From Patulibacter minatonensis DSM 18081 (GTDB taxonomy: Bacteria; Actinomycetota; Thermoleophilia; Solirubrobacterales; Solirubrobacteraceae), in NCBI RefSeq assembly GCF_000519325.1, contig NZ_KI912613.1:4658469-4722468 (forward strand): a stretch of 64,000 bases of DNA, read 5' to 3'. The notes under the pieces are model-generated. The model worked only from the letters and a program-made list of their open reading frames with translations, made no database searches and was not told where the DNA came from. This document shows, piece after piece, positions 1 through 64,000 of the stretch (within the stretch, counting starts at the first letter, position 1; the number at the start of each line of letters is the position of its first letter). Made by a program: the position numbers and the translations under genes.

Positions 1-517
1 GGATCAGGACGCCGTCGAGGTGGTCCATCTCGTGCTGGATGATCCGCGCCTCGAAGCCGGAGGCCTCGACCATGATGTCGTCGCCCCGGTCGTCCTGGGC
101 GGAGACGCGCAGGTGGACCGAGCGCTCGACGTCGACGAGCACGCCGGCCAGCGACAGGCAGCCCTCCTGCCCGACCTCGGACTCCGCGCCGCGCCACTCG
201 ATGCGCGGGTTGACGAGCCGCCGGACGGGCCCCTCGCCGCCGTCGACCGCGTAGACGAGGACGCGGTGGAGCGTGCCGACCTGGTTGGCCGCGAGCCCGA
301 CGCCGCGGGCGGCGTGCATGAGCTGCCCCATGGTGTCGAGCTCGTGCTTGAGCTGGTCGTCGAAGTGCTCGACCTCGCGGGCCTTGCCCTTGAGCACCGG
401 GTCGCCCCACTGCCGGATGGCCTGGAGCGCGGCGGCGCGGCGGGCGTCGGCCTCGGCCTGCGCCTGCGCGCGGGCGGTCTCGGCGGTCCGGTCCTCCTGG
501 ATCTCAACGTCGGCCAT
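1..517 (-). CDS. def: Peptide deformylase, partial (3' end beyond left edge)
   Basis: Removes the N-formyl group from nascent proteins in the cytosol using a bound metal ion. The 172 visible residues carry all three family motifs: GVGLAANQVG (motif 1, with Asn where many enzymes have Pro), EGCLS (motif 2, metal Cys) and HEMDHLDG (motif 3, the HExxH-type metal site). An N-terminal stretch rich in Ala/Gln/Arg precedes the catalytic domain. The ATG at 517 is preceded by TACCCT (527-532) nine bases upstream, a plausible -10 element. The frame is open to base 2, so only the last few residues are missing. It is divergent from dinB across about 115 bp. Confidence 0.95.
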   Translation of the reverse strand, partial: MADVEIQEDRTAETARAQAQAEADARRAAALQAIRQWGDPVLKGKAREVEHFDDQLKHELDTMGQLMHAARGVGLAANQVGTLHRVLVYAVDGGEGPVRRLVNPRIEWRGAESEVGQEGCLSLAGVLVDVERSVHLRVSAQDDRGDDIMVEASGFEARIIQHEMDHLDGVLI

Positions 518-619
518 CGACCGCCCAGGGTATCGCGGGCCCCACACGGGGCGGATCGCGCCGACGGCACGCCGCGCCCTCGCGGTCCGTCGCGGGTGCG
601 CCACCGTCCGACGACGATG

Positions 620-633
620 CGAACATGCGTTCG
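620..633. promoter_or_regulatory. LexA/SOS box overlapping the dinB start
   Basis: The 14 bp CGAAC-ATGC-GTTCG fit the Gram-positive/actinobacterial LexA operator (CGAAC, four bases, GTTCG) with both arms intact. The last G is the first base of the dinB GTG start codon, so a bound repressor would cover the transcription and translation start. Family knowledge: translesion polymerases are classic LexA targets. Confidence 0.8.
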
Positions 634-1868
634 TGTCCAGCCCGCGGGCGATCCTCCACGCGGACCTCGACGCCTTCTATGCGTCGGTCGAGCAGCGGGA
701 CGATCCCGCGCTCGCCGGGCGGCCCGTGATCGTCGGCGGCGGCGTCGTGCTCGCCGCGAGCTACGAGGCACGCGCGGCCGGCGTCCGCGGCGGGATGGGC
801 GGCGCGCGGGCGTACCGCCTGTGCCCCGACGCGATCGTGGTGCCGCCGCGATGGAGCGCGTACGTCGAGGCCAGCCGGGCGGTGCGCGCGGTCTTCGAGG
901 CGGCCGCCCCCGAGGTCGAGCCCGTGTCGATCGACGAGGCCTTCCTCGACGTCACGGGACTCGACCGGCTGGGCCGGTCGCCCTCGGCGATCGGCAGGGC
1001 CCTGCGCCTGGACGTCCGGCGCGAGGTCGGACTGCCGCTGAGCGTCGGTGGGGCGAGCACCCGGATGCTCGCGAAGATCGCCTGCGGGGCGGGCAAGCCC
1101 GACGGGCTGCTCGCGCTCGCCCCGGACGACGAGCTGCCGTTCCTGCGGGCCCGCCCGGTGGGGGCGGTCCCGGGGATCGGTCCGGCGACGGTCGAGCGGC
1201 TCGACGCGCACGGGATCAGGACCGTCGCCGACATCGCCGCGTGGTCCGAGGAGGTCCTCGTCGCGTGGTTCGGCGGGCACGGCGGCCGCCGGCTCCACGC
1301 CGTCGCCCACAACCTGGACCGGACGCCGGTGCGGTCCGGGAGACGCCGCCGGTCGTTCGGTGCGCAGGCCGCGATGGGTCGGGGTCCGCACGGGTCCGCG
1401 GCGATCGACGCGCGGCTGGTGGGCCTGGCCGACCGGGTGACCCGCAGGATGCGGACGGCGGGCCGGGCGGGCCGGACCATCACGGTCCGGGTGCGGCTCG
1501 GGGACTACACCGCGATCACGCGCGCCAGGACCCTCCCCCTCCGGACCGCGGAGTCCGCGGTCGTCCTCGCCGTCGCGCGGGCGCTCCTGGCCGAGGAGCG
1601 CGCGCTCCTCCGCCGGCGCGGCGTGACCCTCGTGGGCATCGCGGTCTCCGCGCTCGAGGCCGACGACGCGCCGCTCCAGCTCGCCCTGCCGCTCGACGGC
1701 GAGGAGGCCGCAGGGACCGTCCGCGACCCCCGGGCGGTCGACACGGCGGTCGACGCGGTCCTCGAGCGGTTCGGCAGCGGGAGCGTGACCCGCGGGGTGC
1801 TCGTCGGGTCCCCCGGGTCGGAGGGCTCGTGGCCCGACCCCGACGAGCGGGGTCCCGACCGCGGGTGA
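633..1868 (+). CDS. dinB: DNA polymerase IV (Y-family translesion polymerase)
   Basis: Error-prone translesion DNA polymerase, 411 aa. The catalytic core starts at HADLDAFYASVEQ (metal Asp11, aromatic steric-gate region F15/Y16). SIDEAFLDVTG supplies the second metal pair (D101, E102). Later come the thumb/helix-hairpin-helix stretch (PGIGPATVERL) and the little-finger domain. QLALPL near the C terminus resembles a sliding-clamp binding motif. I chose the GTG at 633 because it opens the conserved N terminus and because the LexA box ends there; the frame stays open upstream, but that stretch is antisense to def and has no Pol IV homology. Regulation is probably SOS-dependent. It converges on the CYTH gene through a strong hairpin. 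Confidence 0.93.
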   Translation: MSSPRAILHADLDAFYASVEQRDDPALAGRPVIVGGGVVLAASYEARAAGVRGGMGGARAYRLCPDAIVVPPRWSAYVEASRAVRAVFEAAAPEVEPVSIDEAFLDVTGLDRLGRSPSAIGRALRLDVRREVGLPLSVGGASTRMLAKIACGAGKPDGLLALAPDDELPFLRARPVGAVPGIGPATVERLDAHGIRTVADIAAWSEEVLVAWFGGHGGRRLHAVAHNLDRTPVRSGRRRRSFGAQAAMGRGPHGSAAIDARLVGLADRVTRRMRTAGRAGRTITVRVRLGDYTAITRARTLPLRTAESAVVLAVARALLAEERALLRRRGVTLVGIAVSALEADDAPLQLALPLDGEEAAGTVRDPRAVDTAVDAVLERFGSGSVTRGVLVGSPGSEGSWPDPDERGPDRG

Positions 1869-1874
1869 CCCGGG

Positions 1875-1912
1875 GAGCCCCGGACCCGGGCGTGCGGGGC
1901 CCGGGCGGGCTC
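1875..1912. terminator. Bidirectional terminator hairpin between dinB and the CYTH gene
   Basis: Nested inverted repeat: an outer GAGCCC (1875-1880) pairs with GGGCTC (1907-1912), and an inner CCCGGGC (1885-1891) pairs with GCCCGGG (1899-1905) around a 7-nt loop. It lies between two convergent stops and touches the CYTH stop codon. There is no T-tract, as is common at this GC. Confidence 0.6.
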
Positions 1913-2486
1913 AGCCGGCCGCGGCGGCCAGCAGCCCGGCGTAGCCGGTCGACTCGACGTCGCCGTCGTCGATCCCCAGGGCCGCACGGAGGTGCGCCAC
2001 CTTGGCGGCGCACGCCTCGGCATCCCCTGCGGGGCCGACGACCGCCTCGAGCTCCACGAACGTCCCGAGCCCGTCGACGTCGTCGAGGTGGATGCGGACG
2101 CCCTCCCACAGCAGGAGCCCGCGGGTCTTCAGCACGTCGGCGGTGGTCCCGAGGCGCTCGTCGAGCGTCGCGCGGACGGTCGCGGGATCGTCGACCGCGA
2201 GGAGCTCGTACGCGCTCTCGCGGGCGACGGCCTCGTCCGCCCGCTCGTAGTGGATGAGGTGCGCGACGAGGACGTCGACGCCGGCGCGGCCCGGCCACGG
2301 CTCGCGCCGCTCCACCCGGAGCTTGAGCCTGCCCCGGGGCGCCGCGAAGTAGGTGTCCCGCTGGTGGAGCACCGCAGTCGGCTCGGCCCCGGCGGCCAGC
2401 GCGCGGGCCTCGAGGACCGCGACGTCGGCGCACCGCGCCTTCAGCTCGACGTTGCGCCCGGTCCGCCCGGCTCGGTCGGCGTCCAT
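1911..2486 (-). CDS. CYTH-domain protein (class IV adenylate cyclase-like / triphosphate-binding)
   Basis: A 191-aa single-domain CYTH tunnel protein. These proteins bind triphosphate groups through an ExExK-type strand and act as class IV adenylate cyclases or triphosphatases. The N-terminal signature here is NVELKAR, which lacks the first Glu of ExExK but matches the N(I/V)E(I/L)KAR form common in CyaB-like actinobacterial proteins. Alternating basic and acidic strands follow (KLRVERR, FVELEAVV). A CACCCT hexamer lies 7 nt before the ATG. Substrate is undetermined: cyclase, thiamine-triphosphatase or inorganic triphosphatase are all possible. Confidence 0.8.
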   Translation of the reverse strand: MDADRAGRTGRNVELKARCADVAVLEARALAAGAEPTAVLHQRDTYFAAPRGRLKLRVERREPWPGRAGVDVLVAHLIHYERADEAVARESAYELLAVDDPATVRATLDERLGTTADVLKTRGLLLWEGVRIHLDDVDGLGTFVELEAVVGPAGDAEACAAKVAHLRAALGIDDGDVESTGYAGLLAAAAG

Positions 2487-2528
2487 GGGACCAAGGGTGC
2501 CAGCCCCGGCGACGACGCGATTCCTGGG

Positions 2529-4658
2529 CTACCGCGGATCGACCTCGATCGCCAGGACGACCCCGCGGTGGGCGTTGTCGTCGACGACCGCCGCGACCGC
2601 GTCCCGGACCGCGGCCACGGTCGCGGCGCGGGAGGTCGCCTTGACGAGCAGCTGCCGGCGGAACCGCGCCTGGCGGCGGAAGAGGGGGACGGGCCCCATC
2701 GTGTCCTGCGGCATGCGGACGATCAGGGCGTCGGCGGCGGCCTGGACGCGGTGCTCGTCGGGGTGTTCGCAGACGACGCGGACGATCGTGGAGAACGGCG
2801 GGTACCCGAGCGTCCGCCGGCGCTCGATCTCCTCCACGACGAAGCCGTGCGCGTCGTGCCGGGCGGCGAAGCGCAGCGACGGGTCCTCGGGCGAGCGGGT
2901 CTGGACGAGCACGCGGGCCGGGGCCTCCCCCGCGCCCGCGCCGCGCCCCGCACGCCCGGCGAGCTGCGCGACGAGCTGGAAGGTGCGCTCCTGGCTGCGG
3001 AAGTCGGGGAACCGCAGGGTCGCGTCGGCGTCGACGACCACGCCGAGCTCGACGCCCGGGAAGTCGTGGCCCTTGGCGATCATCTGGGTGCCGACGAGGA
3101 TCCCGTGGTCGGCGGCGCCGAAGGCCTCCAGCACCGACGAGCGGTCCCGGACGTCGGCGTCGAGCCGGTAGACGTGGCCGGGGAGCTCCTCGGCGAGCTG
3201 CTCCGTGCCCAGGCCGTGCTGGCCGACCGACACCGACGTGCAGGTGACGCAGCGTCCCGGCGGGCGCTCCTGGTGGCCGCAGTGGTGGCAGCGCAGGACG
3301 CCGCGGGTGCGCCCCGACGCCGAGGATCCGCCGTGCAGGACGAGCGAGACGTCGCAGTTCGGGCACTCCCAGGTGTGGCCGCAGTCCGCGCACTCCATCC
3401 ACGTCGCCCAGCCGCGGCGGTTGAGGAGGACGATCGCCTTGCGGGCGTCCGCCAGCGCGCGATGGACCTCGGGGTGCAGGGCGCCGCGCGTGCCGCGGAC
3501 GTCGATCAGGCGGACGGCGGGCATCTCGCCGCCGTCGGCCCGGCGAGGCAGCCCGATCCGGCGCAGCGACGCCCACGACTCCGGGCGCGGCGTCGCCGAC
3601 CCGACGAGCAGGACGGCGCCGGCGTCGGTCGCCCGCCACGCGGCGACGCGCCGGGCGTCGTAGCGGGGGTCGCCGTCGTGCTTGTAGGCGGGGTCGTGCT
3701 CCTCGTCGACGATCACGAGCCCGAGGTCCGAGACCGGCGCGAACACCGTGGACATCGGGCCGACGCAGACGCGGGCCTCACCGGAGCGCAGGCGCCACCA
3801 CTCGTCGCGGCGCTCGCCCTTCGACAGGCCCGAGTGCAGGACCGCGACGGTCTCCCCCAGCCGGCGGCGGAAGCGCGCGACCGTCTGCGGCGTCAGCGCG
3901 ATCTCGGGGACCAGGACGAGGACCGTCCGCCCCGCGTCGACGACGCGCTGCGCGGCCTGCAGGTAGACCTCGGTCTTCCCGGACCCGGTGACCCCGTGCA
4001 GCAGCAGGCGGCGCTCGCGGGTCGGGGCGTCCGGATCGGCGAGGACCGCGGCGATCCGGCCGACCGCGAGGTGCTGGTCGGGGTTCAGCGGCGGAGCCGT
4101 GCGCCCGTCGCCGTGGAGCCCGCCGACCTGGGCGTGGTCGGGGCGGCGGCCGTGGGCGCGCTCCTCGATCCGCACCAACCCGCGGCCCTCCAGCCGGCGC
4201 AGGGCAGGCAGGTCGTCGCCCGCCCAGTCCGGCAGGCGGTCGAGGAGCGCGCGCTGGTTGGCGTTCAGGCGGACGTCGGCCCACGGATCGGCGGGGTCGG
4301 CGGGGTCGCCGGGGACCACCGGCTCGGCCCACTTCCGCGTCCGCTCGCCCACGCCCTCGGGCGGCAGGAGCAGCTCGAGGCAGCGCGCGCGGGTGGAGAC
4401 GATGTCGTCGGCCATCCAGAGGGCGAGCCGCACGAGCTCCGGCGGCAGGGAGACGTCGGAGACGGCGGTCGGGGCCTTCAGCCGGTGGTCGGAGTCCTCG
4501 GCCAGCCCGGTGACGACGCCACGCAGTCGTTGCCGGCCGAACGGCACGTCGACGACCGCGCCGACGTCGCAGCCGTCGGGACGGGCGTAGTCGAACGGGC
4601 CGCGGACGCCGCGGGCCGAGACCAGCGGCTCGACCTGGATGACGCGCGGACCGAACAC
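2529..4658 (-). CDS. priA: Primosomal protein N' (replication restart helicase PriA)
   Basis: Superfamily 2 DNA helicase that reloads the replisome at collapsed forks. In order: the 3'-DNA-binding N-terminal domain (RGPFDYARPDG), Walker A (GVTGSGKTEVYL), the DEEH box (VIVDEEHDPAYKHD), paired zinc-binding cysteines between motifs IV and V (CADCGHTWECPNC, then CHHC and CVTC), helicase motifs V-VI (TQMIAKGHDFPGVELG, AGRAGRG) and the C-terminal domain. I prefer the GTG at 4658 (709 aa) because it begins just before the conserved N terminus; an in-frame GTG at 4763 would add 35 non-conserved Arg/Gly/Pro-rich residues and crowd the divergent PH gene. Many actinobacterial PriA proteins are degenerate, but here Walker A and DEEH look intact. 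Confidence 0.92.
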   Translation of the reverse strand: MFGPRVIQVEPLVSARGVRGPFDYARPDGCDVGAVVDVPFGRQRLRGVVTGLAEDSDHRLKAPTAVSDVSLPPELVRLALWMADDIVSTRARCLELLLPPEGVGERTRKWAEPVVPGDPADPADPWADVRLNANQRALLDRLPDWAGDDLPALRRLEGRGLVRIEERAHGRRPDHAQVGGLHGDGRTAPPLNPDQHLAVGRIAAVLADPDAPTRERRLLLHGVTGSGKTEVYLQAAQRVVDAGRTVLVLVPEIALTPQTVARFRRRLGETVAVLHSGLSKGERRDEWWRLRSGEARVCVGPMSTVFAPVSDLGLVIVDEEHDPAYKHDGDPRYDARRVAAWRATDAGAVLLVGSATPRPESWASLRRIGLPRRADGGEMPAVRLIDVRGTRGALHPEVHRALADARKAIVLLNRRGWATWMECADCGHTWECPNCDVSLVLHGGSSASGRTRGVLRCHHCGHQERPPGRCVTCTSVSVGQHGLGTEQLAEELPGHVYRLDADVRDRSSVLEAFGAADHGILVGTQMIAKGHDFPGVELGVVVDADATLRFPDFRSQERTFQLVAQLAGRAGRGAGAGEAPARVLVQTRSPEDPSLRFAARHDAHGFVVEEIERRRTLGYPPFSTIVRVVCEHPDEHRVQAAADALIVRMPQDTMGPVPLFRRQARFRRQLLVKATSRAATVAAVRDAVAAVVDDNAHRGVVLAIEVDPR

Positions 4659-4831
4659 CGCGGTGATCGTCGCAGGAGCGCGGCGCGGGCCGACGGCCGG
4701 CGGTGTTCCGGCACGGGATCCGTCCCGGCCCGCGCCGGTCCGGCACCGCCGGCACCCGGTCACGCCCCGGGACCGACCGTCGACCGTCCATCGGGCCCGT
4801 CCACCGCCTGCACCGCCGGTATCGTCGCGGC

Positions 4832-5365
4832 ATGGACCTGAACGACGACGAGACCCTGATCTTCAAGACGAGCCCGTCGTGGAAGAGCCAGTTCGGCAAG
4901 CACGTGATGCTCGTCATCGGGTCGATCCTCGTCGGCGCCGTCGTCGGCCTGATCGCGGACGTCGGCATCGGCATCGCGGCCGGCGTCGTGATCGCGCTCG
5001 TCGTCTTTGGCCTGCTCTGGGCCGAGCGTTCACGGACGACGTACATGGTCACGAGCCAGCGGATCCAGGTCCGGGAGGGCTTCCTCTCGAAGGAGGTCCA
5101 GCAGACGCGCCTGGACCGCATCCAGAACGTCACCCTCGACCAGTCGGTCGCCGAGCGGCTCCTGCGCATCGGCACCGTCGACTACGACACCGCCGGCGAC
5201 GACGGCTCGCGCTTCCGGATGATCGGGGTGTCGAACCCGGACGGGCTCGTGCGGCTCGTCGACCGCACCCAGCGCGACGCGTTCGACGCCGAGCGCGACC
5301 GCAACGCCCGCGCCGAGGCCGAGGCCGACGCCCGGGTCCGCGGCCGCTCGGGCGACGGGCTCTGA
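4832..5365 (+). CDS. PH-domain (bacterial PH, YdbT/DUF304-like) membrane protein
   Basis: A 177-aa protein with two adjacent membrane segments (about residues 25-43 and 46-64) followed by a bacterial pleckstrin-homology domain (about 65-145) with the typical start TTYMVTSQRIQVREG and the QQTRLDRIQNV strand. The C-terminal 30 residues are a charged Arg/Glu/Ala tail. The PH domain would face the cytosol; the family's molecular role is unknown. ATG 4832 is chosen over upstream in-frame codons because TATCGT (4820-4825) sits exactly 6 nt upstream, suggesting a leaderless mRNA. It converges with the kinase-like gene 16 bp after its stop. Confidence 0.85.
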   Translation: MDLNDDETLIFKTSPSWKSQFGKHVMLVIGSILVGAVVGLIADVGIGIAAGVVIALVVFGLLWAERSRTTYMVTSQRIQVREGFLSKEVQQTRLDRIQNVTLDQSVAERLLRIGTVDYDTAGDDGSRFRMIGVSNPDGLVRLVDRTQRDAFDAERDRNARAEAEADARVRGRSGDGL

Positions 5366-5381
5366 TCCCGGGTCGGGGCGG

Positions 5382-6218
5382 TCAGCGCCGCCGCCGGCGG
5401 TCGTAGGCCCGCCAGACCTCGTCGTACACGTCGTGTGCGGCGAAGAACGGGGCGAGCGCCGCGTCGTCCTCCCAGCCGTAGCCGTCGAGGGCGTCGCGGA
5501 CGACCTCGGGGCCCGCGCCGCGGCCGCGCAGGCTGAGGACGAGGCCCGCGACGTCCCAGTGCGCCGGGCCCCGGAACGTGTCCTCGAAGTCGTTCCAGAC
5601 GAGCCCCGTCGGCGTCCGGAGCAGGTTGCTCAGCGAGACGTCCCCGTGGAGCGCCCGGGCCGGGAGCGTGGACGCGAAGACGTCGCCGCGGAGCTCGTCC
5701 AGGCGCGAGCCGAGCGCCGTGAGCGCCGTCGCCCCGCCCACGTCGGCGGGTTCCAGCACGTGGAGGAGCCGCTCGATCCGTCCGCGGAGGTCGTCGGCGG
5801 TGTCGAGGTCTCCGGGGAACGGCTCGAGCGCGTCGTGCAGGTCGCGCAGCGCCCGTCCGACCTGGCGCCCGCCGGTGGGCCGGACGGCGGGCCCGGTGTC
5901 CGGCACCCACCCGACGAGGGTCATCCAGAGGCCGTCCTGTTCGTGCGGGCCCGGCGCCGCGTCCGCGCAGGGTGCGACCGCCAGGCCGCTCGGGGCGAGG
6001 AACCGCAGGACCGCGAGCTCCCGCGCCAGCCACCCGCGCGGATCGGCGTGCAGTGCCACGGTCCCGGTCATCACCCGGGCAACGACCGGGGACGGCCGCA
6101 GGTGCACGAGCACGTTGCTCCCCGACGCGACGAGCACGGGGTCGTCGCACGGGATCCTCTGCGCGTCCGCGACCGCCCCGGCGGCACGGAGGGCACGGCG
6201 CTCGAGCTCGGCGGTCAT
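5382..6218 (-). CDS. Aminoglycoside/choline-type phosphotransferase family protein
   Basis: A 278-aa small-molecule kinase of the APH/ChoK fold. The Brenner-type catalytic loop is ALHGDVSLSNLL (catalytic Asp in HGD, metal Asn in SN), followed by the metal-binding Asp in VWNDFEDTFRGP. The N-lobe nucleotide region (SGSNVLVHLRPSPVVARV) is recognisable though the Lys is not obvious. The true substrate cannot be read from sequence, and a resistance role should not be assumed. ATG 6218 was chosen since the upstream extension is Pro/Arg-rich and unlike the family. It is divergent from the dehydrogenase gene at 6302. Confidence 0.8.
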   Translation of the reverse strand: MTAELERRALRAAGAVADAQRIPCDDPVLVASGSNVLVHLRPSPVVARVMTGTVALHADPRGWLARELAVLRFLAPSGLAVAPCADAAPGPHEQDGLWMTLVGWVPDTGPAVRPTGGRQVGRALRDLHDALEPFPGDLDTADDLRGRIERLLHVLEPADVGGATALTALGSRLDELRGDVFASTLPARALHGDVSLSNLLRTPTGLVWNDFEDTFRGPAHWDVAGLVLSLRGRGAGPEVVRDALDGYGWEDDAALAPFFAAHDVYDEVWRAYDRRRRR

Positions 6219-6301
6219 CGGCCGAGGCTCGCAGACCCCGACGGGTACCGGGCGTGCAGGCCGCGGTCGTCGCCCGGCCGTCCACGACCCCTGGAGTCCC
6301 C

Positions 6302-7159
6302 ATGCCCGCATCCCCCACCGTCGCCCTGCTCGGGACCGGCACGATGGGCGCCCCGATGGCGCGCAACCTGCTGCGCGCCGGACTCGCGGTCCGCGTCTGG
6401 AACCGCAGCCCCGAGAAGGCGCAGGCGCTCGGCGACGACGGGGCGGAGATCTCTGCCGATCCCGCCACCGCCGTCCGCGGCGCCGACGTCGTCGTGACGA
6501 TGCTCGACGCCGCCGCCGCGGTCCGCGAGACGATCGCCGCCGCGGCCCCCGGGCTCACGCACGACCAGGTCTGGGTGCAGGCCAGCACCGTCGGCGTGGC
6601 CGGGACGCAAGGCCTCGCAGCGCTCGCCGAGGACCTCGGGCCGCGCTTCGTCGACGCGCCCGTGCTGGGCACCCTCGGCCCCGCGCAGGACGGCACCCTC
6701 GTGATCCTCGCCAGCGGGCCCGACGACGCGATCGACGTCGCCCAGCCCGTGTTCGACGCGGTCGGGTCGCGGACCATGCGGGTCGGCGCAGCCGGGGCGG
6801 GGACGCGCCTGAAGCTCGTCGCCAACTCGTGGGTGCTCGCGGTGACCGCCGCCACGGCCGAGGCGTTCGCGCTCGCGCAGGGGCTCGACCTCGACCCACG
6901 GCTGTTCGTCGAGGCGGTCTCGGGCGGTCCGCTCGACCTGCCGTACCTGCACGTGAAGGGCCAGTCGATGCTCGACGACGCCTACCCGACGGCGTTCTCG
7001 GTGAAGAACGCGCTGAAGGACGCGCGCCTCGTCGGCGACGCGGCCGACGGCGCCGGCGTCCGCAACGGCATCTCGGCCGTCGCCGCCGAGCACCTCGACC
7101 GCGCGCTGCAGGCGGGCCACGGCGAGGACGACATGGCGGCGCTCTTCAAGGGCGTCTGA
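6302..7159 (+). CDS. NAD(P)-dependent beta-hydroxyacid dehydrogenase (3-hydroxyisobutyrate dehydrogenase family)
   Basis: A 285-aa enzyme oxidising beta-hydroxyacids such as 3-hydroxyisobutyrate or tartronate semialdehyde. The N-terminal Rossmann domain begins LLGTGTMGAPMARNLLRAG, with WNRSPEKA as the dinucleotide-selectivity strand; the Arg/Ser suggests NADP preference (inference). Substrate-binding DAPVLG and the catalytic-Lys helix (GTRLKLVANSW) are present, followed by the all-helical C-terminal domain. GGAG lies 9 nt upstream of the ATG. A strong terminator follows the stop. The exact substrate is not determinable. Confidence 0.88.
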   Translation: MPASPTVALLGTGTMGAPMARNLLRAGLAVRVWNRSPEKAQALGDDGAEISADPATAVRGADVVVTMLDAAAAVRETIAAAAPGLTHDQVWVQASTVGVAGTQGLAALAEDLGPRFVDAPVLGTLGPAQDGTLVILASGPDDAIDVAQPVFDAVGSRTMRVGAAGAGTRLKLVANSWVLAVTAATAEAFALAQGLDLDPRLFVEAVSGGPLDLPYLHVKGQSMLDDAYPTAFSVKNALKDARLVGDAADGAGVRNGISAVAAEHLDRALQAGHGEDDMAALFKGV

Positions 7160-7180
7160 GCGGGCCCGCCCCGGAACGAC

Positions 7181-7206
7181 GACGGGCGCCGCAAGCGGCG
7201 CCCGTC
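7181..7206. terminator. Bidirectional terminator between the dehydrogenase and metK
   Basis: Perfect 11-bp stem (GACGGGCGCCG / CGGCGCCCGTC) with a CAAG tetraloop, between convergent stops at 7159 and 7230. Confidence 0.8.
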
Positions 7207-7229
7207 GGTCCTGCGGAGTGCGCTCCCGG

Positions 7230-8446
<1,217 letters not shown>

Positions 8447-8450
<4 letters not shown>

Positions 8451-9991
8451 GGGATCCTGAGGTCGACGTCAAGGGTGTCCTCCCGCCCGTCCGTGCGCGA
8501 GCGCAGGCTGGCCGAGCGCACCCGTCGCAGGCCGTCCAGGAGGGCACGGTCCGCGCTCGAGAGGCTCCCGGCCGGCGGCGCGGCGACGCGCAGCAACAGC
8601 GAGAAGTCGAGAAAGCCTATCGACATGGCGACATTTGGCGTCCTCCCGTCGTCGCGGTCCCAGTCCACGCGATCGGTCAGGCGGGGACCGCCCGCGAGCA
8701 CGGCCTCCGCCCCGGCGCGCGAGGTGTAGACGACCACGCGGTCGCCGTCGACGAGGTATCCGGCGCCCCCGCCCCCGGGCAGCCGGAGCGCCCACGAGCG
8801 TCGCCCGGCGACCCGGCGGACGTCGACGCGGCGGTCGCCGAGGGCGCGGGCGAGCCGGGGGCGCAGCCCCGCCAGCGCGGAGGCGGCCCGCCGGCCGTCC
8901 GTCACCGGGACGACGACCGTGACCGCCAGCCCGCGCGAGTCGGGGCCGGTCGCCCGGCCCTCGGCGTCGGGCCCGGGGGTGAGCACGACCTCCGAGGGGC
9001 TGCGCTGCGCGCCGACGACGTCGCGGCGCACCCGGCCGCCGGTGCGCACGTCGATCCGCTCGACCACGGACGAGAGGAGCGCCGCGACGTCCTCCGGCCC
9101 CTCGCCGCGGGACGCCGCGATCGCGTCCAGCACCCGCGAGGTGGTCGCCAGCGGGTCGGTCGTGAGGATCGTCCCGACGGCCCCCGACGGGGCGAGCACC
9201 GGCGTGGTCGCGGAGAACGGCCGGCTCCCGTTCGGCGCGGTGTCCGTGCGGACCACCAGTCGCGCCCCGTCGCCCGTCGGGGTCGCCCCGATCGCGATGC
9301 CCCCGAGGACCGGGCGGTCCAGCGCGGCGGCGATCGTCGCGGCGCCCCGCCCCCGCGTCGCCAGCACCCGCCGGACCCCGTCGGGCGACAGCCAGGCGGT
9401 GGCGAGGCGGTTCCGCGGCAGGCCGTCGACGAGGCGTCGCTGCAGCGGCAGCGCGGCGAGCGACCCGCGAGCGCCGGGAACTCCGAGCAGCGCCCGGGCC
9501 TGCCGGACGACCGTGGCCGGCCCGATCGCGAGGAACCGCCCGAGGCGTTGCACGGTGCGTCCCCCGCAGCGGCGGACGGGCCCCGCGTCGGTGCGCCGTC
9601 CCCCGCGCTCGACGAGCACGAGCGGCGCGGCGGGCCCCCCGTCGCGGACGCGGACCAGGGCGACGGTCACCTCGCGCGCGGACACGGGGACGGCCGGGCA
9701 GCCGCCGGGGATCAGCCCGTCGCGCAGACGGCCGAGGAGCGCCGTGCCGCCGGGCAGGTCGTCGAGGCGCCGCAGCGCGTCGTCGACCTGCGGCGTCGTC
9801 TGGTCCGCCGCGACCTCGACCGCGATCAGGGCGCCCTCGGGCACCAGGCGCAGCGACGCGCCGGACGGGCGCAGCGGCGGCTCCTCCTCGGCGCTGAGGA
9901 GGAGCACCACGCCGATCGCGGTCAGGAACACCGCGAGCGCCACCGCGGCGGCGATGCGTCGCCGCGACGGCCGTCGGGGCGCCCGGGGCAT
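8447..9991 (-). CDS. Membrane-anchored DUF3352-like protein of unknown function
   Basis: A 514-aa protein with a basic N terminus, one membrane segment (about residues 12-33), and a large extracytoplasmic part. Strand-turn patterns such as ALIAVEV, followed by paired helical repeats with many FLA/ALL hydrophobic stretches, recall DUF3352 proteins, but I cannot confirm the family. Only a few Cys are present ([14 protein letters not shown]). It is encoded 3 bp after der and overlaps metK by 4 bp, so it is co-transcribed with housekeeping genes; that context does not by itself suggest a function. Confidence 0.7.
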
Positions 9992-9994
9992 CGG

Positions 9995-11476
9995 TCAGTC
10001 GTCGTCGAGCGGTCCGTCGCCCGCGTCGATCCACGGGAGCAGGTCGAGCTCCGGGTCGACCTCGAACTCCTCGACCTCGGGGAGGTCCTCGTCCTCCGGG
10101 CCGAACTCGTCCTCGACCTCGGCCTCGATCACCTTGCGCTGGCGCCCCGGGGTCATCGAGACCTCGCTGCGCCGGGCGCGTCGCTCGTTGAAGTCGATGA
10201 TCACCGGCACGCCGTCGAAGCCGAAGCGCGCGCGCAGCCGGTTCTCGACGAAGTACGCGTAGGAGCGCACCACGCGGCCGCGGTCGTTGACGGAGATCGC
10301 GAAGCGCGGCGGCTCCTCCCCGACCTGCGTGATGTAGAGCATCTTCAGGCGGTTGCCGCGGACCGCCGGCGGCTGCTTGGCCTCGACGACCTCGGCGAGG
10401 AACCGGTTCAGCTGCGACGTCGGGATGCGGCCCTTGCGGCGGTCGCCGAGCGAGATCGCCTCCGACAGCACGCGCTGGACGTTGCGGCCGGTCAGGCCGC
10501 TGGCCGTGAGGACCCGGGGCCGCAGGCGCAGCTTCTGCTGGACGTGCCCGCGCTCGTGCGCCAGGTCGTCGTCGCCCATGTTGTGCTCGTCCCACTTGTT
10601 CAGGACGAGCAGGGTGGAGCACCCGGCGTGCATCGCGAGCTCGGCGATGCGGAAGTCCTGGCTCGTGACGCCGTCGGCGGCGTCGCAGACGACGATCGCG
10701 ACGTCGGCGCGGTCGACCGCCCGCTGGGAGCGGAGCGTCGTGTAGTACTCGACGGACTCCGAGACCTTCGACTGGCGCCGCATGCCGGCCGTGTCGACGA
10801 TGACGATGTCCCGCCCGTCGACGTTGAGCGGCAGGTCGATCGCGTCGCGGGTCGTGCCCGCGACGTTCGAGACGATCGTCCGCTCGTCGCCGACGATGCG
10901 GTTGAACATCGTGGACTTGCCGACGTTCGGCCGGCCGATGATCGCCAGGCGCAGGACGTCCTCCGCGTGCTGGTCGCCGTCGCCGTCGGGGAGCGCCTCG
11001 ACGATCCTGTCGAGCAGGTCGCCCGTGCCGAGGCCCTGGGCTGCGGAGACCGGCATCGGCTCGCCGAGGCCGAGGCCGTAGAACTCGGCAGCCTCGGGGA
11101 TGTCCTTGCCGACGTCGATCTTGTTGGCCGCGACGATCTTCGGGCCCTTCCAGCGGCGCAGGATGTCGGCCAGCTCGGCGTCGCCCGGCCGCAGGCCCGA
11201 CTTCGAGTCGACGACCATCACGACGACGTCGGCGGTCAGGAGCGACGCGCGGACCTGGTCGAGGATCGCGGCGGCCATCGGGTCCGGGTCGAGCGCGTCG
11301 ACGCCGCCGGTGTCGACGAGCTCGAAGACCCGACCGTTCCACTCGGCCTCGAGGTGCTTGCGGTCGCGGGTGATGCCGGCCCGCTCGTGGACGACGGCCT
11401 CGCGCCGGCCGGTGAGCCGGTTGACGAGCGACGACTTGCCGACGTTGGGGAAGCCGACGACGGCGACCTGTCTCAT
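9995..11476 (-). CDS. der: Ribosome assembly GTPase Der (EngA)
   Basis: Essential double-GTPase needed for 50S subunit maturation. The 493 aa contain two G domains: the first with G1 [21 protein letters not shown] and NKID; the second with [22 protein letters not shown] and NKWD. A C-terminal KH-like domain (about residues 375-450) and an acidic tail rich in Asp/Glu follow. The ATG at 11476 overlaps the TGA of cmk by 4 bp. The cmk-der order is common in actinobacteria. Confidence 0.97.
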
Positions 11477-12123
11477 GCGGGGGTGTCCTTCGGGGTGGTC
11501 GCGGAGCTCCGGACGTCGTCCACGAGCACGGCGATCCGGGTGACGACCTCGTCGAACGCGAGACCGGTGGTGTCGACGAGGACCGCGTCGTCGGCCTGCT
11601 TCAGGGGCGAGGCCTCCCGCGTGCTGTCGCGCTCGTCGCGCTCGCGCAGGTCGGCGAGCTCCTCCTCCAGGGAGCGCCCGGTCTGCGCCGCCCGGCGCCC
11701 GGCGCGCTCCTCGTCGGAGGCGGTGAGGAAGATCTTCAGCTCGGCGTCGGGGCGCACGACGGTGCCGATGTCGCGCCCCTCGGCGACCCAGTCGCCGCGC
11801 TGCGTCAGGGCGCGCTGGCGCTCGACGAGGTTCTCGCGGACGGCCGTGTCCGTGGCGACCTCGGACGCCCGCTGGCTGACCGCCGGCGTGCGGATGGCCT
11901 CGGTCGCGTCCATGTCGTCGAGCAGCACGCGCTCGCCGTCGAAGTCGATCGCGAGGTCCTCGACCGGCCGCTTGTGGGCGGCGGACTCGTCCTGGACGCG
12001 GGCGAGCGCGACGCAGCGGTACATGGCCCCCGTGTCCAGGTAGGTGAACGACAGGTGGGCGGCGACGGCGCGCGCCACGGTGGACTTCCCGGCCCCTACT
12101 GGGCCGTCGATCGCGACGAGCAT
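11473..12123 (-). CDS. cmk: Cytidylate kinase
   Basis: Phosphorylates CMP and dCMP with ATP. The 216 aa start [21 protein letters not shown] (P-loop) and include the CMP-binding [10 protein letters not shown] and the [22 protein letters not shown] core with the LID region after it. ATG 12123 is supported by TATCCT (12131-12136) 7 nt upstream; the longer frame lies in non-conserved sequence. First gene of the cmk-der-8447-metK operon. Confidence 0.95.
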
Positions 12124-12309
12124 CCGTCCGAGGATAGAGCGGTCGTCCGTGACGGTGCCCGGCCGTGCCGGGTGGGCGTCGCGTCCGAGCGCGGGCCGCC
12201 CGCGACCCGCGACCACGCGGGAGGCGGGCCCGGTTCGAACCCCGGGGTGACCGCCGAACGCCCGCGTCCGGCCGGGGTCGCCCGCGCTCCCGCGCTACAA
12301 CAGGTGCCC

Positions 12310-13653
12310 GTGCGCGCGCTCCGTCCCCTCCGCCACCGGGAGTTCCGGCTCCTGTGGTCGGGGCTCGCGGTCTCGCTCGTCGGCGACGGGCTGTGGCTCG
12401 TGGCGATCGCGTGGCAGGTCATCGAGCTCGGCGGCGGCCCGGTGCAGCTCTCGATCGTCACGACGCTGTTCGCGGTCGGGCTGGTGTCCTGCGTGCTCCT
12501 CGGCGGCGTCGTCGCCGACCGGGTCTCCCGCCGGCGCGTGATGCTGGCCGCCGACGTCGTCCGCGGGGTCGCGACGCTGTCGCTCGGCCTCCTCGCCGTG
12601 ACCGGGGCGCTCGAGCTGTGGCACCTGGCCGTCGGGGGCTTCGCGATCGGGGCGGCGGAGGCGTTCTTCGTACCGGCGTTCACCGCTCTGGTGCCGCAGC
12701 TCCTGCCGGCCGACGAGCTGCTGGCCGCCAACGGCCTCGAGGGCGTGGTCCGGCCGCTGGCCGTGCAGTCGGCGGGGCCGGCGCTCGGCGGGCTGCTCGT
12801 CGCCGCCTCGGATCCCGGGGTGGCGATGCTCGTCAACGCCGGGACGTACGTCGCGTCGGTCGGGTTCCTGCTGGCGATGCGGCCGGTGCCGGCGCCGGAA
12901 GGGCCCGGTGCCGGGGTCGTCGCCGGTCCGGCGGTCGTCGCGGCGAGCGGGCTCCCGGCGGGGGCCGCCCGACCGGTTCCGACCGGACCGCCCGCGGGGG
13001 CCGGACGGTCCGCGGGACTGCGGTCCGTCGTCTCCGAGATGGCCGAGGGGGCGCGGTACGTCCGGTCGCAGCGGTGGCTCTGGAGCACGCTGCTGTTCGC
13101 GATGGTCGCCATCCTCTTCCTGCTCGGCCCGCTCGAGGTGCTGCTGCCGTTCGCGGTCCGCGACCAGACCGGCGGCGGTTCGTCGGAGTACGGGCTCCTG
13201 CTCGCGGTCTACGGGGTGTCGTCGGCGCTGGGCGCGCTCGCGATCTCGTCGCGGCCGCTGCCGCGCCGGTACATGACGGCGATGCTGGTCGGCTGGGGCC
13301 TCGGGACGCTGCCGATCGCCGCGATCGGGTTCCTCGACGCGCTGTGGGCGATGGCGCTCGTCCTCGTCGTGACGGGAGCCTGCGACGCCGTCGGCCAGGT
13401 GGTGTGGGGCACGCTCCTGCAGCGCCGGGTCCCGGCGCGCCTGCAGGGACGCGTCGCGAGCCTCGACTGGTTCGTGTCGCTCGGCCTGCTGCCGGTGTCG
13501 ATGGCGCTCGCCGGACCGGCCGGCGAGCTCGTCGGCGTGACCGCGGTGTTCGTCGTCGCGGGCGTGATGACCGCGGTCTCCGGGCTCGGGGTCCTGTTCG
13601 TGCTCGGGCTGCGGCGCGACGAGCTGGAGCACCCGCTCGACGACCCGGCGTGA
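12310..13653 (+). CDS. MFS transporter (probable exporter, MFS_3-type)
   Basis: About 447 aa with 12 hydrophobic helices. The N terminus [23 protein letters not shown] and the loop [14 protein letters not shown] (motif A, after TM2) are typical of the MFS_3/enterobactin-exporter-like group. The central loop after TM6 is Pro/Ala/Gly-rich and unusually long (about residues 195-240). The GTG at 12310 lies 8 nt after TACAAC (12296-12301); GTG 12304 is an alternative. Substrate unknown. The 186-bp region upstream is shared with divergent cmk. Confidence 0.85.
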
Positions 13654-13698
13654 TCCCGGGTCGGGCGCTGGGCGCGGCGACTCCCTTCCAGGCCCGGG

Positions 13699-14598
13699 TC
13701 AGGCGCAGTGGTCCGCGATCGCCGTGGCGACCTCGGCGGGGCGGTCCTCGACGAGGAAGTGCGACGCGTCGACCGCGTGGCCGGTGAGCTCGCCGCACCA
13801 CGGGCGCCAGACCTCGAGGACGTCGCCGTAGAGCACCTCGAGCGCCCCGCGGGAGCCCCAGAGCGCCAGGGTCGGGCACGCGATCCGCCGCCCGGCCTCG
13901 CGGTCGGCCGCGTCGTGCTCGCGGTCGACCGTCGCGCCGGCGCGGTAGTCCTCGCAGATCGTGGTGCGGAACCCCGGGTCGTCGAGCTGCGCCCGGTAGG
14001 CGGCGAGGACCGCGGGCGGGTAGTGGTCCCCGTCCGCCGGGTCGATCCCCATCCGCGTCACGTGCGCGTCCCAGAACGCCTCGGGTGCGCCGCCGATCAG
14101 GGCCTCCGGCAGGGGCGCCGGCTGGGCGAGGAACGGCCAGTGCCAGTAGGCGATCGCCATGCGGTCGTCGGCGCGCTCCCAGACCTCGACGGTCGGCACG
14201 ACGTCGAGCACGCAGAGCCGCGCGACCCGGTCCGGCAGGTCGAGGGCCATCCGGTACGCGACCCGCGCGCCGCGGTCGTGACCCGCGACCGCGAAGCGCT
14301 CGTGCCCGAGCGCCGTCATCACGTCGGCGAGCGCCGCGCCCCAGGTCCGCTTGGCGTGCGGCAGGTGGTCGTCGTGCGCCGCGGGCCGCTCCGAGGCGCC
14401 GTAGCCCGGGAGGTCGCACGCGACCACGGTGAACCGCTCGGCGAGCAGCGGCGCGGCCGCGTGCCACATCAGGTGCGTCTCCGGGTAGCCGTGCAGCAGC
14501 AGCAGCAGCGGCGGGCCGGCACCGCCGACCGCGGCGCGCACCGTGCCGTGGCGCGTCGGCACGTCGTGGAGGTCGAGGCCGTCGATCGCCGGGGTCAC
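13699..14598 (-). CDS. Alpha/beta hydrolase, probable fluoroacetate/haloacetate dehalogenase
   Basis: A 299-aa alpha/beta hydrolase. Read against the fluoroacetate dehalogenase RPA1163, the functional positions all have counterparts: nucleophile D108 (in GHDRG; D110), carboxylate-binding R109 and R112 (R111, R114), acid D132 (D134), halide-pocket H153, W154 and Y218 (H155, W156, Y219) and catalytic H280 (H280). HGYPETHLMWH is also typical. An Asp nucleophile excludes ordinary esterases but allows epoxide hydrolase-like activity. GTG 14598 is chosen because TACGGG (14605-14610) lies 6 nt upstream; in-frame GTG 14604 and ATG 14733 exist. Reference residue numbers are from memory. Confidence 0.82.
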   Translation of the reverse strand: MTPAIDGLDLHDVPTRHGTVRAAVGGAGPPLLLLLHGYPETHLMWHAAAPLLAERFTVVACDLPGYGASERPAAHDDHLPHAKRTWGAALADVMTALGHERFAVAGHDRGARVAYRMALDLPDRVARLCVLDVVPTVEVWERADDRMAIAYWHWPFLAQPAPLPEALIGGAPEAFWDAHVTRMGIDPADGDHYPPAVLAAYRAQLDDPGFRTTICEDYRAGATVDREHDAADREAGRRIACPTLALWGSRGALEVLYGDVLEVWRPWCGELTGHAVDASHFLVEDRPAEVATAIADHCA

Positions 14599-14731
14599 CG
14601 GCACCCCGTACCCGCACCGCGCGGCGGCGACCGGCGTGCCGGCCCGAGGCGCGCGGACAGGTGCCCCGCCGGTCGGCGGGGACGGGACCCGGCCGCGCGT
14701 GCGATCCCGCCCCGGCGGGCACCGGAGCACC

Positions 14732-15352
14732 ATGCCGTTCGCCGTCGACGCCGCGACCCACGCCTACTACGACCTGCGGGCGGGCGAGTACGACGACTGG
14801 TTCGACGGGTCGGGGATGTTCGCCGACCGCGTCCGTCCCGGGTGGACCGAGGAGCTCGACCGGCTCGTCCGCGCCCTCGGCGCCCTGCCGCCCGCCCGGA
14901 CGGTCGACCTCGCCTGCGGCACCGGGTACTTCACGCGGTACCTGCGGGGCCTGCTGATCGGCGTGGACCAGAGCGCCGAGATGGTCCGGTTGACGCAGGA
15001 GCGCCTGCCCGAGGGCCTGGCGGTGGTCGGCGACGCACTGGCCGCGCCGTTCGCCGACGGCGTCTTCGACCGGGTCTTCACCGGACACTTCTACGGCCAC
15101 CTCGACGACGAGGAGCGCGCCGCGTTCCTCCGCGAGGCCCGGCGGCTCGGCAGCGAGCTGGTCGTCGTCGACTCCGCGCTGCGGGACGGCGTCGAGCCCG
15201 CGGGGTGGCAGACCCGGACGCTCAGCGACGGGTCCGAGCACCGCGTCTACAAGCGCTACCTCGACGGCGACGTCCTCGCGGAGGAGATCGGCGGCGAGGT
15301 CCTGCTGGACGGCGACTGGTTCGTCGTCGCCCGCGCGCGCTGGGACGTCTAG
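14732..15352 (+). CDS. Class I SAM-dependent methyltransferase
   Basis: A 206-aa cytosolic methyltransferase. Motif I is VDLACGTGYFTRYL (SAM-binding loop), followed by the acidic residue in LIGVDQSAEMV and the motif II/III region VVGDALAAPFADGVFDRVFTGHFYGHL. The C terminus DWFVVARARW completes the seven-strand sheet. Nothing indicates the substrate. The ATG lies within the CATG at 14731-14734; the dehalogenase gene is divergent. Confidence 0.83.
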   Translation: MPFAVDAATHAYYDLRAGEYDDWFDGSGMFADRVRPGWTEELDRLVRALGALPPARTVDLACGTGYFTRYLRGLLIGVDQSAEMVRLTQERLPEGLAVVGDALAAPFADGVFDRVFTGHFYGHLDDEERAAFLREARRLGSELVVVDSALRDGVEPAGWQTRTLSDGSEHRVYKRYLDGDVLAEEIGGEVLLDGDWFVVARARWDV

Positions 15353-15376
15353 GCCGGGGGGCGCGGCCGGCGCCGT

Positions 15377-16678
15377 CTACCGGCGCTGCAGCCGTGCGAC
15401 GTGGTCGCCGAAGCCCGGGTAGGAGACCTCGGCGGCCTCCATCCCGACGACGGTGACGCCCTCGCGCGATGCCAGCCCTGCGACGGCGCCGAGCATCGCC
15501 AGGCGGTGGTCGCCGTGCGCCTCGATCGTGCCGCCGCGGATGCCGGTGCCGCCCTGGACGACGAAGCCGTCGTCGGTGGCCTCGATCTCCGCGCCGAGCC
15601 CGCGCAGGCCGTTCACGACGGTCGCGATGCGGTCGGACTCCTTGTGCTTGAGCTCCTCGGCACCGCGGACGACGGTCTCGCCCTCCGCGAAGCAGCCGAG
15701 CAGCGCGACGAGCGGCAGCTCGTCGATCACCAGCGGGACCTCCTCGGCCTCGACCGTCGTGGCCTTCAGCGGGCCGTGCGCGACGTCGAGGTCGGCGACC
15801 GGCTCCTCGCCGGGGACGACGCCGTCCTGACGCCGCTCCCGCTCGCCGACGACCACGGCGCCCATGCGCTGGAGGACGTCGAGGATGCCGGTGCGGGTCC
15901 AGTTGACGTTCACGCCCTCGATCAGCAGCCGGGATCCGCGGACGAGGACGCCGGCGACGATCGGGAAGGCGGCCGAGGAGACGTCGCCGGGGACGTGGAT
16001 GTCCTCGACGGTCAGCTCGTCGACGTGGCCGACGGTGATGCGGTCGCCGTCCCGCCACAGCGGGACCCCGAGGCGCGACAGCAGGCGCTCCGTGTGGTCG
16101 CGCGAGGCGACGGGCTCGACCACGGTCGTGCCGCCGTCGGCCAGCATGCCGGCGAGCAGCACGCAGCTCTTGACCTGCGCGGAGGCCACCGGCAGCTCGT
16201 AGGTGATGCCCCGCAGCTGGGTGCCGTGGACGGTGAACGGCGGGAGCCGGCCGTCGGTGGCCTCGATGTTGGCGCCCATGAGGCGCAGCGGCTCGGCGAT
16301 CCGGTCGACGGGGCGGCGGCGGATCGAGGCGTCGCCGTCGAAGCGGAACGAGCGGCCGTCCTGCCCCGCCAGCCAGCCGGGCAGCAGCCGCATGAGCGTG
16401 CCCGCGTTGCCGACGTCGATCGTCTCGCCGTGCGCGTCCGGGGTGCGCATGCCGACGCCGCGCAGGACGACGCGGTCGCCGTCGCGCTGCACGATCGTGC
16501 CGAGCGTCCGCATCGCCTCCAACGTCGAGAGGGTGTCCTCGGCGGCGAGGTAGTTCGTGACCACGACGGGCTCGGACGCCATGGCGCCGACCATCGCTGC
16601 GCGGTGGCTGATCGACTTGTCGGCGGGCGGCGTCAGCCGGCCCTTGAGCGGCCCCGAGGGGTCGAAGCGGACGTCCAT
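15377..16678 (-). CDS. aroA: 3-phosphoshikimate 1-carboxyvinyltransferase (EPSP synthase)
   Basis: Joins shikimate 3-phosphate and phosphoenolpyruvate in the sixth shikimate-pathway step. The 433 aa hold [15 protein letters not shown] (PEP and S3P site), [12 protein letters not shown], the DASIRRRPV loop, [13 protein letters not shown] and [14 protein letters not shown], and a C-terminal DHRLAM signature. AAGGA lies 10 nt before the ATG. It follows DAHP synthase after 155 bp containing two hairpins. TAGGAT (16750-16755) is a possible own promoter with a structured leader of about 70 nt. Confidence 0.96.
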
Positions 16679-16768
16679 CCGGTGGTGGTCCTTCGCTGGT
16701 GCGGTGGGGGTGGTCGACCGCCGCCCCGCGCGGGCCGGGCGGCGGATGGATCCTACGGGGCCGTCGCC

Positions 16769-16791
16769 GGATCCCGCGCCCCGCGGGATCC
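16769..16791. terminator. Perfect 10-bp hairpin between DAHP synthase and aroA
   Basis: GGATCCCGCG and CGCGGGATCC flank a CCC loop. It lies upstream of the possible aroA -10 (16750-16755), so it could end DAHP synthase transcription or mark a processing site. Confidence 0.6.
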
Positions 16792-16803
16792 GGACGGGCG
16801 GGA

Positions 16804-16825
16804 GCCCTGTACGCCCGGACAGGGC
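16804..16825. terminator. Hairpin directly after the DAHP synthase stop
   Basis: GCCCTGT and ACAGGGC (7 bp) around an 8-nt loop, 8 bp beyond the stop codon on the minus strand. Together with the hairpin at 16769 it may insulate aroA from read-through. Confidence 0.5.
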
Positions 16826-16833
16826 GGGCGGCG

Positions 16834-17718
16834 TCAGGCCGGCACGGCCACCGGTGCCGGGACGCGCCCGGCCAGAGCCGCGACCGCCTCGACCTGCCGC
16901 AGGTACGCGCCGAACTCGTCGGCGCGGAGCTGCTGCGGGCCGTCGCAGACCGCGTTGTCGGGGTCCGGGTGGGTCTCGACGATCAGACCGTCGGCGCCGG
17001 CCGCGGCGGCGGCCATCGACAGCGGCAGCACGAGGTCGCGGCGACCGGCCGCGTGGGACGGGTCCACGACGACGGGCAGGTGCGTCAGGCCCTTCAGGAC
17101 CGGGACGGCGGCGATGTCGAGCGTGAAGCGGGTCGACGTCTCGTAGGTGCGGATGCCGCGCTCGCAGAGGATCACGTTCGGGTTGCCCTGCGCCAGCACG
17201 TACTCGGCGGACATCAGGAGCTCCTTGAGCGTCGCCGCCAGCCCGCGCTTGATGAGCGCCGCGGTCCCGCTGCGCCCGATCTCGGTGAGCAGCGGGTAGT
17301 TCTGCATGTTCCGGGCGCCGACCTGGACGACGTCGGCGACCTCGCAGACGGCCTCGACGTCGCGAACGTCCGTCAGCTCGGTCACGATCGGGAGGCCGGT
17401 CTCCTCCTTCGCGCGCCGGAGGATGTCGAGCCCCTCCTGCCCCAGGCCCTGGAAGCTGTAGGGCGAGCTGCGCGGCTTGTACGCCCCGCCGCGGAAGAGC
17501 TGGACGCCAGCGTCCCGCACGATCCGCGCGGTCGACAGCGTCTGGTCCGCGGACTCGACGGTGCACGGCCCGGCGATCGTCGCGAACGCCCCGCCGCCGA
17601 TCCGTCGTCCGCCGATCTCGAGGGTCGTCTCGCGTCCTCCGGTCGCCTGCAGGGATCCCAGGCGGTACGGGACCTCGCGGACCCCCTCGGCGGGTGCTGC
17701 GGTCGTCTTGGTGCTCAT
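16834..17718 (-). CDS. aroF: 3-deoxy-7-phosphoheptulonate (DAHP) synthase, type I-beta
   Basis: First shikimate-pathway enzyme, condensing PEP with erythrose 4-phosphate. The 294 aa match the KDO8P-synthase-like I-beta class: [28 protein letters not shown], the [10 protein letters not shown] strand, [28 protein letters not shown] and the metal-site [10 protein letters not shown]. There is no fused chorismate mutase or ferredoxin-like ACT domain, so feedback control is unlikely to reside in this chain. ATG 17718 is preceded by GGAGG. The unusual 5' region, with a leader peptide rich in aromatic residues and alternative hairpins, suggests control by attenuation. A separate AroH-type chorismate mutase is encoded at 27921. 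Confidence 0.94.
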
Positions 17719-17835
17719 CGTTCGTCGTTCCTCCCGGACGCCCGGTCGGGCCTCTGCCCACGGTACGTCCGTCGTCATCGGATGGGTTGGATCACCGTCC
17801 CGTCGGCGAGGGTGAGGGGTCCGGCACCCGATCGA

Positions 17836-17868
17836 CCACCCCGCGGGAGAGGGGCGGATGCGCGCCCC
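17836..17868 (-). promoter_or_regulatory. Candidate attenuator: two mutually exclusive hairpins in the DAHP synthase leader
   Basis: Hairpin A pairs 17863-17868 with 17851-17856 (6 bp, 6-nt loop, all G-C). Hairpin B pairs 17851-17857 with 17836-17842 (7 bp with one G-U). Both need 17851-17856, so only one can form. The 5' arm region of A (17861-17868) can also pair perfectly over 8 bp with 17951-17958 inside the leader peptide gene, giving a 1:2 / 2:3 / 3:4 layout. No U-tract follows, so the outcome could be premature termination or occlusion of the GGAGG site. Inference from base pairing only. Confidence 0.45.
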
Positions 17869-17899
17869 GGAGACCTACGAGGACACGACGACCGAGGGC

Positions 17900-18019
17900 C
17901 TAGCGAAATCGCCAGGAGCGCCACGCGTACGAGGCCACGGAGGCCACGTCGGGGCGCGGGGCGACGACCGGGGAGTACTCGGCTGCGGAAGGCAGGGCTC
18001 GAGGGGCGGTCGTCGACAT
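17900..18019 (-). CDS. Leader peptide for DAHP synthase, 39 aa, aromatic-rich C terminus
   Basis: An ATG-to-TAG frame of 40 codons, 181 nt upstream of the DAHP synthase ATG and on the same strand. Residues 31-39 read YAWRSWRFR: one Tyr, two Trp and one Phe within the last nine codons, with another Tyr at 15. All three end-products of the pathway are represented. Phe38 uses TTT, which should be rare at this GC. A good promoter (GTGACC, 17 bp, TACGAT) would start the mRNA a few bases before the ATG, so the peptide is probably read from a nearly leaderless transcript. No homologue is known to me. The pattern fits a ribosome-stalling attenuator peptide; it could also be a chance frame. Confidence 0.62.
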   Translation of the reverse strand: MSTTAPRALPSAAEYSPVVAPRPDVASVASYAWRSWRFR

Positions 18020-18029
18020 CGACCCGGCG

Positions 18030-18058
18030 ATCGTAGCGCACCGGTCCGCGATGGTCAC
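18030..18058 (-). promoter_or_regulatory. Promoter of the DAHP synthase leader transcript
   Basis: On the minus strand, -35 GTGACC (18058-18053), a 17-bp spacer and -10 TACGAT (18035-18030), with the leader ATG 10 nt downstream. Spacing is optimal for a housekeeping sigma factor. Confidence 0.65.
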
Positions 18059-18210
18059 GGGCCTGCGCGACGCGAGGGAGGGAACGGCGGGGCCGGGACC
18101 GTCGACCGGCCACCCGGCCCTTCGGCGCACTGCCGGGTCGGCCACCGCGTGCCCCGCGGACGAGCGCCGACGCGCCACCGTCGGACGCCGAGCGACTACC
18201 GTCCTCCCCC

Positions 18211-18891
18211 GTGCGCCTGCTGATCGTCGAGGACGAGGCGAAGCTCGCCGCGCTCCTCGCGCGGGGCTTCCGCGAGTCCGGCCACGCGGTCGATCTGGCC
18301 GGCACCGGCGAGGAGGCCCTCTGGCGTGCCGGCTCGACGGCCTACGACGTGGTCGTCCTCGACGTCGGGCTGCCCACGATCGACGGCTTCGAGACCTGCC
18401 GGCGGCTGCGGGCCGACGGCGTTCGCACCCCCGTCCTGATGCTGACCGCACGGGACGGCGTCGACGACCGGATCGCCGGCCTCGACGGCGGCGCGGACGA
18501 CTACCTCGTCAAGCCGTTCGACCTCGGGGAGCTCGAGGCGCGGCTGCGGGCGCTCGTCCGGCGCGGGCAGGTCGCGCTCGACCCGGTCCTGACCGTCGGC
18601 CCGCTGCGGCTGGACCCCGCCGGGCGACGCGCCTGGCACGGCGACGAGGAGCTCGGGCTCTCGGCGAAGGAGTTCGCCCTGCTCGAGGTGCTGATGCGTC
18701 GGCCCGGGGAGGCGCTGGACCGCCGCGCGCTGCTGGAGGCCGCGTGGGACGACGCCTACGACCCGCGCTCGAACGTCGTCGACGTCTACGTCGGCTACCT
18801 GCGCCAGAAGGTCGACCGGCCCTTCGGGACGGCGCTGATCGCCACGGTGCGGGGCGTCGGCTACCGGCTCGATGCGGAGGCCGGGGCGTGA
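18211..18891 (+). CDS. OmpR-family response regulator
   Basis: A 226-aa DNA-binding response regulator. The receiver domain (1-115) has the acidic pair in VEDE, the phospho-acceptor D51 (VVVLDVGLP), Thr/Ala at LMLTARD and K101 (YLVKPFD). The winged-helix effector domain (about 130-222) ends TVRGVGYRLD, as in the family. The GTG start lies 8 nt after TACCGT (18197-18202). Its TGA overlaps the kinase GTG, so the pair is translationally coupled. Likely target: the PepSY gene at 20411, whose promoter holds an 11-bp-spaced direct repeat. Confidence 0.93.
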   Translation: MRLLIVEDEAKLAALLARGFRESGHAVDLAGTGEEALWRAGSTAYDVVVLDVGLPTIDGFETCRRLRADGVRTPVLMLTARDGVDDRIAGLDGGADDYLVKPFDLGELEARLRALVRRGQVALDPVLTVGPLRLDPAGRRAWHGDEELGLSAKEFALLEVLMRRPGEALDRRALLEAAWDDAYDPRSNVVDVYVGYLRQKVDRPFGTALIATVRGVGYRLDAEAGA

Positions 18892-20282
18892 GCCGGCTGT
18901 CCGTGCGCCTGCGGGTCGTCGTGGCCTCGACCGTCGCGATGGCGGTGGTCCTCGTGGCCCTCGGCGCGTTCCTGCGCGGCCAGGTCGCCGGCGGGCTCGA
19001 CGACGCGCTCGGGCGGACGCTCGACGCCCGGCTCGCCGACGTCACCGGCTCGCTGGCCGCCGGGCGCTCGGCCCGCGCGGCGGTCCCGGCGGGCGAGGCC
19101 GACGAGGACACCGTCGTCGTGCAGGTCCTGGACCGCTCCGGCCGGGTGCTGGCGGCCAGTCCGGGGCTGGCGGGGTCGCCGCTCCTCCGGGCCGGGGAGC
19201 TGCGGGAGGCCGCCGACGACGACGTGACGATCGACCGCCGCGACGTCGGGGTCCGCGACGACGACGGCGACACCGACGCGTTCGCGGCCCGCCTGCGGGC
19301 GACGCCGGTCGACGACGACCGCGCGGACCTGCCGATCGTCGTGGCGGCCACCGGCGTCGCCGACCGGGACGCCGCGGTCCGGTCGCTCGACACCGCGCTC
19401 GCGATCGGTCTGCCCGTCGCGATCCTCCTGTCGGCCGCGCTCGGCTGGGCGCTCGCGCGCGGGGCGCTGCGTCCCGTCGAGGCGATGCGCCGGCGCGCGG
19501 ACGGGATCGCGGGCCCGTCGGACGAGCGGCTGCCGGTGCCGCGTTCGCGGGACGAGATCGCGCGGCTGGGCCGGACGCTGAACGCGATGCTCGACCGCCA
19601 GGCCGCGGGGTTCCGGCGGGAGCGGGCGTTCGCCGCCGACGCCAGCCACGAGCTGCGGACCCCGCTGACGGTCCTGCGCACCGAGCTCGACCTCGCCACG
19701 CGCGGGGAGCGCGACGCCGGCGAGCTGCGGGCCGCCCTGGCGTCGGCGTCCGACGAGACCCGCCGGCTCGAGCGGCTCGCCGACGACCTGCTCGTGCTCT
19801 CGCGCGCCGAGAGCGGGCGCCCCGACCCGCCCGCCGAGGTCCCGGTCCGCCACCTGCTCGAGGCCGTGCGCGACCGCTTCTCCGGGGCGTTCGCCGCGGA
19901 GGACCGGAGCCTCGAGGTGGTGCTCGACGTGGCCGACCCGCGCGTCGTCACCGGGCGTTCCGGCGACCTGGACCGTGCGCTCTCGGGGCTCGTCGTGAAC
20001 GCGCTCCATCACGGCGGCGGGGAGACGGAGCTGCGGGTCGCGGCGTCCGGGGACGGACGCGTCGCGTTCCACGTGCTCGATCGCGGACCGGGGGTCCCGA
20101 CGGACCTCCGGGGCCGGGTCTTCGACCGCTTCGTCACGGGAGCCGGGGACCGGCGGGAGCGGCGCGGCACCGGGCTCGGGCTCGCGATCGTCGCCGCGGT
20201 GGCCGCGTCCCACGGCGGCCGCGCGGACGTCGAGGATCGGACCGGCGGTGGCACCGACGCGTGGTTCTCGGTCGCCGGGTGA
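18888..20282 (+). CDS. Sensor histidine kinase (HAMP, HisKA)
   Basis: A 464-aa membrane kinase, partner of the upstream OmpR regulator. TM1 is about residues 8-28, an Asp-rich extracytoplasmic sensor covers 35-165 (with a very acidic stretch near 108-131), and TM2 is about 172-190. HAMP follows (190-245), then the H-box ASHELRTPLTVLR with phospho-acceptor H254, and a HATPase domain with DRGPGVP and RGTGLGLAIV G-boxes. The acidic sensor might bind cations (inference). GTG 18888 overlaps the preceding stop. Confidence 0.93.
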   Translation: MSRLSVRLRVVVASTVAMAVVLVALGAFLRGQVAGGLDDALGRTLDARLADVTGSLAAGRSARAAVPAGEADEDTVVVQVLDRSGRVLAASPGLAGSPLLRAGELREAADDDVTIDRRDVGVRDDDGDTDAFAARLRATPVDDDRADLPIVVAATGVADRDAAVRSLDTALAIGLPVAILLSAALGWALARGALRPVEAMRRRADGIAGPSDERLPVPRSRDEIARLGRTLNAMLDRQAAGFRRERAFAADASHELRTPLTVLRTELDLATRGERDAGELRAALASASDETRRLERLADDLLVLSRAESGRPDPPAEVPVRHLLEAVRDRFSGAFAAEDRSLEVVLDVADPRVVTGRSGDLDRALSGLVVNALHHGGGETELRVAASGDGRVAFHVLDRGPGVPTDLRGRVFDRFVTGAGDRRERRGTGLGLAIVAAVAASHGGRADVEDRTGGGTDAWFSVAG

Positions 20283-20306
20283 GGGCCGGGGTCGCCGCGC
20301 GGGGCT

Positions 20307-20339
20307 CTCATCGAACACTCATCAGCCGCTCCCTAGCGT
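20307..20339 (+). promoter_or_regulatory. PepSY gene promoter with response-regulator direct repeat
   Basis: Two CTCATC hexamers (20307-20312 and 20318-20323) begin exactly 11 bp apart, the one-turn spacing used by OmpR-family dimers. They cover the expected -35 position of the -10 TAGCGT (20334-20339), which has no good -35 of its own, so the regulator would act as an activator. Confidence 0.6.
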
Positions 20340-20410
20340 GGGGACCACGGCGCACCCACCCGCCCCGCGGGACGGGGGTGCGCCGCCCCCACCCGACCGA
20401 GGAGCACCCG

Positions 20411-21016
20411 ATGATCCGCCCCCGCACCGCCCTGACCGTCACCGCGATCGCCGCCGTCACCGCGGCCGGCGGTGTGGCCGTCGCCGGCGCCGTCGACCGT
20501 CCGGGGGACCCCGCTCCCACGCCGGCCGCGTCGGCCCCGATCGCGGCGGCCCCGGCGGTGTCCGGCAGCGCCGCCCTCCCCCGCGCAGCGCGGACCGGCG
20601 ACGACGGCCTCACGCACGCCCAGGCGTCGAAGGCGCGCGCCGCGGCCCTGCGCGCCGTGCCCGGCCGCGCGACGTCGATCGACCGCGACGCCGACGGCGG
20701 CCCGGTGACGTACGACGTGACCGTGATCACCAGGGCGAACCGGGCGCGCGAGGTCCACCTGAGCTCCCGGTTCCGCGTGCTGCGCACCACCGCGGAGGAC
20801 CGCGACGGGCTGACCTACGCGGCGGCCGGCCGGGCGTCGAGCGCCGCCGGCAGGGCCGTCCGCGGCGTCGTCACCGGGATCGAGGTCGAGGACGAGGGTC
20901 GCGCGCGGTACGAGGTCGAGGTCCTGACGTCGCGGTCGACCGAGCGCGTCGTCCGCCTGTCGTCGTCGTTCTCCGTCGTCACCGGCTCCGCCGGGGACGA
21001 CGACGGCGACGACTGA
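20411..21016 (+). CDS. Secreted PepSY-domain protein
   Basis: A 201-aa exported protein with a signal segment (about 8-28), an Ala/Pro-rich linker and two PepSY-like repeats (about 65-125 and 135-190). The repeats have parallel endings: VTYDVTVITRANRAREVHLS and ARYEVEVLTSRSTERVVRLS. An acidic tail GDDDGDD ends the chain. PepSY proteins are often regulated by, and modulate, neighbouring two-component systems or proteases. GGAG is placed 7 nt before the ATG. It lies downstream of the OmpR/kinase pair and probably belongs to that regulon. Confidence 0.85.
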   Translation: MIRPRTALTVTAIAAVTAAGGVAVAGAVDRPGDPAPTPAASAPIAAAPAVSGSAALPRAARTGDDGLTHAQASKARAAALRAVPGRATSIDRDADGGPVTYDVTVITRANRAREVHLSSRFRVLRTTAEDRDGLTYAAAGRASSAAGRAVRGVVTGIEVEDEGRARYEVEVLTSRSTERVVRLSSSFSVVTGSAGDDDGDD

Positions 21017-21031
21017 CCCGCCCGCGGCGCG

Positions 21032-21454
21032 TCAGGCGCGGCGCGCCCGCGGCGCCCCGTCGACCACCGGTGCGCGGAGCAGCTGCGACCGGAGCGCCGC
21101 GGTGACGTGGCGACGGTCGGCGACCTCGTCCCGCGCGTCCTCGTCGACGTCCTCGTCCAGCGCGCCGAAGGGGCCCTGCTCCCAGCGGTCGAGGTCGTCG
21201 CCGCGGCCGATCGCGCGGACCGCCCGGTCGCGGACGTCGGTCTCCAGCGCACCCGTCCGCAGCTGCAGCGCGGCCAGCGCGATCCAGAACGCGGCGGCCA
21301 GGGCGACGGAGCCCGCGACCTCGTCCAGCCACTCCTCCACGAGCCGCTTCGTCGCCCGTGCCGGTGAGGCCCCGCCGGCGAGGGCGGCCTCCCAGTCACC
21401 GCGGACGTCCGCGGCCAGGTCGTCGTCGAACAGGCCGGATTCCCAGGCGTCCAT
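21032..21454 (-). CDS. DUF4259-like protein
   Basis: A 140-aa protein beginning MDAWESGLFDDDLAADVRGDWE, the W-x-x-G-x-F-D-(N/D)-D pattern of DUF4259 proteins. A hydrophobic helix (VALAAAFWIALAALQLRTG) fits that fold's buried helix rather than a membrane span. The C-terminal 50 residues are Asp/Arg-rich. TACGGT lies 9 nt before the ATG. Function of the family is unknown. It converges with the PepSY gene after 15 bp. Confidence 0.7.
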   Translation of the reverse strand: MDAWESGLFDDDLAADVRGDWEAALAGGASPARATKRLVEEWLDEVAGSVALAAAFWIALAALQLRTGALETDVRDRAVRAIGRGDDLDRWEQGPFGALDEDVDEDARDEVADRRHVTAALRSQLLRAPVVDGAPRARRA

Positions 21455-21523
21455 CGTGAGGCGACCGTAGGCGCCGGGCGGGTGATCCCGTGGGAACGTT
21501 CGGTGACTTCTCGGGCGGGGGCG

Positions 21524-23386
21524 TCAGGCGGGCGCGGGCACCGGGGCGTCCCCGCCGTGCTGCGGTGCGGCCCCTGCGACCCGGCGCAGCGCGATCGCGG
21601 CGGCGGCCCGGTCGTCCGTCTCGAAGATCCGGGCGATCACGCCCTCGACGACGCCGAGGCGGACCGCCGGGTCCTCGGTGCCGAGCGCGGCGAAGGCGTC
21701 GGGGTCGAGCACGAGCAGGTCGACGTGCCCGTCGGCGTGCACGTCGGCGGCGTGCGGCTGTCCGGCGACGAGGGCGAGCTCGCCGAAGCTCATCCCCGCC
21801 GACAGGGTCGCGACGCGACGCGGCCGGCCGTCGGGCCCGTCGACGCTGACGGTGACCCGGCCGGAGAGCACGAGGTGGATCCCGACCGGCGGGTCGCCGC
21901 GGCGGGCGAGGACGTCGCCGGCGGACGCGGTGCGCGGACGCAGGTGCGCGCGCAGCACCTCGAGCTGCGCGGCGTCGAGGCGGGCGACGAGCGGGTGGTC
22001 CTCGAGCGCGACCCGCTCCAGGCGGCAGGACGCGGTGCCGTGGCGGGCGAGCAGCTCGTCCTCGCACCACTCCACCGCACCGTCCAGGCCGCCGTGGCGG
22101 GGCGGCCACGACTGGTCGTCGTGCTCGGGCTCGGGGAGCACGCCGTCGGGGTCGACGATCGAGACCTCGCAGCCGGACTCGCGCAGCCGCGAACGCAGCT
22201 CGCCGAGCATCCGCCGGGCGACGCTCGCGACCTCGTCGACGCGGCGCAGGTCGAGGACGAGCAGCTCGAGGTCGTCGCTGCGGCGTGCGATCTCGCGGAC
22301 CACCGTCTCGGCGCCGGCGAAGCGGAGGTCGCCGTGCAGCGCGTAGATCCGGGCGCGGCGGCCGTGCTCGCGGAGGACCTCCTCCTCCTCGGGCGTCCGG
22401 CGCCGTCGGGAGGGCCGGTCGACGAGGTCCCAGGACGCGCGGACCGCGGAGCGGGCGCCGCGGGAGACGTGGAGGAAGTGGAGCTCGAGCTCGCGGGAGA
22501 GCCGGCGGCAGGCCTCGACGCCGCGGACGCTGTTGCCGTGCTCGTCCAGGCGCGGCGAGAAGACCGCGACGCCGATCTGGCCGGGCAGCACCGCGAGGAC
22601 GCCGCCGCCGACGCCGCTCTTCGCGGGCATCCCGACGCCGGAGACCCAGTCGCCGGCGCCGTCGTACATCCCGCACGTCGTCATCACGGAGAGCACCCGC
22701 TCGACGAGGTGCGGCGCGAGCACCTGCTCGCCGGTCAGGGGCTGGATCCCGTTGTTCGCGAGGGTCGCGGCCATCAGCGCCAGGTCGCGGGCGTCGACGA
22801 GCAGCGAGCACTGGCGGAAGTAGCGGTCGACGACGGGCTCGGGGTCGTCCTCGAGGATCGCGACGGTGCGCAGCATGTGGCCGATCGCGCGGTTGCGGTG
22901 ACCGGTCCGGAGCTCGGAGGCGTAGACCTGCTCGTCGAGCGCGAGCTCCCGGCCCGCCCACTGCGAGTAGGCGCGGCGGACCCGCTCGAACGTGTCGGCG
23001 TCGTCCGTGCCGTCGACGAGGGACGCCGCCGTGATCGCCCCCGCGTTGATCATCGGGTTGCGCGGTCGCCCGGACTCGGGGTCGAGGCTGATCTCGTTGA
23101 ACGCATCACCCGACGGCTCCACGCCGACCTTCGCGTCGACGGCGTCGAGCCCGCGGTCGGCGAGCGCCAGACCGTAGGTGAACGGCTTGGAGATCGACTG
23201 GATCGTGAACGGCACCCGCGAGTCGCCGGCCTCGTAGACGAAGCCGTCGGCGCTGGCGACGCAGATCCCGAAGCGGTCGGGATCGGCCGCCGCCAGCTCG
23301 GGGATGTAGTCCGCGACCGCGCCGGAGCGGTCGGCGGAGCAGTCCCCCATGATCGAGTCGAGGTAGTCCTGGACGACGGAGCGCAC
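21524..23386 (-). CDS. glsA: Glutaminase A fused to STAS and cyclic-nucleotide-binding domains
   Basis: A 620-aa protein. Residues 1-310 form a serine beta-lactamase-fold glutaminase (glutamine to glutamate and ammonia): S64-xx-K67 in TIQSISKPF, NEISLD, NPMINAGAI, and the AKSGVGGGVLAVLPG motif. Residues about 345-430 look like a STAS domain (VVREIARR, LELLVLDLRRVDEVAS), and about 475-590 a cNMP-binding domain (GDVLARRGDPPVGIHLVLSGRV, MSFGELALVAG). The cNMP phosphate cassette FGELALVAGQPHAA lacks the usual RxA Arg, so ligand binding is doubtful. Typical glutaminases are about 310 aa. GTG 23386 has TAGGTT 6 nt upstream. Confidence 0.9.
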   Translation of the reverse strand: MRSVVQDYLDSIMGDCSADRSGAVADYIPELAAADPDRFGICVASADGFVYEAGDSRVPFTIQSISKPFTYGLALADRGLDAVDAKVGVEPSGDAFNEISLDPESGRPRNPMINAGAITAASLVDGTDDADTFERVRRAYSQWAGRELALDEQVYASELRTGHRNRAIGHMLRTVAILEDDPEPVVDRYFRQCSLLVDARDLALMAATLANNGIQPLTGEQVLAPHLVERVLSVMTTCGMYDGAGDWVSGVGMPAKSGVGGGVLAVLPGQIGVAVFSPRLDEHGNSVRGVEACRRLSRELELHFLHVSRGARSAVRASWDLVDRPSRRRRTPEEEEVLREHGRRARIYALHGDLRFAGAETVVREIARRSDDLELLVLDLRRVDEVASVARRMLGELRSRLRESGCEVSIVDPDGVLPEPEHDDQSWPPRHGGLDGAVEWCEDELLARHGTASCRLERVALEDHPLVARLDAAQLEVLRAHLRPRTASAGDVLARRGDPPVGIHLVLSGRVTVSVDGPDGRPRRVATLSAGMSFGELALVAGQPHAADVHADGHVDLLVLDPDAFAALGTEDPAVRLGVVEGVIARIFETDDRAAAAIALRRVAGAAPQHGGDAPVPAPA

Positions 23387-23434
23387 CGCCGGAACCTAGT
23401 CGACCGCCGGAGCCTCGTCGCCGGGCGGACCCGA

Positions 23435-23773
23435 TCAGCGCGGGAGTCCGCCGGAGCAGCCCCGGCGGGCGGCCACCCGGGTCGGCTCGTCCCACTCGCC
23501 CCAGTACGCCCTGGCGTACTCGTCGGCGATCGCCCGCCGGGAGGGGTGCTTGCCGCGGTCCATGTCGTAGACGATGTCGGCGCGGTCCTCCGCGCACGCG
23601 AAGAACGAGGACTCGCAGGTCTCCCTGCGCGGCGTGGGGAACTGCCGGCACCGCAGGCTCGCCGGGTCGTCCGCCGCGACGGGCCGCGGCTTCGGGGCGT
23701 CGGATCCGCCGCAGCCGGCGGCGGCGAGGGCGACGGACGTCGCGGCGGCGAGGAGGAGGGGACGGGGCTGCAC
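23435..23773 (-). CDS. Small putative lipoprotein
   Basis: A 112-aa protein with a short signal and the lipobox LAAAGC (Cys20), so it is probably lipid-anchored outside the cytoplasmic membrane. The mature part has several Cys (LRCRQFP, ETCESSFFACAED, RRGCSGG) that could form disulfides. GTG start. No family recognised. It follows hisC by about 95 bp on the same strand. Confidence 0.65.
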   Translation of the reverse strand: MQPRPLLLAAATSVALAAAGCGGSDAPKPRPVAADDPASLRCRQFPTPRRETCESSFFACAEDRADIVYDMDRGKHPSRRAIADEYARAYWGEWDEPTRVAARRGCSGGLPR

Positions 23774-23867
23774 GTCGAGCGGGGGCCGGTGGTCCGGGCC
23801 GATCGTGCCCGGGCCCCGTCAAGGCTAGTGGAGGACGTCGACCGCGGATCGCCCGGTCCGGACGGGC

Positions 23868-24977
23868 TCAGGCGAGCGCGGCGCGCAGCTCGGTCAGGAA
23901 GCGCTCGTTCTCCTGCGGCGTGCCGTACGTGACGCGGACGGCGCCCGGGCGTCCGAGGGCGCCGCCGGTGCGGATCAGGACGCCGGCCTCGCGGAGGTCG
24001 GCGACGACGCGGTGCTCGAGCGCGCTGCGCTCGTCGTCGGTCGCCCCGTCGCCGGCGGGCAGGTCGAACCAGCAGAAGTTCGCCTCCGACGCCGCGGGCG
24101 TGATGCCCAGCGCGCCGAGGCCGAGGGCGACCGCGGCGCGCGACTCGCGGGCCTGGGCGATGCGCGCGTTGATCGCGCCGGGGTGGCGCAGGGCCTCGGT
24201 CGCGGCGGCCGCGGCGGCGACGTTGACGACGAACGGCTGACGGACCCGCTCGACCGCCGCGACGAGCTCCGGAGAGCTGCAGAGCCCGTAGCCGACGCGC
24301 AGCCCGGCGAGGCCGTAGAGCTTCGAGAACGTCCGCAGCAGCATCAGGTGCGGGTGCTCCTGCAGCAGCGGGACGGAGTCCTCGGGGCGGTACTGCTCGG
24401 CGAACTCGATGTAGGCCTCGTCGAGGAGCACGACGACGTCGTCGGGGACCTTCGCGAGGAACGCCCGGATGGCGTCGAGGCCGACGGCGGTCGACGTCGG
24501 GTTGTTCGGGTTGCAGACGATCACAAGCCGCGTGCGGTCCGTGATCGCCGCGGCCAGGGCGTCGAGGTCGTGGCGGTGGTCGCCGTCGAGCGGCACGCGG
24601 ACCGCGGTCGCCCCGGAGGCGGCCTCGAGGTGCGGGTAGACCGAGAACGCCGGCCAGGCGTAGACGAGCTCGGAGTCGTGGTCGAGCAGCGCCTCGCCGA
24701 GGGCGAGCAGGACCTCGCAGGAGCCGTTGCCGACGGCGATCAGCGACGGGTCGACGCCGGTGTGCTCCGCCAGCGCCTCGCGCAGCGGCCGGTACGAGGG
24801 GTCCGGGTAGCGGTTGGTCGCCCCGAGCGCGGCCGCGGCGGCGGCGACGACCTCGGGCAGCGGCGGGTCGGGGCACTCGTTCGACGCCAGCAGCGCGACC
24901 CCGTCCGGCAGGCTGTAGCCGCCGGCCGCGGGGTAGTGCGGGATCTTGGCGGCGCGGTCGGTGATCTTCAGCGGCAC
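23868..24977 (-). CDS. hisC: Histidinol-phosphate aminotransferase
   Basis: PLP-dependent enzyme of histidine biosynthesis, 369 aa. Markers: LLASNECPDPPLPEV, ATNRYPDPSYRPLREALA, GNGSCEVL, the CNPNNPTSTAVG and LLDEAYIEF substrate/PLP motifs, and the PLP-lysine loop RTFSKLYGLAGLRVGYG. It might also accept phenylalanine or tyrosine, as some HisC-like proteins do, but nothing here proves that. No other his genes lie nearby. GTG 24977 is 6 nt downstream of CACGAT (24984-24989), consistent with a leaderless mRNA. Confidence 0.93.
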   Translation of the reverse strand: MPLKITDRAAKIPHYPAAGGYSLPDGVALLASNECPDPPLPEVVAAAAAALGATNRYPDPSYRPLREALAEHTGVDPSLIAVGNGSCEVLLALGEALLDHDSELVYAWPAFSVYPHLEAASGATAVRVPLDGDHRHDLDALAAAITDRTRLVIVCNPNNPTSTAVGLDAIRAFLAKVPDDVVVLLDEAYIEFAEQYRPEDSVPLLQEHPHLMLLRTFSKLYGLAGLRVGYGLCSSPELVAAVERVRQPFVVNVAAAAAATEALRHPGAINARIAQARESRAAVALGLGALGITPAASEANFCWFDLPAGDGATDDERSALEHRVVADLREAGVLIRTGGALGRPGAVRVTYGTPQENERFLTELRAALA

Positions 24978-25086
24978 CCGGGGATCGTGCCACGTCGCCG
25001 GGACCGGCGGTGCGCGGACGGGTCGTCGCGGCGATCCCCGTCCGGTTCGATCCCTCACGGGGGTGCGCGGCGGGTACGGTCGTGCC

Positions 25087-26490
25087 GTGTGGTTGCCACC
25101 CGGCCCAGCGGTCCGGCGTCCTCGGGGCGCGGCCCTGATCCCCGCCCTCGCGGTCATCGCCGGGCTCCTCGGCGCACCCGGCGTGGCGGCGGGGGACTGG
25201 ACCCGTCCGCAGGTGCTCTCCCCGGCCCCCGGGGGTGACGTCGACACGATCGCGCTCTCCCCCGTCGTGACCGGGGACGGTCGCGCCGTCGTGGCGTGGC
25301 GCTCCGCGTCCGACGAGGCGACGCCCGACCGCCTCTTCGCCCTCGACGCACGGACCGGCAGGGTCTCCGCGCCGGTGCCCTCGCCGCTCGTCGCCGCGGG
25401 ACGTCCGGTCGCCCTCGAAGGTCCCGACGCGCTCGCCGCGCTCGGGGACGACCGGATCGTCGCGCTGGCCGACGATCCGCGGTCGCCCGCCACCCGGATC
25501 CGCTTCGGGCTCTCGGACGCCGCGCTGCGGCCGGCCGGCGTCCGCACGCTCGACCTCCACGGCGAGCCCCGCAGGCCGGTGGTCCGCGCATCTGGTGGGC
25601 ACCTCGCGATCGCCGCGCTCGTCGCGCCGGAGGGCGCGACCGCCTCGGCAGAGCGGGTCGTCGTGGCGACCGGTCCCGCCGACGGGCGCCTGGTCGTCCG
25701 GCGCCTCTCCGCCCCCGGGGGGATCGCCGACTTCGCGATCGACGTGGGGGCATCCGGCGACGTCGCCGCCGTCTGGAGCGTCGAGCGCCGCGACGAGGAC
25801 GGGCGCTCGCGTCGCGTGTTCGGCCGCACGATGTCCGCCGACGGGAGGACCGGTCCGATCCGGGCGCTCGGTCCATGGTCGGAGACCATCGAGATCGGGT
25901 CGGTCGACGTCGATCGCCGAGGCAGGTCCGCCGCGACCTGGATCGCCGACGCGACCCCCGTCGGCAGCATCGATGGCGACCTCCGCCGGCGGCCGTGGGT
26001 CGCGCGGGCCAGGCGCCGGGGAGCGCTCGTGCCCGTGCGCTTCGGTGACGGCGGACGCCCGCTCTCGTCGGACCGGCCGATCGGATCGGCCGACGCGGTC
26101 GCCGCGACGTTCGCCGACTCCGGCGGGTTGGTGCTCGCGGTCGAGGGTCACGGCCGGGTCAGCGCCGGGCCGCTGCGGCGATCCGGGAGGCTCCAGCGGC
26201 TGAGCCCCCGCGGCCACCCGGCGGCGATCGATGCCGTGGCGGGCGCCGGCGGCCGAACCGCGGTCGCGTGGTCGCCCGTGATCGGCGCCGACGCCCCGGA
26301 CCTGTTCGCACCGCAGCCGTCCTTCGTGTCGGTGCGGGGCCCGGGCGGACGGTTCGCGGCGCCCCACCGGCTCGGGACGGCGATCACCGCCGGCCCGACG
26401 ATCGCCGTGTCTCCCGACGGGCGGCGCGTCGTCGCCGCGTGGCTCCGCGGTGACCACGCGCAGCCCCGGGTCGCGGAGCTGCTCCCGTGA
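25087..26490 (+). CDS. Secreted protein of unknown function, paralogue of the next gene
   Basis: A 467-aa protein with a signal peptide (hydrophobic segment about 15-35 ending near GVAAGDW) and a long beta-rich mature part. Recurring strands such as VVAWRS, AAVWSVERRDEDG and AATWIADAT, each followed by short polar loops, suggest a beta-propeller-like repeat; this is inference. TACGGT (25075-25080) lies 6 nt before the GTG. Its TGA overlaps the GTG of the paralogue, so both are made from one transcript. No Cys-rich or catalytic motif is visible. Confidence 0.7.
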   Translation: MWLPPGPAVRRPRGAALIPALAVIAGLLGAPGVAAGDWTRPQVLSPAPGGDVDTIALSPVVTGDGRAVVAWRSASDEATPDRLFALDARTGRVSAPVPSPLVAAGRPVALEGPDALAALGDDRIVALADDPRSPATRIRFGLSDAALRPAGVRTLDLHGEPRRPVVRASGGHLAIAALVAPEGATASAERVVVATGPADGRLVVRRLSAPGGIADFAIDVGASGDVAAVWSVERRDEDGRSRRVFGRTMSADGRTGPIRALGPWSETIEIGSVDVDRRGRSAATWIADATPVGSIDGDLRRRPWVARARRRGALVPVRFGDGGRPLSSDRPIGSADAVAATFADSGGLVLAVEGHGRVSAGPLRRSGRLQRLSPRGHPAAIDAVAGAGGRTAVAWSPVIGADAPDLFAPQPSFVSVRGPGGRFAAPHRLGTAITAGPTIAVSPDGRRVVAAWLRGDHAQPRVAELLP

Positions 26491-27893
26491 GCGCCGTGCC
26501 GGGCTCCTCCCGGCGACGGGCGACCATTGCGCTCCTCACGACCGTCGCGGCGCTCGCCGCTTCCGGGGCCGCGGTGCCCCCGGTCGGCGCTGCGTGGTCG
26601 GCCCCCCGGACGGTCGGCCCGCCCGTGGAGGACGGCGACGACGGGTTCCTGACCGCCGCGACCGGGCCGACAGGATCGATCCTCCTGCGCCGCTACGACG
26701 TCGACGGGTCGGGGACCACGTCGGTGTTGTCCCGGTCGGCGGACGAAGCGACGTTCCGCGGCCGCATCCGCCTGCAGCGGGCCGGGCGACCGGTGTCGGT
26801 CAGCTACGGGGACGGCGACCCGACCGTCGCGCCGGTCGGGGGTGGCCGGACGATCGCCATCGCCGATCCCGGCTACGGCAGCGACGGCCCGCCGCTGGGC
26901 TACGGCGTCGTCGGCCCGACGGGGGACCGCGCGTCCGTCGTCGAGACGCGGATCACCGGCGACTGGTCGCAGCCGGCGCTGCGGGCGTCGGGCCGGCGGG
27001 TCGTGATCTCGGCGGAGGTCGAGGACCGGTCGAGCGGGGACACGCGGGTCTGGATGGCCCGCGGGACCCCCGGCGCCGGCCTCGGGCGTCTCGCCCCGGC
27101 CCGCTCCGTGACACCGCCGGGCGACATCGGCGACCACCGCACCGCGATCGGCCCGAAGGGAGATGTTCTGGTGGCGTGGACCGTAGAGCGAGGCGCCGGG
27201 GACGACGAGGTCACCGACGTGTTCGCCCGGACGATCTCGCGGAGCGGGCGGCTCTCGCCGGTCCGGAGGATCGGGCACGCCGGTCCCGACGTCGAGTTCG
27301 CCTCGGCGGCCGTCGATCGGACCGGTCGCACCGCCGTGGCGTGGTTCGGCCCCGCGGCGGGGATCGCGCCCGTCGACAGCGCCCCGAAGACCTTCTGGAT
27401 CGCGCTCGGATCCCCTGGGGCCGCGCCCGCCCGGAGTCGCCCCTATCTCCGGGGCCGTCTTGTCCGCCGCGAGACGGACGAGGCGTTCCGCGGGGAGCTG
27501 GCGTTCGCCGGTCCGGGACCGGCGCTCATCGCCCTCGAGCACGACCGGGCCGACATGACCAGCGCGGAGGTCGGGACCGTGGACTCGTCCCGGTCGCTCC
27601 GACGGCTCTCCCCGCGCGGGGCGAGCGTCGGTGGGCTCCGGCTCGCAACCGCCCCGGACGGGACCGCCGCGGTGACGTTCGCCGGCAATCCGGACGTCCC
27701 CGGCGAGTTCGGCGCGGTCTGGGCGGCGACCCGCGACCGGGTCACGGGACGCTTCGGCGTCGCCGAGCGGCTCGCCCGCGGGACGGACAGACAGCCCGCG
27801 GTCGCGGTCACGCCGGACGGCCGTCGGACGGTCGTCGCATGGATCGGCTCCCGCGGCCTCCGCACGACGTACGCGGTCGCGGAGCGCCGTTGA
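26487..27893 (+). CDS. Secreted protein of unknown function, paralogue of the preceding gene
   Basis: A 468-aa exported protein with a signal segment (about residues 13-36). It aligns along its length with the upstream product: LVAWTVERG, DVFARTISRSGRLSPVRRIG and AAVDRTGRTAVAWFG here correspond to AVWSVERRD, VFGRTMSADGRTGPIRALG and VDVDRRGRSAATW there. A tandem duplication with strong divergence. The GTG overlaps the previous stop (GTGA). Function unknown; repeated hydrophobic strands ending in W suggest a propeller-like structure. Confidence 0.7.
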   Translation: MSAVPGSSRRRATIALLTTVAALAASGAAVPPVGAAWSAPRTVGPPVEDGDDGFLTAATGPTGSILLRRYDVDGSGTTSVLSRSADEATFRGRIRLQRAGRPVSVSYGDGDPTVAPVGGGRTIAIADPGYGSDGPPLGYGVVGPTGDRASVVETRITGDWSQPALRASGRRVVISAEVEDRSSGDTRVWMARGTPGAGLGRLAPARSVTPPGDIGDHRTAIGPKGDVLVAWTVERGAGDDEVTDVFARTISRSGRLSPVRRIGHAGPDVEFASAAVDRTGRTAVAWFGPAAGIAPVDSAPKTFWIALGSPGAAPARSRPYLRGRLVRRETDEAFRGELAFAGPGPALIALEHDRADMTSAEVGTVDSSRSLRRLSPRGASVGGLRLATAPDGTAAVTFAGNPDVPGEFGAVWAATRDRVTGRFGVAERLARGTDRQPAVAVTPDGRRTVVAWIGSRGLRTTYAVAERR

Positions 27894-27920
27894 CGCCCGG
27901 GCGGGGCCCGCACCCCTCCC

Positions 27921-28289
27921 CTACTGCGCCGAGTCGAGGTCCCTGCGCAGCGCCTTCGCCCGCCCGAGGTACACGTGCTGGGCACGGTGCTCCTCGGCGG
28001 CGGCGTGGTAGTGCGCCATCACGCGGATGATCTTCGGCAGCGCGCCCGGGACGTCGATCTCGACCGCGCACATCAGGGGGACCTGGTCGAAGCCCATCTG
28101 GCGCGCGGCGGCCGCGGGGAACGCGGCCTTCAGATCGGGCGTGGCGGTGAAGATGCAGGAGACGACGTCGTCGGGCGAGAGCGCGTTGCGGTCGAGCAGC
28201 TCACGCATCAGCTCGGTGGTCCGGGAGAGGATCTCGTCCGCGTCGTCGTGCTCGACGGAGATGGCCCCGCGGAGGGCGTGCAGCCGCAT
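27921..28289 (-). CDS. aroH: Chorismate mutase, AroH type
   Basis: Converts chorismate to prephenate, the branch toward Phe and Tyr. The 122 aa match the trimeric AroH class (Bacillus subtilis enzyme about 127 aa): LRGAISVEHDDADEI, TTELMRELLDRN, SCIFTATPDLKAAFPAAAARQMG, PLMCAVEIDVPGALPKIIRVMAH. The strand carrying the substrate Arg (RGA) and the Cys/Glu near CAVEI are kept. ATG 28289 is preferred; a GTG at 28310 would add seven residues. It lies downstream of rluB on the same strand, separated by a structured repeat. Confidence 0.93.
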   Translation of the reverse strand: MRLHALRGAISVEHDDADEILSRTTELMRELLDRNALSPDDVVSCIFTATPDLKAAFPAAAARQMGFDQVPLMCAVEIDVPGALPKIIRVMAHYHAAAEEHRAQHVYLGRAKALRRDLDSAQ

Positions 28290-28327
28290 CGGGCGGATGA
28301 TCGCACCCACGTCCGCCCGGGTGCCCC

Positions 28328-28386
28328 GAGCCTCGCCGACGCCCGGTGCGATCCCGACCCGGGACGCTCGGGGTGGGGCCCGGACC
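28328..28386. repeat. Structured intergenic repeat, dispersed copy
   Basis: A 59-bp sequence matching the copy at 52248-52306 at 49 of 59 positions without gaps. The central hairpin (six-base arms around ACG) is preserved by a G-U pair, and the outer arms CCTCGCC / GGTGGGG keep pairing by wobble changes. It starts 9 bp beyond the rluB stop in the same orientation relative to the upstream gene as the other copies. Confidence 0.65.
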
Positions 28387-28395
28387 TTCTCCTCG

Positions 28396-29112
28396 TCAGC
28401 GGGCGTGGTCGCGGCGCGGCGCCGCGCGGAGCGCGTCGACCTCGGTGGCCTCGAGCGCGCGCCACTCCCCCGGCTTCAGCCGGCCGACGTCGAGCGGGCC
28501 GAGCTTCACGCGGCGCAGCGAGAGCACGGGGTGGTCGACGGCCTCGCACATCCGGCGGACCTGGCGCTTGCGGCCCTCGCGGAGCGTGATCCGCAGGAGC
28601 TGCGGGTTCAGGAGCTCGACGCCCGCGGGGAGGGTCGGCCCGTCGTCGAGCTGGACGCCGGACCGCAGCGCCTCGACGGTCTCGCCGCCGACCGGGCCGC
28701 CGGAGACCTCGGCGATGTAGACCTTCTCGACCTCGTAGCGCGGGTGCGTCAGGAGGTCGGCGAGGTCGCCGTCGTCGGTCAGGAGGATCAGGCCCGTGGT
28801 CTCGGCGTCGAGGCGACCGACCGGGTAGAGGCGGCGGCCCCCGGCCGGCACGAGGTCGACGACGGTCTCGCGGCGATGGGTGTCCTTGGCGGTCGACACG
28901 ACGCCCGCCGGCTTGTTCAGCGCGAAGACGACGGTGTCGGCCGCCGGGGCGACGCTGCGCCCGTCCACACGGACGTCGTCGTCGGCGGTGACGTCCCGCG
29001 CGGGGTCCGCGACGATCCGGCCGTCGACGGTGACGCGGCCGGAGTAGATGATCTCCTCCGACGCGCGGCGGGAGGCGACGCCCGCGTGGGCCAGGAACTT
29101 CTGCAGGCGCAT
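28396..29112 (-). CDS. rluB: 23S rRNA pseudouridine synthase, RsuA/RluB family
   Basis: A 238-aa enzyme isomerising uridine in 23S rRNA (RluB-type; could be RluE/F-like). The N-terminal S4 RNA-binding domain (MRLQKFLAHAGVASRRASEEII) is followed by the catalytic domain with LNKPAGVVST, the YPVGRLDAETTGLILLT box containing the catalytic Asp, and REGRKRQVRRMCEAVDHPVLSLRRVKLG. The C terminus is basic. It begins 1 bp after the stop of the methyltransferase gene upstream, so the two are co-transcribed. Confidence 0.93.
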   Translation of the reverse strand: MRLQKFLAHAGVASRRASEEIIYSGRVTVDGRIVADPARDVTADDDVRVDGRSVAPAADTVVFALNKPAGVVSTAKDTHRRETVVDLVPAGGRRLYPVGRLDAETTGLILLTDDGDLADLLTHPRYEVEKVYIAEVSGGPVGGETVEALRSGVQLDDGPTLPAGVELLNPQLLRITLREGRKRQVRRMCEAVDHPVLSLRRVKLGPLDVGRLKPGEWRALEATEVDALRAAPRRDHAR

Positions 29113-29113
29113 G

Positions 29114-29905
29114 TCAGCGGTCCTCGGGTCGGTCGGCGGCCCACACGAGCGCGGCGGGCATGCCTTCGAGCATCGGGTCCTCGCCGTCGTGGGCCGGTTC
29201 CTCGAGCGCGGTCGGCACGAGGCCGCAGGCGACGAAGCGGGAGACGTACGCGCCGAGCCCGTGCGCCCACTCGGGCACCTGGACGCGGATGCCGTCCTCG
29301 GTCGTCGTCCACGCGCGGGCGTGCAGGACCTCGGTCGCGAGCGGGTGCGGGTTGGACACCACGAGTCGGCCGCCGGGGCGCAGGATGCGGGCGAGCTCGG
29401 CGATGCCGTCGAGCTTGGGCAGGTGCGACAGGGTCAGGCCGCAGACGACGACGTCGGCGGAGGCGTCGTCGAGCGGCAGGGCGCGGAGGTCCGCCTCGAT
29501 CCACTCGAGGTCGGGGGCGCGCATCCGCGCGACCTCCAGCATCGCGCGGGAGGTGTCGACGCCGATCACGTCGTGCCCCTGCTCCGCGAGCCAGGTGGCG
29601 TGGCGGCCGGTGCCGGTGCCGACGTCGACGGCGACCCCGGCGGGCCGGTCCGCGAGGAGGCGCCGCACGACGGGCTCCTCCGCCCGGATCGTCGGGTTGC
29701 GGCGCTCGTCGTAGGAGGTCGCCCAGGCGGCGTAGCCCTCCTGGACGCCGACCACCGGCAGGCGGCGCGACGCGGCCTCCCGCGGGTCGCCGATGAGCTC
29801 CGCGATCGCCGAGCGGTGCCGGTGGACGCCGAGGCTGTCGCCCTTCACCCCGGACCGCAGCAGGGCGAGCCCGTGCAGTCCGATCTGGTGGTCCCGCTCG
29901 TCCAT
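29114..29905 (-). CDS. Class I SAM-dependent methyltransferase
   Basis: A 263-aa protein. An N-terminal region of about 75 residues precedes the catalytic fold, including VQEGYAAWATSYDERRNPTI, which resembles UbiE/BioC-like starts. Motif I VAVDVGTGTGRHATWLAEQG, acidic VIGVDTSRAML, and ADLRALPLDDASADVVVCGLTLSHL follow. Substrate unknown. CATGCT lies 9 nt before the ATG. It is encoded directly upstream of rluB, but rRNA is not a likely substrate for this motif set. Confidence 0.82.
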   Translation of the reverse strand: MDERDHQIGLHGLALLRSGVKGDSLGVHRHRSAIAELIGDPREAASRRLPVVGVQEGYAAWATSYDERRNPTIRAEEPVVRRLLADRPAGVAVDVGTGTGRHATWLAEQGHDVIGVDTSRAMLEVARMRAPDLEWIEADLRALPLDDASADVVVCGLTLSHLPKLDGIAELARILRPGGRLVVSNPHPLATEVLHARAWTTTEDGIRVQVPEWAHGLGAYVSRFVACGLVPTALEEPAHDGEDPMLEGMPAALVWAADRPEDR

Positions 29906-29953
29906 GGACAGGGCAGCATGCCAGGTGCGACCAGCCGTGCCCACCCGTGATCG

Positions 29954-31435
29954 TCACCCGGCGGTCCCGCGCAGCTCCTTCCGCGCACGGCGGGCCCGGA
30001 CGCGGATCTCCTCGAGCTCGTCGTCCGGGATCTTCGCGAGCGACCGCAGCGGCATCGCGATCCGGTGGTTCCCGGCGAGGTCCTCGCGGTGGCGGTCGAG
30101 AAAGTCCCAGTAGAGCGCGGTCAGCGGGCAGGCGTCCTCGCCGGTCCGCCGTTTCGGGTCGAAGCGGCACGACGGGCAGTGCTGCGACATCTTGTTGACG
30201 TAGTTGCCGCCCGCCGCGTAGGGCTTGCTCATCATCTCGCCGCCGTCGGCGTAGAGCGCCATGCCCGCCGCGTTGGGCGCCATCACCCACTCGGCGCCGT
30301 CGACGAAGCCGCGCGAGAACCAGCGGACGAGGTCCCACGGCCGGACGCCGGAGGTGAGGCCGATCGTGCCGAGCACCATGAGGCGCTCTATGTGGTGCGC
30401 GTAGCCGGTCTCCCGCACCGACCGCACGGTCTCGTCGAGGCACCTCCAGCCGGAGTCGGCCTCGCGGTACGCCCGCGGCAGCGGCTCCCGGGCGCGCAGC
30501 GCGTTGCGGCGCGGCCACTGCCCGGCGCGCAGCCAGTACATCCCCCACACGTACTCGCGCCAGCCGATGATCTGCCGCACGAAGCCCTCGACCGACTGCA
30601 GCGGCGCGTCGTCGCGGAGGTACGCGCGCTCCGCGGCCCGGACGGCGTCCAGCGGCGGCAGCACGCCGAGGTTGATCGGGACGCTCAGCAGCGAGTGGAA
30701 GAGGGTGCGCTCCCCGTCGACCATCGCGTCCTGCCACGGACCGAACTCCTTCAGCCGGCCCTGCACGAAGGACCGCAGCGCCGACGAGGCCTCGTCCGGC
30801 GTCACCGCGAACGCCCGGGGCGCGTCGTCGCCCCAGAAGTCGATCCCGGAGCGGTCGAGGTCGCGGCGAACCCCGGCGTCGACGTCGTCCTCCTCCGGCG
30901 ACCACGGATCGGGCGCGTCGAGCCCGCCCTTCGGCGGCGGCCTGCGGTTGTCGTGGTCGAGGTTCCACGTGCCGCCCACAGGCTCCCCCGCGTCGTCGAC
31001 GAGGACCTCCAGCCGGCGGCGCTGCTCCCGGTAGAAGGGCTCCATCTGCAGGGTCTTCCGGCCCTCCGCCCAGCGCGCGAAGGCCTCCGGGCTCGTCAGG
31101 AACTGGGTCGGCGGCGTCAGCTCGACGCCCCGTTCGTGCAGCGCCTCGAGCATCGCCGCCGAGCTCGGATAGGCGCAGACGACGTCGCCGTCGATCGCGT
31201 CGAGGCCCTCGAGGAGCCCGTCCTCGGTGCGCTCCTCGACCTCGATCCGACCGCCTTCGCGCAGGTCGGCGGCGAGGTGGCGCATGCCGGAGAGCACGAG
31301 GTGCGCGCGCTGGCGGTGCAGGCCGGGCCGCCGCAGCAGCGCCCGGGAGGTGATCAGCACCGCGCGGTCGGCGCCCTCGAGCGCCGGGTTCTCCCGCGAG
31401 ACCTGGTCGCCGAGGATCAGGGCGGTGCGGGTCAC
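29954..31435 (-). CDS. Iron-sulfur prokaryotic (6-4) photolyase / cryptochrome (FeS-BCP, PhrB-like)
   Basis: Light-driven repair of (6-4) photoproducts with FAD. The 493 aa start TRTALILGDQVSRENPAL (antenna-domain Rossmann part). The FAD domain includes REYVWGMYWLRAGQWPRRNAL, HHIERLMVLG and FVDGAEWVMAPNAAGM. Four Cys at positions expected for the 4Fe-4S cluster of this class are C332, C420, C423 and C436 (HCPSC, DACPLT). GTG 31435 has TACAGA (31442-31447) 6 nt upstream. It is divergent from the nucleotidyltransferase-VOC gene across 42 bp, so their promoters are back to back. No LexA box seen. Confidence 0.92.
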   Translation of the reverse strand: MTRTALILGDQVSRENPALEGADRAVLITSRALLRRPGLHRQRAHLVLSGMRHLAADLREGGRIEVEERTEDGLLEGLDAIDGDVVCAYPSSAAMLEALHERGVELTPPTQFLTSPEAFARWAEGRKTLQMEPFYREQRRRLEVLVDDAGEPVGGTWNLDHDNRRPPPKGGLDAPDPWSPEEDDVDAGVRRDLDRSGIDFWGDDAPRAFAVTPDEASSALRSFVQGRLKEFGPWQDAMVDGERTLFHSLLSVPINLGVLPPLDAVRAAERAYLRDDAPLQSVEGFVRQIIGWREYVWGMYWLRAGQWPRRNALRAREPLPRAYREADSGWRCLDETVRSVRETGYAHHIERLMVLGTIGLTSGVRPWDLVRWFSRGFVDGAEWVMAPNAAGMALYADGGEMMSKPYAAGGNYVNKMSQHCPSCRFDPKRRTGEDACPLTALYWDFLDRHREDLAGNHRIAMPLRSLAKIPDDELEEIRVRARRARKELRGTAG

Positions 31436-31477
31436 GGGAGGTCTGTACCCACGCGCGGACGGTGCGACGATCCGCCG

Positions 31478-32308
31478 ATGGACGCCGAGACCGATCCCCT
31501 GCTGCGCGCCGTCGTCGGATGGGCGTCGGGGCGCCCCGACGTCCGGGCCGTGGTGCTCACGGGCTCGCGCTCGGCGGAGGAGGGCACCGGCGACGCGGTC
31601 TCGGACTTCGACGTCGACCTGCTCGTCGAGGACCCGCACGCGTTCGGCGACGACGACTGGCTCGAGGAGATCGCCCCGGTCCTCGTCGCCTCGGAGGACG
31701 AGGACGGCGGCGACCCGGTGCGGCTCGTCTTCTTCTCCGCCCAGCGCAAGGTCGAGTTCCGGCTGCGCGCCGCGTCGGCGGTCGCCCTCGGCGACCTCGC
31801 GGGCGACGTCCTGTTCCCCGACGGCACCGGACCGGGCGCGACGGTCTCCCAGGACGACGCCGCGGGGTCGGGCACGGACGGCGGACGGTCGATCGCCGCG
31901 GAGGACGACGACGGGTGGGCCGCCACGGACGACCGCGAGGAGTGGGCCGGCGCGGACGACGCCCCGGCCGAGCCGACGCTCCTCGCCCTCCTCCCCGTCC
32001 TCACCGCGCCCGACGTCCCCGCCTGGCTCGCGCACTACCGGGCCCTCGGCTTCGACGTGCACCCGGACGACGACGGGTCCGGCGTCGCGGTCCGCGACGG
32101 GCTGGCGCTGCGCGTCGTCCCGGACCCGGCCGGGACGCCCGCTGCCCGGGGGATCGTCGTCGTGGTCGTCGACGACGCGGGGGCTCTCGCACGCGGGTGG
32201 TCGGCGGTCCCCGGCGGCCGGACCACGTCGTCGGACGAGGGCGGACGGACGCGCTGGACCCACGTCGATCCCGCCGGGAACGTGCTGCGCATCGGCTCTC
32301 CGGGCTGA
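31478..32308 (+). CDS. Nucleotidyltransferase (AadK-like, truncated) fused to a VOC/glyoxalase domain
   Basis: A 276-aa protein with two unlike parts. Residues 1-105 match the start of aminoglycoside 6-adenylyltransferases: VVLTGSRSAEEGTGDAVSDFDVDLLVEDP holds the GSR and D-x-D catalytic metal motif, and VRLVFFSAQRKVEFRL continues the fold. The usual helical C-terminal half of AadK (family about 280 aa) is missing. An acidic linker (about 115-165) leads to a VOC-like domain (about 168-276: LLPVLTAPDVPAWLAHYRALGFDV, WTHVDPAGNVLRIG). Resistance activity is doubtful without the C-terminal domain. GACGAT lies 6 nt before the ATG. Confidence 0.78.
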   Translation: MDAETDPLLRAVVGWASGRPDVRAVVLTGSRSAEEGTGDAVSDFDVDLLVEDPHAFGDDDWLEEIAPVLVASEDEDGGDPVRLVFFSAQRKVEFRLRAASAVALGDLAGDVLFPDGTGPGATVSQDDAAGSGTDGGRSIAAEDDDGWAATDDREEWAGADDAPAEPTLLALLPVLTAPDVPAWLAHYRALGFDVHPDDDGSGVAVRDGLALRVVPDPAGTPAARGIVVVVVDDAGALARGWSAVPGGRTTSSDEGGRTRWTHVDPAGNVLRIGSPG

Positions 32309-32362
32309 CCGCGGGCCCGACGCGCCCGGCCGCCCCCCTCGGCGCCTGCCATCATCGGGTGC

Positions 32363-33349
32363 GTGGACCTGAACCTCCTCCGCAGCACCCTCGAGGAGCT
32401 CGGCCAGCCCAAGTTCCGCTTCGAGCAGATCTGGAAGTGGACGGCCGGCGGCGCCGCCGGCTACCACGAGATGTCGAACCTGCCCGCGGCGCTCCGCGAC
32501 GAGCTGACCGAGAGGGTCCCGTTCTCGACGCTGACGGAGGACCGCCGCGCGACCGCGTCGGACGGCACCGTCAAGCTGCTGCTGCACACGCACGACGGCC
32601 GGCCGATCGAGACCGTCCTCATGCGCTACAAGGACGGCCGCCGGTCGATCTGCGTGTCGTCGCAGTCGGGCTGCCCGCTGACGTGCACGTTCTGCGCGAC
32701 CGGCGCGATGAAGTTCGGGCGCAACCTGACGGCGTGGGAGATCCTCGACCAGGCGCTGCACCTGCGCCGCATCGACGAGCTGAACCACTGCGTCTTCATG
32801 GGCATGGGCGAGCCGATGATGAACCTGCCGAACGTCCTCGAGGTCTGCCGGCGCCTGCCGGACCTCGGGATCACGAACCGCCGCACGGGCATCTCGACCG
32901 TCGGCTGGGTCCCCGGCATCGACCAGCTCACCGAGAGCGACGTGCCCGTCCGGCTCGCCTGGTCCCTGCACTCCGCCGACCCGCAGCTGCGGACGGACAT
33001 CATGCCCGTCAACGAGCGCTACTCCCTGGCCGACGTCAAGGCCGCCTGCGACCGCTTCTACGAGAAGCGCCGGAAGATGATCTTCGTCGAGTACATCATG
33101 CTCGGCGGGGTCAACGACTCGGTCGAGCAGGCGCAGCTCCTGGCCGATCTGCTCGAGCCGTGGAAGTACAAGATCAACCTGATCCCGTACAACCCGACCG
33201 ACTCCGTGTACGACGGCTCCGAGCGCGAGCAGATCGAGCGCTTCCGTCAGAAGCTCGAGGACAACGGCTTCAACGCGACGACGCGCCTGATCCGCGGGCG
33301 CGACATCGACGCCGCCTGCGGGCAGCTGGCGGCGAAGGCCGCGGCCTGA
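32363..33349 (+). CDS. rlmN: 23S rRNA (adenine-2503-C2) / tRNA methyltransferase, radical SAM
   Basis: Dual-specificity radical-SAM methylase of A2503 in 23S rRNA and of tRNA, 328 aa. The 4Fe-4S cluster motif CxxxCxxC is CPLTCTFC. GMGEPMMN is the SAM-binding GGE-like motif, and LAWSLHSAD and IRGRDIDAACGQLA are conserved. The C-terminal Cys of ACGQL corresponds to the methyl-carrying/resolving Cys. GTG 32363 is 7 nt after CATCAT (32350-32355). Confidence 0.95.
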   Translation: MDLNLLRSTLEELGQPKFRFEQIWKWTAGGAAGYHEMSNLPAALRDELTERVPFSTLTEDRRATASDGTVKLLLHTHDGRPIETVLMRYKDGRRSICVSSQSGCPLTCTFCATGAMKFGRNLTAWEILDQALHLRRIDELNHCVFMGMGEPMMNLPNVLEVCRRLPDLGITNRRTGISTVGWVPGIDQLTESDVPVRLAWSLHSADPQLRTDIMPVNERYSLADVKAACDRFYEKRRKMIFVEYIMLGGVNDSVEQAQLLADLLEPWKYKINLIPYNPTDSVYDGSEREQIERFRQKLEDNGFNATTRLIRGRDIDAACGQLAAKAAA

Positions 33350-33389
33350 CCGACCGGCGCCGCCGGACCCGACCTCTAGTGTCGGGCCG

Positions 33390-34154
33390 ATGGGACAGCA
33401 CCTGACCGGAACGGCCGCCCTCGTCACGGGCGCGAGCTCGGGGATCGGTGAGGCGACGGCACTGAGCCTCGCCGTCGAGGGGGCCGCGGTGGCGCTCGTG
33501 GCCCGGCGCGGCGACCGGCTCGAGGCGCTCGCCGAGCGGATCCGCGGCGCCGGTGCGCGGGCGCAGGTGATCGTCGCCGACGTCACCGACCGCGAGCAGG
33601 CCGTCGGCGCCGTCGAGCGGGCCGCCGAGGAGTTCGGGCGTCTCGACACGGTGATCAACAACGCCGGCGTGATGCTGCTCGGGCCGATCGAGGGCGCGCC
33701 GCTCCGGGAGTGGGAGCGGATGCTGAGCCTGAACGTGCAGGGGCTCATGTACGTCGCGCACGCCGCCCTCCCCCACCTGCTGAAGGCCGGCGCGAGCGAT
33801 CCCCGCGGCGTCGCCGACCTCGTCAACGTGTCGTCCGTCGCCGGGCGCGTCGCCCGCAGCGGCTCGGCGGTCTACAACGCGACGAAGCACGCCGTCGGCG
33901 CGTTCTCCGAGGGCCTCCGGCAGGAGGTCACCGAGCGCCACGTCCGCGTCTCGCTCGTCGAGCCCGGCGCCGTGGCGACCGAGCTCAGCGACCACCTGAG
34001 CGACGCGGCGAAGGAGCGCTTCTCCACCCGCTTCGCCGAGGTCGAGATGCTGCGCGCCGACGACATCGCCGACGCGATCTCCTACCTCGTCACCCGCCCG
34101 CGCCACGTCGCGATCAACGAGATCCTCATCCGGCCGACGGAGCAGGTGGGTTAG
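33390..34154 (+). CDS. Short-chain dehydrogenase/reductase
   Basis: A 254-aa NAD(P)H-dependent oxidoreductase. The N-terminal TGASSGIGEA is the cofactor motif, ARRGDR after strand 2 favours NADP(H), NNAGVMLLG is present, and the catalytic Ser-Tyr-Lys are in NVSSVAG and YNATKHAV. The substrate is not predictable; the set resembles YdfG/serine-dehydrogenase-like classical SDRs. TAGTGT (33377-33382) sits 7 nt before the ATG. Its stop overlaps the convergent response-regulator stop by 4 bp. Confidence 0.9.
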   Translation: MGQHLTGTAALVTGASSGIGEATALSLAVEGAAVALVARRGDRLEALAERIRGAGARAQVIVADVTDREQAVGAVERAAEEFGRLDTVINNAGVMLLGPIEGAPLREWERMLSLNVQGLMYVAHAALPHLLKAGASDPRGVADLVNVSSVAGRVARSGSAVYNATKHAVGAFSEGLRQEVTERHVRVSLVEPGAVATELSDHLSDAAKERFSTRFAEVEMLRADDIADAISYLVTRPRHVAINEILIRPTEQVG

Positions 34155-34810
34155 CCCGACGCCTGCAGGTACGCGAGCACCGCCAGGACGCGGCGGTGGT
34201 CGCCCTGCGAGACCGGGAGCCCGAGCTTCTGGAAGATGTTCGTCACGTGCTTCTCGACGGCGCCGCCCGTCACCACCAGCGTCTCGGCGATCGCGGCGTT
34301 CGTGCGGCCCTCGGCCATCAGCCCCAGGACCTCGCGCTCCCGCGGCGTCAGGCGGTCGAGCCCGCAGTCGTCGGACTCGTCGCGCCCGCGGACCAGCTCG
34401 GCGACGACCTCGCGGTCCAGCGCCGTCCCGCCGGCGTGCACGCGATGCACGGCGTCCATGAACGCCCGAACGTCGCCGACGCGCTCCTTGAGCATGTAGC
34501 CGATCCCGCCGGTGCCGCCCGACGACAACAGCTCCGCGGTGTAGACCGGCTCGACGTACTGCGACAGCACGAGCACCGCCAGCGGCGGGTGGATCTCGCG
34601 AGCCGCGATCGCCGCCCGCAGGCCCTCGTCGGTGAACGTCGGCGGGAGTCGCACGTCGACGATCGCGAGGTCCGGCCGGTGGCCGCGCACGACGCGCAGC
34701 AGGCCCTCCGGGTCCTCTGCCTGGGCGACGACCTCGACGTCGTGCTCGCGCAGGAGCGCGACGATGCCCTCCCGCAGCAGGGCGTGGTCCTCGACGATCA
34801 CGACACGCAC
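34151..34810 (-). CDS. NarL/LuxR-family response regulator
   Basis: A 219-aa regulator: receiver domain (RVVIVEDHALLREG, phospho-acceptor Asp in LAIVDVRLPP, LVLSQY, MLKERVGD) and a LuxR-type helix-turn-helix (LTPREREVLGLMAEGRTNAAIAETL, VEKHVTNIFQKLGL). The GTG at 34810 overlaps the kinase stop by 13 bp, so the two are coupled. Likely controls the operon containing the MMPL transporter. Confidence 0.92.
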   Translation of the reverse strand: MRVVIVEDHALLREGIVALLREHDVEVVAQAEDPEGLLRVVRGHRPDLAIVDVRLPPTFTDEGLRAAIAAREIHPPLAVLVLSQYVEPVYTAELLSSGGTGGIGYMLKERVGDVRAFMDAVHRVHAGGTALDREVVAELVRGRDESDDCGLDRLTPREREVLGLMAEGRTNAAIAETLVVTGGAVEKHVTNIFQKLGLPVSQGDHRRVLAVLAYLQASG

Positions 34811-35853
34811 GGCAGCTCCGCTCTGATGCTCGTCCCGACCCCGGGCTCGCTCGCGACCGCGAACCGACCGTCCAGCGCCTCGACCCGGCGGCGCAGGCCC
34901 GTCAGCCCCGACCCGAGCGGATCGGCCCCGCCGGGGCCGTCGTCCGCGACGACCACGACGAGTCGGCGACGGTCCTGCTCGAGCGACACCCGGACCTCCG
35001 ACGAGGCCGCGTGCTTGCTCGCGTTCGCCAGGGCCTCCGACACGACGAAGTACGCCGCGGCCTCGACGACCGGCGCGGGACGCTCGCCCAGCCGGGTCTC
35101 GACCACCACGGGGACGGCGGCGCGCTTGCCCAGCGACTCCGCCGCCGCGGCGAGGCCGCGGTCGGCCAGCACCGGCGGAGCGATCCCCCGCGCCAGGTCC
35201 CGCAGCTCGCCGATCGCGGCCGACGCCTCGACGCGGGCGCGCCGCACGAGCGCGAGCGTGGCCTCGTCGCCCGCGTCCTCCAGCCGCGCCTCGGCGCGCC
35301 CGAGCTGCATCGTCAGCGCGACGAGGCGGACCTGGGCCCCGTCGTGGAGGTTCCGCTCGATCTGCCGCAGCTGCTGCGCCTGGACGTCCAGGGCGCCGCT
35401 GCGGGTGCGGGTGAGCTCGTCGACGCGCTCGATCAGCTGCTGCGACCGGGCGCCCGGCAGGCGGTGACGGTGGACGACGGCGGTCGCCGACGCCGCGATC
35501 ACGCCGTAGCCGATCATCGGCCAGAGCGGCCAGAACGCGTCGTTGGCGCCGGTCAGCATCCAGATCGCGACGTCGATGATCGAGAGCACGACGAGCACCG
35601 TGGTGCCGATCCGCAGCGCCTTCCCGGGCCACGGCGGCGTCAGGACGGCCCAGCGGACGAGCAGGTGCAGGACGAGCAGGACCGCCAGGCCGAACCACAC
35701 CCAGCGGGGCCAGAAGTCCTCGCCGCCCGCCGCGACCCAGACGACCGTGACGGCGGCGCCGACCGTCGCCGAGAACGCGACCTGGAGCCCGAACGCCGGA
35801 TCGGGCTCGCGCTCGTCGTCGTGCCGCAGCACGTCGACGGTGTCAGCGGACAC
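34798..35853 (-). CDS. Sensor histidine kinase, HisKA_3 type
   Basis: A 351-aa kinase with about four membrane helices in residues 25-135 (pairs near 27-42, 50-68, 80-100, 105-125) and little extracytoplasmic sequence, implying membrane-stress or intramembrane sensing. The dimerisation/phospho-acceptor region has His in ERNLHDGAQVRLVALTMQLG. The ATPase domain includes EALANASKHA (N box) and ADDGPGG (G box). GTG 35853 overlaps the MMPL gene stop by 11 bp. Partner of the LuxR-type regulator downstream. Confidence 0.92.
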   Translation of the reverse strand: MSADTVDVLRHDDEREPDPAFGLQVAFSATVGAAVTVVWVAAGGEDFWPRWVWFGLAVLLVLHLLVRWAVLTPPWPGKALRIGTTVLVVLSIIDVAIWMLTGANDAFWPLWPMIGYGVIAASATAVVHRHRLPGARSQQLIERVDELTRTRSGALDVQAQQLRQIERNLHDGAQVRLVALTMQLGRAEARLEDAGDEATLALVRRARVEASAAIGELRDLARGIAPPVLADRGLAAAAESLGKRAAVPVVVETRLGERPAPVVEAAAYFVVSEALANASKHAASSEVRVSLEQDRRRLVVVVADDGPGGADPLGSGLTGLRRRVEALDGRFAVASEPGVGTSIRAELPCVS

Positions 35854-38188
35854 GGCGGTCCAGGGTCGTGGTGGGGGCGTCGGCGGACATCGGGGTCAGG
35901 GGGCGCGCGCCGGACGGTGCGCGGCGCCCATCGTCCCACGCCTCAGGGACGACGGGGCGGATCCGCCGCGGGAGGCGGTCGCCGCGCCGGCGCCCGAACC
36001 CGCGCTCGCCCAGGAGCGCGACCGCGGCGGGCAGCGCCACGGCGCGGACGATCGTCGCGTCGATCAGCACGGCGGCGGACAGCCCGACGCCCATCTGCTT
36101 CATCTCCAGGAGCCGCAGGACCGCGAAGATCGCGAACACGGCGACCATCACCGCGGCGGCGCTGGTGACGCTGCCGGCGGTCGCGGCCACGCCCTCGGCC
36201 GCGGCGTCCCGCGGCGACCGTCCGGCGTCGCGGGCCTCGCGGATCCGCTCGAGCACGAGGACGCTGTAGTCCATCGAGAGCCCGAACAGGATCACGAACG
36301 CCAGCAGCGGGAAGAACGGGACGACGGTCCCCGACGACGTGAATCCGAGCAGGTCCTCCGCCCACGTGTTCTGGAAGACCGCGGTCACCACCCCGTAGGC
36401 GGCGCCGACGGAGAGCAGGTTCAGGAGCACCACCGTGGCGGCGAGCCGGACGGAGCGGAAGGCCGCGAGGAGCAGCACGAACGCCAGGCCGAGGACGAAC
36501 CCGATGACGAGCGGCAGCTTCGAGGTGATCACGTGGTCGAAGTCGAGCGAGCTCGCCGCGTCGCCGGCCACCAGGACCTCGGTCCCCGGCCCGATCCGCG
36601 TCGCGGTCGGAGCGACCTGCGACCGGAGCTCGCGGACCGTGTCGCGCCCGGCGTCGATCCCGCGGTCCGGCATCGGGACGGCGACCAGCGCGGTGCGACC
36701 GTCCCGGGAGACCCGCACCGTCACGGGCCCACGCCCGTCGGTGACCCGCTCGCCGCGGGCGCCGAGCGCCTCGAGCCCGCGCCGCGCGTCGGGGCGGTCG
36801 AGCCCGCGGCCGGTGACGACGAGCTGCGCGTCGTCCGGCGCCCCCGGGAACGCCCGGTCGATCGTGCGCTGCGCGGCGGCGACCTGCGAGTCCTTCGGCA
36901 GCGAGGCCAGCCCCGGATCGGCGGTCTTCATGTCGATCGCGGGAGCGGCGAGGGCCAGCAGGACGGCGCCGGCGGTGACGAGGGACACCCCGGGCCGCCG
37001 CGTGACGGTGCCGGCGACGACCTGCCACACCGTGCGGCGCACCGGGCGACCGGCGCGGATGCGCGCCTCCCGCCGGGCCCGCAGCCGCCCGGCGAACGGG
37101 ATCCGGCCCTTGTCGACGCGGTCGCCCAGGAGCGCCAGCACCGCCGGGAGGACCGTCAGCGACCCGAGCAGCGCGATCAGGACGACGAGCGTCGTGCCGA
37201 GCGCCATCGACGTGAACGCCGCCACGCCGGTCAGGAGCAGCCCGGCCATCGCGACCATCACCGTGATGCCGGAGACGACGATCGCCCGACCGACGGACGC
37301 GGACGCGGCCCGCAGCGCGGCGTCGGCGTGGTGCCCGCGCCGGCGTTCCTCGCGTTCGCGCCGGACGTAGAAGAGGGAGTAGTCGACACCGACGGCCAGA
37401 CCGATCAGCACCACCATCGTCCCGGTGGTGTCGCCGCTGGGGGCGAGCTGCGAGACCACGCCGAGAGCGCCCATGGCCCCCGCGACGGCGGTCACCCCGA
37501 GCAGCAGCGGGACCGACGCGGCGACCAGCGCGCCGAACGCGACCACGAGGACGGCCAGGGTGATCGGGATCGAGTAGACCTCGGCCTTCTGCATGTCGGA
37601 GGCGACGACGTCGTCGAACTCGTGCTGGAGCGTGCCGGCACCGGACTGCAGGAGTCGCGTGCCGGCGTGCTCGCGCGCGACGGCGGCGACCGCGTCGGTC
37701 AACGGCCCGACGTGGTCGGCGGCGTCCTCGGGATCGCCGCGCAGCGTCGCGCGGACGAGCACGGACCGTCCGCCGTCGGTGGAGGCGCCGCGGGCACCGA
37801 CGCCCTGGACGGACGCGACGTCGCCGAGGCGCGCGGCACGGGTCTGCAGCTCGCGCGCGGCGTCCGCGGTGGCCGCCGCGGAGGCGGAGCGGACGAGGAT
37901 CGTCTCGACGGCGGGTGCGCGGAGCCCGGCGTCGTCGAGCCGGACGGCCGCGCGGCCGGACTCGCCGACGCCGTTCTCGGCCTCGGTCAGCGTCTTCGTG
38001 CCGGTCAGCACGCCCGCGGCGGTGCAGCCGACGACGAGCAGGACCCAGAGGGTCACGACGAGGCGCGGCCGGCGGGTCGATGCCCGGGAGATCGCGGAGA
38101 CGACCCGGGACAGCGCGCCCGCCGGAGGGCCGGGATCCGGCGGCGGTGGCACGGGTGCGGAGGGGGAGGTGGAGCGTCGGTGGACCAT
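35843..38188 (-). CDS. MMPL/RND-family transporter
   Basis: A 781-aa inner-membrane exporter with the MMPL layout: TM1, a large extracytoplasmic domain, a five-helix bundle, then the same again. Functional patterns: GLAVGVDYSLFYVRREREE in TM4 and FGLSMDYSVLVLERIREARDAG in TM10, both with the (V/M)DY motif thought to carry protons. The family exports lipids or drugs. ATG 38188 follows a purine-rich stretch. It is the first gene of an operon with an HK and RR that overlap it, so expression is probably set by envelope or substrate stress. Confidence 0.92.
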   Translation of the reverse strand: MVHRRSTSPSAPVPPPPDPGPPAGALSRVVSAISRASTRRPRLVVTLWVLLVVGCTAAGVLTGTKTLTEAENGVGESGRAAVRLDDAGLRAPAVETILVRSASAAATADAARELQTRAARLGDVASVQGVGARGASTDGGRSVLVRATLRGDPEDAADHVGPLTDAVAAVAREHAGTRLLQSGAGTLQHEFDDVVASDMQKAEVYSIPITLAVLVVAFGALVAASVPLLLGVTAVAGAMGALGVVSQLAPSGDTTGTMVVLIGLAVGVDYSLFYVRREREERRRGHHADAALRAASASVGRAIVVSGITVMVAMAGLLLTGVAAFTSMALGTTLVVLIALLGSLTVLPAVLALLGDRVDKGRIPFAGRLRARREARIRAGRPVRRTVWQVVAGTVTRRPGVSLVTAGAVLLALAAPAIDMKTADPGLASLPKDSQVAAAQRTIDRAFPGAPDDAQLVVTGRGLDRPDARRGLEALGARGERVTDGRGPVTVRVSRDGRTALVAVPMPDRGIDAGRDTVRELRSQVAPTATRIGPGTEVLVAGDAASSLDFDHVITSKLPLVIGFVLGLAFVLLLAAFRSVRLAATVVLLNLLSVGAAYGVVTAVFQNTWAEDLLGFTSSGTVVPFFPLLAFVILFGLSMDYSVLVLERIREARDAGRSPRDAAAEGVAATAGSVTSAAAVMVAVFAIFAVLRLLEMKQMGVGLSAAVLIDATIVRAVALPAAVALLGERGFGRRRGDRLPRRIRPVVPEAWDDGRRAPSGARPLTPMSADAPTTTLDRRVR

Positions 38189-38430
38189 GGATCCCACCCT
38201 GCTCCCGGGCCGACCCGTCGGGATTGGGGCCCGGTGCAGACCGGCCGGCCGGCGTCCCCCGACCCGGGGTGGGGACAGCCCCAGGTCCACACCGGGGGCC
38301 TCCCGCGGGCCGCGCCCGCTGCCCTCGATCGGTGGCGTGCAAACGCTCGGTCCGGGCGTTCCCCACGTCCGGGCCGTCGTCACCCCGAGATGACACGCAG
38401 GGCCGCGGACCGCTGCTAGCGTCGCGCTGC

Positions 38431-39375
38431 ATGACGGTCCCGCGTCCTGCAGCCGAGATCCCCTCACCGGGCGCGCCGTCCGGCGCGGGCGTCGTCGTCG
38501 CCGACCTCGTCAAGCACTACGGCGAGGTGCAGGCCGTCCGCGGGATCTCCTTCGAGGCCCACCCGGGCGAGGTCTTCGGCCTCCTCGGCCACAACGGCGC
38601 GGGCAAGACGACGACGATCCGGATGCTGACCGGACGCACACCGCCGACCTCGGGCACGGCCGCGGTGGGCGGCCACGACATCGTCGACGAGCGCGAGGCC
38701 GCGCGCGGGCTCCTGAACCTCGTCTTCGAGGACCAGAACCTCTACGAGCGGCTGTCCGGGCGCGACAACCTCAAGCTCTTCGCCGACCTGTACGGCGCAC
38801 CGGCGGACCGCACCGACGAGCTGCTCGAGCGGGTCGGGATCGCGAGCGCCGCGAAGCGCAAGGTCAAGACGTACTCGACGGGCATGAAGCAGCGACTGGT
38901 GCTCGCCCGGGGGCTCGTCAACGACCCGCAGGTGCTGTTCCTCGACGAGCCGACCCGCGGCCTCGACCCGATGTCGGCGCGGAACCTCCGGACGATCGTG
39001 CGGGAGCTCAGCGACGCCGGCACCACCGTCGTCCTGACGACGCACGACATGGTCGAGGCCGACGAGCTCTGCCACCGCGTCGCGTTCCTCTCCGAGGGCG
39101 CGATCGTCGCGCTCGACACGCCGCGCGAGCTGAAGCTCAAGGTCGGCGACGAGGCCGGCGCGTCACGTCGCGCCCGCGTCGTCCTCGACGACCGCTCGGA
39201 GCACACGGTCGTCCTCGACGACCCCGAGCAGGACGAGCGGCTGTCGGGCTGGCTCCGGGACGGCCGGGTCCTGACCGTCCACAGCGACGAGCCGTCCCTG
39301 GCCGACGTCTTCGTCGCGCTGGCGGGACGGAGCCTCGACGAGGACGCCCCGGGCCGGACGGAGGCCGCGGCATGA
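38431..39375 (+). CDS. ABC transporter ATP-binding protein (DrrA-like)
   Basis: A 314-aa ATPase of an ABC-2 exporter. Walker A GHNGAGKTTTIRML, Q-loop in LVFEDQNLYE, signature STGMKQRL (STGMK instead of LSGGQ), Walker B VLFLDEPTRGLDP, and switch His in LTTHDM. The C-terminal 80 residues form the DrrA/NodI-like regulatory extension. TAGCGT (38417-38422) is 8 nt before the ATG. It overlaps the permease gene by 4 bp (ATGA). Substrate unknown. Confidence 0.92.
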   Translation: MTVPRPAAEIPSPGAPSGAGVVVADLVKHYGEVQAVRGISFEAHPGEVFGLLGHNGAGKTTTIRMLTGRTPPTSGTAAVGGHDIVDEREAARGLLNLVFEDQNLYERLSGRDNLKLFADLYGAPADRTDELLERVGIASAAKRKVKTYSTGMKQRLVLARGLVNDPQVLFLDEPTRGLDPMSARNLRTIVRELSDAGTTVVLTTHDMVEADELCHRVAFLSEGAIVALDTPRELKLKVGDEAGASRRARVVLDDRSEHTVVLDDPEQDERLSGWLRDGRVLTVHSDEPSLADVFVALAGRSLDEDAPGRTEAAA

Positions 39376-40466
39376 GCCTCTCCCGCGTCTGGACCATCCT
39401 CCGCAAGGACCTGCTCGACGCGATCCGCGACGGCCGGATCCTGGCGATCATCATCGTCCCGATCGCGCTGGGGGTCATGTACTCCCTGATCTACCCCGAC
39501 GAGGAGCCGCGCCCGACGGCGGACGTCGTGGTCGTCGGCAGCCCGTCGAACACCGACGCGAAGCGCCTGTCCGTCGCGCTGCCCCGCGACGTCGACCGCT
39601 CGCTGGACCTGAAGGTCACCTACGAGTCGGACCAGGAGCAGGCGCGGGAGACCGTCGCCGACGACGACGCGGACGTCGCGATCGTGGTGCCCGAGGGCCT
39701 CGTCGCCGACGCCAAGGCCGGCCGCGCACCGCCGCTGACGACGCTCGTGGGCCCGAAGGCCTCGCCGACCGCCCGCGCGGTGATCGACCTCCTGCCGGCG
39801 ACCGTCGGGAAGCTCGCCGACCGGCCGCCCGCGGTCCAGGTCGCCGTGCGCGACGTCGAGCCGCAGTCGCCGTCCGTCGTCGACGAGCTCGGGCTGCGCA
39901 ACTACTTCGTGCTCGCCGCGGTGGTGATGACGATCGGCTTCATCGGGCTCCTCGCGACGCCGATCGTGCTCGCCGAGGAGATCGAGAAGCGGACGATCGA
40001 GGCGCTGCTGCTCGCCGCCCGCGGACCCGAGGTCCTCGCCGCCAAGGCCCTGGTGGGCATCGTCTACTCCGCGGTCGCGTCCGCGATCCTGCTCGCGCTC
40101 ACCGGCGTCCCGATAGAACGGCCGGCGATCTTCGTGCTGGGCCTGCTCGGGATGGTGATCTCGATCGTCGGGTTCGGGCTCTGCCTGGCCTACGTCTTCC
40201 GCAGCGCCGACAAGCTCAACACCTGGGGCTGGGTCATCGTGATGCCGGTGATCGTCCCGGGGTTCGTCGTCGGCGTCGACCCGCCGGGGTGGGCGGACGC
40301 GATCTTCCAGGCGGTCCCCAGCGGGCAGGGCATGCGACTGATGGTCGACGGCGCGCTGCCCGAGGACGTCTTCGGCGGGGTGCCGCTCGCGATCCTCGTG
40401 TTCCTCGTCTGGGGCGCGGGCGGCCTGCTGCTGCTCTCGCGCCTGCTGCAGAAGCGCGGTTCCTGA
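39372..40466 (+). CDS. ABC-2 type permease
   Basis: A 364-aa membrane partner of the upstream ATPase. TM1 (about 22-40) is followed by a large extracytoplasmic domain (to about 175, VVVGSPSNTDAKR, VAIVVPEG), then five helices starting RNYFVLAAVVMTIGFIGLL. LAEEIEKRTIEALLL is the conserved cytosolic coupling segment of ABC-2 permeases. The product ends in LLLLSRLLQKRGS. A hairpin overlaps the stop codon, closing the operon. Confidence 0.9.
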   Translation: MSLSRVWTILRKDLLDAIRDGRILAIIIVPIALGVMYSLIYPDEEPRPTADVVVVGSPSNTDAKRLSVALPRDVDRSLDLKVTYESDQEQARETVADDDADVAIVVPEGLVADAKAGRAPPLTTLVGPKASPTARAVIDLLPATVGKLADRPPAVQVAVRDVEPQSPSVVDELGLRNYFVLAAVVMTIGFIGLLATPIVLAEEIEKRTIEALLLAARGPEVLAAKALVGIVYSAVASAILLALTGVPIERPAIFVLGLLGMVISIVGFGLCLAYVFRSADKLNTWGWVIVMPVIVPGFVVGVDPPGWADAIFQAVPSGQGMRLMVDGALPEDVFGGVPLAILVFLVWGAGGLLLLSRLLQKRGS

Positions 40467-40483
40467 GCCCGGGCCCCGGGCTC
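40465..40483. terminator. Terminator of the ABC-2 operon
   Basis: GAGCCCGG and CCGGGCTC (8 bp) around a 3-nt loop, beginning inside the permease stop codon. Confidence 0.6.
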
Positions 40484-40797
40484 CGGCGCGCCGAGGGCCC
40501 GGGCGACGACCGACCGCCCGGGGACCGGAATCCGTGCCCGAACGCACAGATCTCGGCGCCGCGCGTTTGGCCCGGATGCCCAGGGGGCAACAGGGCGGAG
40601 ACCGCCGAGATGCAGATGTTGCTGAATTCACAACTCCGTTGTCGTTTCTGCATGTCGTTCGGTACCCTTCCTCCGGATGCCCAGGCCCGCGGCCCCGCCG
40701 CGTACGGGTCGGCCCGACCCCCTCGGGGGTCCCGTGGCCTGGCGTCCCCGGACGGTGCACCGCCCCGTCCCGCACGGATCCCTTCCCCAGGAGCCCC
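40484..40797 (+). promoter_or_regulatory. 314-bp regulatory region of the methyltransferase gene, with an AT-rich promoter
   Basis: No gene is seen here. A clear promoter consists of TTGTCG (40639-40644), 18 bp and TACCCT (40663-40668). It is embedded in the most AT-rich patch of this neighbourhood (about 40609-40665). ATGCAGA (40610-40616) and TCTGCAT (40647-40653) form a 7-bp inverted repeat around it; inside lies TGAATTCA with flanking TTG/CAA. The mRNA would carry about 120 nt of leader with a GACCCC/GGGGTC hairpin (40716-40731) and a GGAG site before the ATG. The layout suggests a regulated promoter. Confidence 0.6.
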
Positions 40798-41610
40798 ATG
40801 AGCACACCGACGTCCGACCTCCACGCCTCCGACCTCGTGGTGCGCATGCCTCAGGCCGAGGCGCGCGCCGACGACCTGGACCAGGACCAGGAGTGGTGCG
40901 AGGTCGAGCTCCCCGGTGGCACCGAGCGGGTCCGCTTCCACGACTACGACCGGCTCTTCGCGATCCCCGGCCTGTACGAGCGCCTCTTCTACACCGAGCT
41001 GAAGTGCGACTCGCCGAAGGTCGTGCGCTCGCTGCTGGAGGCCCGCCTCCAGGCGGCCGGGCGGTCGGCGAAGGACCTCCGCGTCCTCGACCTCGGCGCC
41101 GGCAACGGGATGGTCGCCGAGGAGCTGCAGGAGATGGGCGCCTCCGCGCTCGTCGGCGTCGACATCCTGCCCGAGGCCGAGATGGCCGCCGAGCGCGACC
41201 GCCCGGGCGTCTACGACGACTACGTCGTGGCCGACCTGACCGCGCCCGACGCGCACGACCTGCCCGGCCTGCGCGACTTCCGGGCGAACCTCCTCACCAC
41301 GGTGGCCGCCCTCGGGTTCGGCGACATCCCGCCGCGGGCCTTCGCGACGGCGTTCGGCTACGTCGCACAGGACGGCTGGGTCGCGATGACCATCAAGGAC
41401 GACTTCCTCACCGTCGCGGACGACTCGGGCTTCAGCCGCCTGATCACCCGGATGCACGCCGAGGGCCTGCTCGAGGTCGAGGTCGACCACCGGTACCAGC
41501 ACCGCCTGGCCGTCAGCGGCGAGCCGCTGCACTACCACGCGTACGTGGCCCGCAAGCGCGGCGAGATCCCCGCCGAGTGGCTCGACGAGCTGGAGCTCGC
41601 GGCCGTCTGA
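40798..41610 (+). CDS. Class I SAM-dependent methyltransferase
   Basis: A 270-aa protein with an N-terminal region of about 90 residues (EWCEVELPGGTERVRFHDYDRLFAIP) before the Rossmann fold. SAM-binding motif I LRVLDLGAGNGMVAEELQE is followed by VGVDILPEAEMAAERDRPGVYDDY and VADLTAPD. WVAMTIKDDFL and the C-terminal YHAYVARKRGEIP complete it. No substrate can be assigned. CAGGAG precedes the ATG by 5 nt. Distinctive promoter region upstream; strong terminator downstream. Confidence 0.85.
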   Translation: MSTPTSDLHASDLVVRMPQAEARADDLDQDQEWCEVELPGGTERVRFHDYDRLFAIPGLYERLFYTELKCDSPKVVRSLLEARLQAAGRSAKDLRVLDLGAGNGMVAEELQEMGASALVGVDILPEAEMAAERDRPGVYDDYVVADLTAPDAHDLPGLRDFRANLLTTVAALGFGDIPPRAFATAFGYVAQDGWVAMTIKDDFLTVADDSGFSRLITRMHAEGLLEVEVDHRYQHRLAVSGEPLHYHAYVARKRGEIPAEWLDELELAAV

Positions 41611-41616
41611 CCGCGC

Positions 41617-41642
41617 GAGCGCCGCGGCTCGCCGCGGCGCTC
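41617..41642. terminator. Bidirectional terminator, methyltransferase/TetR
   Basis: Perfect 11-bp stem (GAGCGCCGCGG / CCGCGGCGCTC) with a CTCG loop between convergent stops. Confidence 0.75.
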
Positions 41643-42252
41643 ACCCCGGGTCGGTGGCCGACCCGTCGAGCGACCGCCAGACCCGGGCGGGCAGGACCCG
41701 CGCCGAGTCGCCGGGGTCCACGCCCGGCTGGCCGCCCAGCCACCGCCGGACGGCCTCCGCCGGCGGCCCGATCAGCAGCAACTCGAGCACCGGTGCGGGC
41801 AGGTCGACGATCGCCCCGGACGCGACGTGCGGCGCGAGCCAGCCGAGCATCGCCTCCACGCGGGGAGCCTTGTCGCGGGCCAGGTCCTCGGCGTGCGTCC
41901 GGAGGAACGTCGCGTCCGCGGCGGTGTGGACGAACCGCGCCTCGGCGCGATGCCGCCCCGCGAACTCGAGGTACCGCCGGACCAGGGCCTCGATCCCCGC
42001 GCGGGCACCGTCGGCACCCCGCAGCGCGTCGACGAGCGCGTCGAGGAGCTCCCCCATGCAGCGGCGGTAGAGCGCGGCGGACAGCCCGTCGAAGCTGCCG
42101 AAGTGGTGGTAGAGGCTCCCGAGGCTCACGCCCGACTCGGCCCGCACCGCCTGGACGGTGAAGCCGGGGCGGCCCTCGCGGTCGTGGACGGCGAGGGCGG
42201 CGTCGAGCAGCTGCTCCGCCGTCCGCAGGCCGCGGGCCTGCTTCGGCGTCAC
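41641..42252 (-). CDS. TetR/AcrR-family transcriptional regulator
   Basis: A 203-aa repressor. The N-terminal helix-turn-helix is typical (RTAEQLLDAALAVHDREG, FTVQAVRAESGVSLGSLYHHFGSFDGLSAALYRR). The ligand-binding part has the TetR_C-type helices (ARFVHTAADATFLRTHAEDLARDKAPR). GTG 42252 overlaps the stop of a 29-codon upstream frame (GTGA). A perfect 18-bp palindrome beside the promoter is a candidate auto-operator. The neighbouring GSH-hydroquinone reductase and DHA2 exporter are plausible additional targets, but the palindrome near them has a different sequence. Confidence 0.87.
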   Translation of the reverse strand: MTPKQARGLRTAEQLLDAALAVHDREGRPGFTVQAVRAESGVSLGSLYHHFGSFDGLSAALYRRCMGELLDALVDALRGADGARAGIEALVRRYLEFAGRHRAEARFVHTAADATFLRTHAEDLARDKAPRVEAMLGWLAPHVASGAIVDLPAPVLELLLIGPPAEAVRRWLGGQPGVDPGDSARVLPARVWRSLDGSATDPG

Positions 42253-42338
42253 GGTGCGTCCCCGCGGCCGCCCGGGCCGCACCCGGCGACCCGGCCCACG
42301 GGCCGCGCCGCCCCGGATCCCGTCGTGGTCGTCGCCAT
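42249..42338 (-). CDS. Short upstream frame (29 aa) coupled to the TetR gene
   Basis: ATG at 42338, 6 nt after TACGGT, ends at a TGA that overlaps the TetR GTG. The peptide starts MATTTTGSGAARPVG and has no recognisable domain. If the mRNA starts at this ATG, translation of the short frame would deliver ribosomes to the TetR start. It may instead be an untranslated leader. Confidence 0.4.
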   Translation of the reverse strand: MATTTTGSGAARPVGRVAGCGPGGRGDAP

Positions 42339-42344
42339 CGTGGG

Positions 42345-42369
42345 ACCGTAACACCGTTCTAGAACGGTG
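42345..42369 (-). promoter_or_regulatory. TetR gene promoter (-10 TACGGT) and 18-bp palindromic operator
   Basis: CACCGTTCT-AGAACGGTG (42352-42369) is a perfect palindrome filling the spacer upstream of -10 TACGGT (42345-42350, minus strand). A dimer bound there would block RNA polymerase, as expected for TetR auto-repression. Confidence 0.7.
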
Positions 42370-42383
42370 CCGGCGCGCCGGCG

Positions 42384-43355
42384 TCAGCCGCGTCCGTGCG
42401 GCTCGTCCCAGTCGATCTGCGGCCCGACCGGGACCACCCGGGTCGGGTTGATCGACGGGTGCGTCGTGTAGTAGTGGACCTTGATGTGCTCGAGGTCGAC
42501 GGTGTCGGCGACCCCGGGCTGCTGGTAGAGGTCGCGCGTGTAGGCCCAGAGGTTCGGCAGGTCGACGATCCGCTTGACGTTGCACTTGAAGTGCCCGACG
42601 TAGACCGGGTCGAAGCGCACGAGCGTCATGAAGAGCCGCCAGTCGGCCTCCGTGATGCGGTCGCCGGTCAGGTAGCGCCGCTCCGCGAGCAGCGCCTCGA
42701 GCCACTCCAGGGCGTCGAAGAGCGTGGTCACCGCGTCCTCGTACGCGTCCTGGCTCGTCGCGAAGCCGGACCGGTAGACCCCGTTGTTGATCTCGGGGTA
42801 GATCCGGTCGTTCAGCGCGTCGATCTCGGCGCGGAGGTCCTCGGGGTAGAGGTCGACGTCCGGGTTCGTCGCGAAGGCGTCGAACTCCGCGTTCAGCATC
42901 CGGATCACCTCCGACGACTCGTTGTTGACGATCCGCCCGGTGACCGTGTCCCAGAGCACCGGGACCGTCACGCGGCCGTCGAACGCGGGATCGGACGCGA
43001 GGTAGGCCTCGGAGAGGAACGACCAGCCGTGGAGCGGGTCGGACTCCCCCGGTCGCGAGACGGTGCCGGGGCGGAACGCCCATCCCTGGTCGTCGCGGTA
43101 GGGATCGACGACCGTCAGGCCGATCGCGTCCTCGAGGCCCTTCAGCCTCCGGACGAGCAGCGCCCGGGACGCCCAGGGACAGGCGAGCGACACGTACAGG
43201 TGGTACCGGCCGGCGGCGGCCGGGAAGCCGGAGGAGCCGTCGGCGGTGACCCGGTCGCGGAACGCGCTGTCCTGGCGGCGGAAGTCGCCGGTCGTCCCGA
43301 TCTCCTTCGTCCATCCCCCCACGTCGCGTCCGTCGCCCGCCATCTCGTCCGTCAT
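42384..43355 (-). CDS. Glutathionyl-hydroquinone reductase (Xi-class GST, YqjG/PcpF-like)
   Basis: Reduces glutathionyl-hydroquinones through a catalytic Cys, 323 aa. The thioredoxin-fold domain has SLACPWASRAL with C59 as the active-site residue, and WDTVTGRIVNNESSEVIRMLN supplies the glutathione contacts (VNNES). The all-helical domain includes YPEINNGVYRSGFA, LTGDRITEADWRLFMTLVRFDPVY and HFKCN, all family signatures. It could use another thiol if glutathione is absent. GGGAG precedes the ATG. A perfect palindrome lies next to the -10, so it is probably induced by quinone or phenolic stress. Confidence 0.92.
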   Translation of the reverse strand: MTDEMAGDGRDVGGWTKEIGTTGDFRRQDSAFRDRVTADGSSGFPAAAGRYHLYVSLACPWASRALLVRRLKGLEDAIGLTVVDPYRDDQGWAFRPGTVSRPGESDPLHGWSFLSEAYLASDPAFDGRVTVPVLWDTVTGRIVNNESSEVIRMLNAEFDAFATNPDVDLYPEDLRAEIDALNDRIYPEINNGVYRSGFATSQDAYEDAVTTLFDALEWLEALLAERRYLTGDRITEADWRLFMTLVRFDPVYVGHFKCNVKRIVDLPNLWAYTRDLYQQPGVADTVDLEHIKVHYYTTHPSINPTRVVPVGPQIDWDEPHGRG

Positions 43356-43390
43356 CGCTGCCGCTCCCGTTCGTCGTCGCCGCACACATG

Positions 43391-43415
43391 TCGTTGCGCG
43401 CGCAACGAGAACATA
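43391..43415 (-). promoter_or_regulatory. Promoter and palindromic operator of the hydroquinone reductase gene
   Basis: TCGTTGCGC-GCGCAACGA (43391-43408) is a perfect 18-bp palindrome immediately downstream of a -10-like TATGTT (43415-43410, minus strand), i.e. over the start of transcription. The TTGC-GCAA core resembles operators of MarR-family regulators. Confidence 0.6.
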
Positions 43416-43466
43416 GCCCGCGGCCGGGACCGGTGCCGGCCCGGAGCGGGACGGACCCGACGACCG

Positions 43467-45110
43467 TCAGGTGGTGGACACCGTCTCGGGGTCGACCGCC
43501 GCGAGGTTGGCGGCATCGGCGGGCTGGCCGGCCCACTGCCCTCCGGAGCAGTCGCGGGCGAGGACGACCCGCCGGGGGTTGCGGATCCCGGCGGCCCCGA
43601 CCAGCCCGCCGACGACCAGGAGCCCGCCGGACACCCCCATGCCGAGGCGGAAGCTCGAGACGCCGGCGTCCTTCGCCGCGTCCTGCAGCACCGCCGCCTC
43701 GCCGCGCTGCAACCCACGGACGTCGGGCCGCGAGAACGGGCTGTCGCGCAGCTCGTCCGCCGCCCGGACGGCCGCCGGCCCGAGGGCCCGCCCCTCGAGG
43801 CGATCGTCGACCCCGGACCCGAAGCCGGCGGCGACCGCCACGCCCACCCCGCCGATCGCGACGAGACCGGCGACCCGGGCGATCGCGTTGTTCACGCCCG
43901 ACGCGGCACCGGCGTTGCGGGCCTCGGCGTCCGCGAGCACCGTAGCCGTGAGCGGCGCGACGGTCATCGAGAGGCCGAGCGCGAACAGCGCCACCGCCGG
44001 GAGCAGGTCGGTCAGGTAGGAGACGTCGGCGTCCAGGCGCAGGAGGAGGAGCAGGCCGGCGCCGGCGATCAGGGGCCCGGCGCCCATGAAGAACCGGGGT
44101 CCGTGGCGGTCCGCCAGCGCCCCGAAGCGCCCGGCGAAGAGCAGCATCACGATCGTCACCGGGAGCATCGCGGCGCCGGCCTTCAGCGCGTCCCAGCCGG
44201 CGACCTGTTGCAGGAAGATCACGAGGTAGAACGTGAGGAGCGCGAGACCCGCGTACATCACGAACGTCTCGACGTTGCCGACCACGAAGTTGCGCCGGGT
44301 GAACAGCCCGAGCGGCAGCATCGGGTCCGGCGAGCGGTCCTCGTAGACCACGAACACGACGAGCAGGACGACGCCGCCGACCAGCGGCCCGAGGACGTCG
44401 GGCGCGCCCCAGCCGCCGAGCGGCTGCTGGATCAGGCCGAACGTGATCGCGCCGAGCCCGGTCGCGCAGAGCAGCGCGCCGGGCACGTCCACGTGGCGGG
44501 TCCGGTCGCGGGACGCCGCCGCCGGGATCACCCGGGCGATCAGGACCAGCGTCCCGAGCACCAGCGGGACGTTGATGAGGAACACCCAGTGCCACGACAG
44601 CGCGTCGACGAGCCAGCCGCCCAGGAGCGGTCCGATCGCGGCCCCGATGCCGCTCCAGGCGGTCCAGGTGCCGATCGCGCGGTTGCGCTCGTCGGCGTCG
44701 AACACCGACACGATCACCGCCAGTGCCGCCGGCGTCAGCGCCGCGCCGGACGCCCCCTGCAGCGCCCGGCCGATCACGAGCACCTCGATCGACGGGGCGA
44801 GCGCGCACAGCACGGACGTCACGCCGAAGCCGGCGACGCCGAGGAGGAAGACGCGCCGCTCGCCGAGGACGTCGCCGAGCGACCCGGCGACGAGGAGCAG
44901 CGACCCGAGCGTCAGCAGGTACCCGTTGGTCACCCACTGCTGCCCGGCGAGCCCGCCCCCGAGGTCGTCGCGGATCTGCGGCAGGGCCACGTTGACGACG
45001 CTGCCGTCGATCATCACGATCGTCGAGCCGAGGACGCAGGCCAGGAGCGTCAGGCGCTTGGTCCGGGCGTCGGCGGCGACCTTCGCCGGCGGTGGTGGTT
45101 CAGGTCGCAT
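43467..45110 (-). CDS. DHA2-family (14-TM) MFS drug exporter
   Basis: A 547-aa exporter. TM1 carries VMIDGSVVNVALPQI (DHA motif D1). Motif A (GSLGDVLGERRVFLLGV), motif B around IGRALQGASGAALTP and motif C (WSGIGAAIGPLLGGWLVD) are present. About 14 helices, EmrB/QacA-like. The C-terminal 90 residues after TM14 are partly soluble. The start ATG overlaps the stop of the small Cys-rich gene by 11 bp, so both belong to one operon. Substrates unknown. Confidence 0.9.
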   Translation of the reverse strand: MRPEPPPPAKVAADARTKRLTLLACVLGSTIVMIDGSVVNVALPQIRDDLGGGLAGQQWVTNGYLLTLGSLLLVAGSLGDVLGERRVFLLGVAGFGVTSVLCALAPSIEVLVIGRALQGASGAALTPAALAVIVSVFDADERNRAIGTWTAWSGIGAAIGPLLGGWLVDALSWHWVFLINVPLVLGTLVLIARVIPAAASRDRTRHVDVPGALLCATGLGAITFGLIQQPLGGWGAPDVLGPLVGGVVLLVVFVVYEDRSPDPMLPLGLFTRRNFVVGNVETFVMYAGLALLTFYLVIFLQQVAGWDALKAGAAMLPVTIVMLLFAGRFGALADRHGPRFFMGAGPLIAGAGLLLLLRLDADVSYLTDLLPAVALFALGLSMTVAPLTATVLADAEARNAGAASGVNNAIARVAGLVAIGGVGVAVAAGFGSGVDDRLEGRALGPAAVRAADELRDSPFSRPDVRGLQRGEAAVLQDAAKDAGVSSFRLGMGVSGGLLVVGGLVGAAGIRNPRRVVLARDCSGGQWAGQPADAANLAAVDPETVSTT

Positions 45111-45282
45111 CGTCGTCCCTCCGGGGCTCGAAGCCGTCGCAGCGCACCACGGGCATCCGCGGGTACTTCGGGAAGCGGTCGTCCTCGCGGGCCCGGCCGC
45201 ACAGGGAGAACCGCGATCCGCGGGTGTTGCCGACGACGCGCTGGAACGCGCACGCGTCGCAGAGGCCGAAGCTCGGGGGCAC
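45100..45282 (-). CDS. Small Cys-containing conserved protein (60 aa)
   Basis: A 60-aa protein: CDAC near the N terminus, then FSLCGRAREDDRFPKYPRMPV and RCDGFEP. The pattern CxxC ... C ... (R/K)FPKYPxxPVxxCxGFEP is one I recognise from short conserved actinobacterial proteins of unknown role; four Cys could bind zinc. GTG 45282 lies 6 nt after GATACT (45289-45294, minus strand). It overlaps the exporter gene by 11 bp. Confidence 0.75.
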   Translation of the reverse strand: MPPSFGLCDACAFQRVVGNTRGSRFSLCGRAREDDRFPKYPRMPVVRCDGFEPRRDDDAT

Positions 45283-45371
45283 CGCCGCAGTATCCCCTGC
45301 CGGGAGCCCCGCCCCGGAGCGATCGGCCGTGGAGCCCGGACCGGCCCCGGACGGCGGCGCCCGGCGGGCCC

Positions 45372-45402
45372 TTGACCTCGAGCGCGCTCGAACTCCTACG
45401 GT
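45372..45402 (+). promoter_or_regulatory. MerR-type promoter of the heterodimeric ABC exporter
   Basis: -35 TTGACC (45372-45377), 19-bp spacer, -10 TACGGT (45397-45402). The spacer begins with the perfect 14-bp palindrome TCGAGCGCGCTCGA (45378-45391). A long spacer holding a dyad is the hallmark of MerR-family activated promoters, many of which control drug exporters. Confidence 0.65.
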
Positions 45403-45409
45403 GACCCAT

Positions 45410-47314
45410 GTGCACCGTCCCGCGCCCGAAACCCCCGGCGGCGTCCGGCCCGGATCCGGCGTCCGTACCATCGGTTCCGTGGGTACGTTCCGTCGCCTGC
45501 TCGGATTCCTGCGGCCGTACCGCCGGCTCTGGGCCGTCTCCTTCGTCCTCGCCCTCCTCGCGATGGGCGTCACCGTCCTCAGCCCCGCGCTGATCGGCCA
45601 CGCGATCGACCGCATCCGCGACGGCGACAAGGGCGGCCTGACCGAGTTCGCGGTCGCGCTCGCGCTGCTCGGGATCGGGCGGATGGTCCTCACGATCGGG
45701 CGGCGCCTCGTCGCGGGCCGGGTCTCGCTCGGGGTGGAGCAGGACCTCCGCGACCGGCTGTACGGGCACCTCCAGGCGCTCGACCTCGGGTTCTTCGACC
45801 GGTGGCAGACCGGGCAGCTGATGTCGCGCGCGACCGTCGACCTGAGCGCCGTGCGCTTCTTCCTCGGCTACGGGCTCGTGTTCGTCGTCCAGTCGCTCCT
45901 GACGGTCGTCCTCGCCGCGATCGCGATGACGATCCAGCAACCGCTGCTCGCCCTCGCGTGCCTCGTGCCGGCACCGCTGATCGTCTTCGTCGGGCACGCC
46001 TACGGGGTCCGTGGCCGACCGGCGCAGCAGGACGCCCAGCAGGCGGTGGCCGAGGTCACCGCGTCCGCCGAGGAGTCGATCTCCGGGATCCGGGTCGTCA
46101 AGGCGTTCGCCGCGGAGGACCGGCGGCAGGAGGCGTTCGGCGAGGCCGTCGAGCACGCCTTCCAGAAGCAGCTCCGGGCCGTCCGGATCGACGCGTCGTT
46201 CCAGCCGGTCGTGCAGTTCCTGCCGCAGATCAGCCTGGCGATCGTGCTCCTCGTCGGTGGGCGGATGGTCGTCGACGACACGATCTCCCTCGGGCAGTTC
46301 ACCGCGTTCTTCGTCTACGTGATGATGCTCGTCCAGCCGCTGCGGTCGCTCGGCGTGATGCTCGGCCTCGGCCAGCGCGCGACGGCGTCCGGCGCCCGGC
46401 TGTTCCAGGTGCTCGACCGCGCCCCGGACATCGTGGCGCCCGAGGGCGCCGCCCTGCGGACGCTCCCCCTCGCGACCGAGGGCGCGGCGATCGGCGCGGT
46501 CGAGTTCGACGACGTGACGCTGCGCTACCCGGACCAGGACACCCCCGCCCTCAGCGACGTCTCGGTGTCCGTCCTCGCTGGCGAGCGGGTCGCGATCGTG
46601 GGCCAGACCGGCTCGGGCAAGACCGCGCTCGTGCAGCTCCTCCCCCGCCTCTACGACCCCGAGCGGGGGCGCGTCCTGATCGACGGGGTCGACGTCCGCG
46701 ACCTCGACCCGACGGCGCTGCGCCACGAGATCGCGATCATCGACGACGACCCGTTCCTCTTCACCGCGACGGTGGCGGAGAACATCGCCTACGCGGCCCC
46801 CGGCGCGACCCGGGCGGAGATCGAGGGCGCCGCACGCCGCGCCCGCGCGCACGAGTTCGTCACGGAGCTGCCGGACGGCTACGACACGGTCGTCGGCGAG
46901 CGCGGACTGACGCTCTCCGGCGGCCAGCGCCAGCGGCTGGCGATCGCCCGCGCGCTCCTGGCCGGTCCTGCCCCCGGGACCGCCGAGCGGCCCGGCGACG
47001 CCGGACAGGGCCCGCGGATCCTCGTCCTCGACGACGCCACGTCGAACGTCGACGCCTCCACCGAGCAGGAGATCACCGCCGGGCTGCGCGAGGTCATGCG
47101 CGGCCGCACGACGCTGGTGATCGCCCACCGGCTCTCCACCGTCCTGCTCGCCGACCGCGTCGTCGTCCTGCACCAGGGGCGCGTCGCCGACGTCGGGACG
47201 CACCAGGACCTCGTCGAGCGCTCCGAGCTCTACCGCGAGATCGTCACCTACGGGATGGCGGACCAGGTCTTCCTGAGCCGCGAGGATCGCCCGACGGAGG
47301 TGCAGGAGGCATGA
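45410..47314 (+). CDS. ABC exporter, subunit A (degenerate ATP site)
   Basis: A 634-aa fused TMD-NBD. Six helices (about residues 35-310) precede the NBD: Walker A GQTGSGKTA, Q/D-loop region HEIAIIDDDPFLFTATVAENIAYA, signature LSGGQRQRLAIARAL and Walker B ILVLDDATSNVD. The catalytic Glu of Walker B is Asp, as in the degenerate half of TM287/288- or BmrCD-like heterodimers. GTG 45410 sits 7 nt after the -10. It overlaps subunit B by 4 bp. Likely exports drugs or lipids. Confidence 0.92.
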   Translation: MHRPAPETPGGVRPGSGVRTIGSVGTFRRLLGFLRPYRRLWAVSFVLALLAMGVTVLSPALIGHAIDRIRDGDKGGLTEFAVALALLGIGRMVLTIGRRLVAGRVSLGVEQDLRDRLYGHLQALDLGFFDRWQTGQLMSRATVDLSAVRFFLGYGLVFVVQSLLTVVLAAIAMTIQQPLLALACLVPAPLIVFVGHAYGVRGRPAQQDAQQAVAEVTASAEESISGIRVVKAFAAEDRRQEAFGEAVEHAFQKQLRAVRIDASFQPVVQFLPQISLAIVLLVGGRMVVDDTISLGQFTAFFVYVMMLVQPLRSLGVMLGLGQRATASGARLFQVLDRAPDIVAPEGAALRTLPLATEGAAIGAVEFDDVTLRYPDQDTPALSDVSVSVLAGERVAIVGQTGSGKTALVQLLPRLYDPERGRVLIDGVDVRDLDPTALRHEIAIIDDDPFLFTATVAENIAYAAPGATRAEIEGAARRARAHEFVTELPDGYDTVVGERGLTLSGGQRQRLAIARALLAGPAPGTAERPGDAGQGPRILVLDDATSNVDASTEQEITAGLREVMRGRTTLVIAHRLSTVLLADRVVVLHQGRVADVGTHQDLVERSELYREIVTYGMADQVFLSREDRPTEVQEA

Positions 47315-49227
47315 GCACCCCGGACGCCCCCCGCGGCCGCGGCACGTTCCTCGCGGACGTCCGGCGTCGCCGCGCGGCGACGCGCGGCCGGGGCCGCAGG
47401 ATCCGCAACCTCTTCGGCATGCTGCGGCCCTACCGCGGGCGGCTCGTGCTGCTCGGCATCGCGCTGCTGCTGTCGACCGGGGCGATGCTCGCACCGGCGC
47501 CGCTCGTCCAGCGCGCCGTCGACGACGGCCTCGCCGACGGCGACCTGGACGCGCTGACCACGCTGGTGGTGGCGTTCGTCGTGATCTCGCTGATCGGCCT
47601 GGTGGCGAGCATGGCGCTCGCCCGCCTCGTGGGCTGGCTCGGCGCGCGCCTGTTGTCCGACCTGCGCGAGCGGATCTTCCGGCACCTGCTGACGATGCCC
47701 GTCGCCTACCACGAGCGCCAGCGCGCCGGCGTCCTCGTCTCGCGGATGACGAACGACGTCGACGCGCTGCAGCAGATGATCTCGTCGAGCCTCGTCACGC
47801 TCGTGCAGTCGCTGCTCCTGCTCGCGGGCTCCATCGTGATCCTGCTGACGTTGGACGTGAAGCTCGCGCTGATCACGTTCACGACGATCCCGGTGCTCCT
47901 GATCGGGTCGCTCGCGTTCCGCCTGGCGTCGGTCGACGCGTTCGCCCGGACCCGCGAGACGATCGGCGCGATCACCGCCCATCTGCAGGAGACGCTGTCG
48001 GGCGTCCGCGTGATCCGCTCCTACGGCCGCGAGCGCGCCCACCTCGACCGCTTCACCGAGCTCGGCGACGACAACCGCGCCGCGAACATGAAGACGGTCT
48101 ACCTGAACGCCGCGTACTTCCCGGCGGTCGAGTACCTGTCGACCGCGGCGATCGTGATCGTGCTGCTCGTCGGCGGCCACGAGGCCATCGCCGGCGCGGT
48201 GACGATCGGCGTGCTCGTCGGCTTCGTCACGGCGCTGGACAACTTCTTCGGCCCGATCACGGACCTCTCGAACGTCTACACCACGTTCCAGTCGGGCATG
48301 GCGGCCCTCGACAAGATCGGCGACCTGCTGGAGCAGGAGTCGACGCTGACCGACCCCGAGCACCCGGTCGCGGTCCCGAGCCCCCTGCGCGGCGAGCTCC
48401 GCTTCGACCACGTGACGTTCTCCTACGGCGCGACGAAGGCCGGTGTCACCGCCACGACGGTGCTCGACGACGTCGACCTCGTGATCCCCGCCGGGGCGAC
48501 GGTCGCGCTCGTCGGCGCGACGGGCGCCGGCAAGTCGACGATCGCGAAGCTCGCCACGCGGTTCGCCGACCCGACCGAGGGCCGCGTCCTGCTCGACGGC
48601 GTCGACCTGCGGGACCTCCGGCAGAACGACCTGCGCTCCCGGATGGGGATCGTGCCGCAGGAGGGCTACCTGTTCTCCGGCACCGTCGCCGAGAACATCG
48701 CCTTCGGCCGGATCGGCGCGACGCGCGAGGAGGTCGAGGACGCCGTCGACCGCATCGGCGCACGCGAGATCCTGGACGCGCTCCCCCGCGGGCTCGACAC
48801 GACCGTCGGCGAGCGCGGTACGTCGCTGTCGGCGGGCCAGCGGCAGCTCGTCGCGTTCGCCCGCGCCCTGATCGCGGGGACGCCCGCCGACCGGGCGGGC
48901 GGCGACGACGAGGCCCAGCGGACGCTGCACCGCGGGATCGGCGGTCCGGCGATCCTCGTGCTCGACGAGGCGACCGCGAACGTCGATCTCCGCACGGAGC
49001 GCCGCATCGAGGAGGCGCTGGCCACCCTCCTGGAGGGGCGCACCGCGATCGTGATCGCCCACCGCCTGTCGACGATCCGCACCGCGGACCTGATCGTCGT
49101 CGTCGACCGGGGGCGCGTCGTCGAGTCGGGGTCGCACGAAGAATTGCTGCAGCAGGGCGGCGCGTACGCCACGCTGCACCGGGACTGGCAGCACGGCACC
49201 GAGGACGCCGCGGCCGCCCTCCCGTAG
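47311..49227 (+). CDS. ABC exporter, subunit B (canonical Walker B)
   Basis: A 638-aa TMD-NBD partner. The TMD includes VAYHERQRAGVLVSRMTNDVDALQQMISSSL. NBD: Walker A GATGAGKSTIAKLA, Q-loop RMGIVPQEGYLFSGTVAENIAFG, Walker B ILVLDEATANVD with the catalytic Glu, and IAHRLST. Its signature is LSAGQRQLV, off-consensus, which would complete the degenerate site with subunit A. Asymmetry in both halves supports a heterodimer. An Arg-rich N terminus (ADVRRRRAATRGRGRR) precedes TM1. Confidence 0.92.
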   Translation: MSTPDAPRGRGTFLADVRRRRAATRGRGRRIRNLFGMLRPYRGRLVLLGIALLLSTGAMLAPAPLVQRAVDDGLADGDLDALTTLVVAFVVISLIGLVASMALARLVGWLGARLLSDLRERIFRHLLTMPVAYHERQRAGVLVSRMTNDVDALQQMISSSLVTLVQSLLLLAGSIVILLTLDVKLALITFTTIPVLLIGSLAFRLASVDAFARTRETIGAITAHLQETLSGVRVIRSYGRERAHLDRFTELGDDNRAANMKTVYLNAAYFPAVEYLSTAAIVIVLLVGGHEAIAGAVTIGVLVGFVTALDNFFGPITDLSNVYTTFQSGMAALDKIGDLLEQESTLTDPEHPVAVPSPLRGELRFDHVTFSYGATKAGVTATTVLDDVDLVIPAGATVALVGATGAGKSTIAKLATRFADPTEGRVLLDGVDLRDLRQNDLRSRMGIVPQEGYLFSGTVAENIAFGRIGATREEVEDAVDRIGAREILDALPRGLDTTVGERGTSLSAGQRQLVAFARALIAGTPADRAGGDDEAQRTLHRGIGGPAILVLDEATANVDLRTERRIEEALATLLEGRTAIVIAHRLSTIRTADLIVVVDRGRVVESGSHEELLQQGGAYATLHRDWQHGTEDAAAALP

Positions 49228-49316
49228 TGCCCGGCGGCGGACCCGTCGCCGCGACCCCGACCCGATCACCGTCCGGGCACCGCAACCCTGCGGGCCCCGG
49301 TCGGTTGTGACCACTG

Positions 49317-50369
49317 ATGCCCCCACGCCGCACCGCACCCGCCCTCGCGTCGGCCGCCCTGCTCGCGGCGGTCGTGGCCCCCGCCGCGGCGCACGCCGCG
49401 TCCGGCGGCCTGAGCTCCGAGGCGACGCCGACCCCCGCGAACCCGCCGGGCACGTCCGCGGCGGCGTCGCCCGCGGCCGCCACGCGCGCGGCCTCCACCC
49501 GGCCCACGTCGCGCGCCACGATCGTGCTCGCGTCCTCGTCGAAGGTCACCGCACGGACGTCGCCGAACTCGTCGAAGCGCGCCGGGACGATGAGGAACGG
49601 CGAGGTCACCCGCGTCCGCTGCCAGGTCAACTCGACCGAGGCCGTCACGAGCGGCCGCTACGGCACGTCGAAGGTCTGGAACCGGGTCAAGCTCTCCAAC
49701 GGGCGGATGGGCTACGTCCCGGACGTGTACATGAACACGTCGAGCAAGAACTCGCTCGTCGCGCCCTACTGCGGCTTCCCGGACCCCAAGCCGGTCAGCG
49801 GGAACCCCGGCCAGGGGCGCTGCAGCTCGGTCGCGTCCGTCGACCTCGTGCAGGTGCCGACGAAGCCGAACGGCGACCCGGACCCCGTCGCGTTCACGCA
49901 GCTCGCGGCGCCGTTCGCGAAGCAGTCGAAGGCCGCCACGAAGGTCCCCGCCGCCGTCACCCTCGCGCAGGGGATCCTCGAGTCCGCGTCCGGCACGCTC
50001 GCGGCCGGCGCGAACAACTACTTCGGCATCAAGGCGCAGGCCGTCGCCGGGTCCCCCGGCACGTTCTCGTGGGGCCAGAACGCGGTCGGCTGCGTCCACA
50101 AGCAGACGAACGAGTCCGAGGGCGGCCGCACGGTCCGCCAGATCGCCTCGTTCCGGATGTACACCGACATGCGCGGATCGTTCGTCGACCACGGCCTGTT
50201 CCTCGTGCAGAACAGCCGCTATGCCCCGGCGTTCAAGTACACGGACGACCCGGAGCAGTTCGCCAAGGCGATCCACAAGGCCGGCTACGCGACCGACCCG
50301 TCCTACAGCTCCAGCCTGATCAAGCTGATGAACCGGCCGGAGCTGGACCTCAAGCAGTACGACGAGTAG
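49317..50369 (+). CDS. Secreted glucosaminidase-domain protein with SH3-like region
   Basis: A 350-aa exported cell-wall hydrolase candidate. A signal peptide (cleavage near AHAA, about residue 28) is followed by a Thr/Ala/Pro-rich linker, an SH3-like segment (about 95-145: RVRCQVNSTEAVTSGRYGTSKVWNRVKLSNGRMGYVPDVYM) and a glucosaminidase (FlgJ/LytD-like) domain (about 190-350). The latter has LAQGILESASGTLAAGANNYFGIKA, with the probable catalytic Glu in ILES, and YTDDPEQFAKAIHKAGYATDPSY. It probably trims peptidoglycan glycan strands. Confidence 0.88.
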   Translation: MPPRRTAPALASAALLAAVVAPAAAHAASGGLSSEATPTPANPPGTSAAASPAAATRAASTRPTSRATIVLASSSKVTARTSPNSSKRAGTMRNGEVTRVRCQVNSTEAVTSGRYGTSKVWNRVKLSNGRMGYVPDVYMNTSSKNSLVAPYCGFPDPKPVSGNPGQGRCSSVASVDLVQVPTKPNGDPDPVAFTQLAAPFAKQSKAATKVPAAVTLAQGILESASGTLAAGANNYFGIKAQAVAGSPGTFSWGQNAVGCVHKQTNESEGGRTVRQIASFRMYTDMRGSFVDHGLFLVQNSRYAPAFKYTDDPEQFAKAIHKAGYATDPSYSSSLIKLMNRPELDLKQYDE

Positions 50370-50378
50370 CGGGCCGCG

Positions 50379-50403
50379 GCCCGTCGGTCCCCGACCGGCG
50401 GGC
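50379..50403. terminator. Bidirectional terminator, glucosaminidase/ndh
   Basis: GCCCGTCGGTC and GACCGGCGGGC, 11-bp stem with one wobble pair and a CCC loop, between convergent stops 50369 and 50410. Confidence 0.7.
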
Positions 50404-50409
50404 CGCCCC

Positions 50410-51807
50410 TCAACCGACCACGGGAGGGACGGTCGCGTCGGCGTCCTCCGCGTCGGGCGCCGGGGCGGTCTCCGCGGCCTCCGTCGCCGTGCCCTCGTCG
50501 GGATCGCCCAGGGAGCTGTCCGCCGCGGCATCGAGCCGCCCCGGGTGGCCGAGCCGCCCCAGCTCCGAGCCGTCGCGGCCGAAGAACAGGCCGACGGTCC
50601 AGTCGGCCACGAGGCGCACCTTGCGCTTCGTGCCGGGCATCGAGAGCAGGTGGTAGGTCCGCGCGATGAACCACGCGGGCACGCCACGCCAGCGCAGGCC
50701 CATCGTCGACGCGACGGCCTTGCCGCGCCCGAGGTCGACGAAGACGCCGAGCGTCTTGTAGGTGAACTTCCGCGGCCTGCGATCGGAGATGACCCGGACC
50801 ACGTTGTCGGCGACCTTCCGGCCCTGGCGGATCGCGTGCTGCGCCGTCGGGGGCGACGGCCGGTCGAGGTCGAGCGGGTCGGGGACATGGGCGGCGTCGC
50901 CGATCGCCCAGACGCCCGGGGCGCCGGCCGCGCGCATCGCCCGGTCGACGACGATCCGGCCGCTGCGCTCGTCGAGCTGCAGCCCGAGCCGCTTGACGAC
51001 GGGGCTCGGCTTCACGCCGGCGGTCCAGACCACGGTGCGGCACGGCAGGACCTCGCCGCCCGCGAGCGTCGCCGTATCGGCCGTCAGCGCGTCGATGGTG
51101 GTGCCGGTGCGGATCTCGATGCCCCGCGCCTTCAGCTCGCGCACCGCGAAGTCGGCCAACGACTCGGGGATCTCCGGCATCACCCGGTCGCGGGCCTCCA
51201 CCAGGAGGAACCGCACGCCCTGGTCCCGGCAGCGGGGGTAGCGGTCGAGGAGGTCGGTCGCGAAGTCCTGGAGCTCGGCGAGGCCCTCGAGTCCCGCGTA
51301 GCCCGCGCCCACGAAGACGAACGTCAGCCACTCCGCACGGGCCTTCGGGTCGTCGATGCCCTCCGCGATCTCGAGGCTCTGCAGCAGGCGGTTGCGCAGC
51401 GCGATCGCCTCGGGCAGCGTCTTCATCCCGACGGCGTGCTCGGCGAGCCCGGGGATGGGGAGCGTCCGCGAGACCGAGCCGACCGACACGATCAGGTGGT
51501 CGTACGGGAGCTCCTCCTCGCGCCCGTCGCCGGTCGTCACCTGCAGGACCTTGCGCGCAGGGTCCGCGCCGGTGACCGAGCCGAGGCGCAGGTGGGTGTG
51601 CCGCAGCTGCTCGCGGAGCGGGACGACCGCGTGACGGGGCTCCAGCGTGCCCGCCGCCGCTCCGGGCAGGAGCGGCGTGTAGAGCATGAAGTTCTGGTCC
51701 GACACGAGCGTGACCTGCGCGCTGTTGTGGGGCAGCTTGCGCTCGAGCCGGCGTGCCGCCTCGAGCCCTCCGAAGCCGCCGCCGGCGATCACGATGTTCC
51801 AGGCCAT
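50410..51807 (-). CDS. ndh: Type II NADH dehydrogenase-like FAD oxidoreductase
   Basis: A 465-aa flavoprotein passing electrons from NAD(P)H to quinone at the membrane without proton pumping. FAD motif IVIAGGGFGGLEAARRL, NAD motif FVFVGAGYAGLEGLAEL, and the second FAD signature GVWAIGDAAHVPDP are present, with TAQHAIRQGRKVADNV as the quinone-side motif. The C-terminal region carries amphipathic helices (VPAWFIARTYHLLSMPGTKRKVRLVADWTVGLFFGRD) that may attach to membrane, followed by an acidic disordered tail. TACGCT (51814-51819) lies 6 nt before the ATG. Confidence 0.88.
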   Translation of the reverse strand: MAWNIVIAGGGFGGLEAARRLERKLPHNSAQVTLVSDQNFMLYTPLLPGAAAGTLEPRHAVVPLREQLRHTHLRLGSVTGADPARKVLQVTTGDGREEELPYDHLIVSVGSVSRTLPIPGLAEHAVGMKTLPEAIALRNRLLQSLEIAEGIDDPKARAEWLTFVFVGAGYAGLEGLAELQDFATDLLDRYPRCRDQGVRFLLVEARDRVMPEIPESLADFAVRELKARGIEIRTGTTIDALTADTATLAGGEVLPCRTVVWTAGVKPSPVVKRLGLQLDERSGRIVVDRAMRAAGAPGVWAIGDAAHVPDPLDLDRPSPPTAQHAIRQGRKVADNVVRVISDRRPRKFTYKTLGVFVDLGRGKAVASTMGLRWRGVPAWFIARTYHLLSMPGTKRKVRLVADWTVGLFFGRDGSELGRLGHPGRLDAAADSSLGDPDEGTATEAAETAPAPDAEDADATVPPVVG

Positions 51808-51936
51808 GGTGGGAGCGTATGCCCCGATCCGTCATGAGGCGAACGGCACGACGCCACGTGTGCCGATCGGCGCGTGGCGCGTGTGCGCGGTCGCACGGGG
51901 GCGTGGGACGGGCGTGCCGCGTTCCGGGCCGGCCGT

Positions 51937-51960
51937 GCGGTTTCCCGGCGGGGGAACCGC
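51937..51960. terminator. Second hairpin downstream of tRNA-Gln
   Basis: GCGGTTTCCC and GGGGAACCGC around GGCG, 10 bp with one wobble pair. It may back up the tRNA terminator. The remaining 51808-51936 holds the ndh promoter and nothing else I can name. Confidence 0.45.
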
Positions 51961-51972
51961 TGCCGGAACGAG

Positions 51973-51998
51973 AAGAGCGCCCCGTGAGGGACGCTCTT
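51973..51998 (-). terminator. tRNA-Gln terminator
   Basis: AAGAGCGTCCC and GGGGCGCTCTT (minus strand) pair over 11 bp with one G-U around a 4-nt loop, 6 bp past the tRNA 3' end. Confidence 0.7.
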
Positions 51999-52004
51999 CG
52001 TCGA

Positions 52005-52076
52005 CTGCCGGACAAGGACTCGAACCTTGAATGCTGGTACCAGAAACCAGTGTGTTGCCAATTACACCATCCGGCA
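52005..52076 (-). tRNA. tRNA-Gln (anticodon CTG)
   Basis: A 72-nt cloverleaf: acceptor TGCCGGA / TCCGGCA with discriminator G, D-arm with AATTGG loop, anticodon stem CTGGT / ACCAG with loop TTCTGGT (CTG at 34-36), short variable loop, T-arm CAAGG-TTCGAGT-CCTTG. CCA is not encoded. It reads CAG, the dominant Gln codon at this GC. The upstream -10 TATCAT at 52110-52115 is plausible. Confidence 0.96.
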
Positions 52077-52109
52077 AGGGCGGCCGCCGAGGCGGAACCG
52101 CGGTCGCGG

Positions 52110-52115
52110 ATGATA
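52110..52115 (-). promoter_or_regulatory. -10 element of tRNA-Gln
   Basis: TATCAT on the minus strand, 33 bp before the mature tRNA 5' end; no convincing -35. Confidence 0.45.
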
Positions 52116-52170
52116 GCGGGGACTTCGTCGGCGCGCGGTGCGGCACCGCCCTGCCCTCGGCGGGTATGCA

Positions 52171-52228
52171 GAGCCCCGCCGGCGTCCGACGCGGTCGGGC
52201 CCGAGACGCTCGGGGCGGGGCCCGCTCC
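52171..52228. repeat. Structured intergenic repeat, tandem copy 1
   Basis: A 58-bp unit. Its last 29 bp (52200-52228) are identical to the last 29 bp of the next copy. It has a central 6-bp hairpin (CCCGAG-ACG-CTCGGG) and outer arms CCCCGCC / GGCGGGG. A 19-bp spacer separates it from copy 2. Confidence 0.8.
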
Positions 52229-52247
52229 CCGCCGTTGCGGGTGCGCC

Positions 52248-52306
52248 GAGCCCCGCCGACGTCCGGCGCGGCCTCGACCCGAGACGCTCGGGGCGGGGCC
52301 CGCTCC
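52248..52306. repeat. Structured intergenic repeat, tandem copy 2
   Basis: A 59-bp unit ending 5 bp from the TrkA stop (52312) on its downstream side. The closest relative is 28328-28386 (49 of 59 identical, no gaps), which sits 9 bp past the rluB stop in the same orientation. The consistent position suggests a repeated terminator or RNA 3'-end structure. Confidence 0.8.
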
Positions 52307-52311
52307 GTCTC

Positions 52312-52974
52312 CTAGGCGCCGACGGCGAAGAGGTCGGTGATGCCGTCCTCGAGGCCCGGGTCCAGGACGACGAGGACCTCGTCGCCGGCCTCGATGACCG
52401 TGTCGGCCTTCGGGACGAAGCCGGCGCCCTTGCGCAGCACCGAGATGATCAGGGAGCCCTCGGGCATCGAGATCTCGGAGACGCGCTTGCCGGCCGCCGG
52501 TGCCTGGGGCGTGACCTCGACCTCGACGATCTCCAGCCGCTCGGCGTGGAGGTCGAGCAGGTGGACGAGGCCGAAGCTCGGGACCTCGTGCTCGATCAGG
52601 CGCAGGATCAGGTCGGTGGCGGAGACGACGGGCGCCACGCCGAGCAGCTCGAACAGCTCGCGGTTGCGCGGGTTGTTGACGCGGGCGATCGTGCGCGGGA
52701 TGTCGTACTTCTCGCGCGCCATCTGGCAGATGAGGATGTTGTCCTCGTCGTCGCCGGTGACCGCGACGACGAGCTCGGCGCGCTGGATGCCGGCGCGCTC
52801 GAGCACCCACATCTCGGTGGCGTCGCCGTACTGGACGGCGTGCTCGAGCTCCTCCTCGATCGTCAGGTAGCGCCTGCGGGTCTGCTCGATGAGCGTGACC
52901 TCGTGGCCCTTGTCGATGAGCTCGCGGGCGAGGTTCCAGCCGACCTTGCCGCCGCCGGCGATCACGACGTACAT
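52312..52974 (-). CDS. TrkA/RCK potassium-channel regulatory protein (CeoC-like)
   Basis: A 220-aa cytosolic gating subunit. RCK-N Rossmann domain (MYVVIAGGGKVGWNLARELIDKGHEVTLIE; nucleotide-binding GxGxxG as GGGKVG) covers 1-130. A TrkA_C/RCK-C domain covers about 140-218 (ERLEIVEVEVTPQAPAAGKRVSEISMPEGSLIISVLRKG). It would bind NAD(H) or ATP/ADP and gate a K+ transporter. Its ATG overlaps the stop of the upstream TrkA-N gene (TGATG). Confidence 0.92.
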   Translation of the reverse strand: MYVVIAGGGKVGWNLARELIDKGHEVTLIEQTRRRYLTIEEELEHAVQYGDATEMWVLERAGIQRAELVVAVTGDDEDNILICQMAREKYDIPRTIARVNNPRNRELFELLGVAPVVSATDLILRLIEHEVPSFGLVHLLDLHAERLEIVEVEVTPQAPAAGKRVSEISMPEGSLIISVLRKGAGFVPKADTVIEAGDEVLVVLDPGLEDGITDLFAVGA

Positions 52975-53399
52975 CAGGAGACCTCGACGATCGCCGACTC
53001 GAACATGGAGATGGCCTGCAGGGTCGGGCAGATCGTCCGCACCCCCTGCTCGGCGTACCAGGTGGCGCGCGCGGGATCCATCACGCGGGCGATCACGGTG
53101 GAGACGTTGAAGCGCTTCTGGGCGACCTGGGCGATCACGAGGTTCGTGTTGTCGCCCGACGTCGACGCGATGAAGACGTCGGCGTCGTCGATCCCGGCCT
53201 CGCGCAGGGCCTCGACCTCGATGCCCTGCCCGACGGTGAAGCGGCCCCCGGTCTCCTCCCAGGAGGACGCGAGCCCGGCGTCGAGGCGCTCGTGGCTCAG
53301 CGGGTCGTGGTCGAGCACCGAGACCTCGTGGCCCTGGGCGAGCATCGACTGCGCGACGGCCGAGCCGACGCGGCCGGCCCCTACGATCAGGACGAACAT
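52974..53399 (-). CDS. TrkA-N (RCK-N) domain protein (CeoB-like)
   Basis: A 141-aa Rossmann-only protein: MFVLIVGAGRVGSAVAQSMLAQGHEVSVLD gives the GxGxxG site, and ADVFIASTSGDNTNLVIAQVAQKRFNV is the TrkA-N core. No C-terminal RCK-C domain, so it probably partners the adjacent full-length protein. TACAGT (53409-53414) lies 9 nt before the ATG. Paired CeoB/CeoC genes are typical of actinobacteria. Confidence 0.9.
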   Translation of the reverse strand: MFVLIVGAGRVGSAVAQSMLAQGHEVSVLDHDPLSHERLDAGLASSWEETGGRFTVGQGIEVEALREAGIDDADVFIASTSGDNTNLVIAQVAQKRFNVSTVIARVMDPARATWYAEQGVRTICPTLQAISMFESAIVEVS

Positions 53400-53450
53400 A
53401 CGCGCGGGACTGTAGCGCGGTGCATCGACGGCGCACCGGCGACGTCGCGC

Positions 53451-54239
53451 CTACGGCAGCTGCACGTGGACGACGAGCGCCGTGCTCGTGGCCCGGAACG
53501 CGTCCGGATCCTCGTTGCCCTCGGACAGGACGGCGACGAGCGGGTCCCTGAGGGCGGCGAACGCCTCGTCGCCGAGGGCCTCGCGGCCGGAGAGCCACAT
53601 CGGGTGGCGCTCCATCCACTCGTCGGCGAAGGCCTCGGGCGAGGCGCCCTCGAACGCGTGGCCGTAGCGCTCGACCTCGACCTCGCCGCCGTGCGGGGCG
53701 AAGAGCCCCGCGAGGTGCTCGGGGTCGCCCCAGTCGACGACGGCCGGGTCGAGCCCGGGTCCGGCGGCGGGGATCGCGCCCGTGTCGGCCATCGCGCGCC
53801 GCAGGATCCCGCTGCCGGCGGCCACGGTACCCTCGCGCGTCCAGGTGACGAGGACGACGCGGCCGCCGGGGGCGGTCACGCGCACGAGCTCCGCGACGGC
53901 CGGGGCCGCCGGGGCGAAGATCACGCCGAAGACCGACAGCGCGGCGTCGAACGCGTCGTCCTCGCAGGGCAGGGCCACGGCGTCCCCGGCGCGCCAGTCG
54001 ACCTCGACGCCGGCGGCGCGGGCCCGGCCGGCGGCGACCTCGAGCAGGCGCTCCGCCTGGTCGACCCCGGTGACCTGCGCGCCCCGCATCGCCGCGAGGA
54101 GTGCGGCGTTCCCGGTCCCGCACGCGACGTCGAGGACCCGGTCGCCGGGCACGATCTCGGCGGCGGCGACGGCGCGCTCGGCCGCGGGGGCCAGCTGCGT
54201 CGCGGTCAGCTCGTACGTCCCGGTGCCCCAGTCGATCAT
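53451..54239 (-). CDS. Class I SAM-dependent methyltransferase
   Basis: A 262-aa enzyme of the UbiE/Methyltransf_11 type: VLDVACGTGNAALLAAMRG (motif I), VTGVDQAERLLEVAAGRA, WRAGDAVALPCEDDAFDAALSVFGVIFAP and PGGRVVLVTWTREG. The C-terminal half is a lid of helices. Substrate unknown. TAGGCT (54246-54251) lies 6 nt before the ATG. It lies between the permease and TrkA gene groups, with its own promoter. Confidence 0.85.
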   Translation of the reverse strand: MIDWGTGTYELTATQLAPAAERAVAAAEIVPGDRVLDVACGTGNAALLAAMRGAQVTGVDQAERLLEVAAGRARAAGVEVDWRAGDAVALPCEDDAFDAALSVFGVIFAPAAPAVAELVRVTAPGGRVVLVTWTREGTVAAGSGILRRAMADTGAIPAAGPGLDPAVVDWGDPEHLAGLFAPHGGEVEVERYGHAFEGASPEAFADEWMERHPMWLSGREALGDEAFAALRDPLVAVLSEGNEDPDAFRATSTALVVHVQLP

Positions 54240-54298
54240 GCGGGGAGCCTACGGCGATGCTGCGGTCGGGCGACCGGTCGACGGGGACGGCGAGGGGA

Positions 54299-56344
54299 TC
54301 AGAGCTGGTCGAGCCAGGCCTCGTCCTCGTCGGTCAGGCCGCCGTCGTCGTCGGGGCCCGCGGTGGCCTCGCGGCGGCGGCGCATGACCTCCTCGGTCTC
54401 CGCGAGCGACGGGGCGCCGAGGATGACCTGGCACTTCGCGCGGTCGACGACGTACCGGGCGGTCTCGCTGAGAGCGTCGCCTCGGCCACCGCGGGCGCCG
54501 AGCGCGGCACCTGCGCGACCGGTCTTCGAGCGGCCGGTCGGCGGCGGGGCGACCATGATGATCGCCTGGCAGCCGCGACGCTCGGCCTCGTCGATGATCG
54601 CCTTGCCGAGCGACCGCGCGCGGACGGCGGAGGTCGCCACGCGGACGCCCTCGTACTCCTCGCCGACGGCGCGGGCACGGGCCAGGGCGGCCTTGCCCTC
54701 GGCGCGCTTCTCGTCGGGCAGCGGGCCGTCGATCGGGAGCGACATCGGCAGGACGTGGATCCACACGGCCTCGATGACGGCGTACCCCTCCTCGAGGTCG
54801 GTCTCGTCGTCGCCGCCGGCGAGCCGACCGGCGGTCTGGATCAGGTCGTCGTCCAGGGCGCTGCCGAGCAGCGGCACGAGGATCGAGCCGTACTCGACGG
54901 GCTTCTCCTCGCGGCGGAGGGCGGCGTCGGGCACCGCGACGCGGCCGCGCACGGGGAGCCCGTGCGTCTTGCGGTAGACGACGTAGCCGACGACGCCGAC
55001 GGCCATCCAGGCCAGGCCGACGGTGCGGGCGGCCGGGTGCGAGACGACGATCGCGACCCAGACCAGGCCGCTGAGGACGGCTCCGAGGAGCGCGGGGACC
55101 GGGAGGGACGCGCCGCGGACCCGCACGTTGAACGGGATCCGGTACTGGCGCTCGAGGTCGGGCTCGGTGAAGCGCAGCCGCAGGATCGACAGGTGAGCGA
55201 TCGTCACGGCGGTCATCGCGCCGAAGGCCATCGTGCCGACGAGCGCGTCCATGTCACGGAACGACACGAGGACGAGCGCGACGACGCCCGCGAACGCGAT
55301 CACGAGCCACGGGGTGCCGAACTTCGGGTGCAGGCGGCCCAGGCGGGTCGGGATCTGCCGGTGCCGGGCGAGCTGGGTGGCGATCCGGCCGGCGCTCGAG
55401 AGCGACGCGAGCGCCATCCCGACGAGGGTCGCGGCGGCGGCGACGCCGACGACGACCTTCAGGACGTCGACCGCGGTCGAGTCCGCCAGCCGGTCGATGA
55501 TGCCGATCACGGGGGCGTCGACCCAGCGCGTGCCGAGCTTCGTCACCCCGTCCTCCACCGGCAGGGCCATCAGCCCGACGAGCGCGACGCCGACGAAGAC
55601 GACGAACATCACGATCGGGAGCGACGTGACGAGCCGCCGGAGCCCCTTCTTCCCGACCGAGATCTCGCCCGCGAGGCCCGACGCCGACTCGAGGCCGGTG
55701 ACGACCACCATCGCCGCCCCGAGACCGAAGAGGACGCCCTGCCAGTCGGGGCTCGTGCCGAGGTCCAGGCCGTCGGTGATCGACCCCGGGTCGTGCAGCA
55801 GCGCCAGGCCGAGCACGATCACGAGGACCTGCAGGAGCAGGTCGACGGAGACGACGATCGCCAGCCGGGCGACGCGCGTGGCGGGCCCGCCGGTGCCGCC
55901 GCGGATCGCGCGGATCGTGACGAACGCGATGATCAGGACCGCGAGCGCGATCTCGGTCTTCCCGTCGGAGGTCTCGTGCCAGACGACCTCGAGGTAGTTC
56001 GTCGCCGCGAGCGTCGCGCCGGCGGTGATCAGGACGGAGTCGAGCAGCAGCGCCCACGCCGCGACGAAGCTCCAGGCCTCGTCGAACGCGTGGCGGGCGA
56101 AGGTCGGCGACCCGGCCCGCTCGGGGTGCAGCGCGGCGCCCTCCGTGAAGGTCATCACCGCGAGGCCGAAGAGCACCGCTGCGGCGGCCATCACGAACGG
56201 CGTCGCGCCCAGCGCGTTGCCGGCGATCGGGCCGAGCAGGAAGTACAGCCCGCCCGCGACCGACGCGTAGGTGATCGCGAAGACGGTGGGGTTGCCGATC
56301 GTCCGGTAGGCGAGCGACGTCCCGCGGCGGACGGGATCAGTCAT
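54299..56344 (-). CDS. APC-family permease with C-terminal USP-like domain (KimA-like)
   Basis: A 681-aa membrane protein. About 12 helices cover residues 15-455 (FAITYASVAGGLYFLLGPIAGNALG, MVVVTGLESASGLAGEIS as the TM6 unwound region). A soluble cytosolic tail of about 215 residues follows, with a universal-stress-protein-like start (VEYGSILVPLLGSALDDDLI, GCQAIIMVAPPP). This layout resembles the potassium importer KimA, but amino-acid transport cannot be excluded. The ATG overlaps the small membrane protein gene by 8 bp. Confidence 0.85.
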   Translation of the reverse strand: MTDPVRRGTSLAYRTIGNPTVFAITYASVAGGLYFLLGPIAGNALGATPFVMAAAAVLFGLAVMTFTEGAALHPERAGSPTFARHAFDEAWSFVAAWALLLDSVLITAGATLAATNYLEVVWHETSDGKTEIALAVLIIAFVTIRAIRGGTGGPATRVARLAIVVSVDLLLQVLVIVLGLALLHDPGSITDGLDLGTSPDWQGVLFGLGAAMVVVTGLESASGLAGEISVGKKGLRRLVTSLPIVMFVVFVGVALVGLMALPVEDGVTKLGTRWVDAPVIGIIDRLADSTAVDVLKVVVGVAAAATLVGMALASLSSAGRIATQLARHRQIPTRLGRLHPKFGTPWLVIAFAGVVALVLVSFRDMDALVGTMAFGAMTAVTIAHLSILRLRFTEPDLERQYRIPFNVRVRGASLPVPALLGAVLSGLVWVAIVVSHPAARTVGLAWMAVGVVGYVVYRKTHGLPVRGRVAVPDAALRREEKPVEYGSILVPLLGSALDDDLIQTAGRLAGGDDETDLEEGYAVIEAVWIHVLPMSLPIDGPLPDEKRAEGKAALARARAVGEEYEGVRVATSAVRARSLGKAIIDEAERRGCQAIIMVAPPPTGRSKTGRAGAALGARGGRGDALSETARYVVDRAKCQVILGAPSLAETEEVMRRRREATAGPDDDGGLTDEDEAWLDQL

Positions 56345-56591
56345 CGGCGCGACCCTCCCCCGCACCGCGCGACCCGGCGTCCGCCCCGCCACGCGGCTGG
56401 GCGAGCGTCGCGCCACGCCAGGCCATCCAGGCCCGCCCGCCACCGGCGATCATGAACAGCGCGCCGATCAGGATGCCCTGGGCGACCGGTCCGCCGCCCC
56501 CGGCGACGGTGCGGACGACGATCGCCACGCCGATCAGGGCGACGATCGACGAGAGGACCACCGTCGCGTTGCCGTAGAGCCCGCGGTTCAC
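56337..56591 (-). CDS. Small membrane protein (84 aa) between two APC permeases
   Basis: An 84-aa protein with two hydrophobic segments (about residues 8-27 and 36-56) and a Gly/Arg-rich polar tail. GTG 56591 overlaps the TGA of the upstream permease, and its own stop overlaps the next permease ATG, so it is strictly co-translated between them. It may be an accessory subunit; no family recognised. Confidence 0.7.
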   Translation of the reverse strand: MNRGLYGNATVVLSSIVALIGVAIVVRTVAGGGGPVAQGILIGALFMIAGGGRAWMAWRGATLAQPRGGADAGSRGAGEGRADD

Positions 56592-58513
56592 GTCCGCGCC
56601 CCCTGCCGCTGGTCCTCGTGGAGCTGCTTGACGGTCTGCGCCTGCGGGTCGGACTGGAGGATCACGCGGCACGGGCGCTCGGCCATCACGGTGTCGATCG
56701 AGCGATAGATGCTGCCGGAGCCGGCCCGCGGCGGGATCGACATGACGATCGCCCGGGCCTTCGTGATCTTGGCGTCCTCGACGACGACGCGCCCGAACTG
56801 CCCGGCGCGCACCTTGACCCACCGGGCCTGCAGGCGGTTGCCGATCTGCAGGCGGGCCTCCTCGATCAGCGCCTCGGCGGCGCGCTCCTGCTCCTTCATC
56901 GGCGCGTCGATCGGCGAGGACTGCGGCACGACGATCGGGACCATCAGGTAGATGCCGCGGCGCCGGACCGACGCGACGCGCGCGGCCGTGGCCATCGCGG
57001 CGTGGGAGTAGCGCAGGCCGAGCAGCGCGACGATCACCGACTCGTACTCGGCCTCGTGGTCGACGACGGCCTCCGGCGTCGCGATCTTGTGCGTCGTCCG
57101 GAGGTCGAGCCCCTGGTTGCGGCGGTAGAGCGGGTAGATGACGAGCCCGGCGGCCATCCAGCCGACGCCGGCGAGGGCGACCGCCGGGTGCAGGCCGACC
57201 ACGACGATGAACGCGATCCCGGTCCCGAGGCCGCCGACGATCGCGAACAGCGGGTACGAGACGCCGCCGAAGGTGACGTTGCCGGGGCCGCGGTACGGGC
57301 GGTCGAAGTCGGGTTCTCGCCGGCGCAGCGCGATCACCGAGACGTGGGCGATCGTGAACGACAGCATCGCCCCGAACGCGTACATGTTCGACAGGAACTC
57401 GGCCTGGCCGGGGATCACGGCGAGCGCCGCCAGCGCGCTGAAGACGAGGATCCCGACCCACGGCGTCCCGAACTTCGGGTGCAGCGTCCGCAGGCCGTCG
57501 GGCATCTGCCGGTGGATGCCCATCGAGTAGACGAGGCGCGAGACGCCGATCACGCCGGCGTTCGTGGCGAGGAAGAGGATGGTGGCCGCGAGCAGACCGA
57601 CGTAGATCTGGGTCGGCTGCTGGAGGAACCCGAGGTCCATGTTCTTCACGACGCCGAGGATCGGGTCGCCGGCGAAGCCGCCCTGGTCCTCCGGGAGCCC
57701 CAGCTGCGTCGTGTAGGTGCCGTCGGCGCCCTTCGTGACCGGCAGCGCGGAGAGCGCGACCATCGGCAGGAACGCGTAGATCGCGAAGACGGCGATCACG
57801 ACGCGCTTGATCGCGGCGGGGACGGTCGTGCCGGCGTCCTTGGCCTCCTCGGCCATGTTCGAGATCGTCTCGATGCCGGTGTAGGCGACCATGCCGATCG
57901 GGATCGCGATCAGGAAGTCCTTCCACTGCGGCGCGACACCGAGGTGGACGTTGTCGATCAGCGTGTCCGGCGAGAACACGAGGAACATGCCCAGGCCGAC
58001 GAGCAGCACCTGCGTCAGGAAGTCGGTGACCGCCAGCGCGATGTTGACCCCGGCGGACTCCTTCGCGCCGACGATGTTGATCGTCGCCAGCAGTGCGATC
58101 ACGACGAGCGCGAACCCGATGTCGCCCGGGGCGTGGCGCAGGAAGTCGAGGGGCTCCCACAGCCCGCCGATGTAGTGCGGCACGAAGTACGAGCTGATCG
58201 CGATCGTGATCGTGTAGTTCAGCATCTGGCCCCACGCCGCGAAGAAGGACCAGAACTCGTTGAAGGCGCGGCGGGCGAAGCTCGAGGAACCGCCGGCCTC
58301 CGGGTACATCGACGTCGCCTCGGCGTACGTGGCGGCCGTCAGGTAGAAGATGACGCCCGTGATGATGAAGACGACGGGCGTCAGGCCGAGCGCGAAGCCG
58401 GCCACGAGCCCGAGGGCGTAGTAGATGGACGACCCGACGTTGCCGTAGGCCGTCGAGAAGAGCGCGTTGGTCCCGAGGACGCGCTGGAGTCCGTGGAGTC
58501 GGCGTTCGGCCAT
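56588..58513 (-). CDS. APC-family permease with C-terminal USP-like domain (KimA-like)
   Basis: A 641-aa paralogue of the downstream permease. About 12 helices in residues 15-455 (NALFSTAYGNVGSSIYYALGLVAGFALG, MVAYTGIETISNMAEEAKD in TM6, LHPKFGTPWVGILVF). The cytosolic tail of about 150 residues starts EYESVIVALLGLRYSHAA, a USP-like strand. The shared LHPKFGTPW loop shows common ancestry with the 54299 permease. TAGACT lies 12 nt before the ATG. Candidate potassium or amino-acid symporter. Confidence 0.87.
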   Translation of the reverse strand: MAERRLHGLQRVLGTNALFSTAYGNVGSSIYYALGLVAGFALGLTPVVFIITGVIFYLTAATYAEATSMYPEAGGSSSFARRAFNEFWSFFAAWGQMLNYTITIAISSYFVPHYIGGLWEPLDFLRHAPGDIGFALVVIALLATINIVGAKESAGVNIALAVTDFLTQVLLVGLGMFLVFSPDTLIDNVHLGVAPQWKDFLIAIPIGMVAYTGIETISNMAEEAKDAGTTVPAAIKRVVIAVFAIYAFLPMVALSALPVTKGADGTYTTQLGLPEDQGGFAGDPILGVVKNMDLGFLQQPTQIYVGLLAATILFLATNAGVIGVSRLVYSMGIHRQMPDGLRTLHPKFGTPWVGILVFSALAALAVIPGQAEFLSNMYAFGAMLSFTIAHVSVIALRRREPDFDRPYRGPGNVTFGGVSYPLFAIVGGLGTGIAFIVVVGLHPAVALAGVGWMAAGLVIYPLYRRNQGLDLRTTHKIATPEAVVDHEAEYESVIVALLGLRYSHAAMATAARVASVRRRGIYLMVPIVVPQSSPIDAPMKEQERAAEALIEEARLQIGNRLQARWVKVRAGQFGRVVVEDAKITKARAIVMSIPPRAGSGSIYRSIDTVMAERPCRVILQSDPQAQTVKQLHEDQRQGART

Positions 58514-58614
58514 GGCCGGGGCGGCAGTCTACGCCGGTTGGCGGCGAACCCCGCAGCGAGTGGCGGGGCGCCACGATCCGTCCGCGGGCCGCGGCCCACG
58601 GACGTGCCCCGGGA

Positions 58615-59157
58615 TCACTCGCGCGGCGAGGTCCGCGCCGCCGAGCGCAGCTCGGCGATGCCGGTGCGGACCAGGCGCCCGCACGTGGTCTGACCGGCCG
58701 TCTCGTAGGCCTTCGCAGTCCGCTCCAGCACGCGGATCGCGGTGTCGGGGTCCTTCGCCGGCGGCTCGGTCGCCTGCATGCGCAGCACCGCGACGAGGCG
58801 GTCGTGCGCCGCGCGGTCGTCGCCCGTCGGCTTCAGCGCCGCGAAGTCGATGAGGAAGCGGTCGCCGTGCTGCTTCGCCCGCGCCTGGGCCTGCTTCACG
58901 GACAGGCCCTCGTCGGCCTGCTGCTGCGGGAGCGCGCGGTTCTGGTCGAACAGGCGACGGCAGAGGCGCGCGCCCGCCTGCTCGTAGGACGCCGAGGCCG
59001 TGCCTCCTCCGGACGCGGACGTGCCGGCGCGCGTGGAGCCGCCGGCGGTCGTCCCGTCGGAGCCGGAGTCGCCGCAGCCGGCCAGCGTTGCGGTGAGCAG
59101 GAGGACCACCGGGGCGGTCCTCCACGGGGTCCCGCCGGGGGCGCGGGACGGGCTCAC
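58615..59157 (-). CDS. Putative lipoprotein of unknown function
   Basis: A 180-aa protein with a signal and lipobox LAGC (Cys28), then a Gly/Ser/Thr-rich linker and a helical domain (YEQAGARLCRRLFDQNRAL, VKQAQARAKQHGDRF, TCGRLVRTGIAELRS) with two Cys that could pair. GTG 59157 overlaps the preceding stop. Last gene of the Rex-GCL operon; no role assigned. Confidence 0.7.
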   Translation of the reverse strand: MSPSRAPGGTPWRTAPVVLLLTATLAGCGDSGSDGTTAGGSTRAGTSASGGGTASASYEQAGARLCRRLFDQNRALPQQQADEGLSVKQAQARAKQHGDRFLIDFAALKPTGDDRAAHDRLVAVLRMQATEPPAKDPDTAIRVLERTAKAYETAGQTTCGRLVRTGIAELRSAARTSPRE

Positions 59158-59624
59158 TGTCCGGGGACCCAGAGCCGACCGCCGCCGGGGCCCTCGGGCT
59201 GCTGGCCGCCCGGTCCGGCCGCGCCGCCCGGACCGGGCTGACCGCCGGTCGAGCTCGGGCCGCCGGGCTGCCCCGGGGCCGGGGTGCCGGCCTGCTGGGC
59301 GAACGCGACCTGGAGCTGCGAGAGCGCCTGGTCGACCTGGCTCGCGCTCGGGCCGAGCAGCGGGGCCGCGAGCGGCTGCAGCGCCCGGATGACCTCGATC
59401 GCGAGGCCCAGCTGGTCGAGGTCCGGCTCGCCGGCCTGCTCCGGGTCGCCGGCGAGACCGCCGCGGCGGCCGCCGAGCTCGATGAAGCTGGCCAACGACT
59501 GGACGAGGACCTCCTCGACGCGGATGTTCCGCATCTGCTCCTCGTACGCGGCCATCATCTCCTCCTGCGAGGGCTGGGCCTCACCGCCCGGCTGGCCTGC
59601 GGCGTTCGGGTCCTGGGTGCTCAC
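59154..59624 (-). CDS. Low-complexity protein with a central helical domain (156 aa)
   Basis: A central helical domain (about residues 20-110: EEVLVQSLASFIELGG, LDQLGLAIEVIRALQPLAAPL, VDQALSQLQVAFAQQ) is flanked by Gly/Gln/Pro-rich disordered ends. The helical pattern is distantly reminiscent of DUF1844, an uncertain resemblance. GTG 59624 overlaps the GCL stop and its own stop overlaps the lipoprotein start. Function unknown. Confidence 0.65.
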   Translation of the reverse strand: MSTQDPNAAGQPGGEAQPSQEEMMAAYEEQMRNIRVEEVLVQSLASFIELGGRRGGLAGDPEQAGEPDLDQLGLAIEVIRALQPLAAPLLGPSASQVDQALSQLQVAFAQQAGTPAPGQPGGPSSTGGQPGPGGAAGPGGQQPEGPGGGRLWVPGQ

Positions 59625-60802
59625 GTGGATCGCTCCTGGGGGTCGACTGCGTGGTCCGCGGAAGGGTAGGTGGCGCGGGTCTCGGCCACGGCGGCGGCGA
59701 AGGCCTCGACGGGCGACGCGCCTTCGGCGACCCGGGCCCGCTGGCGCTGGGCGCCGTTCTGCGCCGGGAACGTCGGCTCGATCCCGAGCTCGCCCCGCAC
59801 GGGGGCCGTCCAGGCGAGCAGGCGGTCCAGCGCCGCCGCGGCCGGGTACTCGGAGGCGGTCTCCCAGTCGACGAGCCGGGCGTCCCGGCCGTCGCGGATC
59901 GCCCGCCAGAGATTCTCCTCCACCAGACGGGGCGGCTGCGGGTCCAGCGGCCGGCCCTCGTCGTGGTCGCGCGCGGCCTGCAGGGCGCAGGCGACGATCA
60001 GGCCGGTCAGGGCCTCGCTCTCCTGCGCGGTGCTCTGGGCGTCGCAGATCCGGATCTCGACCGTGCCGAACGAGATGTGCGGCCGGACGGACCACCAGAC
60101 CTGCGTGTACTCCTGGATGGAGTTCGTGGCCTGGAGGACCTCGATGTAGCGCCGGAAGGCGCGCCACGAGCCGAAGTGGTCGGGGACGCCGCAGCGCGGG
60201 AACGACTTCGTGAACGTCTGCGTGCGGATCGAGTGCAGGCCGGTGTCGAGGCCGTCGACGAACGGCGAGTTCGCGGAGATCGCCAGCAGCATCGGCAGGA
60301 CCGGGCGCAGGCGGTCGCAGACGGCGATGGCGCGGTCGGCGTCGCGGATCCCGACGTGCACGTGGAGCGAGAACGTGGCGTTGCGCCGGGCGACCCAGCG
60401 CAGGCCGTCGACGACGCGCCGGTAGTGCTCCGTGTCGATGAACGTCTGCTCGCGGTAGTCGTCCCACGGGTGCGTGCCCGTCGCGCCGAGGGCGATCCCC
60501 AGGCGCGCGGCGTGGTCGAACAGGCCGTCGCGGTGGACGCGCTGGCGGTCCAGGGCGTCGCCGAGCGTGACGCCACGGCCGGACCGGATCTCGATCTCGG
60601 TGCGGATCAGCTCCCCGGCGACGGAGACCGCCAGTCCGGGGTCCTTCGCGGTCGAGGCGCTGAGCTCCTCGAACCGCGGGACGAGGTCGAGCGTCGACTC
60701 GTCGAGGAGCATGAACTCCTCCTCGATCCCGACGGTCCCGTCGGTCCCGGACGCGTAGGCGGCCTCGGCGGCGGGCAGGTCGATGGCGGCGTCGGCACCC
60801 AT
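59621..60802 (-). CDS. Glutamate-cysteine ligase, YbdK (GCS2) type
   Basis: A 393-aa carboxylate-amine ligase making gamma-glutamylcysteine. Markers: VGIEEEFMLLD at the N terminus (metal/ATP), ELIRTEIEIRSGRG, HPWDD, SLHVHVGI, ISANSPFVDG, and VRPHISFGTVEIRICDAQ. Some YbdK-type proteins act on other substrates, so the product is inferred. GGAGG precedes the ATG. It follows the glutaredoxin-Rex fusion gene by 40 bp on the same strand, giving a thiol/redox context. Confidence 0.88.
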   Translation of the reverse strand: MGADAAIDLPAAEAAYASGTDGTVGIEEEFMLLDESTLDLVPRFEELSASTAKDPGLAVSVAGELIRTEIEIRSGRGVTLGDALDRQRVHRDGLFDHAARLGIALGATGTHPWDDYREQTFIDTEHYRRVVDGLRWVARRNATFSLHVHVGIRDADRAIAVCDRLRPVLPMLLAISANSPFVDGLDTGLHSIRTQTFTKSFPRCGVPDHFGSWRAFRRYIEVLQATNSIQEYTQVWWSVRPHISFGTVEIRICDAQSTAQESEALTGLIVACALQAARDHDEGRPLDPQPPRLVEENLWRAIRDGRDARLVDWETASEYPAAAALDRLLAWTAPVRGELGIEPTFPAQNGAQRQRARVAEGASPVEAFAAAVAETRATYPSADHAVDPQERST

Positions 60803-60842
60803 CAGCGGGTGACCTCCGCGAACGTCACGGTGGGGACAGTCA

Positions 60843-61916
60843 CTAGGCGAGGTAGTAGTACAGGGCGTGGAGCAGGTCCACGGCGGGGCTCGACGTGTGC
60901 ACCGTCACCTCGGGGGGCGTCCGGAGCAGCGTGCCGCTGTAGTTGAAGATGATCTGCACGCCGGCGTCGACGAGCTCGTCGGCGAGGCCCTGGGCGGCCT
61001 TGGCCGGCGACGCGATGACGCCGACGACGACCTCGTTGTCGCGCACGACGTCGACGAGGTGCCGGACGTCGCCGATCGTGAGGTCCCCGATCGGGGTGCC
61101 GATCTTGGCCGGGTCGTTGTCGAGGACGGCGACGACGTCGAAGCCGTGGTCGGCGAACGTGTCGGAGCCCGCGATCGCCCGGCCGAGGTGGCCGGCGCCG
61201 AGGAGGACGATCCCGACGTGCGTGCTCGTGTGCAGGATCGAGCGGATCTTGTCGACGAGCTCGCCGACGTCGTAGCCGACGCCGCGCTTGCCGAACCGGC
61301 CGAACCCCGAGAGGTCGCGGCGGATCTGCGTCGAGTTCACGTGGGTGTGGGCCGAGAGCTCCTGCGAGCTCATCGTCGCGCGGCCCATCTTCCTGGCCTG
61401 CGTCAGCGTCTGCAGGTAGCGGGAGAGCCGCTCCGCCTGCCCGACGCCGAGGCGGACCTCGGGCACCTCCGGCGTGTCGTCGCCCTCGCCGCCGGACTCG
61501 ATCTCCGTCGTGGAGACGGCGTCGACCTCCAGGACCGGCGCGGGCGTGCGGCTGATCGGCCGCAGCGGCTGCGCGGCGATCCGGCGGGCGGCCACGGCCG
61601 ACAGCGGGGTGGCGGTGGAGTTCCGCCTCGTGCCCTCGACCCCGCCCACGGCCGCGCGGCGCCGCTGGACGTCGCGGACCGCGGCCAGGACGCGCTCGGC
61701 GTCGACCGCGAAGTCGCAGAGCTCCTCGCCGGCGACGGCCACGACCGGGATCCGCTCGAGGTACCGGGCGTGCAGCCGGTCGTCGCGCTCGATGTCGACC
61801 GTGCGGATCGAGAAGGGCTCCCGGCTGCGCAGCGCCTCGAGATCCGCGAGCGCGTCGGCACACAGGTGACAGCCGTCGCGCAGGAACACGACGACCTCTA
61901 TGGGCGGAGCGGTCAC
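60843..61916 (-). CDS. rex: Glutaredoxin-like domain fused to redox-sensing repressor Rex
   Basis: A 357-aa protein. Residues 5-82 form a glutaredoxin-like (DUF836) domain with a C16-HL-C19 redox pair and a cis-Pro (RIPVVAV). A flexible linker spans about 85-155. Residues 160-357 are a complete Rex: wing-helix (SSQELSAHTHVNSTQIRRDLSGFGRFGKRGVGY), NAD site LLGAGHLGRAIAG, AVLDNDPAKIG, and the domain-swap helix AVDLLHALYYYLA. Rex binds DNA and is released by NADH. An internal GTG at residue 151 could make Rex alone. GAGGAT lies 6 nt before the GTG start. In other actinobacteria a glutaredoxin-like gene often neighbours rex (from memory). Confidence 0.9.
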   Translation of the reverse strand: MTAPPIEVVVFLRDGCHLCADALADLEALRSREPFSIRTVDIERDDRLHARYLERIPVVAVAGEELCDFAVDAERVLAAVRDVQRRRAAVGGVEGTRRNSTATPLSAVAARRIAAQPLRPISRTPAPVLEVDAVSTTEIESGGEGDDTPEVPEVRLGVGQAERLSRYLQTLTQARKMGRATMSSQELSAHTHVNSTQIRRDLSGFGRFGKRGVGYDVGELVDKIRSILHTSTHVGIVLLGAGHLGRAIAGSDTFADHGFDVVAVLDNDPAKIGTPIGDLTIGDVRHLVDVVRDNEVVVGVIASPAKAAQGLADELVDAGVQIIFNYSGTLLRTPPEVTVHTSSPAVDLLHALYYYLA

Positions 61917-61965
61917 GCCCCGATCCTCTCAGACCCGGGAGCACGGACGGGGACCGGGGCCGCGC

Positions 61966-62970
61966 TCACCGGGCGGAGGCGGCCGCCGGAGGTCGCTGAC
62001 CGGTCGCGTACGCCTCGAGGCCGGCGACGTCCTCCGGGGCCAGGGCCGGGCGGAAGCGCGCGACGGCGGCGATCATCGCCGCGTTGTCGGTGCAGAGGCT
62101 GCGGTCCGGGATGGCGACGGCGGCCGGCAGCGCGCCCAGGCGCTCGCGGAGCGGGCCGTTCGCGGCCACCCCGCCGCCGACCGCCAGGCGGTCCAGGCCG
62201 GTCTGCTCGAGCGCGCGCTCGACCCGGACGGCGAGGGTCTCGACGACCGCGCGCTGGTACGACGCGGCGAGGTCGGCGCGCCGGGCCGTCGCCTCCGCCT
62301 CCCCCAAGTCGCGGATCCGGTAGAGCAGCGAGGTCTTCAGGCCCGAGAACGAGCAGTCGAGACCGCGAACCTTGGCGCCGGTCGGGAACGCGAAGGCCTC
62401 GGGGTCGCCCTCCGCCGCCAGCGCCTCGAGCGCGGGCCCGCCCGGGTACGGCAGGCCCAGCAGGCGCGCGCCCTTGTCGATCGCCTCGCCGGCGGCGTCG
62501 TCGAGCGTGCCGCCGAGCTCCTCGATGCGGTCGGGATCGTCGACGCGGGAGAGGAACGTGTGCCCGCCGGACGCGACCAGCGCGACGAACGGCGGCTCGA
62601 ACGCGACCGGCCGGAGCGTGCAGGCGAGGAGGTGCCCGTCGAGGTGGTCGACCGGGACCAGCGGCAGGCCGCGGGCGACCGCGATCGCCTTGGCCGTCTG
62701 CAGCCCGACGAGCAGGGCGCCGACGAGGCCCGGCCCACGGGTGACCGCGACGCGGGTGACGTCGTCGAGGGTGATCCCGGCCGTCCGCAGCGCGTCGGCG
62801 ACGACGAGGTCACAGCGCTCGGCGTGGGCGCGGGCGGCGAGCTCGGGGACGACGCCCCCGTACGCGTCGTGGATGCCCTGGCTGGAGATGACGTTCGCGT
62901 GGATCCGGCCGTCGTCGTCGACGACGGCGGCGCAGGTGTCGTCGCAGCTCGTCTCGACCGCGAGGATCAC
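61966..62970 (-). CDS. tsaD: tRNA N6-adenosine threonylcarbamoyltransferase
   Basis: Catalyses the transfer step of t6A37 tRNA modification with TsaB and TsaE, 334 aa. ILAVETSCDDTCAAVVDD (ASKHA phosphate-1), SQGIHDAYGGVVPELAARAHAERC, VTRGPGLVGALLVGL, VDHLDGHLLA, VALVASGGHT, GEAIDKGARLLGLPYPGGP and DCSFSGLKTSLL identify it. GTG 62970 overlaps the rimI stop (GTGA). Standard cluster with tsaB and rimI. Confidence 0.96.
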   Translation of the reverse strand: MILAVETSCDDTCAAVVDDDGRIHANVISSQGIHDAYGGVVPELAARAHAERCDLVVADALRTAGITLDDVTRVAVTRGPGLVGALLVGLQTAKAIAVARGLPLVPVDHLDGHLLACTLRPVAFEPPFVALVASGGHTFLSRVDDPDRIEELGGTLDDAAGEAIDKGARLLGLPYPGGPALEALAAEGDPEAFAFPTGAKVRGLDCSFSGLKTSLLYRIRDLGEAEATARRADLAASYQRAVVETLAVRVERALEQTGLDRLAVGGGVAANGPLRERLGALPAAVAIPDRSLCTDNAAMIAAVARFRPALAPEDVAGLEAYATGQRPPAAASAR

Positions 62971-63641
62971 GCGCGGTCCCGCCGCGGCGGGGGGCCGCTG
63001 AGGTCCGGCATGTCGGGCGGCACCGGGCCCTTCGACCCGGGGCGGCCGCCGCCCATGCCCTCGTCCTCGGCGCCGGGGATGTCGTACGTGCGACCCTCGA
63101 GCGTCGCCGGGGTCCGCCACATGATGAGGGCGTCCTCGCCGTCGTCGCGGTAGTAGCGCCGCCGGACGCCGACGGAGAGGAAGCCGAGGTCGTCGTAGAG
63201 CCCGCGCGCGCTCGCGTTCGACGGCCGGACCTCGAGGGTGAGCCGCGCCTCGTTGCCGCCGGCGCGGGCGATCACGTGCTCCAGGAGCCCGCGGGCGATG
63301 CCCTCGCGCCGGCGGTTGGGGTCGACGCACACGTTCATCACGTGGAACGCGTCGTCGTACTTCGAGACGATCGCGTAGCCGACGAGGGCCACGCCGGACG
63401 CCGACCCGCGCGCGCCCGCGCCGAACGCCCGCGCGACGACGCAGAGGCCGCCGGACTTCGCGGTCTCCAGCACGAACATCGCCAGCGACCACGGGGCGTT
63501 GTAGCTCCGGCGCTCGATCGCCAGCACCTGTGGCATGTCGGAGAACGTCAGGCGCTGGATGGCGATCCCGCGCGACGGCAGGGTCTCCCGCCGGTCTCCG
63601 GACGGGGGTTCGGGCGAGGTGTGGGGAACGGGAGGGGTCAC
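62967..63641 (-). CDS. rimI: Ribosomal-protein-alanine N-acetyltransferase (GNAT)
   Basis: A 224-aa GNAT enzyme, longer than the usual 150-160. The fold has IERRSYNAPWSLAMFVLE (start motif), the acetyl-CoA motif VDPNRRREGIARGLLEHV, and LTLEVRPSNASARGLYDDLGFLSVGVRRRYYRDDGEDALIM (motifs typical of RimI). The C-terminal 50 residues form a Pro/Gly-rich extension. GTG 63641 overlaps the tsaB stop by 4 bp. Likely acetylates ribosomal protein S18 or other N termini. Confidence 0.92.
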   Translation of the reverse strand: MTPPVPHTSPEPPSGDRRETLPSRGIAIQRLTFSDMPQVLAIERRSYNAPWSLAMFVLETAKSGGLCVVARAFGAGARGSASGVALVGYAIVSKYDDAFHVMNVCVDPNRRREGIARGLLEHVIARAGGNEARLTLEVRPSNASARGLYDDLGFLSVGVRRRYYRDDGEDALIMWRTPATLEGRTYDIPGAEDEGMGGGRPGSKGPVPPDMPDLSGPPPRRDRA

Positions 63642-64000
63642 CGGCGCTCTGCGGTCGGCACGGCGTCCGCATCCCGAACGTACAGGGGCCGTACGTCCCC
63701 CGGTGCCCCGACGGGCGACGCGGCCGCCGCCCGGATCAGCGCCGCACCGTCCACCGCGTGGGACGCCGGATCCTCGGGCACCTCGACGCCGGCGCCGGTC
63801 AGGACGTCCCGGAAGGCGAGCGCGCCGTCCCCGACCGCGACGGCGGGCGGCGTCCCGAGGTCGGCGAGCGCCGCGGCGAGGCCGTCATGCGGGACCGTCC
63901 ACGGGACGACGGCGGCGCCCCCGGCGACGCCGTCGGGGAACCAGGTGAGGAACAGCTCCCGCCGGCGGGCGTCCTGGACGACGAGGACCGGCCGACCCTC
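63638..64000 (-). CDS. tsaB: tRNA threonylcarbamoyladenosine biosynthesis protein TsaB, partial (5' end beyond right edge)
   Basis: The C-terminal 120 codons of TsaB are open from base 64000 down to the TGA at 63640-63638. VLVVQDARRRELFLTWFPDG is the TsaB-typical DAR(R/M)xE(L/V) segment, VAVGDGALAFRDVL follows, and VRPLYVRDADA near the end matches the conserved P-x-Y-x-R terminus. The stop overlaps rimI by 4 bp, so tsaB-rimI-tsaD are translationally coupled. TsaB is an inactive TsaD-like scaffold that activates TsaD. Confidence 0.88.
   Translation of the reverse strand, partial: EGRPVLVVQDARRRELFLTWFPDGVAGGAAVVPWTVPHDGLAAALADLGTPPAVAVGDGALAFRDVLTGAGVEVPEDPASHAVDGAALIRAAAASPVGAPGDVRPLYVRDADAVPTAERR

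What the first reader, a model, noticed from the sequence alone, without database searches (positions are those of the whole stretch)
17719..18058. Undescribed aromatic leader peptide and attenuator in front of DAHP synthase
Seen: a 39-codon frame (complement 17900-18019) ends YAWRSWRFR, so Tyr, Trp, Trp and Phe fall in its last nine codons, using the rare TTT for Phe. It has its own promoter (GTGACC, 17 bp, TACGAT) and is followed by two hairpins that compete for 17851-17856, plus an 8-bp complement inside the leader gene (17951-17958 with 17861-17868). Known: attenuation of aromatic genes by stalled leader peptides occurs in other bacteria, usually with Trp or Phe only. Inference: one leader senses all three aromatic amino acids at the pathway's first enzyme. 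The weakness is that pairing region 1 lies upstream of the stall codons, so classic trp-type logic may not apply; translational attenuation at GGAGG is an alternative.
Basis: partly seen in the sequence, partly recalled or inferred. Interest (0 to 1): 0.8.

Follow-up and report, generated by a model that had tools for sequence, protein, structure and literature searches.

The report
Conserved aromatic leader peptide controlling DAHP synthase
Soil actinobacteria of the order Solirubrobacterales carry, in front of the gene for the first enzyme of aromatic amino-acid synthesis, a tiny tryptophan-, tyrosine- and phenylalanine-rich reading frame that ends exactly at the base of a conserved RNA stem, very probably a so far undescribed switch that lets a moving ribosome report whether aromatic amino acids are available.

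Summary
The short frame is real and conserved. Across Solirubrobacterales, 136 non-redundant loci carry a frame whose last codons are rich in Tyr/Trp/Phe and end in an almost invariant W-R-F-x-stop, written CGA-UUU-nnn-UAG although CGA and UUU are rare there. All three aromatics occur in 96% of leaders; peptide sequence drifts freely, aromatic codons do not. The element is single-copy, not found in other orders, and precedes two different DAHP synthase families (I-beta and I-alpha), so it follows the pathway's entry step rather than one gene lineage. Best explanation: ribosome-mediated attenuation in which a ribosome at the stop codon hides P1 and one stalled at aromatic codons exposes it; the off-step (perhaps Rho) is inferred. 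The closest known case is the Phe-Tyr-Phe leader aroR of Corynebacterium aroF. A new variant of a known kind; the invariant CGA-UUU core is unexplained.

The parts
18053..18058 (-). candidate -35 (GTGACC) of the leader promoter
   Evidence: sequence and coordinates; not conserved within the genus by eye
18030..18035 (-). candidate -10 (TACGAT) of the leader promoter, 10 nt before the leader start codon, so a nearly leaderless transcript
   Evidence: TA(C/G)GnT kept in the genus; TTG-N17-TGnTACAA type promoter at the same place in other lineages
17900..18019 (-). leader peptide frame, 39 codons, ending YAWRSWRFR*
   Evidence: conserved order-wide
17900..17914 (-). nearly invariant core UGG-CGA-UUU-nnn-UAG (last Trp, Arg, Phe, x, stop)
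17889..17900 (-). P1 5' arm GGCCCTCGGTCG, first base is the G of the UAG stop
   Evidence: covarying stem in 63 loci; 11 of 12 pairs in the window
   Evidence: varies in length and sequence between lineages
17823..17834 (-). P1 3' arm CGATCGGGTGCC
17756..17769 (-). GACGTACCGTGGGC, window counterpart of a TAnnnT element 30-44 nt before the DAHPS start in relatives; possible second promoter
   Evidence: no -35 element
17726..17737 (-). Shine-Dalgarno region of DAHP synthase
16834..17718 (-). type I-beta DAHP synthase, 294 aa, lacking the N-terminal ferredoxin-like domain
15377..16678 (-). probable aroA (EPSP synthase), next gene downstream
   Evidence: identified by eye from its sequence ([13 protein letters not shown]), not searched

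Best explanation
It is a ribosome-mediated attenuator of the aromatic pathway's entry enzyme. Shown by comparison: a short frame whose selected feature is its Trp/Tyr/Phe codons, a fixed W-R-F-x-UAG end, and a covarying stem (P1) whose 5' strand starts in the stop codon. Inferred: the frame is translated. When aromatic amino acids are plentiful, ribosomes run to UAG, and a ribosome there covers about 9-12 nt beyond the stop, which is the 5' strand of P1, so P1 cannot form. When charged tRNA-Trp or tRNA-Tyr is short, the ribosome waits at codons -4 to -10; with the -4 Trp codon in the A site its front edge lies at the stop codon, P1 is free to form, and transcription into DAHP synthase continues. 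The rare codons CGA and UUU and the UAG stop would set how long the ribosome sits over P1. The off-step is not an intrinsic terminator; Rho acting on the C-rich RNA when P1 is absent is the likeliest candidate. My estimates: leader-based aromatic sensing 0.85; P1 as the ON structure 0.55; Rho as the off-step 0.3.
For: Aromatic residues make up 36-57% of codons -5 to -8 and 96% of codon -4, only in the leader's reading frame, against 5.5% in window ORFs. Between related leaders the share of synonymous codon changes equals random (0.21 vs 0.24), but changed aromatic codons stay aromatic 36% vs 13% expected: codon content is selected, peptide sequence is not. P1: 94.4% of cells paired, 45 compensatory cells vs 10 in shuffles, collapse when slid by one base; predicted independently by RNAalifold. 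Fixed register of the aromatic codons, stop and P1. Single-copy and tied to DAHPS; precedes both I-beta and I-alpha DAHPS. Promoter before the leader. C. glutamicum aroR-aroF sets a precedent (PMC11802643).
Against: No alternative structure competing with P1 is conserved, so the ON/OFF assignment rests on ribosome geometry. No intrinsic terminator; the C excess is only weak support for Rho. Synonymous-site invariance of CGA-UUU is more than a plain attenuator needs. A second promoter-like element downstream of P1 could let part of expression bypass the switch. The window's own P1-region fold is not unusual against shuffles (z -0.96). No expression or ribosome data.
Confidence: 0.7

Rival explanations
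1. Arrest-peptide control as in TnaC: the nascent chain ending W-R-F-x holds the ribosome at UAG when a free aromatic amino acid is bound, and the parked ribosome blocks P1; the aromatic codons upstream are secondary.
For: Arg at -3 in 136/136, Phe at -2 in 135/136 and UAG in 135/136 leaders; such fixed residues next to a stop codon are typical of arrest peptides (general knowledge).
Against: The rest of the peptide drifts freely, unlike sensor regions of known arrest peptides; the constraint includes synonymous sites (CGA and TTT; elsewhere in the same leader tails CGA is 1 of 207 Arg codons and TTT 15 of 101 Phe codons), which a nascent chain would not need.
Confidence: 0.2
2. Classical trp-type attenuator with mutually exclusive antiterminator and intrinsic terminator.
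Against: No conserved partner for the P1 3' arm downstream, no hairpin stability after P1 beyond shuffles, hairpin plus U-tract in only 7 of 134 loci and none in the window.
Confidence: 0.1
3. A structured RNA (riboswitch or protein site) in which translation plays no part and CGAUUUnnYUAGGCG is a binding core.
For: Synonymous-site invariance of the core and a covarying stem with interior hairpins.
Against: Frame-specific aromatic codons in all lineages, kept while the sequence drifts; no Rfam match.
Confidence: 0.08
4. Translational attenuation: the leader or its stem hides the Shine-Dalgarno sequence of DAHP synthase.
For: The LEU element of Actinobacteria pairs leucine codons with the leuA SD (PMC1262725).
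Against: Complementarity between the SD region and the leader domain is not above shuffles; P1 ends 48-151 nt before the start codon.
Confidence: 0.05

Closest known systems
aroR leader of the aroF operon, Corynebacterium glutamicum (Neshat et al. 2014, cited in PMC11802643)
   Same: Short aromatic leader peptide in front of a DAHP synthase gene in an actinobacterium; expression rises under amino-acid limitation.
   Different: aroR holds Phe-Tyr-Phe and responds to Phe but not Tyr; here Trp, Tyr and Phe together, a fixed CGA-UUU-nnn-UAG end, a stem opening in the stop codon, no intrinsic terminator, and two DAHPS families downstream. Sequence homology to aroR was not tested.
trpL attenuators of Corynebacterium and Streptomyces (PMC1262725) and E. 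coli
   Same: Leader frame with regulatory codons just before the stop; stem starting right after the stop.
   Different: Those have an antiterminator/terminator pair with a poly-U tail; neither is found here.
Mycobacterium cys leader peptides without obvious terminators (PMC1262725)
   Same: Regulatory codons near the stop, no terminator found, Rho suggested.
   Different: Cysteine codons; no conserved hairpins were reported there.
TnaC-type arrest peptides
   Same: Invariant residues next to the stop codon; a ribosome at the stop would control access to RNA downstream.
   Different: Variable peptide body, codon-level invariance, biosynthetic rather than catabolic gene.
LEU element of actinobacterial leuA (PMC1262725)
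   Same: Widely conserved leader frame and RNA structure before the first enzyme of an amino-acid pathway.
   Different: LEU pairs codons with the SD and forms a pseudoknot; SD pairing was tested here and not seen.

Membership tests
ribosome-mediated attenuator (general kind) | short upstream frame rich in codons for the end product of the regulated pathway | tested here: met
ribosome-mediated attenuator (general kind) | selection on codon content rather than on peptide sequence | tested here: met
ribosome-mediated attenuator (general kind) | conserved RNA structure whose formation depends on ribosome position | tested here: inconclusive
   stem P1 covaries and starts in the stop codon; dependence on the ribosome is inferred
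ribosome-mediated attenuator (general kind) | leader translated and expression rises on starvation | not testable with these tools
   needs experiments
classical trp-type attenuator | mutually exclusive antiterminator and terminator helices | tested here: not met
   partners not above shuffles
classical trp-type attenuator | intrinsic terminator with U-tract before the gene | tested here: not met
   0 in the window, 7 of 134 loci
C. glutamicum aroR-type DAHPS leader | aromatic leader frame upstream of DAHPS | tested here: met
C. glutamicum aroR-type DAHPS leader | homologous to aroR | not tested
   aroR sequence not fetched; the core pattern was found in 1 of about 358 genomes outside the class, a locus without an aromatic tail or DAHPS
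TnaC-type arrest peptide | invariant residues close to the stop codon | tested here: met
   R-3, F-2, UAG
TnaC-type arrest peptide | ligand-dependent stalling at the stop codon | not testable with these tools
   needs toeprinting
LEU element / SD sequestration | leader codons or stem pair with the SD | tested here: not met
any Rfam family, T-box included | match to a covariance model | tested here: not met
   gathering threshold, whole window; E up to 5, ten loci

The most novel reading that the evidence does not exclude
The leader combines two signals: codon-by-codon sensing of three amino acids, and a programmed pause at its own stop codon set by rare codons (CGA, UUU), the R-F chain and UAG, which parks the finished ribosome on the 5' strand of P1 and lets Rho end transcription. 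That would be an attenuator whose off-state is built by slow termination of the leader rather than by a terminator hairpin.
Probability: 0.25. Interest if true: 0.78.

Novelty: new variant of a known kind. Interest (0 to 1): 0.62.

Why it matters
No conserved RNA control was found for phenylalanine or tyrosine genes in Actinobacteria in the comparative study held (PMC1262725). Here one leader, kept through most of a bacterial order, appears to gate the shared entry enzyme of all three aromatic amino acids, and it stands in front of two different DAHPS families. It gives a directly testable system for two open questions: how one leader integrates several amino acids, and how leader attenuation works in high-GC actinobacteria without intrinsic terminators. 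The invariant synonymous sites next to the stop codon point to a codon-level or RNA-level function that is not explained.

Tried and rejected
Alternative partners for the P1 5' arm in the leader and the P1 3' arm downstream, and pairing of the invariant core with downstream RNA: all at or below shuffles. SD sequestration: not above shuffles. P0 hairpin UGGC-GAUUUA-GCUA: no covariation. Intrinsic terminator: not found. Known RNA family: none. Pairing of the core with the conserved MMIVM start of I-beta DAHPS: rejected because I-alpha genes lack that start and keep the core. RNase E site, frameshift signal and T-box-like tRNA contact were considered for CGAUUU and left without test or support. 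Covariance-model hits outside the order (L274, L275) lie inside long frames and count as chance. Chance pattern hits (L058, L068-L072, L075-L077, L080, L207) lack both the aromatic tail and DAHPS. My first own-genome search used the wrong frame of DAHPS and is not used.

Full report
Observation. The 39-codon frame at complement 17900-18019 is present and ends YAWRSWRFR*. The gene downstream is a type I-beta DAHP synthase at complement 16834-17718, followed by a probable aroA at 15377-16678.

Conservation without using the motif. DAHP synthase relatives were fetched by protein similarity from the same order. In 29 of the 30 best loci (window included) a short frame lies roughly 180-410 nt upstream of the conserved enzyme region with tails such as FAWRTWRFR*, SSFYAWRFS*, TAWYWRFS*, QWSWRAYRFI*. 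Of 20 further DAHPS loci taken because they lacked the exact pattern, five carry the motif in variant form: four keep CGATTT (one of these has CAG in place of TAG) and one reads CGA-ACC; in a sixth the core is seen without its stop; the others show no leader of this kind. So the invariance of CGA and TTT is not only an effect of searching for it, although most of the 136 loci used for statistics were found by pattern.

Distribution. CGATTTnnYTAGGC occurs in 156 of 201 genomes of the order, about once per genome, with almost no hits of the reversed control. In a phylum-wide sample the longer pattern TGGCGATTTnnYTAGGC is in 11 of 14 genomes of the order, 0 of 24 of other orders in the class and 1 of about 358 others, and that one has neither aromatic tail nor DAHPS. 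In a collection of one genome per species, 114 DNA stretches match a still longer pattern; the listed titles are Solirubrobacterales, Thermoleophilaceae, Conexibacter, Solirubrobacter, Patulibacter or unclassified, mostly actinobacterial, MAGs, with one MAG labelled Bifidobacterium breve that I take for a mislabelled bin. In a sister order 37 of 41 genomes have the same DAHP synthase, but 0 of 30 loci show the leader. A covariance model built from 63 loci finds the window locus as the best hit in its own genome (E 0.02) and, in a class-wide sample, 41 genomes of the order plus two weak hits elsewhere that lie inside long frames.

Two enzyme families. Behind the leader lies either I-beta DAHP synthase (TIGR01361, with or without PF18152) or I-alpha (TIGR00034 aroFGH); at least 73 and 43 loci respectively by catalytic motif, with examples confirmed by profile. 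One genome (L276) keeps a decaying variant (CGA-TTC...CRCWRFV*) in front of a prephenate-dehydrogenase-like gene (by eye).

Codons. In 136 non-redundant leaders Trp is at -4 in 96%, Arg at -3 in all, Phe at -2 in 99%, stop TAG in 135; aromatic residues at -5 to -8 are 36-57%, Tyr foremost; all three aromatics occur in the last 12 codons in 96%, and Phe outside the fixed position in 44%. Elsewhere in the same leader tails CGA is 1 of 207 Arg codons and TTT 15 of 101 Phe codons; in the window's coding-like ORFs TTT is 3 of 330 Phe codons and CGA 3.3% of Arg codons. Between related leaders synonymous changes are no more common than random, but aromatic codons are kept. This is the mark of a codon-counting leader, with an extra constraint on its end.

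RNA structure. A MAFFT alignment of 63 loci gives a consensus stem that starts in the G of UAG (RNAalifold). With the structure named, 94.4% of cells pair, 45 cells show changes on both sides against 10 in shuffles, and sliding by one column destroys pairing; the compensatory changes are concentrated in two pairs. In a wider set of loci the best stem anchored at that G scores 9.5 on average against 6.0 in shuffles. In the window the arms are 17889-17900 and 17823-17834, 11 of 12 paired. Inside P1 lie lineage-specific hairpins, often two, which makes a three-way junction.

What is absent. No conserved partner for either P1 arm or the core, no SD pairing, no stable hairpin after P1 beyond shuffles, hairpin plus U-tract in 7 of 134 loci. 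The RNA from leader to gene is C-rich (C over G in 70-95% of loci by region, 13% in the gene start), which fits Rho but does not show it.

Mechanism. Standard ribosome geometry (general knowledge) puts the front edge about 12 nt beyond the first base of the A-site codon. At UAG it covers the P1 5' strand; with Trp -4 in the A site it stops at the stop codon; with Phe -2 in the A site it covers part of P1. Hence plenty hides P1, and Trp or Tyr shortage frees it. Since DAHP synthase is biosynthetic, P1 is most simply the ON structure. That step and the Rho step are inferences.

Literature. A 2005 comparative study found no conserved RNA elements before phenylalanine or tyrosine genes in Actinobacteria (PMC1262725). 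C. glutamicum aroR, a Phe-Tyr-Phe leader of the aroF operon, responds to Phe but not Tyr (PMC11802643). No paper on Solirubrobacterales leaders was found in the open-access library; subscription journals are mostly not held. No Rfam match.

Limits. No expression data; the start codon of the leader is not proven; counts are of sequences, not independent evolutionary events; P1 covariation rests mainly on two variable pairs.

Noticed in passing
16834-17718 (-) and L008: The window's DAHP synthase and that of L008 lack the N-terminal ferredoxin-like regulatory domain (PF18152) that the congener L003 has, while the leader is kept: the attenuator may carry more of the feedback there.
   Followed up: partly
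30-44 nt before the DAHPS start in relatives; 17756-17769 (-) in the window: A TAnnnT element followed by T/C (GTAnnGTTTCC) recurs in 49 of 80 I-beta loci, without a -35; a second promoter or an RNA element.
   Followed up: partly
L276: In one genome of the order a degenerate leader (CGA-TTC core) precedes a prephenate-dehydrogenase-like gene and no DAHPS; a hisC-like aminotransferase end lies upstream.
   Followed up: partly
L013, L063, L062, L119, L158: The gene upstream of the leader is often a hisC-like aminotransferase, for both I-alpha and I-beta loci, which suggests exchange of the DAHPS gene in place behind the leader (by eye).
   Followed up: no
18211-20282 (+): In the window the leader promoter faces a divergent response regulator and sensor kinase pair (by eye), not hisC.
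   Followed up: no
L215: One leader has CAG in place of the UAG stop while the core and P1 arm are kept.
   Followed up: no
L156: A contig labelled Bifidobacterium breve carries the Solirubrobacterales motif; probably a mislabelled metagenome bin.
   Followed up: no

Follow-up and report, generated by a model that had tools for sequence, protein, structure and literature searches.

How does a regulator gene begin when a second, much shorter reading frame opens just past its apparent promoter and closes on its start codon? This question is raised by a TetR-family gene on the minus strand of the window, by which we mean the whole 64,000-nucleotide stretch of Patulibacter minatonensis DSM 18081 DNA analysed here. 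Along that strand, the stop codon of a GST-like gene is followed 14 bp later by a perfect 18-bp palindrome (42369-42352), one base, TACGGT (42350-42345), the bases CCCACG and an ATG (42338-42336); after this ATG come 28 more sense codons and a TGA (42251-42249) that shares two bases with the TetR GTG (42252-42250). The original prediction, which proposed auto-repression together with translational coupling through a leaderless micro-ORF, had the palindrome, the -10 element, the spacing of six, the ATG, the 29-codon frame and the GTGA overlap exact to the base. The features of the locus are as follows.

42352..42369, no strand: operator, perfect 18-bp palindrome CACCGTTCTAGAACGGTG; a predicted TetR site, from sequence and recurrence in orthologs
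42345..42350, minus strand: -10 element TACGGT, one base past the operator; from sequence
42249..42338, minus strand: leaderless-looking micro-ORF of 29 codons, MATTTTGSGAARPVGRVAGCGPGGRGDAP, stop included; same architecture in 21 ortholog loci
42249..42252, minus strand: GTGA stop/start overlap of micro-ORF and TetR; same TGA-at-+1 overlap in 9 SDR-TetR ortholog loci
41641..42252, minus strand: TetR-family regulator, 203 aa, GTG start; Pfam TetR_N 1.7e-08
41637..42369, no strand: segment without same-genus counterpart (operator, promoter, micro-ORF and TetR), probably acquired
41617..41642, no strand: hairpin whose 12-bp arms pair perfectly, between the stops of the convergent methyltransferase and TetR genes; a possible terminator

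The regulator is recognizable by its helix-turn-helix (PF00440, 1.7e-08, 34.5 bits against a 24-bit cut-off). A comparison with named NCBIfam TetR equivalogs (ScbR, BetI, RutR and others) gave nine matching models, the best at 39 bits against a cut-off of 150, and among solved structures the closest in sequence is 2gen_A (6.4e-17), which bears only the name ‘probable transcriptional regulator’. The GTG start at 42252 matches the N-termini of many orthologs, and an upstream in-frame GTG (MRPGRPRGRT) is disfavoured as the start because so many begin at the equivalent of GTG 42252. The same comparison bears on a different reading of the locus, in which ATG 42338 starts a longer TetR, a one-base indel (sequencing error or mutation) interrupts its frame in the G-rich leader, and there is no separate micro-ORF. 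The leader does contain G runs, the TetR frame stays open ahead of the GTG and would encode a plausible basic N-terminal tail (RPGRPRGRT-VTPKQ), and a Rhodococcus ortholog (L027) has an upstream ATG whose frame continues into TetR (MSTTTTERSDVTQPRG). However, leader frames are expected to be open anyway (90% of dinucleotide shuffles stay open for 30 codons), and, in addition to the shared start position, the same TGA-at-+1 overlap is present in nine SDR-TetR relatives. An indel of this kind is thus an unlikely account of the locus.

At the 75% GC of the window, long palindromes are not rare, with eight perfect ones of at least 16 bp in the 64 kb, and a 29-codon frame is uninformative: an ATG frame of at least 29 codons ending at the TGA appears in 5.9% of 5000 dinucleotide shuffles of the leader, which alone is weak evidence. 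The weight of the argument therefore lies in the comparison with relatives. For the palindrome, this comparison points to the adjacent regulator. Within the window, CCGTTCTAGAACGG with at most two mismatches is found once against 0.13 expected, and in the 5.52-Mb genome the operator core TTCTAGAA is found in exactly two places (25 for a reversed control word), one before the micro-ORF and the other before an orphan SDR gene 206 kb away. Among orthologous loci (the best 80 of at least 90), 23 of 80 have the core in the 200 nt before TetR, against an expectation of 0.37 from the frequency of TTCTAGAA elsewhere in those loci; three sites at -950 to -700 were set aside from that frequency, since the SDR promoter can lie there. 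In addition, the helix-turn-helix stretch SGVSLGSLYHHFGSFDGL is identical in the window TetR and in one ortholog (L039). With its core recurring ahead of orthologous tetR genes and confined to two places in the genome, the palindrome is strongly supported as a predicted TetR auto-operator, as the original prediction proposed.

The two operator sites, one upstream of TetR and one upstream of its cognate SDR, suggest a small regulon consisting of these two genes. We see no evidence of a broad regulon, because sites within two mismatches of CCGTTCTAGAACGG (26 per strand) match the count for the reversed control (27). The sole site with one mismatch (L109) falls within the 3′-terminal part of a different gene. 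The position of the palindrome 3′ of the GST-like gene, so close to its stop codon, might instead suggest a terminator for that gene or the site of another regulator, unrelated to TetR; we regard this as very improbable, since the core is tied to this TetR family and its one other occurrence in the genome precedes an SDR gene of the type linked to this TetR. The core is also missing from the GST loci of seven same-genus genomes (3-4 kb per locus), and a terminator-like site was looked for and none was found. Operator control of the adjacent GST-like gene is also not favoured, given that the genus keeps this gene without the operator core; no relatives of it were found in the ortholog loci (best 80 of at least 90). 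A second perfect 18-bp palindrome, TCGTTGCGCGCGCAACGA (43391-43408), lies just ahead of the GST-like gene on the minus strand. An element of the GTTGC-N4-GCAAC type occupies the corresponding position in four other loci (L099, L100, L101 and L102), more weakly in L103 and L104, and not in L105; this palindrome is likely the conserved operator of another regulator.

Upstream of TACGGT there is no convincing -35 element, and a sigma-70 consensus scan gave no match. What marks this promoter is its geometry. We took as leaderless-looking, by a criterion set in this analysis, any ATG or GTG that lies 6-7 nt after TANNNT, and TACGGT-CCCACG-ATG has this spacing. The window contains ten instances of TANNNT-N6/7-RTG. 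Besides the one at ATG 42338 there are nine, and each opens a coding-like ORF (eight distinct ORFs in all). TACGGT itself also precedes the start of the genome’s orphan SDR and of two coding-like window ORFs (25087 and 45410). In 400 kb of the same genome, sampled in even steps, the distance from TANNNT to the start codon peaks at 6, 7 and 8 nt (45, 31 and 23 cases, of which 34, 22 and 18 are coding-like), so that spacings of 6 or 7 account for 76 cases, 56 of them coding-like; every other spacing from 2 to 20 nt has 3-8 cases. This geometry, in the window and in the 400 kb, supports the predicted leaderless start at ATG 42338. It also makes TANNNT-N6/7-RTG a signature by which probable leaderless genes of this genome can be picked out from their sequence.

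The frame that opens at this ATG has the dimensions of a small coupled ORF (fewer than 50 codons, with a TGA overlapping a downstream RTG), at 29 codons and with GTGA as the overlap. Its GC content by codon position, 0.76/0.86/0.93, is unlike that of the genes tested here. Taken together, the elements of the arrangement (TANNNT, 6 or 7 nt, ATG or GTG, and an off-frame ORF ending near the TetR start) appear in 9 of 5000 shuffles.

What this frame may stand in for is suggested by the orthologs. In 25 of 80 actinobacterial ortholog loci (the best 80 of at least 90), an SDR gene lies directly upstream of TetR. In 21 of the 25 the SDR stop codon and the TetR start overlap, the stop being TAA or TAG at +8 in 12 and TGA at +1 in 9. 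The remaining four are a one-base overlap (L050), stops 8 and 55 nt before the TetR start (L026 and L025, respectively) and a locus in which the matched SDR frame stops early (L086). SDR promoters were compared in 23 of the 25 loci, with start codons picked by eye among in-frame candidates through N-terminal comparison; the start lies 6 or 7 nt past TANNNT in 22 of the 23, and TCTAGA lies no more than 70 nt upstream in 18. These operons, from Micromonospora, Herbidospora, Actinomadura and relatives (L018, L090, L060 and others), have in common with the window an orthologous TetR, a related operator, a leaderless-looking first cistron and a stop/start overlap. They differ in the first cistron, which is a dehydrogenase of 259-291 aa (four were translated whole) where the window has 29 codons. 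The TGA at +1 in the window is the overlap of nine of these operons.

In this genome, SDR and TetR do not form one operon with a stop/start overlap; the SDR gene is the orphan 206 kb off, and the 29-codon frame is found instead. This orphan SDR is 58% identical to a Micromonospora SDR that is operonic with this TetR, and its promoter, TTCTAGAA ... TACGGT-CCCGCC-ATG, is close to the window’s TTCTAGAA ... TACGGT-CCCACG-ATG. Similarity between the micro-ORF peptide and the SDR was examined as a sign of ancestry and is not significant. Against the SDR start peptide, the micro-ORF has a residue-shuffle p of 0.08, and 43 of 2124 open stretches in the window score equally; eight of the longer Streptomyces micro-ORF peptides described below give p values of 0.06-0.70 against SDR. 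An ungapped comparison of the micro-ORF with this genome’s SDR matches 17 of 48 nt, and end-to-end alignment of the window promoter with the Micromonospora SDR promoter gives a z of only 1.6. Because peptide and promoter similarity are weak, the case for descent from an SDR gene is built on the location of the frame, the core motifs, the tree and a parallel seen in Streptomyces.

Among orthologs of the Streptomyces clade, 21 loci without a directly upstream SDR have in its place a leaderless-looking frame, 9-34 codons long, whose stop falls just past the TetR start codon. The 21 starts lie at eight distances but in one frame (-22 in ten loci, -94 in four, -70 in two, and -19, -58, -64, -67 and -88 in one each), which is the SDR frame of the TAA-at-+8 operons; the TGA at +1 in the window is in another frame. 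The TetR codon that supplies the micro-ORF stop ends in T in 21 of 21 (19 CCT and 2 GCT), and CCT accounts for 5 of 170 Pro codons in the remainder of those TetR genes. In nearer subfamily rows without a micro-ORF, 9 of 41 still have a stop at that position. Counting all off-frame leaderless-looking frames that end at the TetR start gives 22, the window among them, in 117 loci that lack an upstream SDR; dinucleotide shuffles predict 0.18. The codon, frame and shuffle counts ignore phylogeny, and as related loci are not independent, they describe the strength of the pattern and not an exact probability. They derive from 158 mapped loci, reduced to 142 by dropping 16 whose leader is identical to that of another row. 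Two loci with TTG at the start position (L057 and L069) were left out of the micro-ORF count, as was a micro-ORF-like frame whose -10 element is not TANNNT (L040). The TetR gene at L040, from Streptomyces, has an in-frame TAG after eight codons, with a 24-codon upstream frame ending at +8; it is probably a pseudogene and was excluded from the tree.

The micro-ORF is one of several ways in which genes of this family start. TetR itself is the leaderless-looking gene in another 28 loci, and a 46-row Streptomyces subfamily has no micro-ORF by our criterion and four leaderless rows, so the micro-ORF is dispensable in the family. Four micro-ORF loci (L032, L043, L048 and L121) have an SDR gene convergent downstream with its own TTCTAGAA and leaderless-looking start; they parallel the separated pair of the present genome, where the SDR is much farther off. 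A whole-genome search at E<=1e-50 found SDR in 3 of 12 micro-ORF genomes (L048, L121 and L117, with the L117 SDR about 2.2 kb past TetR) and in none of nine genomes with a leaderless TetR.

These patterns also bear on the possibility that operator and promoter are real but that TetR is translated from an ordinary leader through a weak Shine-Dalgarno site, leaving the 29-codon frame incidental. GGGGA upstream of the TetR GTG could be such a site, the micro-ORF sequence is not conserved and its codon profile is not gene-like, and many orthologs lack the micro-ORF and seemingly use leaders. However, nine other sites in the window have the same -10-to-ATG geometry, and all nine lead into coding-like ORFs. 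In orthologs, the architecture is found far more often than in shuffles, and codon choice in 21 of them is consistent with selection to terminate at the start of TetR. We therefore think an incidental frame improbable, about as much so as the indel or marginally less. The recurrent overlap in orthologs argues instead for stop/start coupling of the micro-ORF to TetR.

The genomic setting suggests how this arrangement reached Patulibacter. In three same-genus genomes that carry both flanking genes (L100, L102 and L103), the methyltransferase and GST-like genes are convergent and adjoining, separated by a short gap that lacks TetR. Alignment of the flanks to L100 stops at 41636 and 42370, leaving some 730-750 bp extra in the window. 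No close TetR match was found in the same-genus genomes searched; eight of 60 relatives have a match with E<=1e-15, at 29-37% identity (up to 50 candidates scored per genome), and in a class-wide sample of 399 genomes only the window’s own genome matches at E<=1e-28 (7 candidates scored per genome). Orthologs 44-60% identical were found in genome contigs of Actinomycetota (best 80 of at least 90 loci). The TetR segment is thus probably a recent acquisition. The orphan SDR likewise has no match at E<=1e-50 in the 60 relatives (up to 41 candidates scored per genome), so SDR and TetR co-occur among the genomes sampled at these thresholds. In a TetR tree rooted at its midpoint, the window TetR, whose own branch is long (0.88), and all 25 SDR-TetR loci fall on one side of a 100/99 branch (34 rows); within these, the window TetR belongs to a group of 33 rows at 100/97. 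The micro-ORF label requires eight changes on the tree, at least four of them forced by well-supported branches.

From the operator recurrence, the promoter and start geometry, the overlap series and the two genomic operator sites, all read directly in the sequence, we propose that this locus combines a TetR auto-operator with a leaderless, stop/start-coupled micro-ORF that holds the place of an SDR cistron; we consider this probable. The TetR protein would bind the palindrome at 42352-42369 and repress its own promoter, and would repress the SDR promoter in trans. On derepression, transcription would begin at or beside the A of ATG 42338, giving a leaderless mRNA on which ribosomes load at the 5′ ATG without a Shine-Dalgarno sequence, translate the 29 codons, terminate at the TGA of the GTGA overlap and start again at the TetR GTG. 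In this scheme, the micro-ORF would be a ribosome-loading device whose peptide need not matter, replacing the SDR cistron of the related actinobacterial operons. The SDR-TetR pair was probably acquired and is now split in this lineage, with the SDR gene 206 kb off under its own TTCTAGAA and TACGGT promoter; TetR would have retained promoter, start and overlapping stop around a 29-codon stub. The micro-ORF is thus perhaps what was left by the splitting of an SDR-TetR operon.

A more general idea, which we offer tentatively and hold at slightly below an even chance, is that such micro-ORFs can be gene stubs: a translationally coupled operon would have lost its first cistron, or seen it move elsewhere, while selection retained the leaderless start and overlapping stop of that cistron as a minimal ribosome-loading frame. 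The TetR family would show the stages of this reduction, from a full SDR gene through a stub of 9-34 codons to a leaderless start fused to TetR, and the window would be a separate instance in a different lineage. If true, this offers a concrete and testable account of how leaderless coupled small ORFs arise. Their peptides can be unconserved, and some of these frames may be remnants of a lost first cistron, retained because the next gene needs translation from upstream.

Leaderless coupled small ORFs as an architecture are already known from mycobacteria; what is new here is the series from operon to stub. In the parts of Shell et al. 2015 (PMC4633059) considered here, an ATG or GTG at the 5′ end is reported as necessary and sufficient for leaderless initiation in mycobacteria, and ‘coupled’ RTGA small ORFs are over-represented, in some cases with only the linkage conserved. 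The likeness is close: a 5′-end ATG or GTG begins a short frame, the TGA of which merges with the next start codon as RTGA, and in one example the linkage is retained and the peptide is not. In contrast to those cases, the present one is known from its sequence, in a non-mycobacterial genome, and its downstream gene is a TetR with its own operator; where it has the short frame, orthologs carry a complete SDR gene. A second likeness is uPPE2-PPE2 of M. tuberculosis, for which the sections of PMC11260477 used here describe an out-of-frame uORF with a 4-nt stop/start overlap (AUGA), termination-reinitiation at that overlap, and PPE2 expression that depends on uORF translation. That system differs in having riboswitch control and a Shine-Dalgarno site, whereas the micro-ORF here looks leaderless and operator-controlled. 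Among the open-licence papers listed on leaderless, coupled or upstream ORFs, none describes this TetR-SDR family or a gene-to-stub reduction in its title or the opening lines of its abstract, and TTCTAGAA as a word returned nothing relevant from that literature.

Operator placement varies among the orthologs. In a distant Streptomyces subfamily, TTCTAGAA can be doubled (L161, L170, L177, L178 and L180), with the copies 13 bp apart, which suggests two adjacent TetR dimers. In eight further loci (L147, L150, L153, L156, L159, L160, L169 and L171), it lies just 18-20 nt ahead of the TetR ATG, close enough that the start region itself may be the target of repression.

The original prediction regarded the arrangement as an unusual way to start a regulator gene. 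This is half right, given the mycobacterial cases documented in PMC4633059 and further examples in the same genome. Of the short non-coding-like frames in the 400 kb, 306 of the 4505 that lack a TANNNT end in an RTGA start of a coding-like ORF. With TANNNT 6-7 nt ahead of the frame, the proportion is 5 of 9 (Fisher 1.5e-4 against the frames that lack it, computed on all five, two of which were later judged doubtful); with TANNNT 8 nt ahead it is 0 of 3, and for the remaining spacings 3 of 21. The doubtful two are L189:13832, where an SDR gene probably starts further upstream, and L191:12512, which has a TTG start. The three accepted, two of which precede TetR genes, are leaderless-looking micro-ORFs of 14 codons (L189:6169-6836) and 7 codons (L205:7454-8100), each with its TGA overlapping the ATG of a TetR gene, and one of 8 codons (L195:13703-14889) whose TGA overlaps the ATG of a saccharopine-dehydrogenase-like gene.
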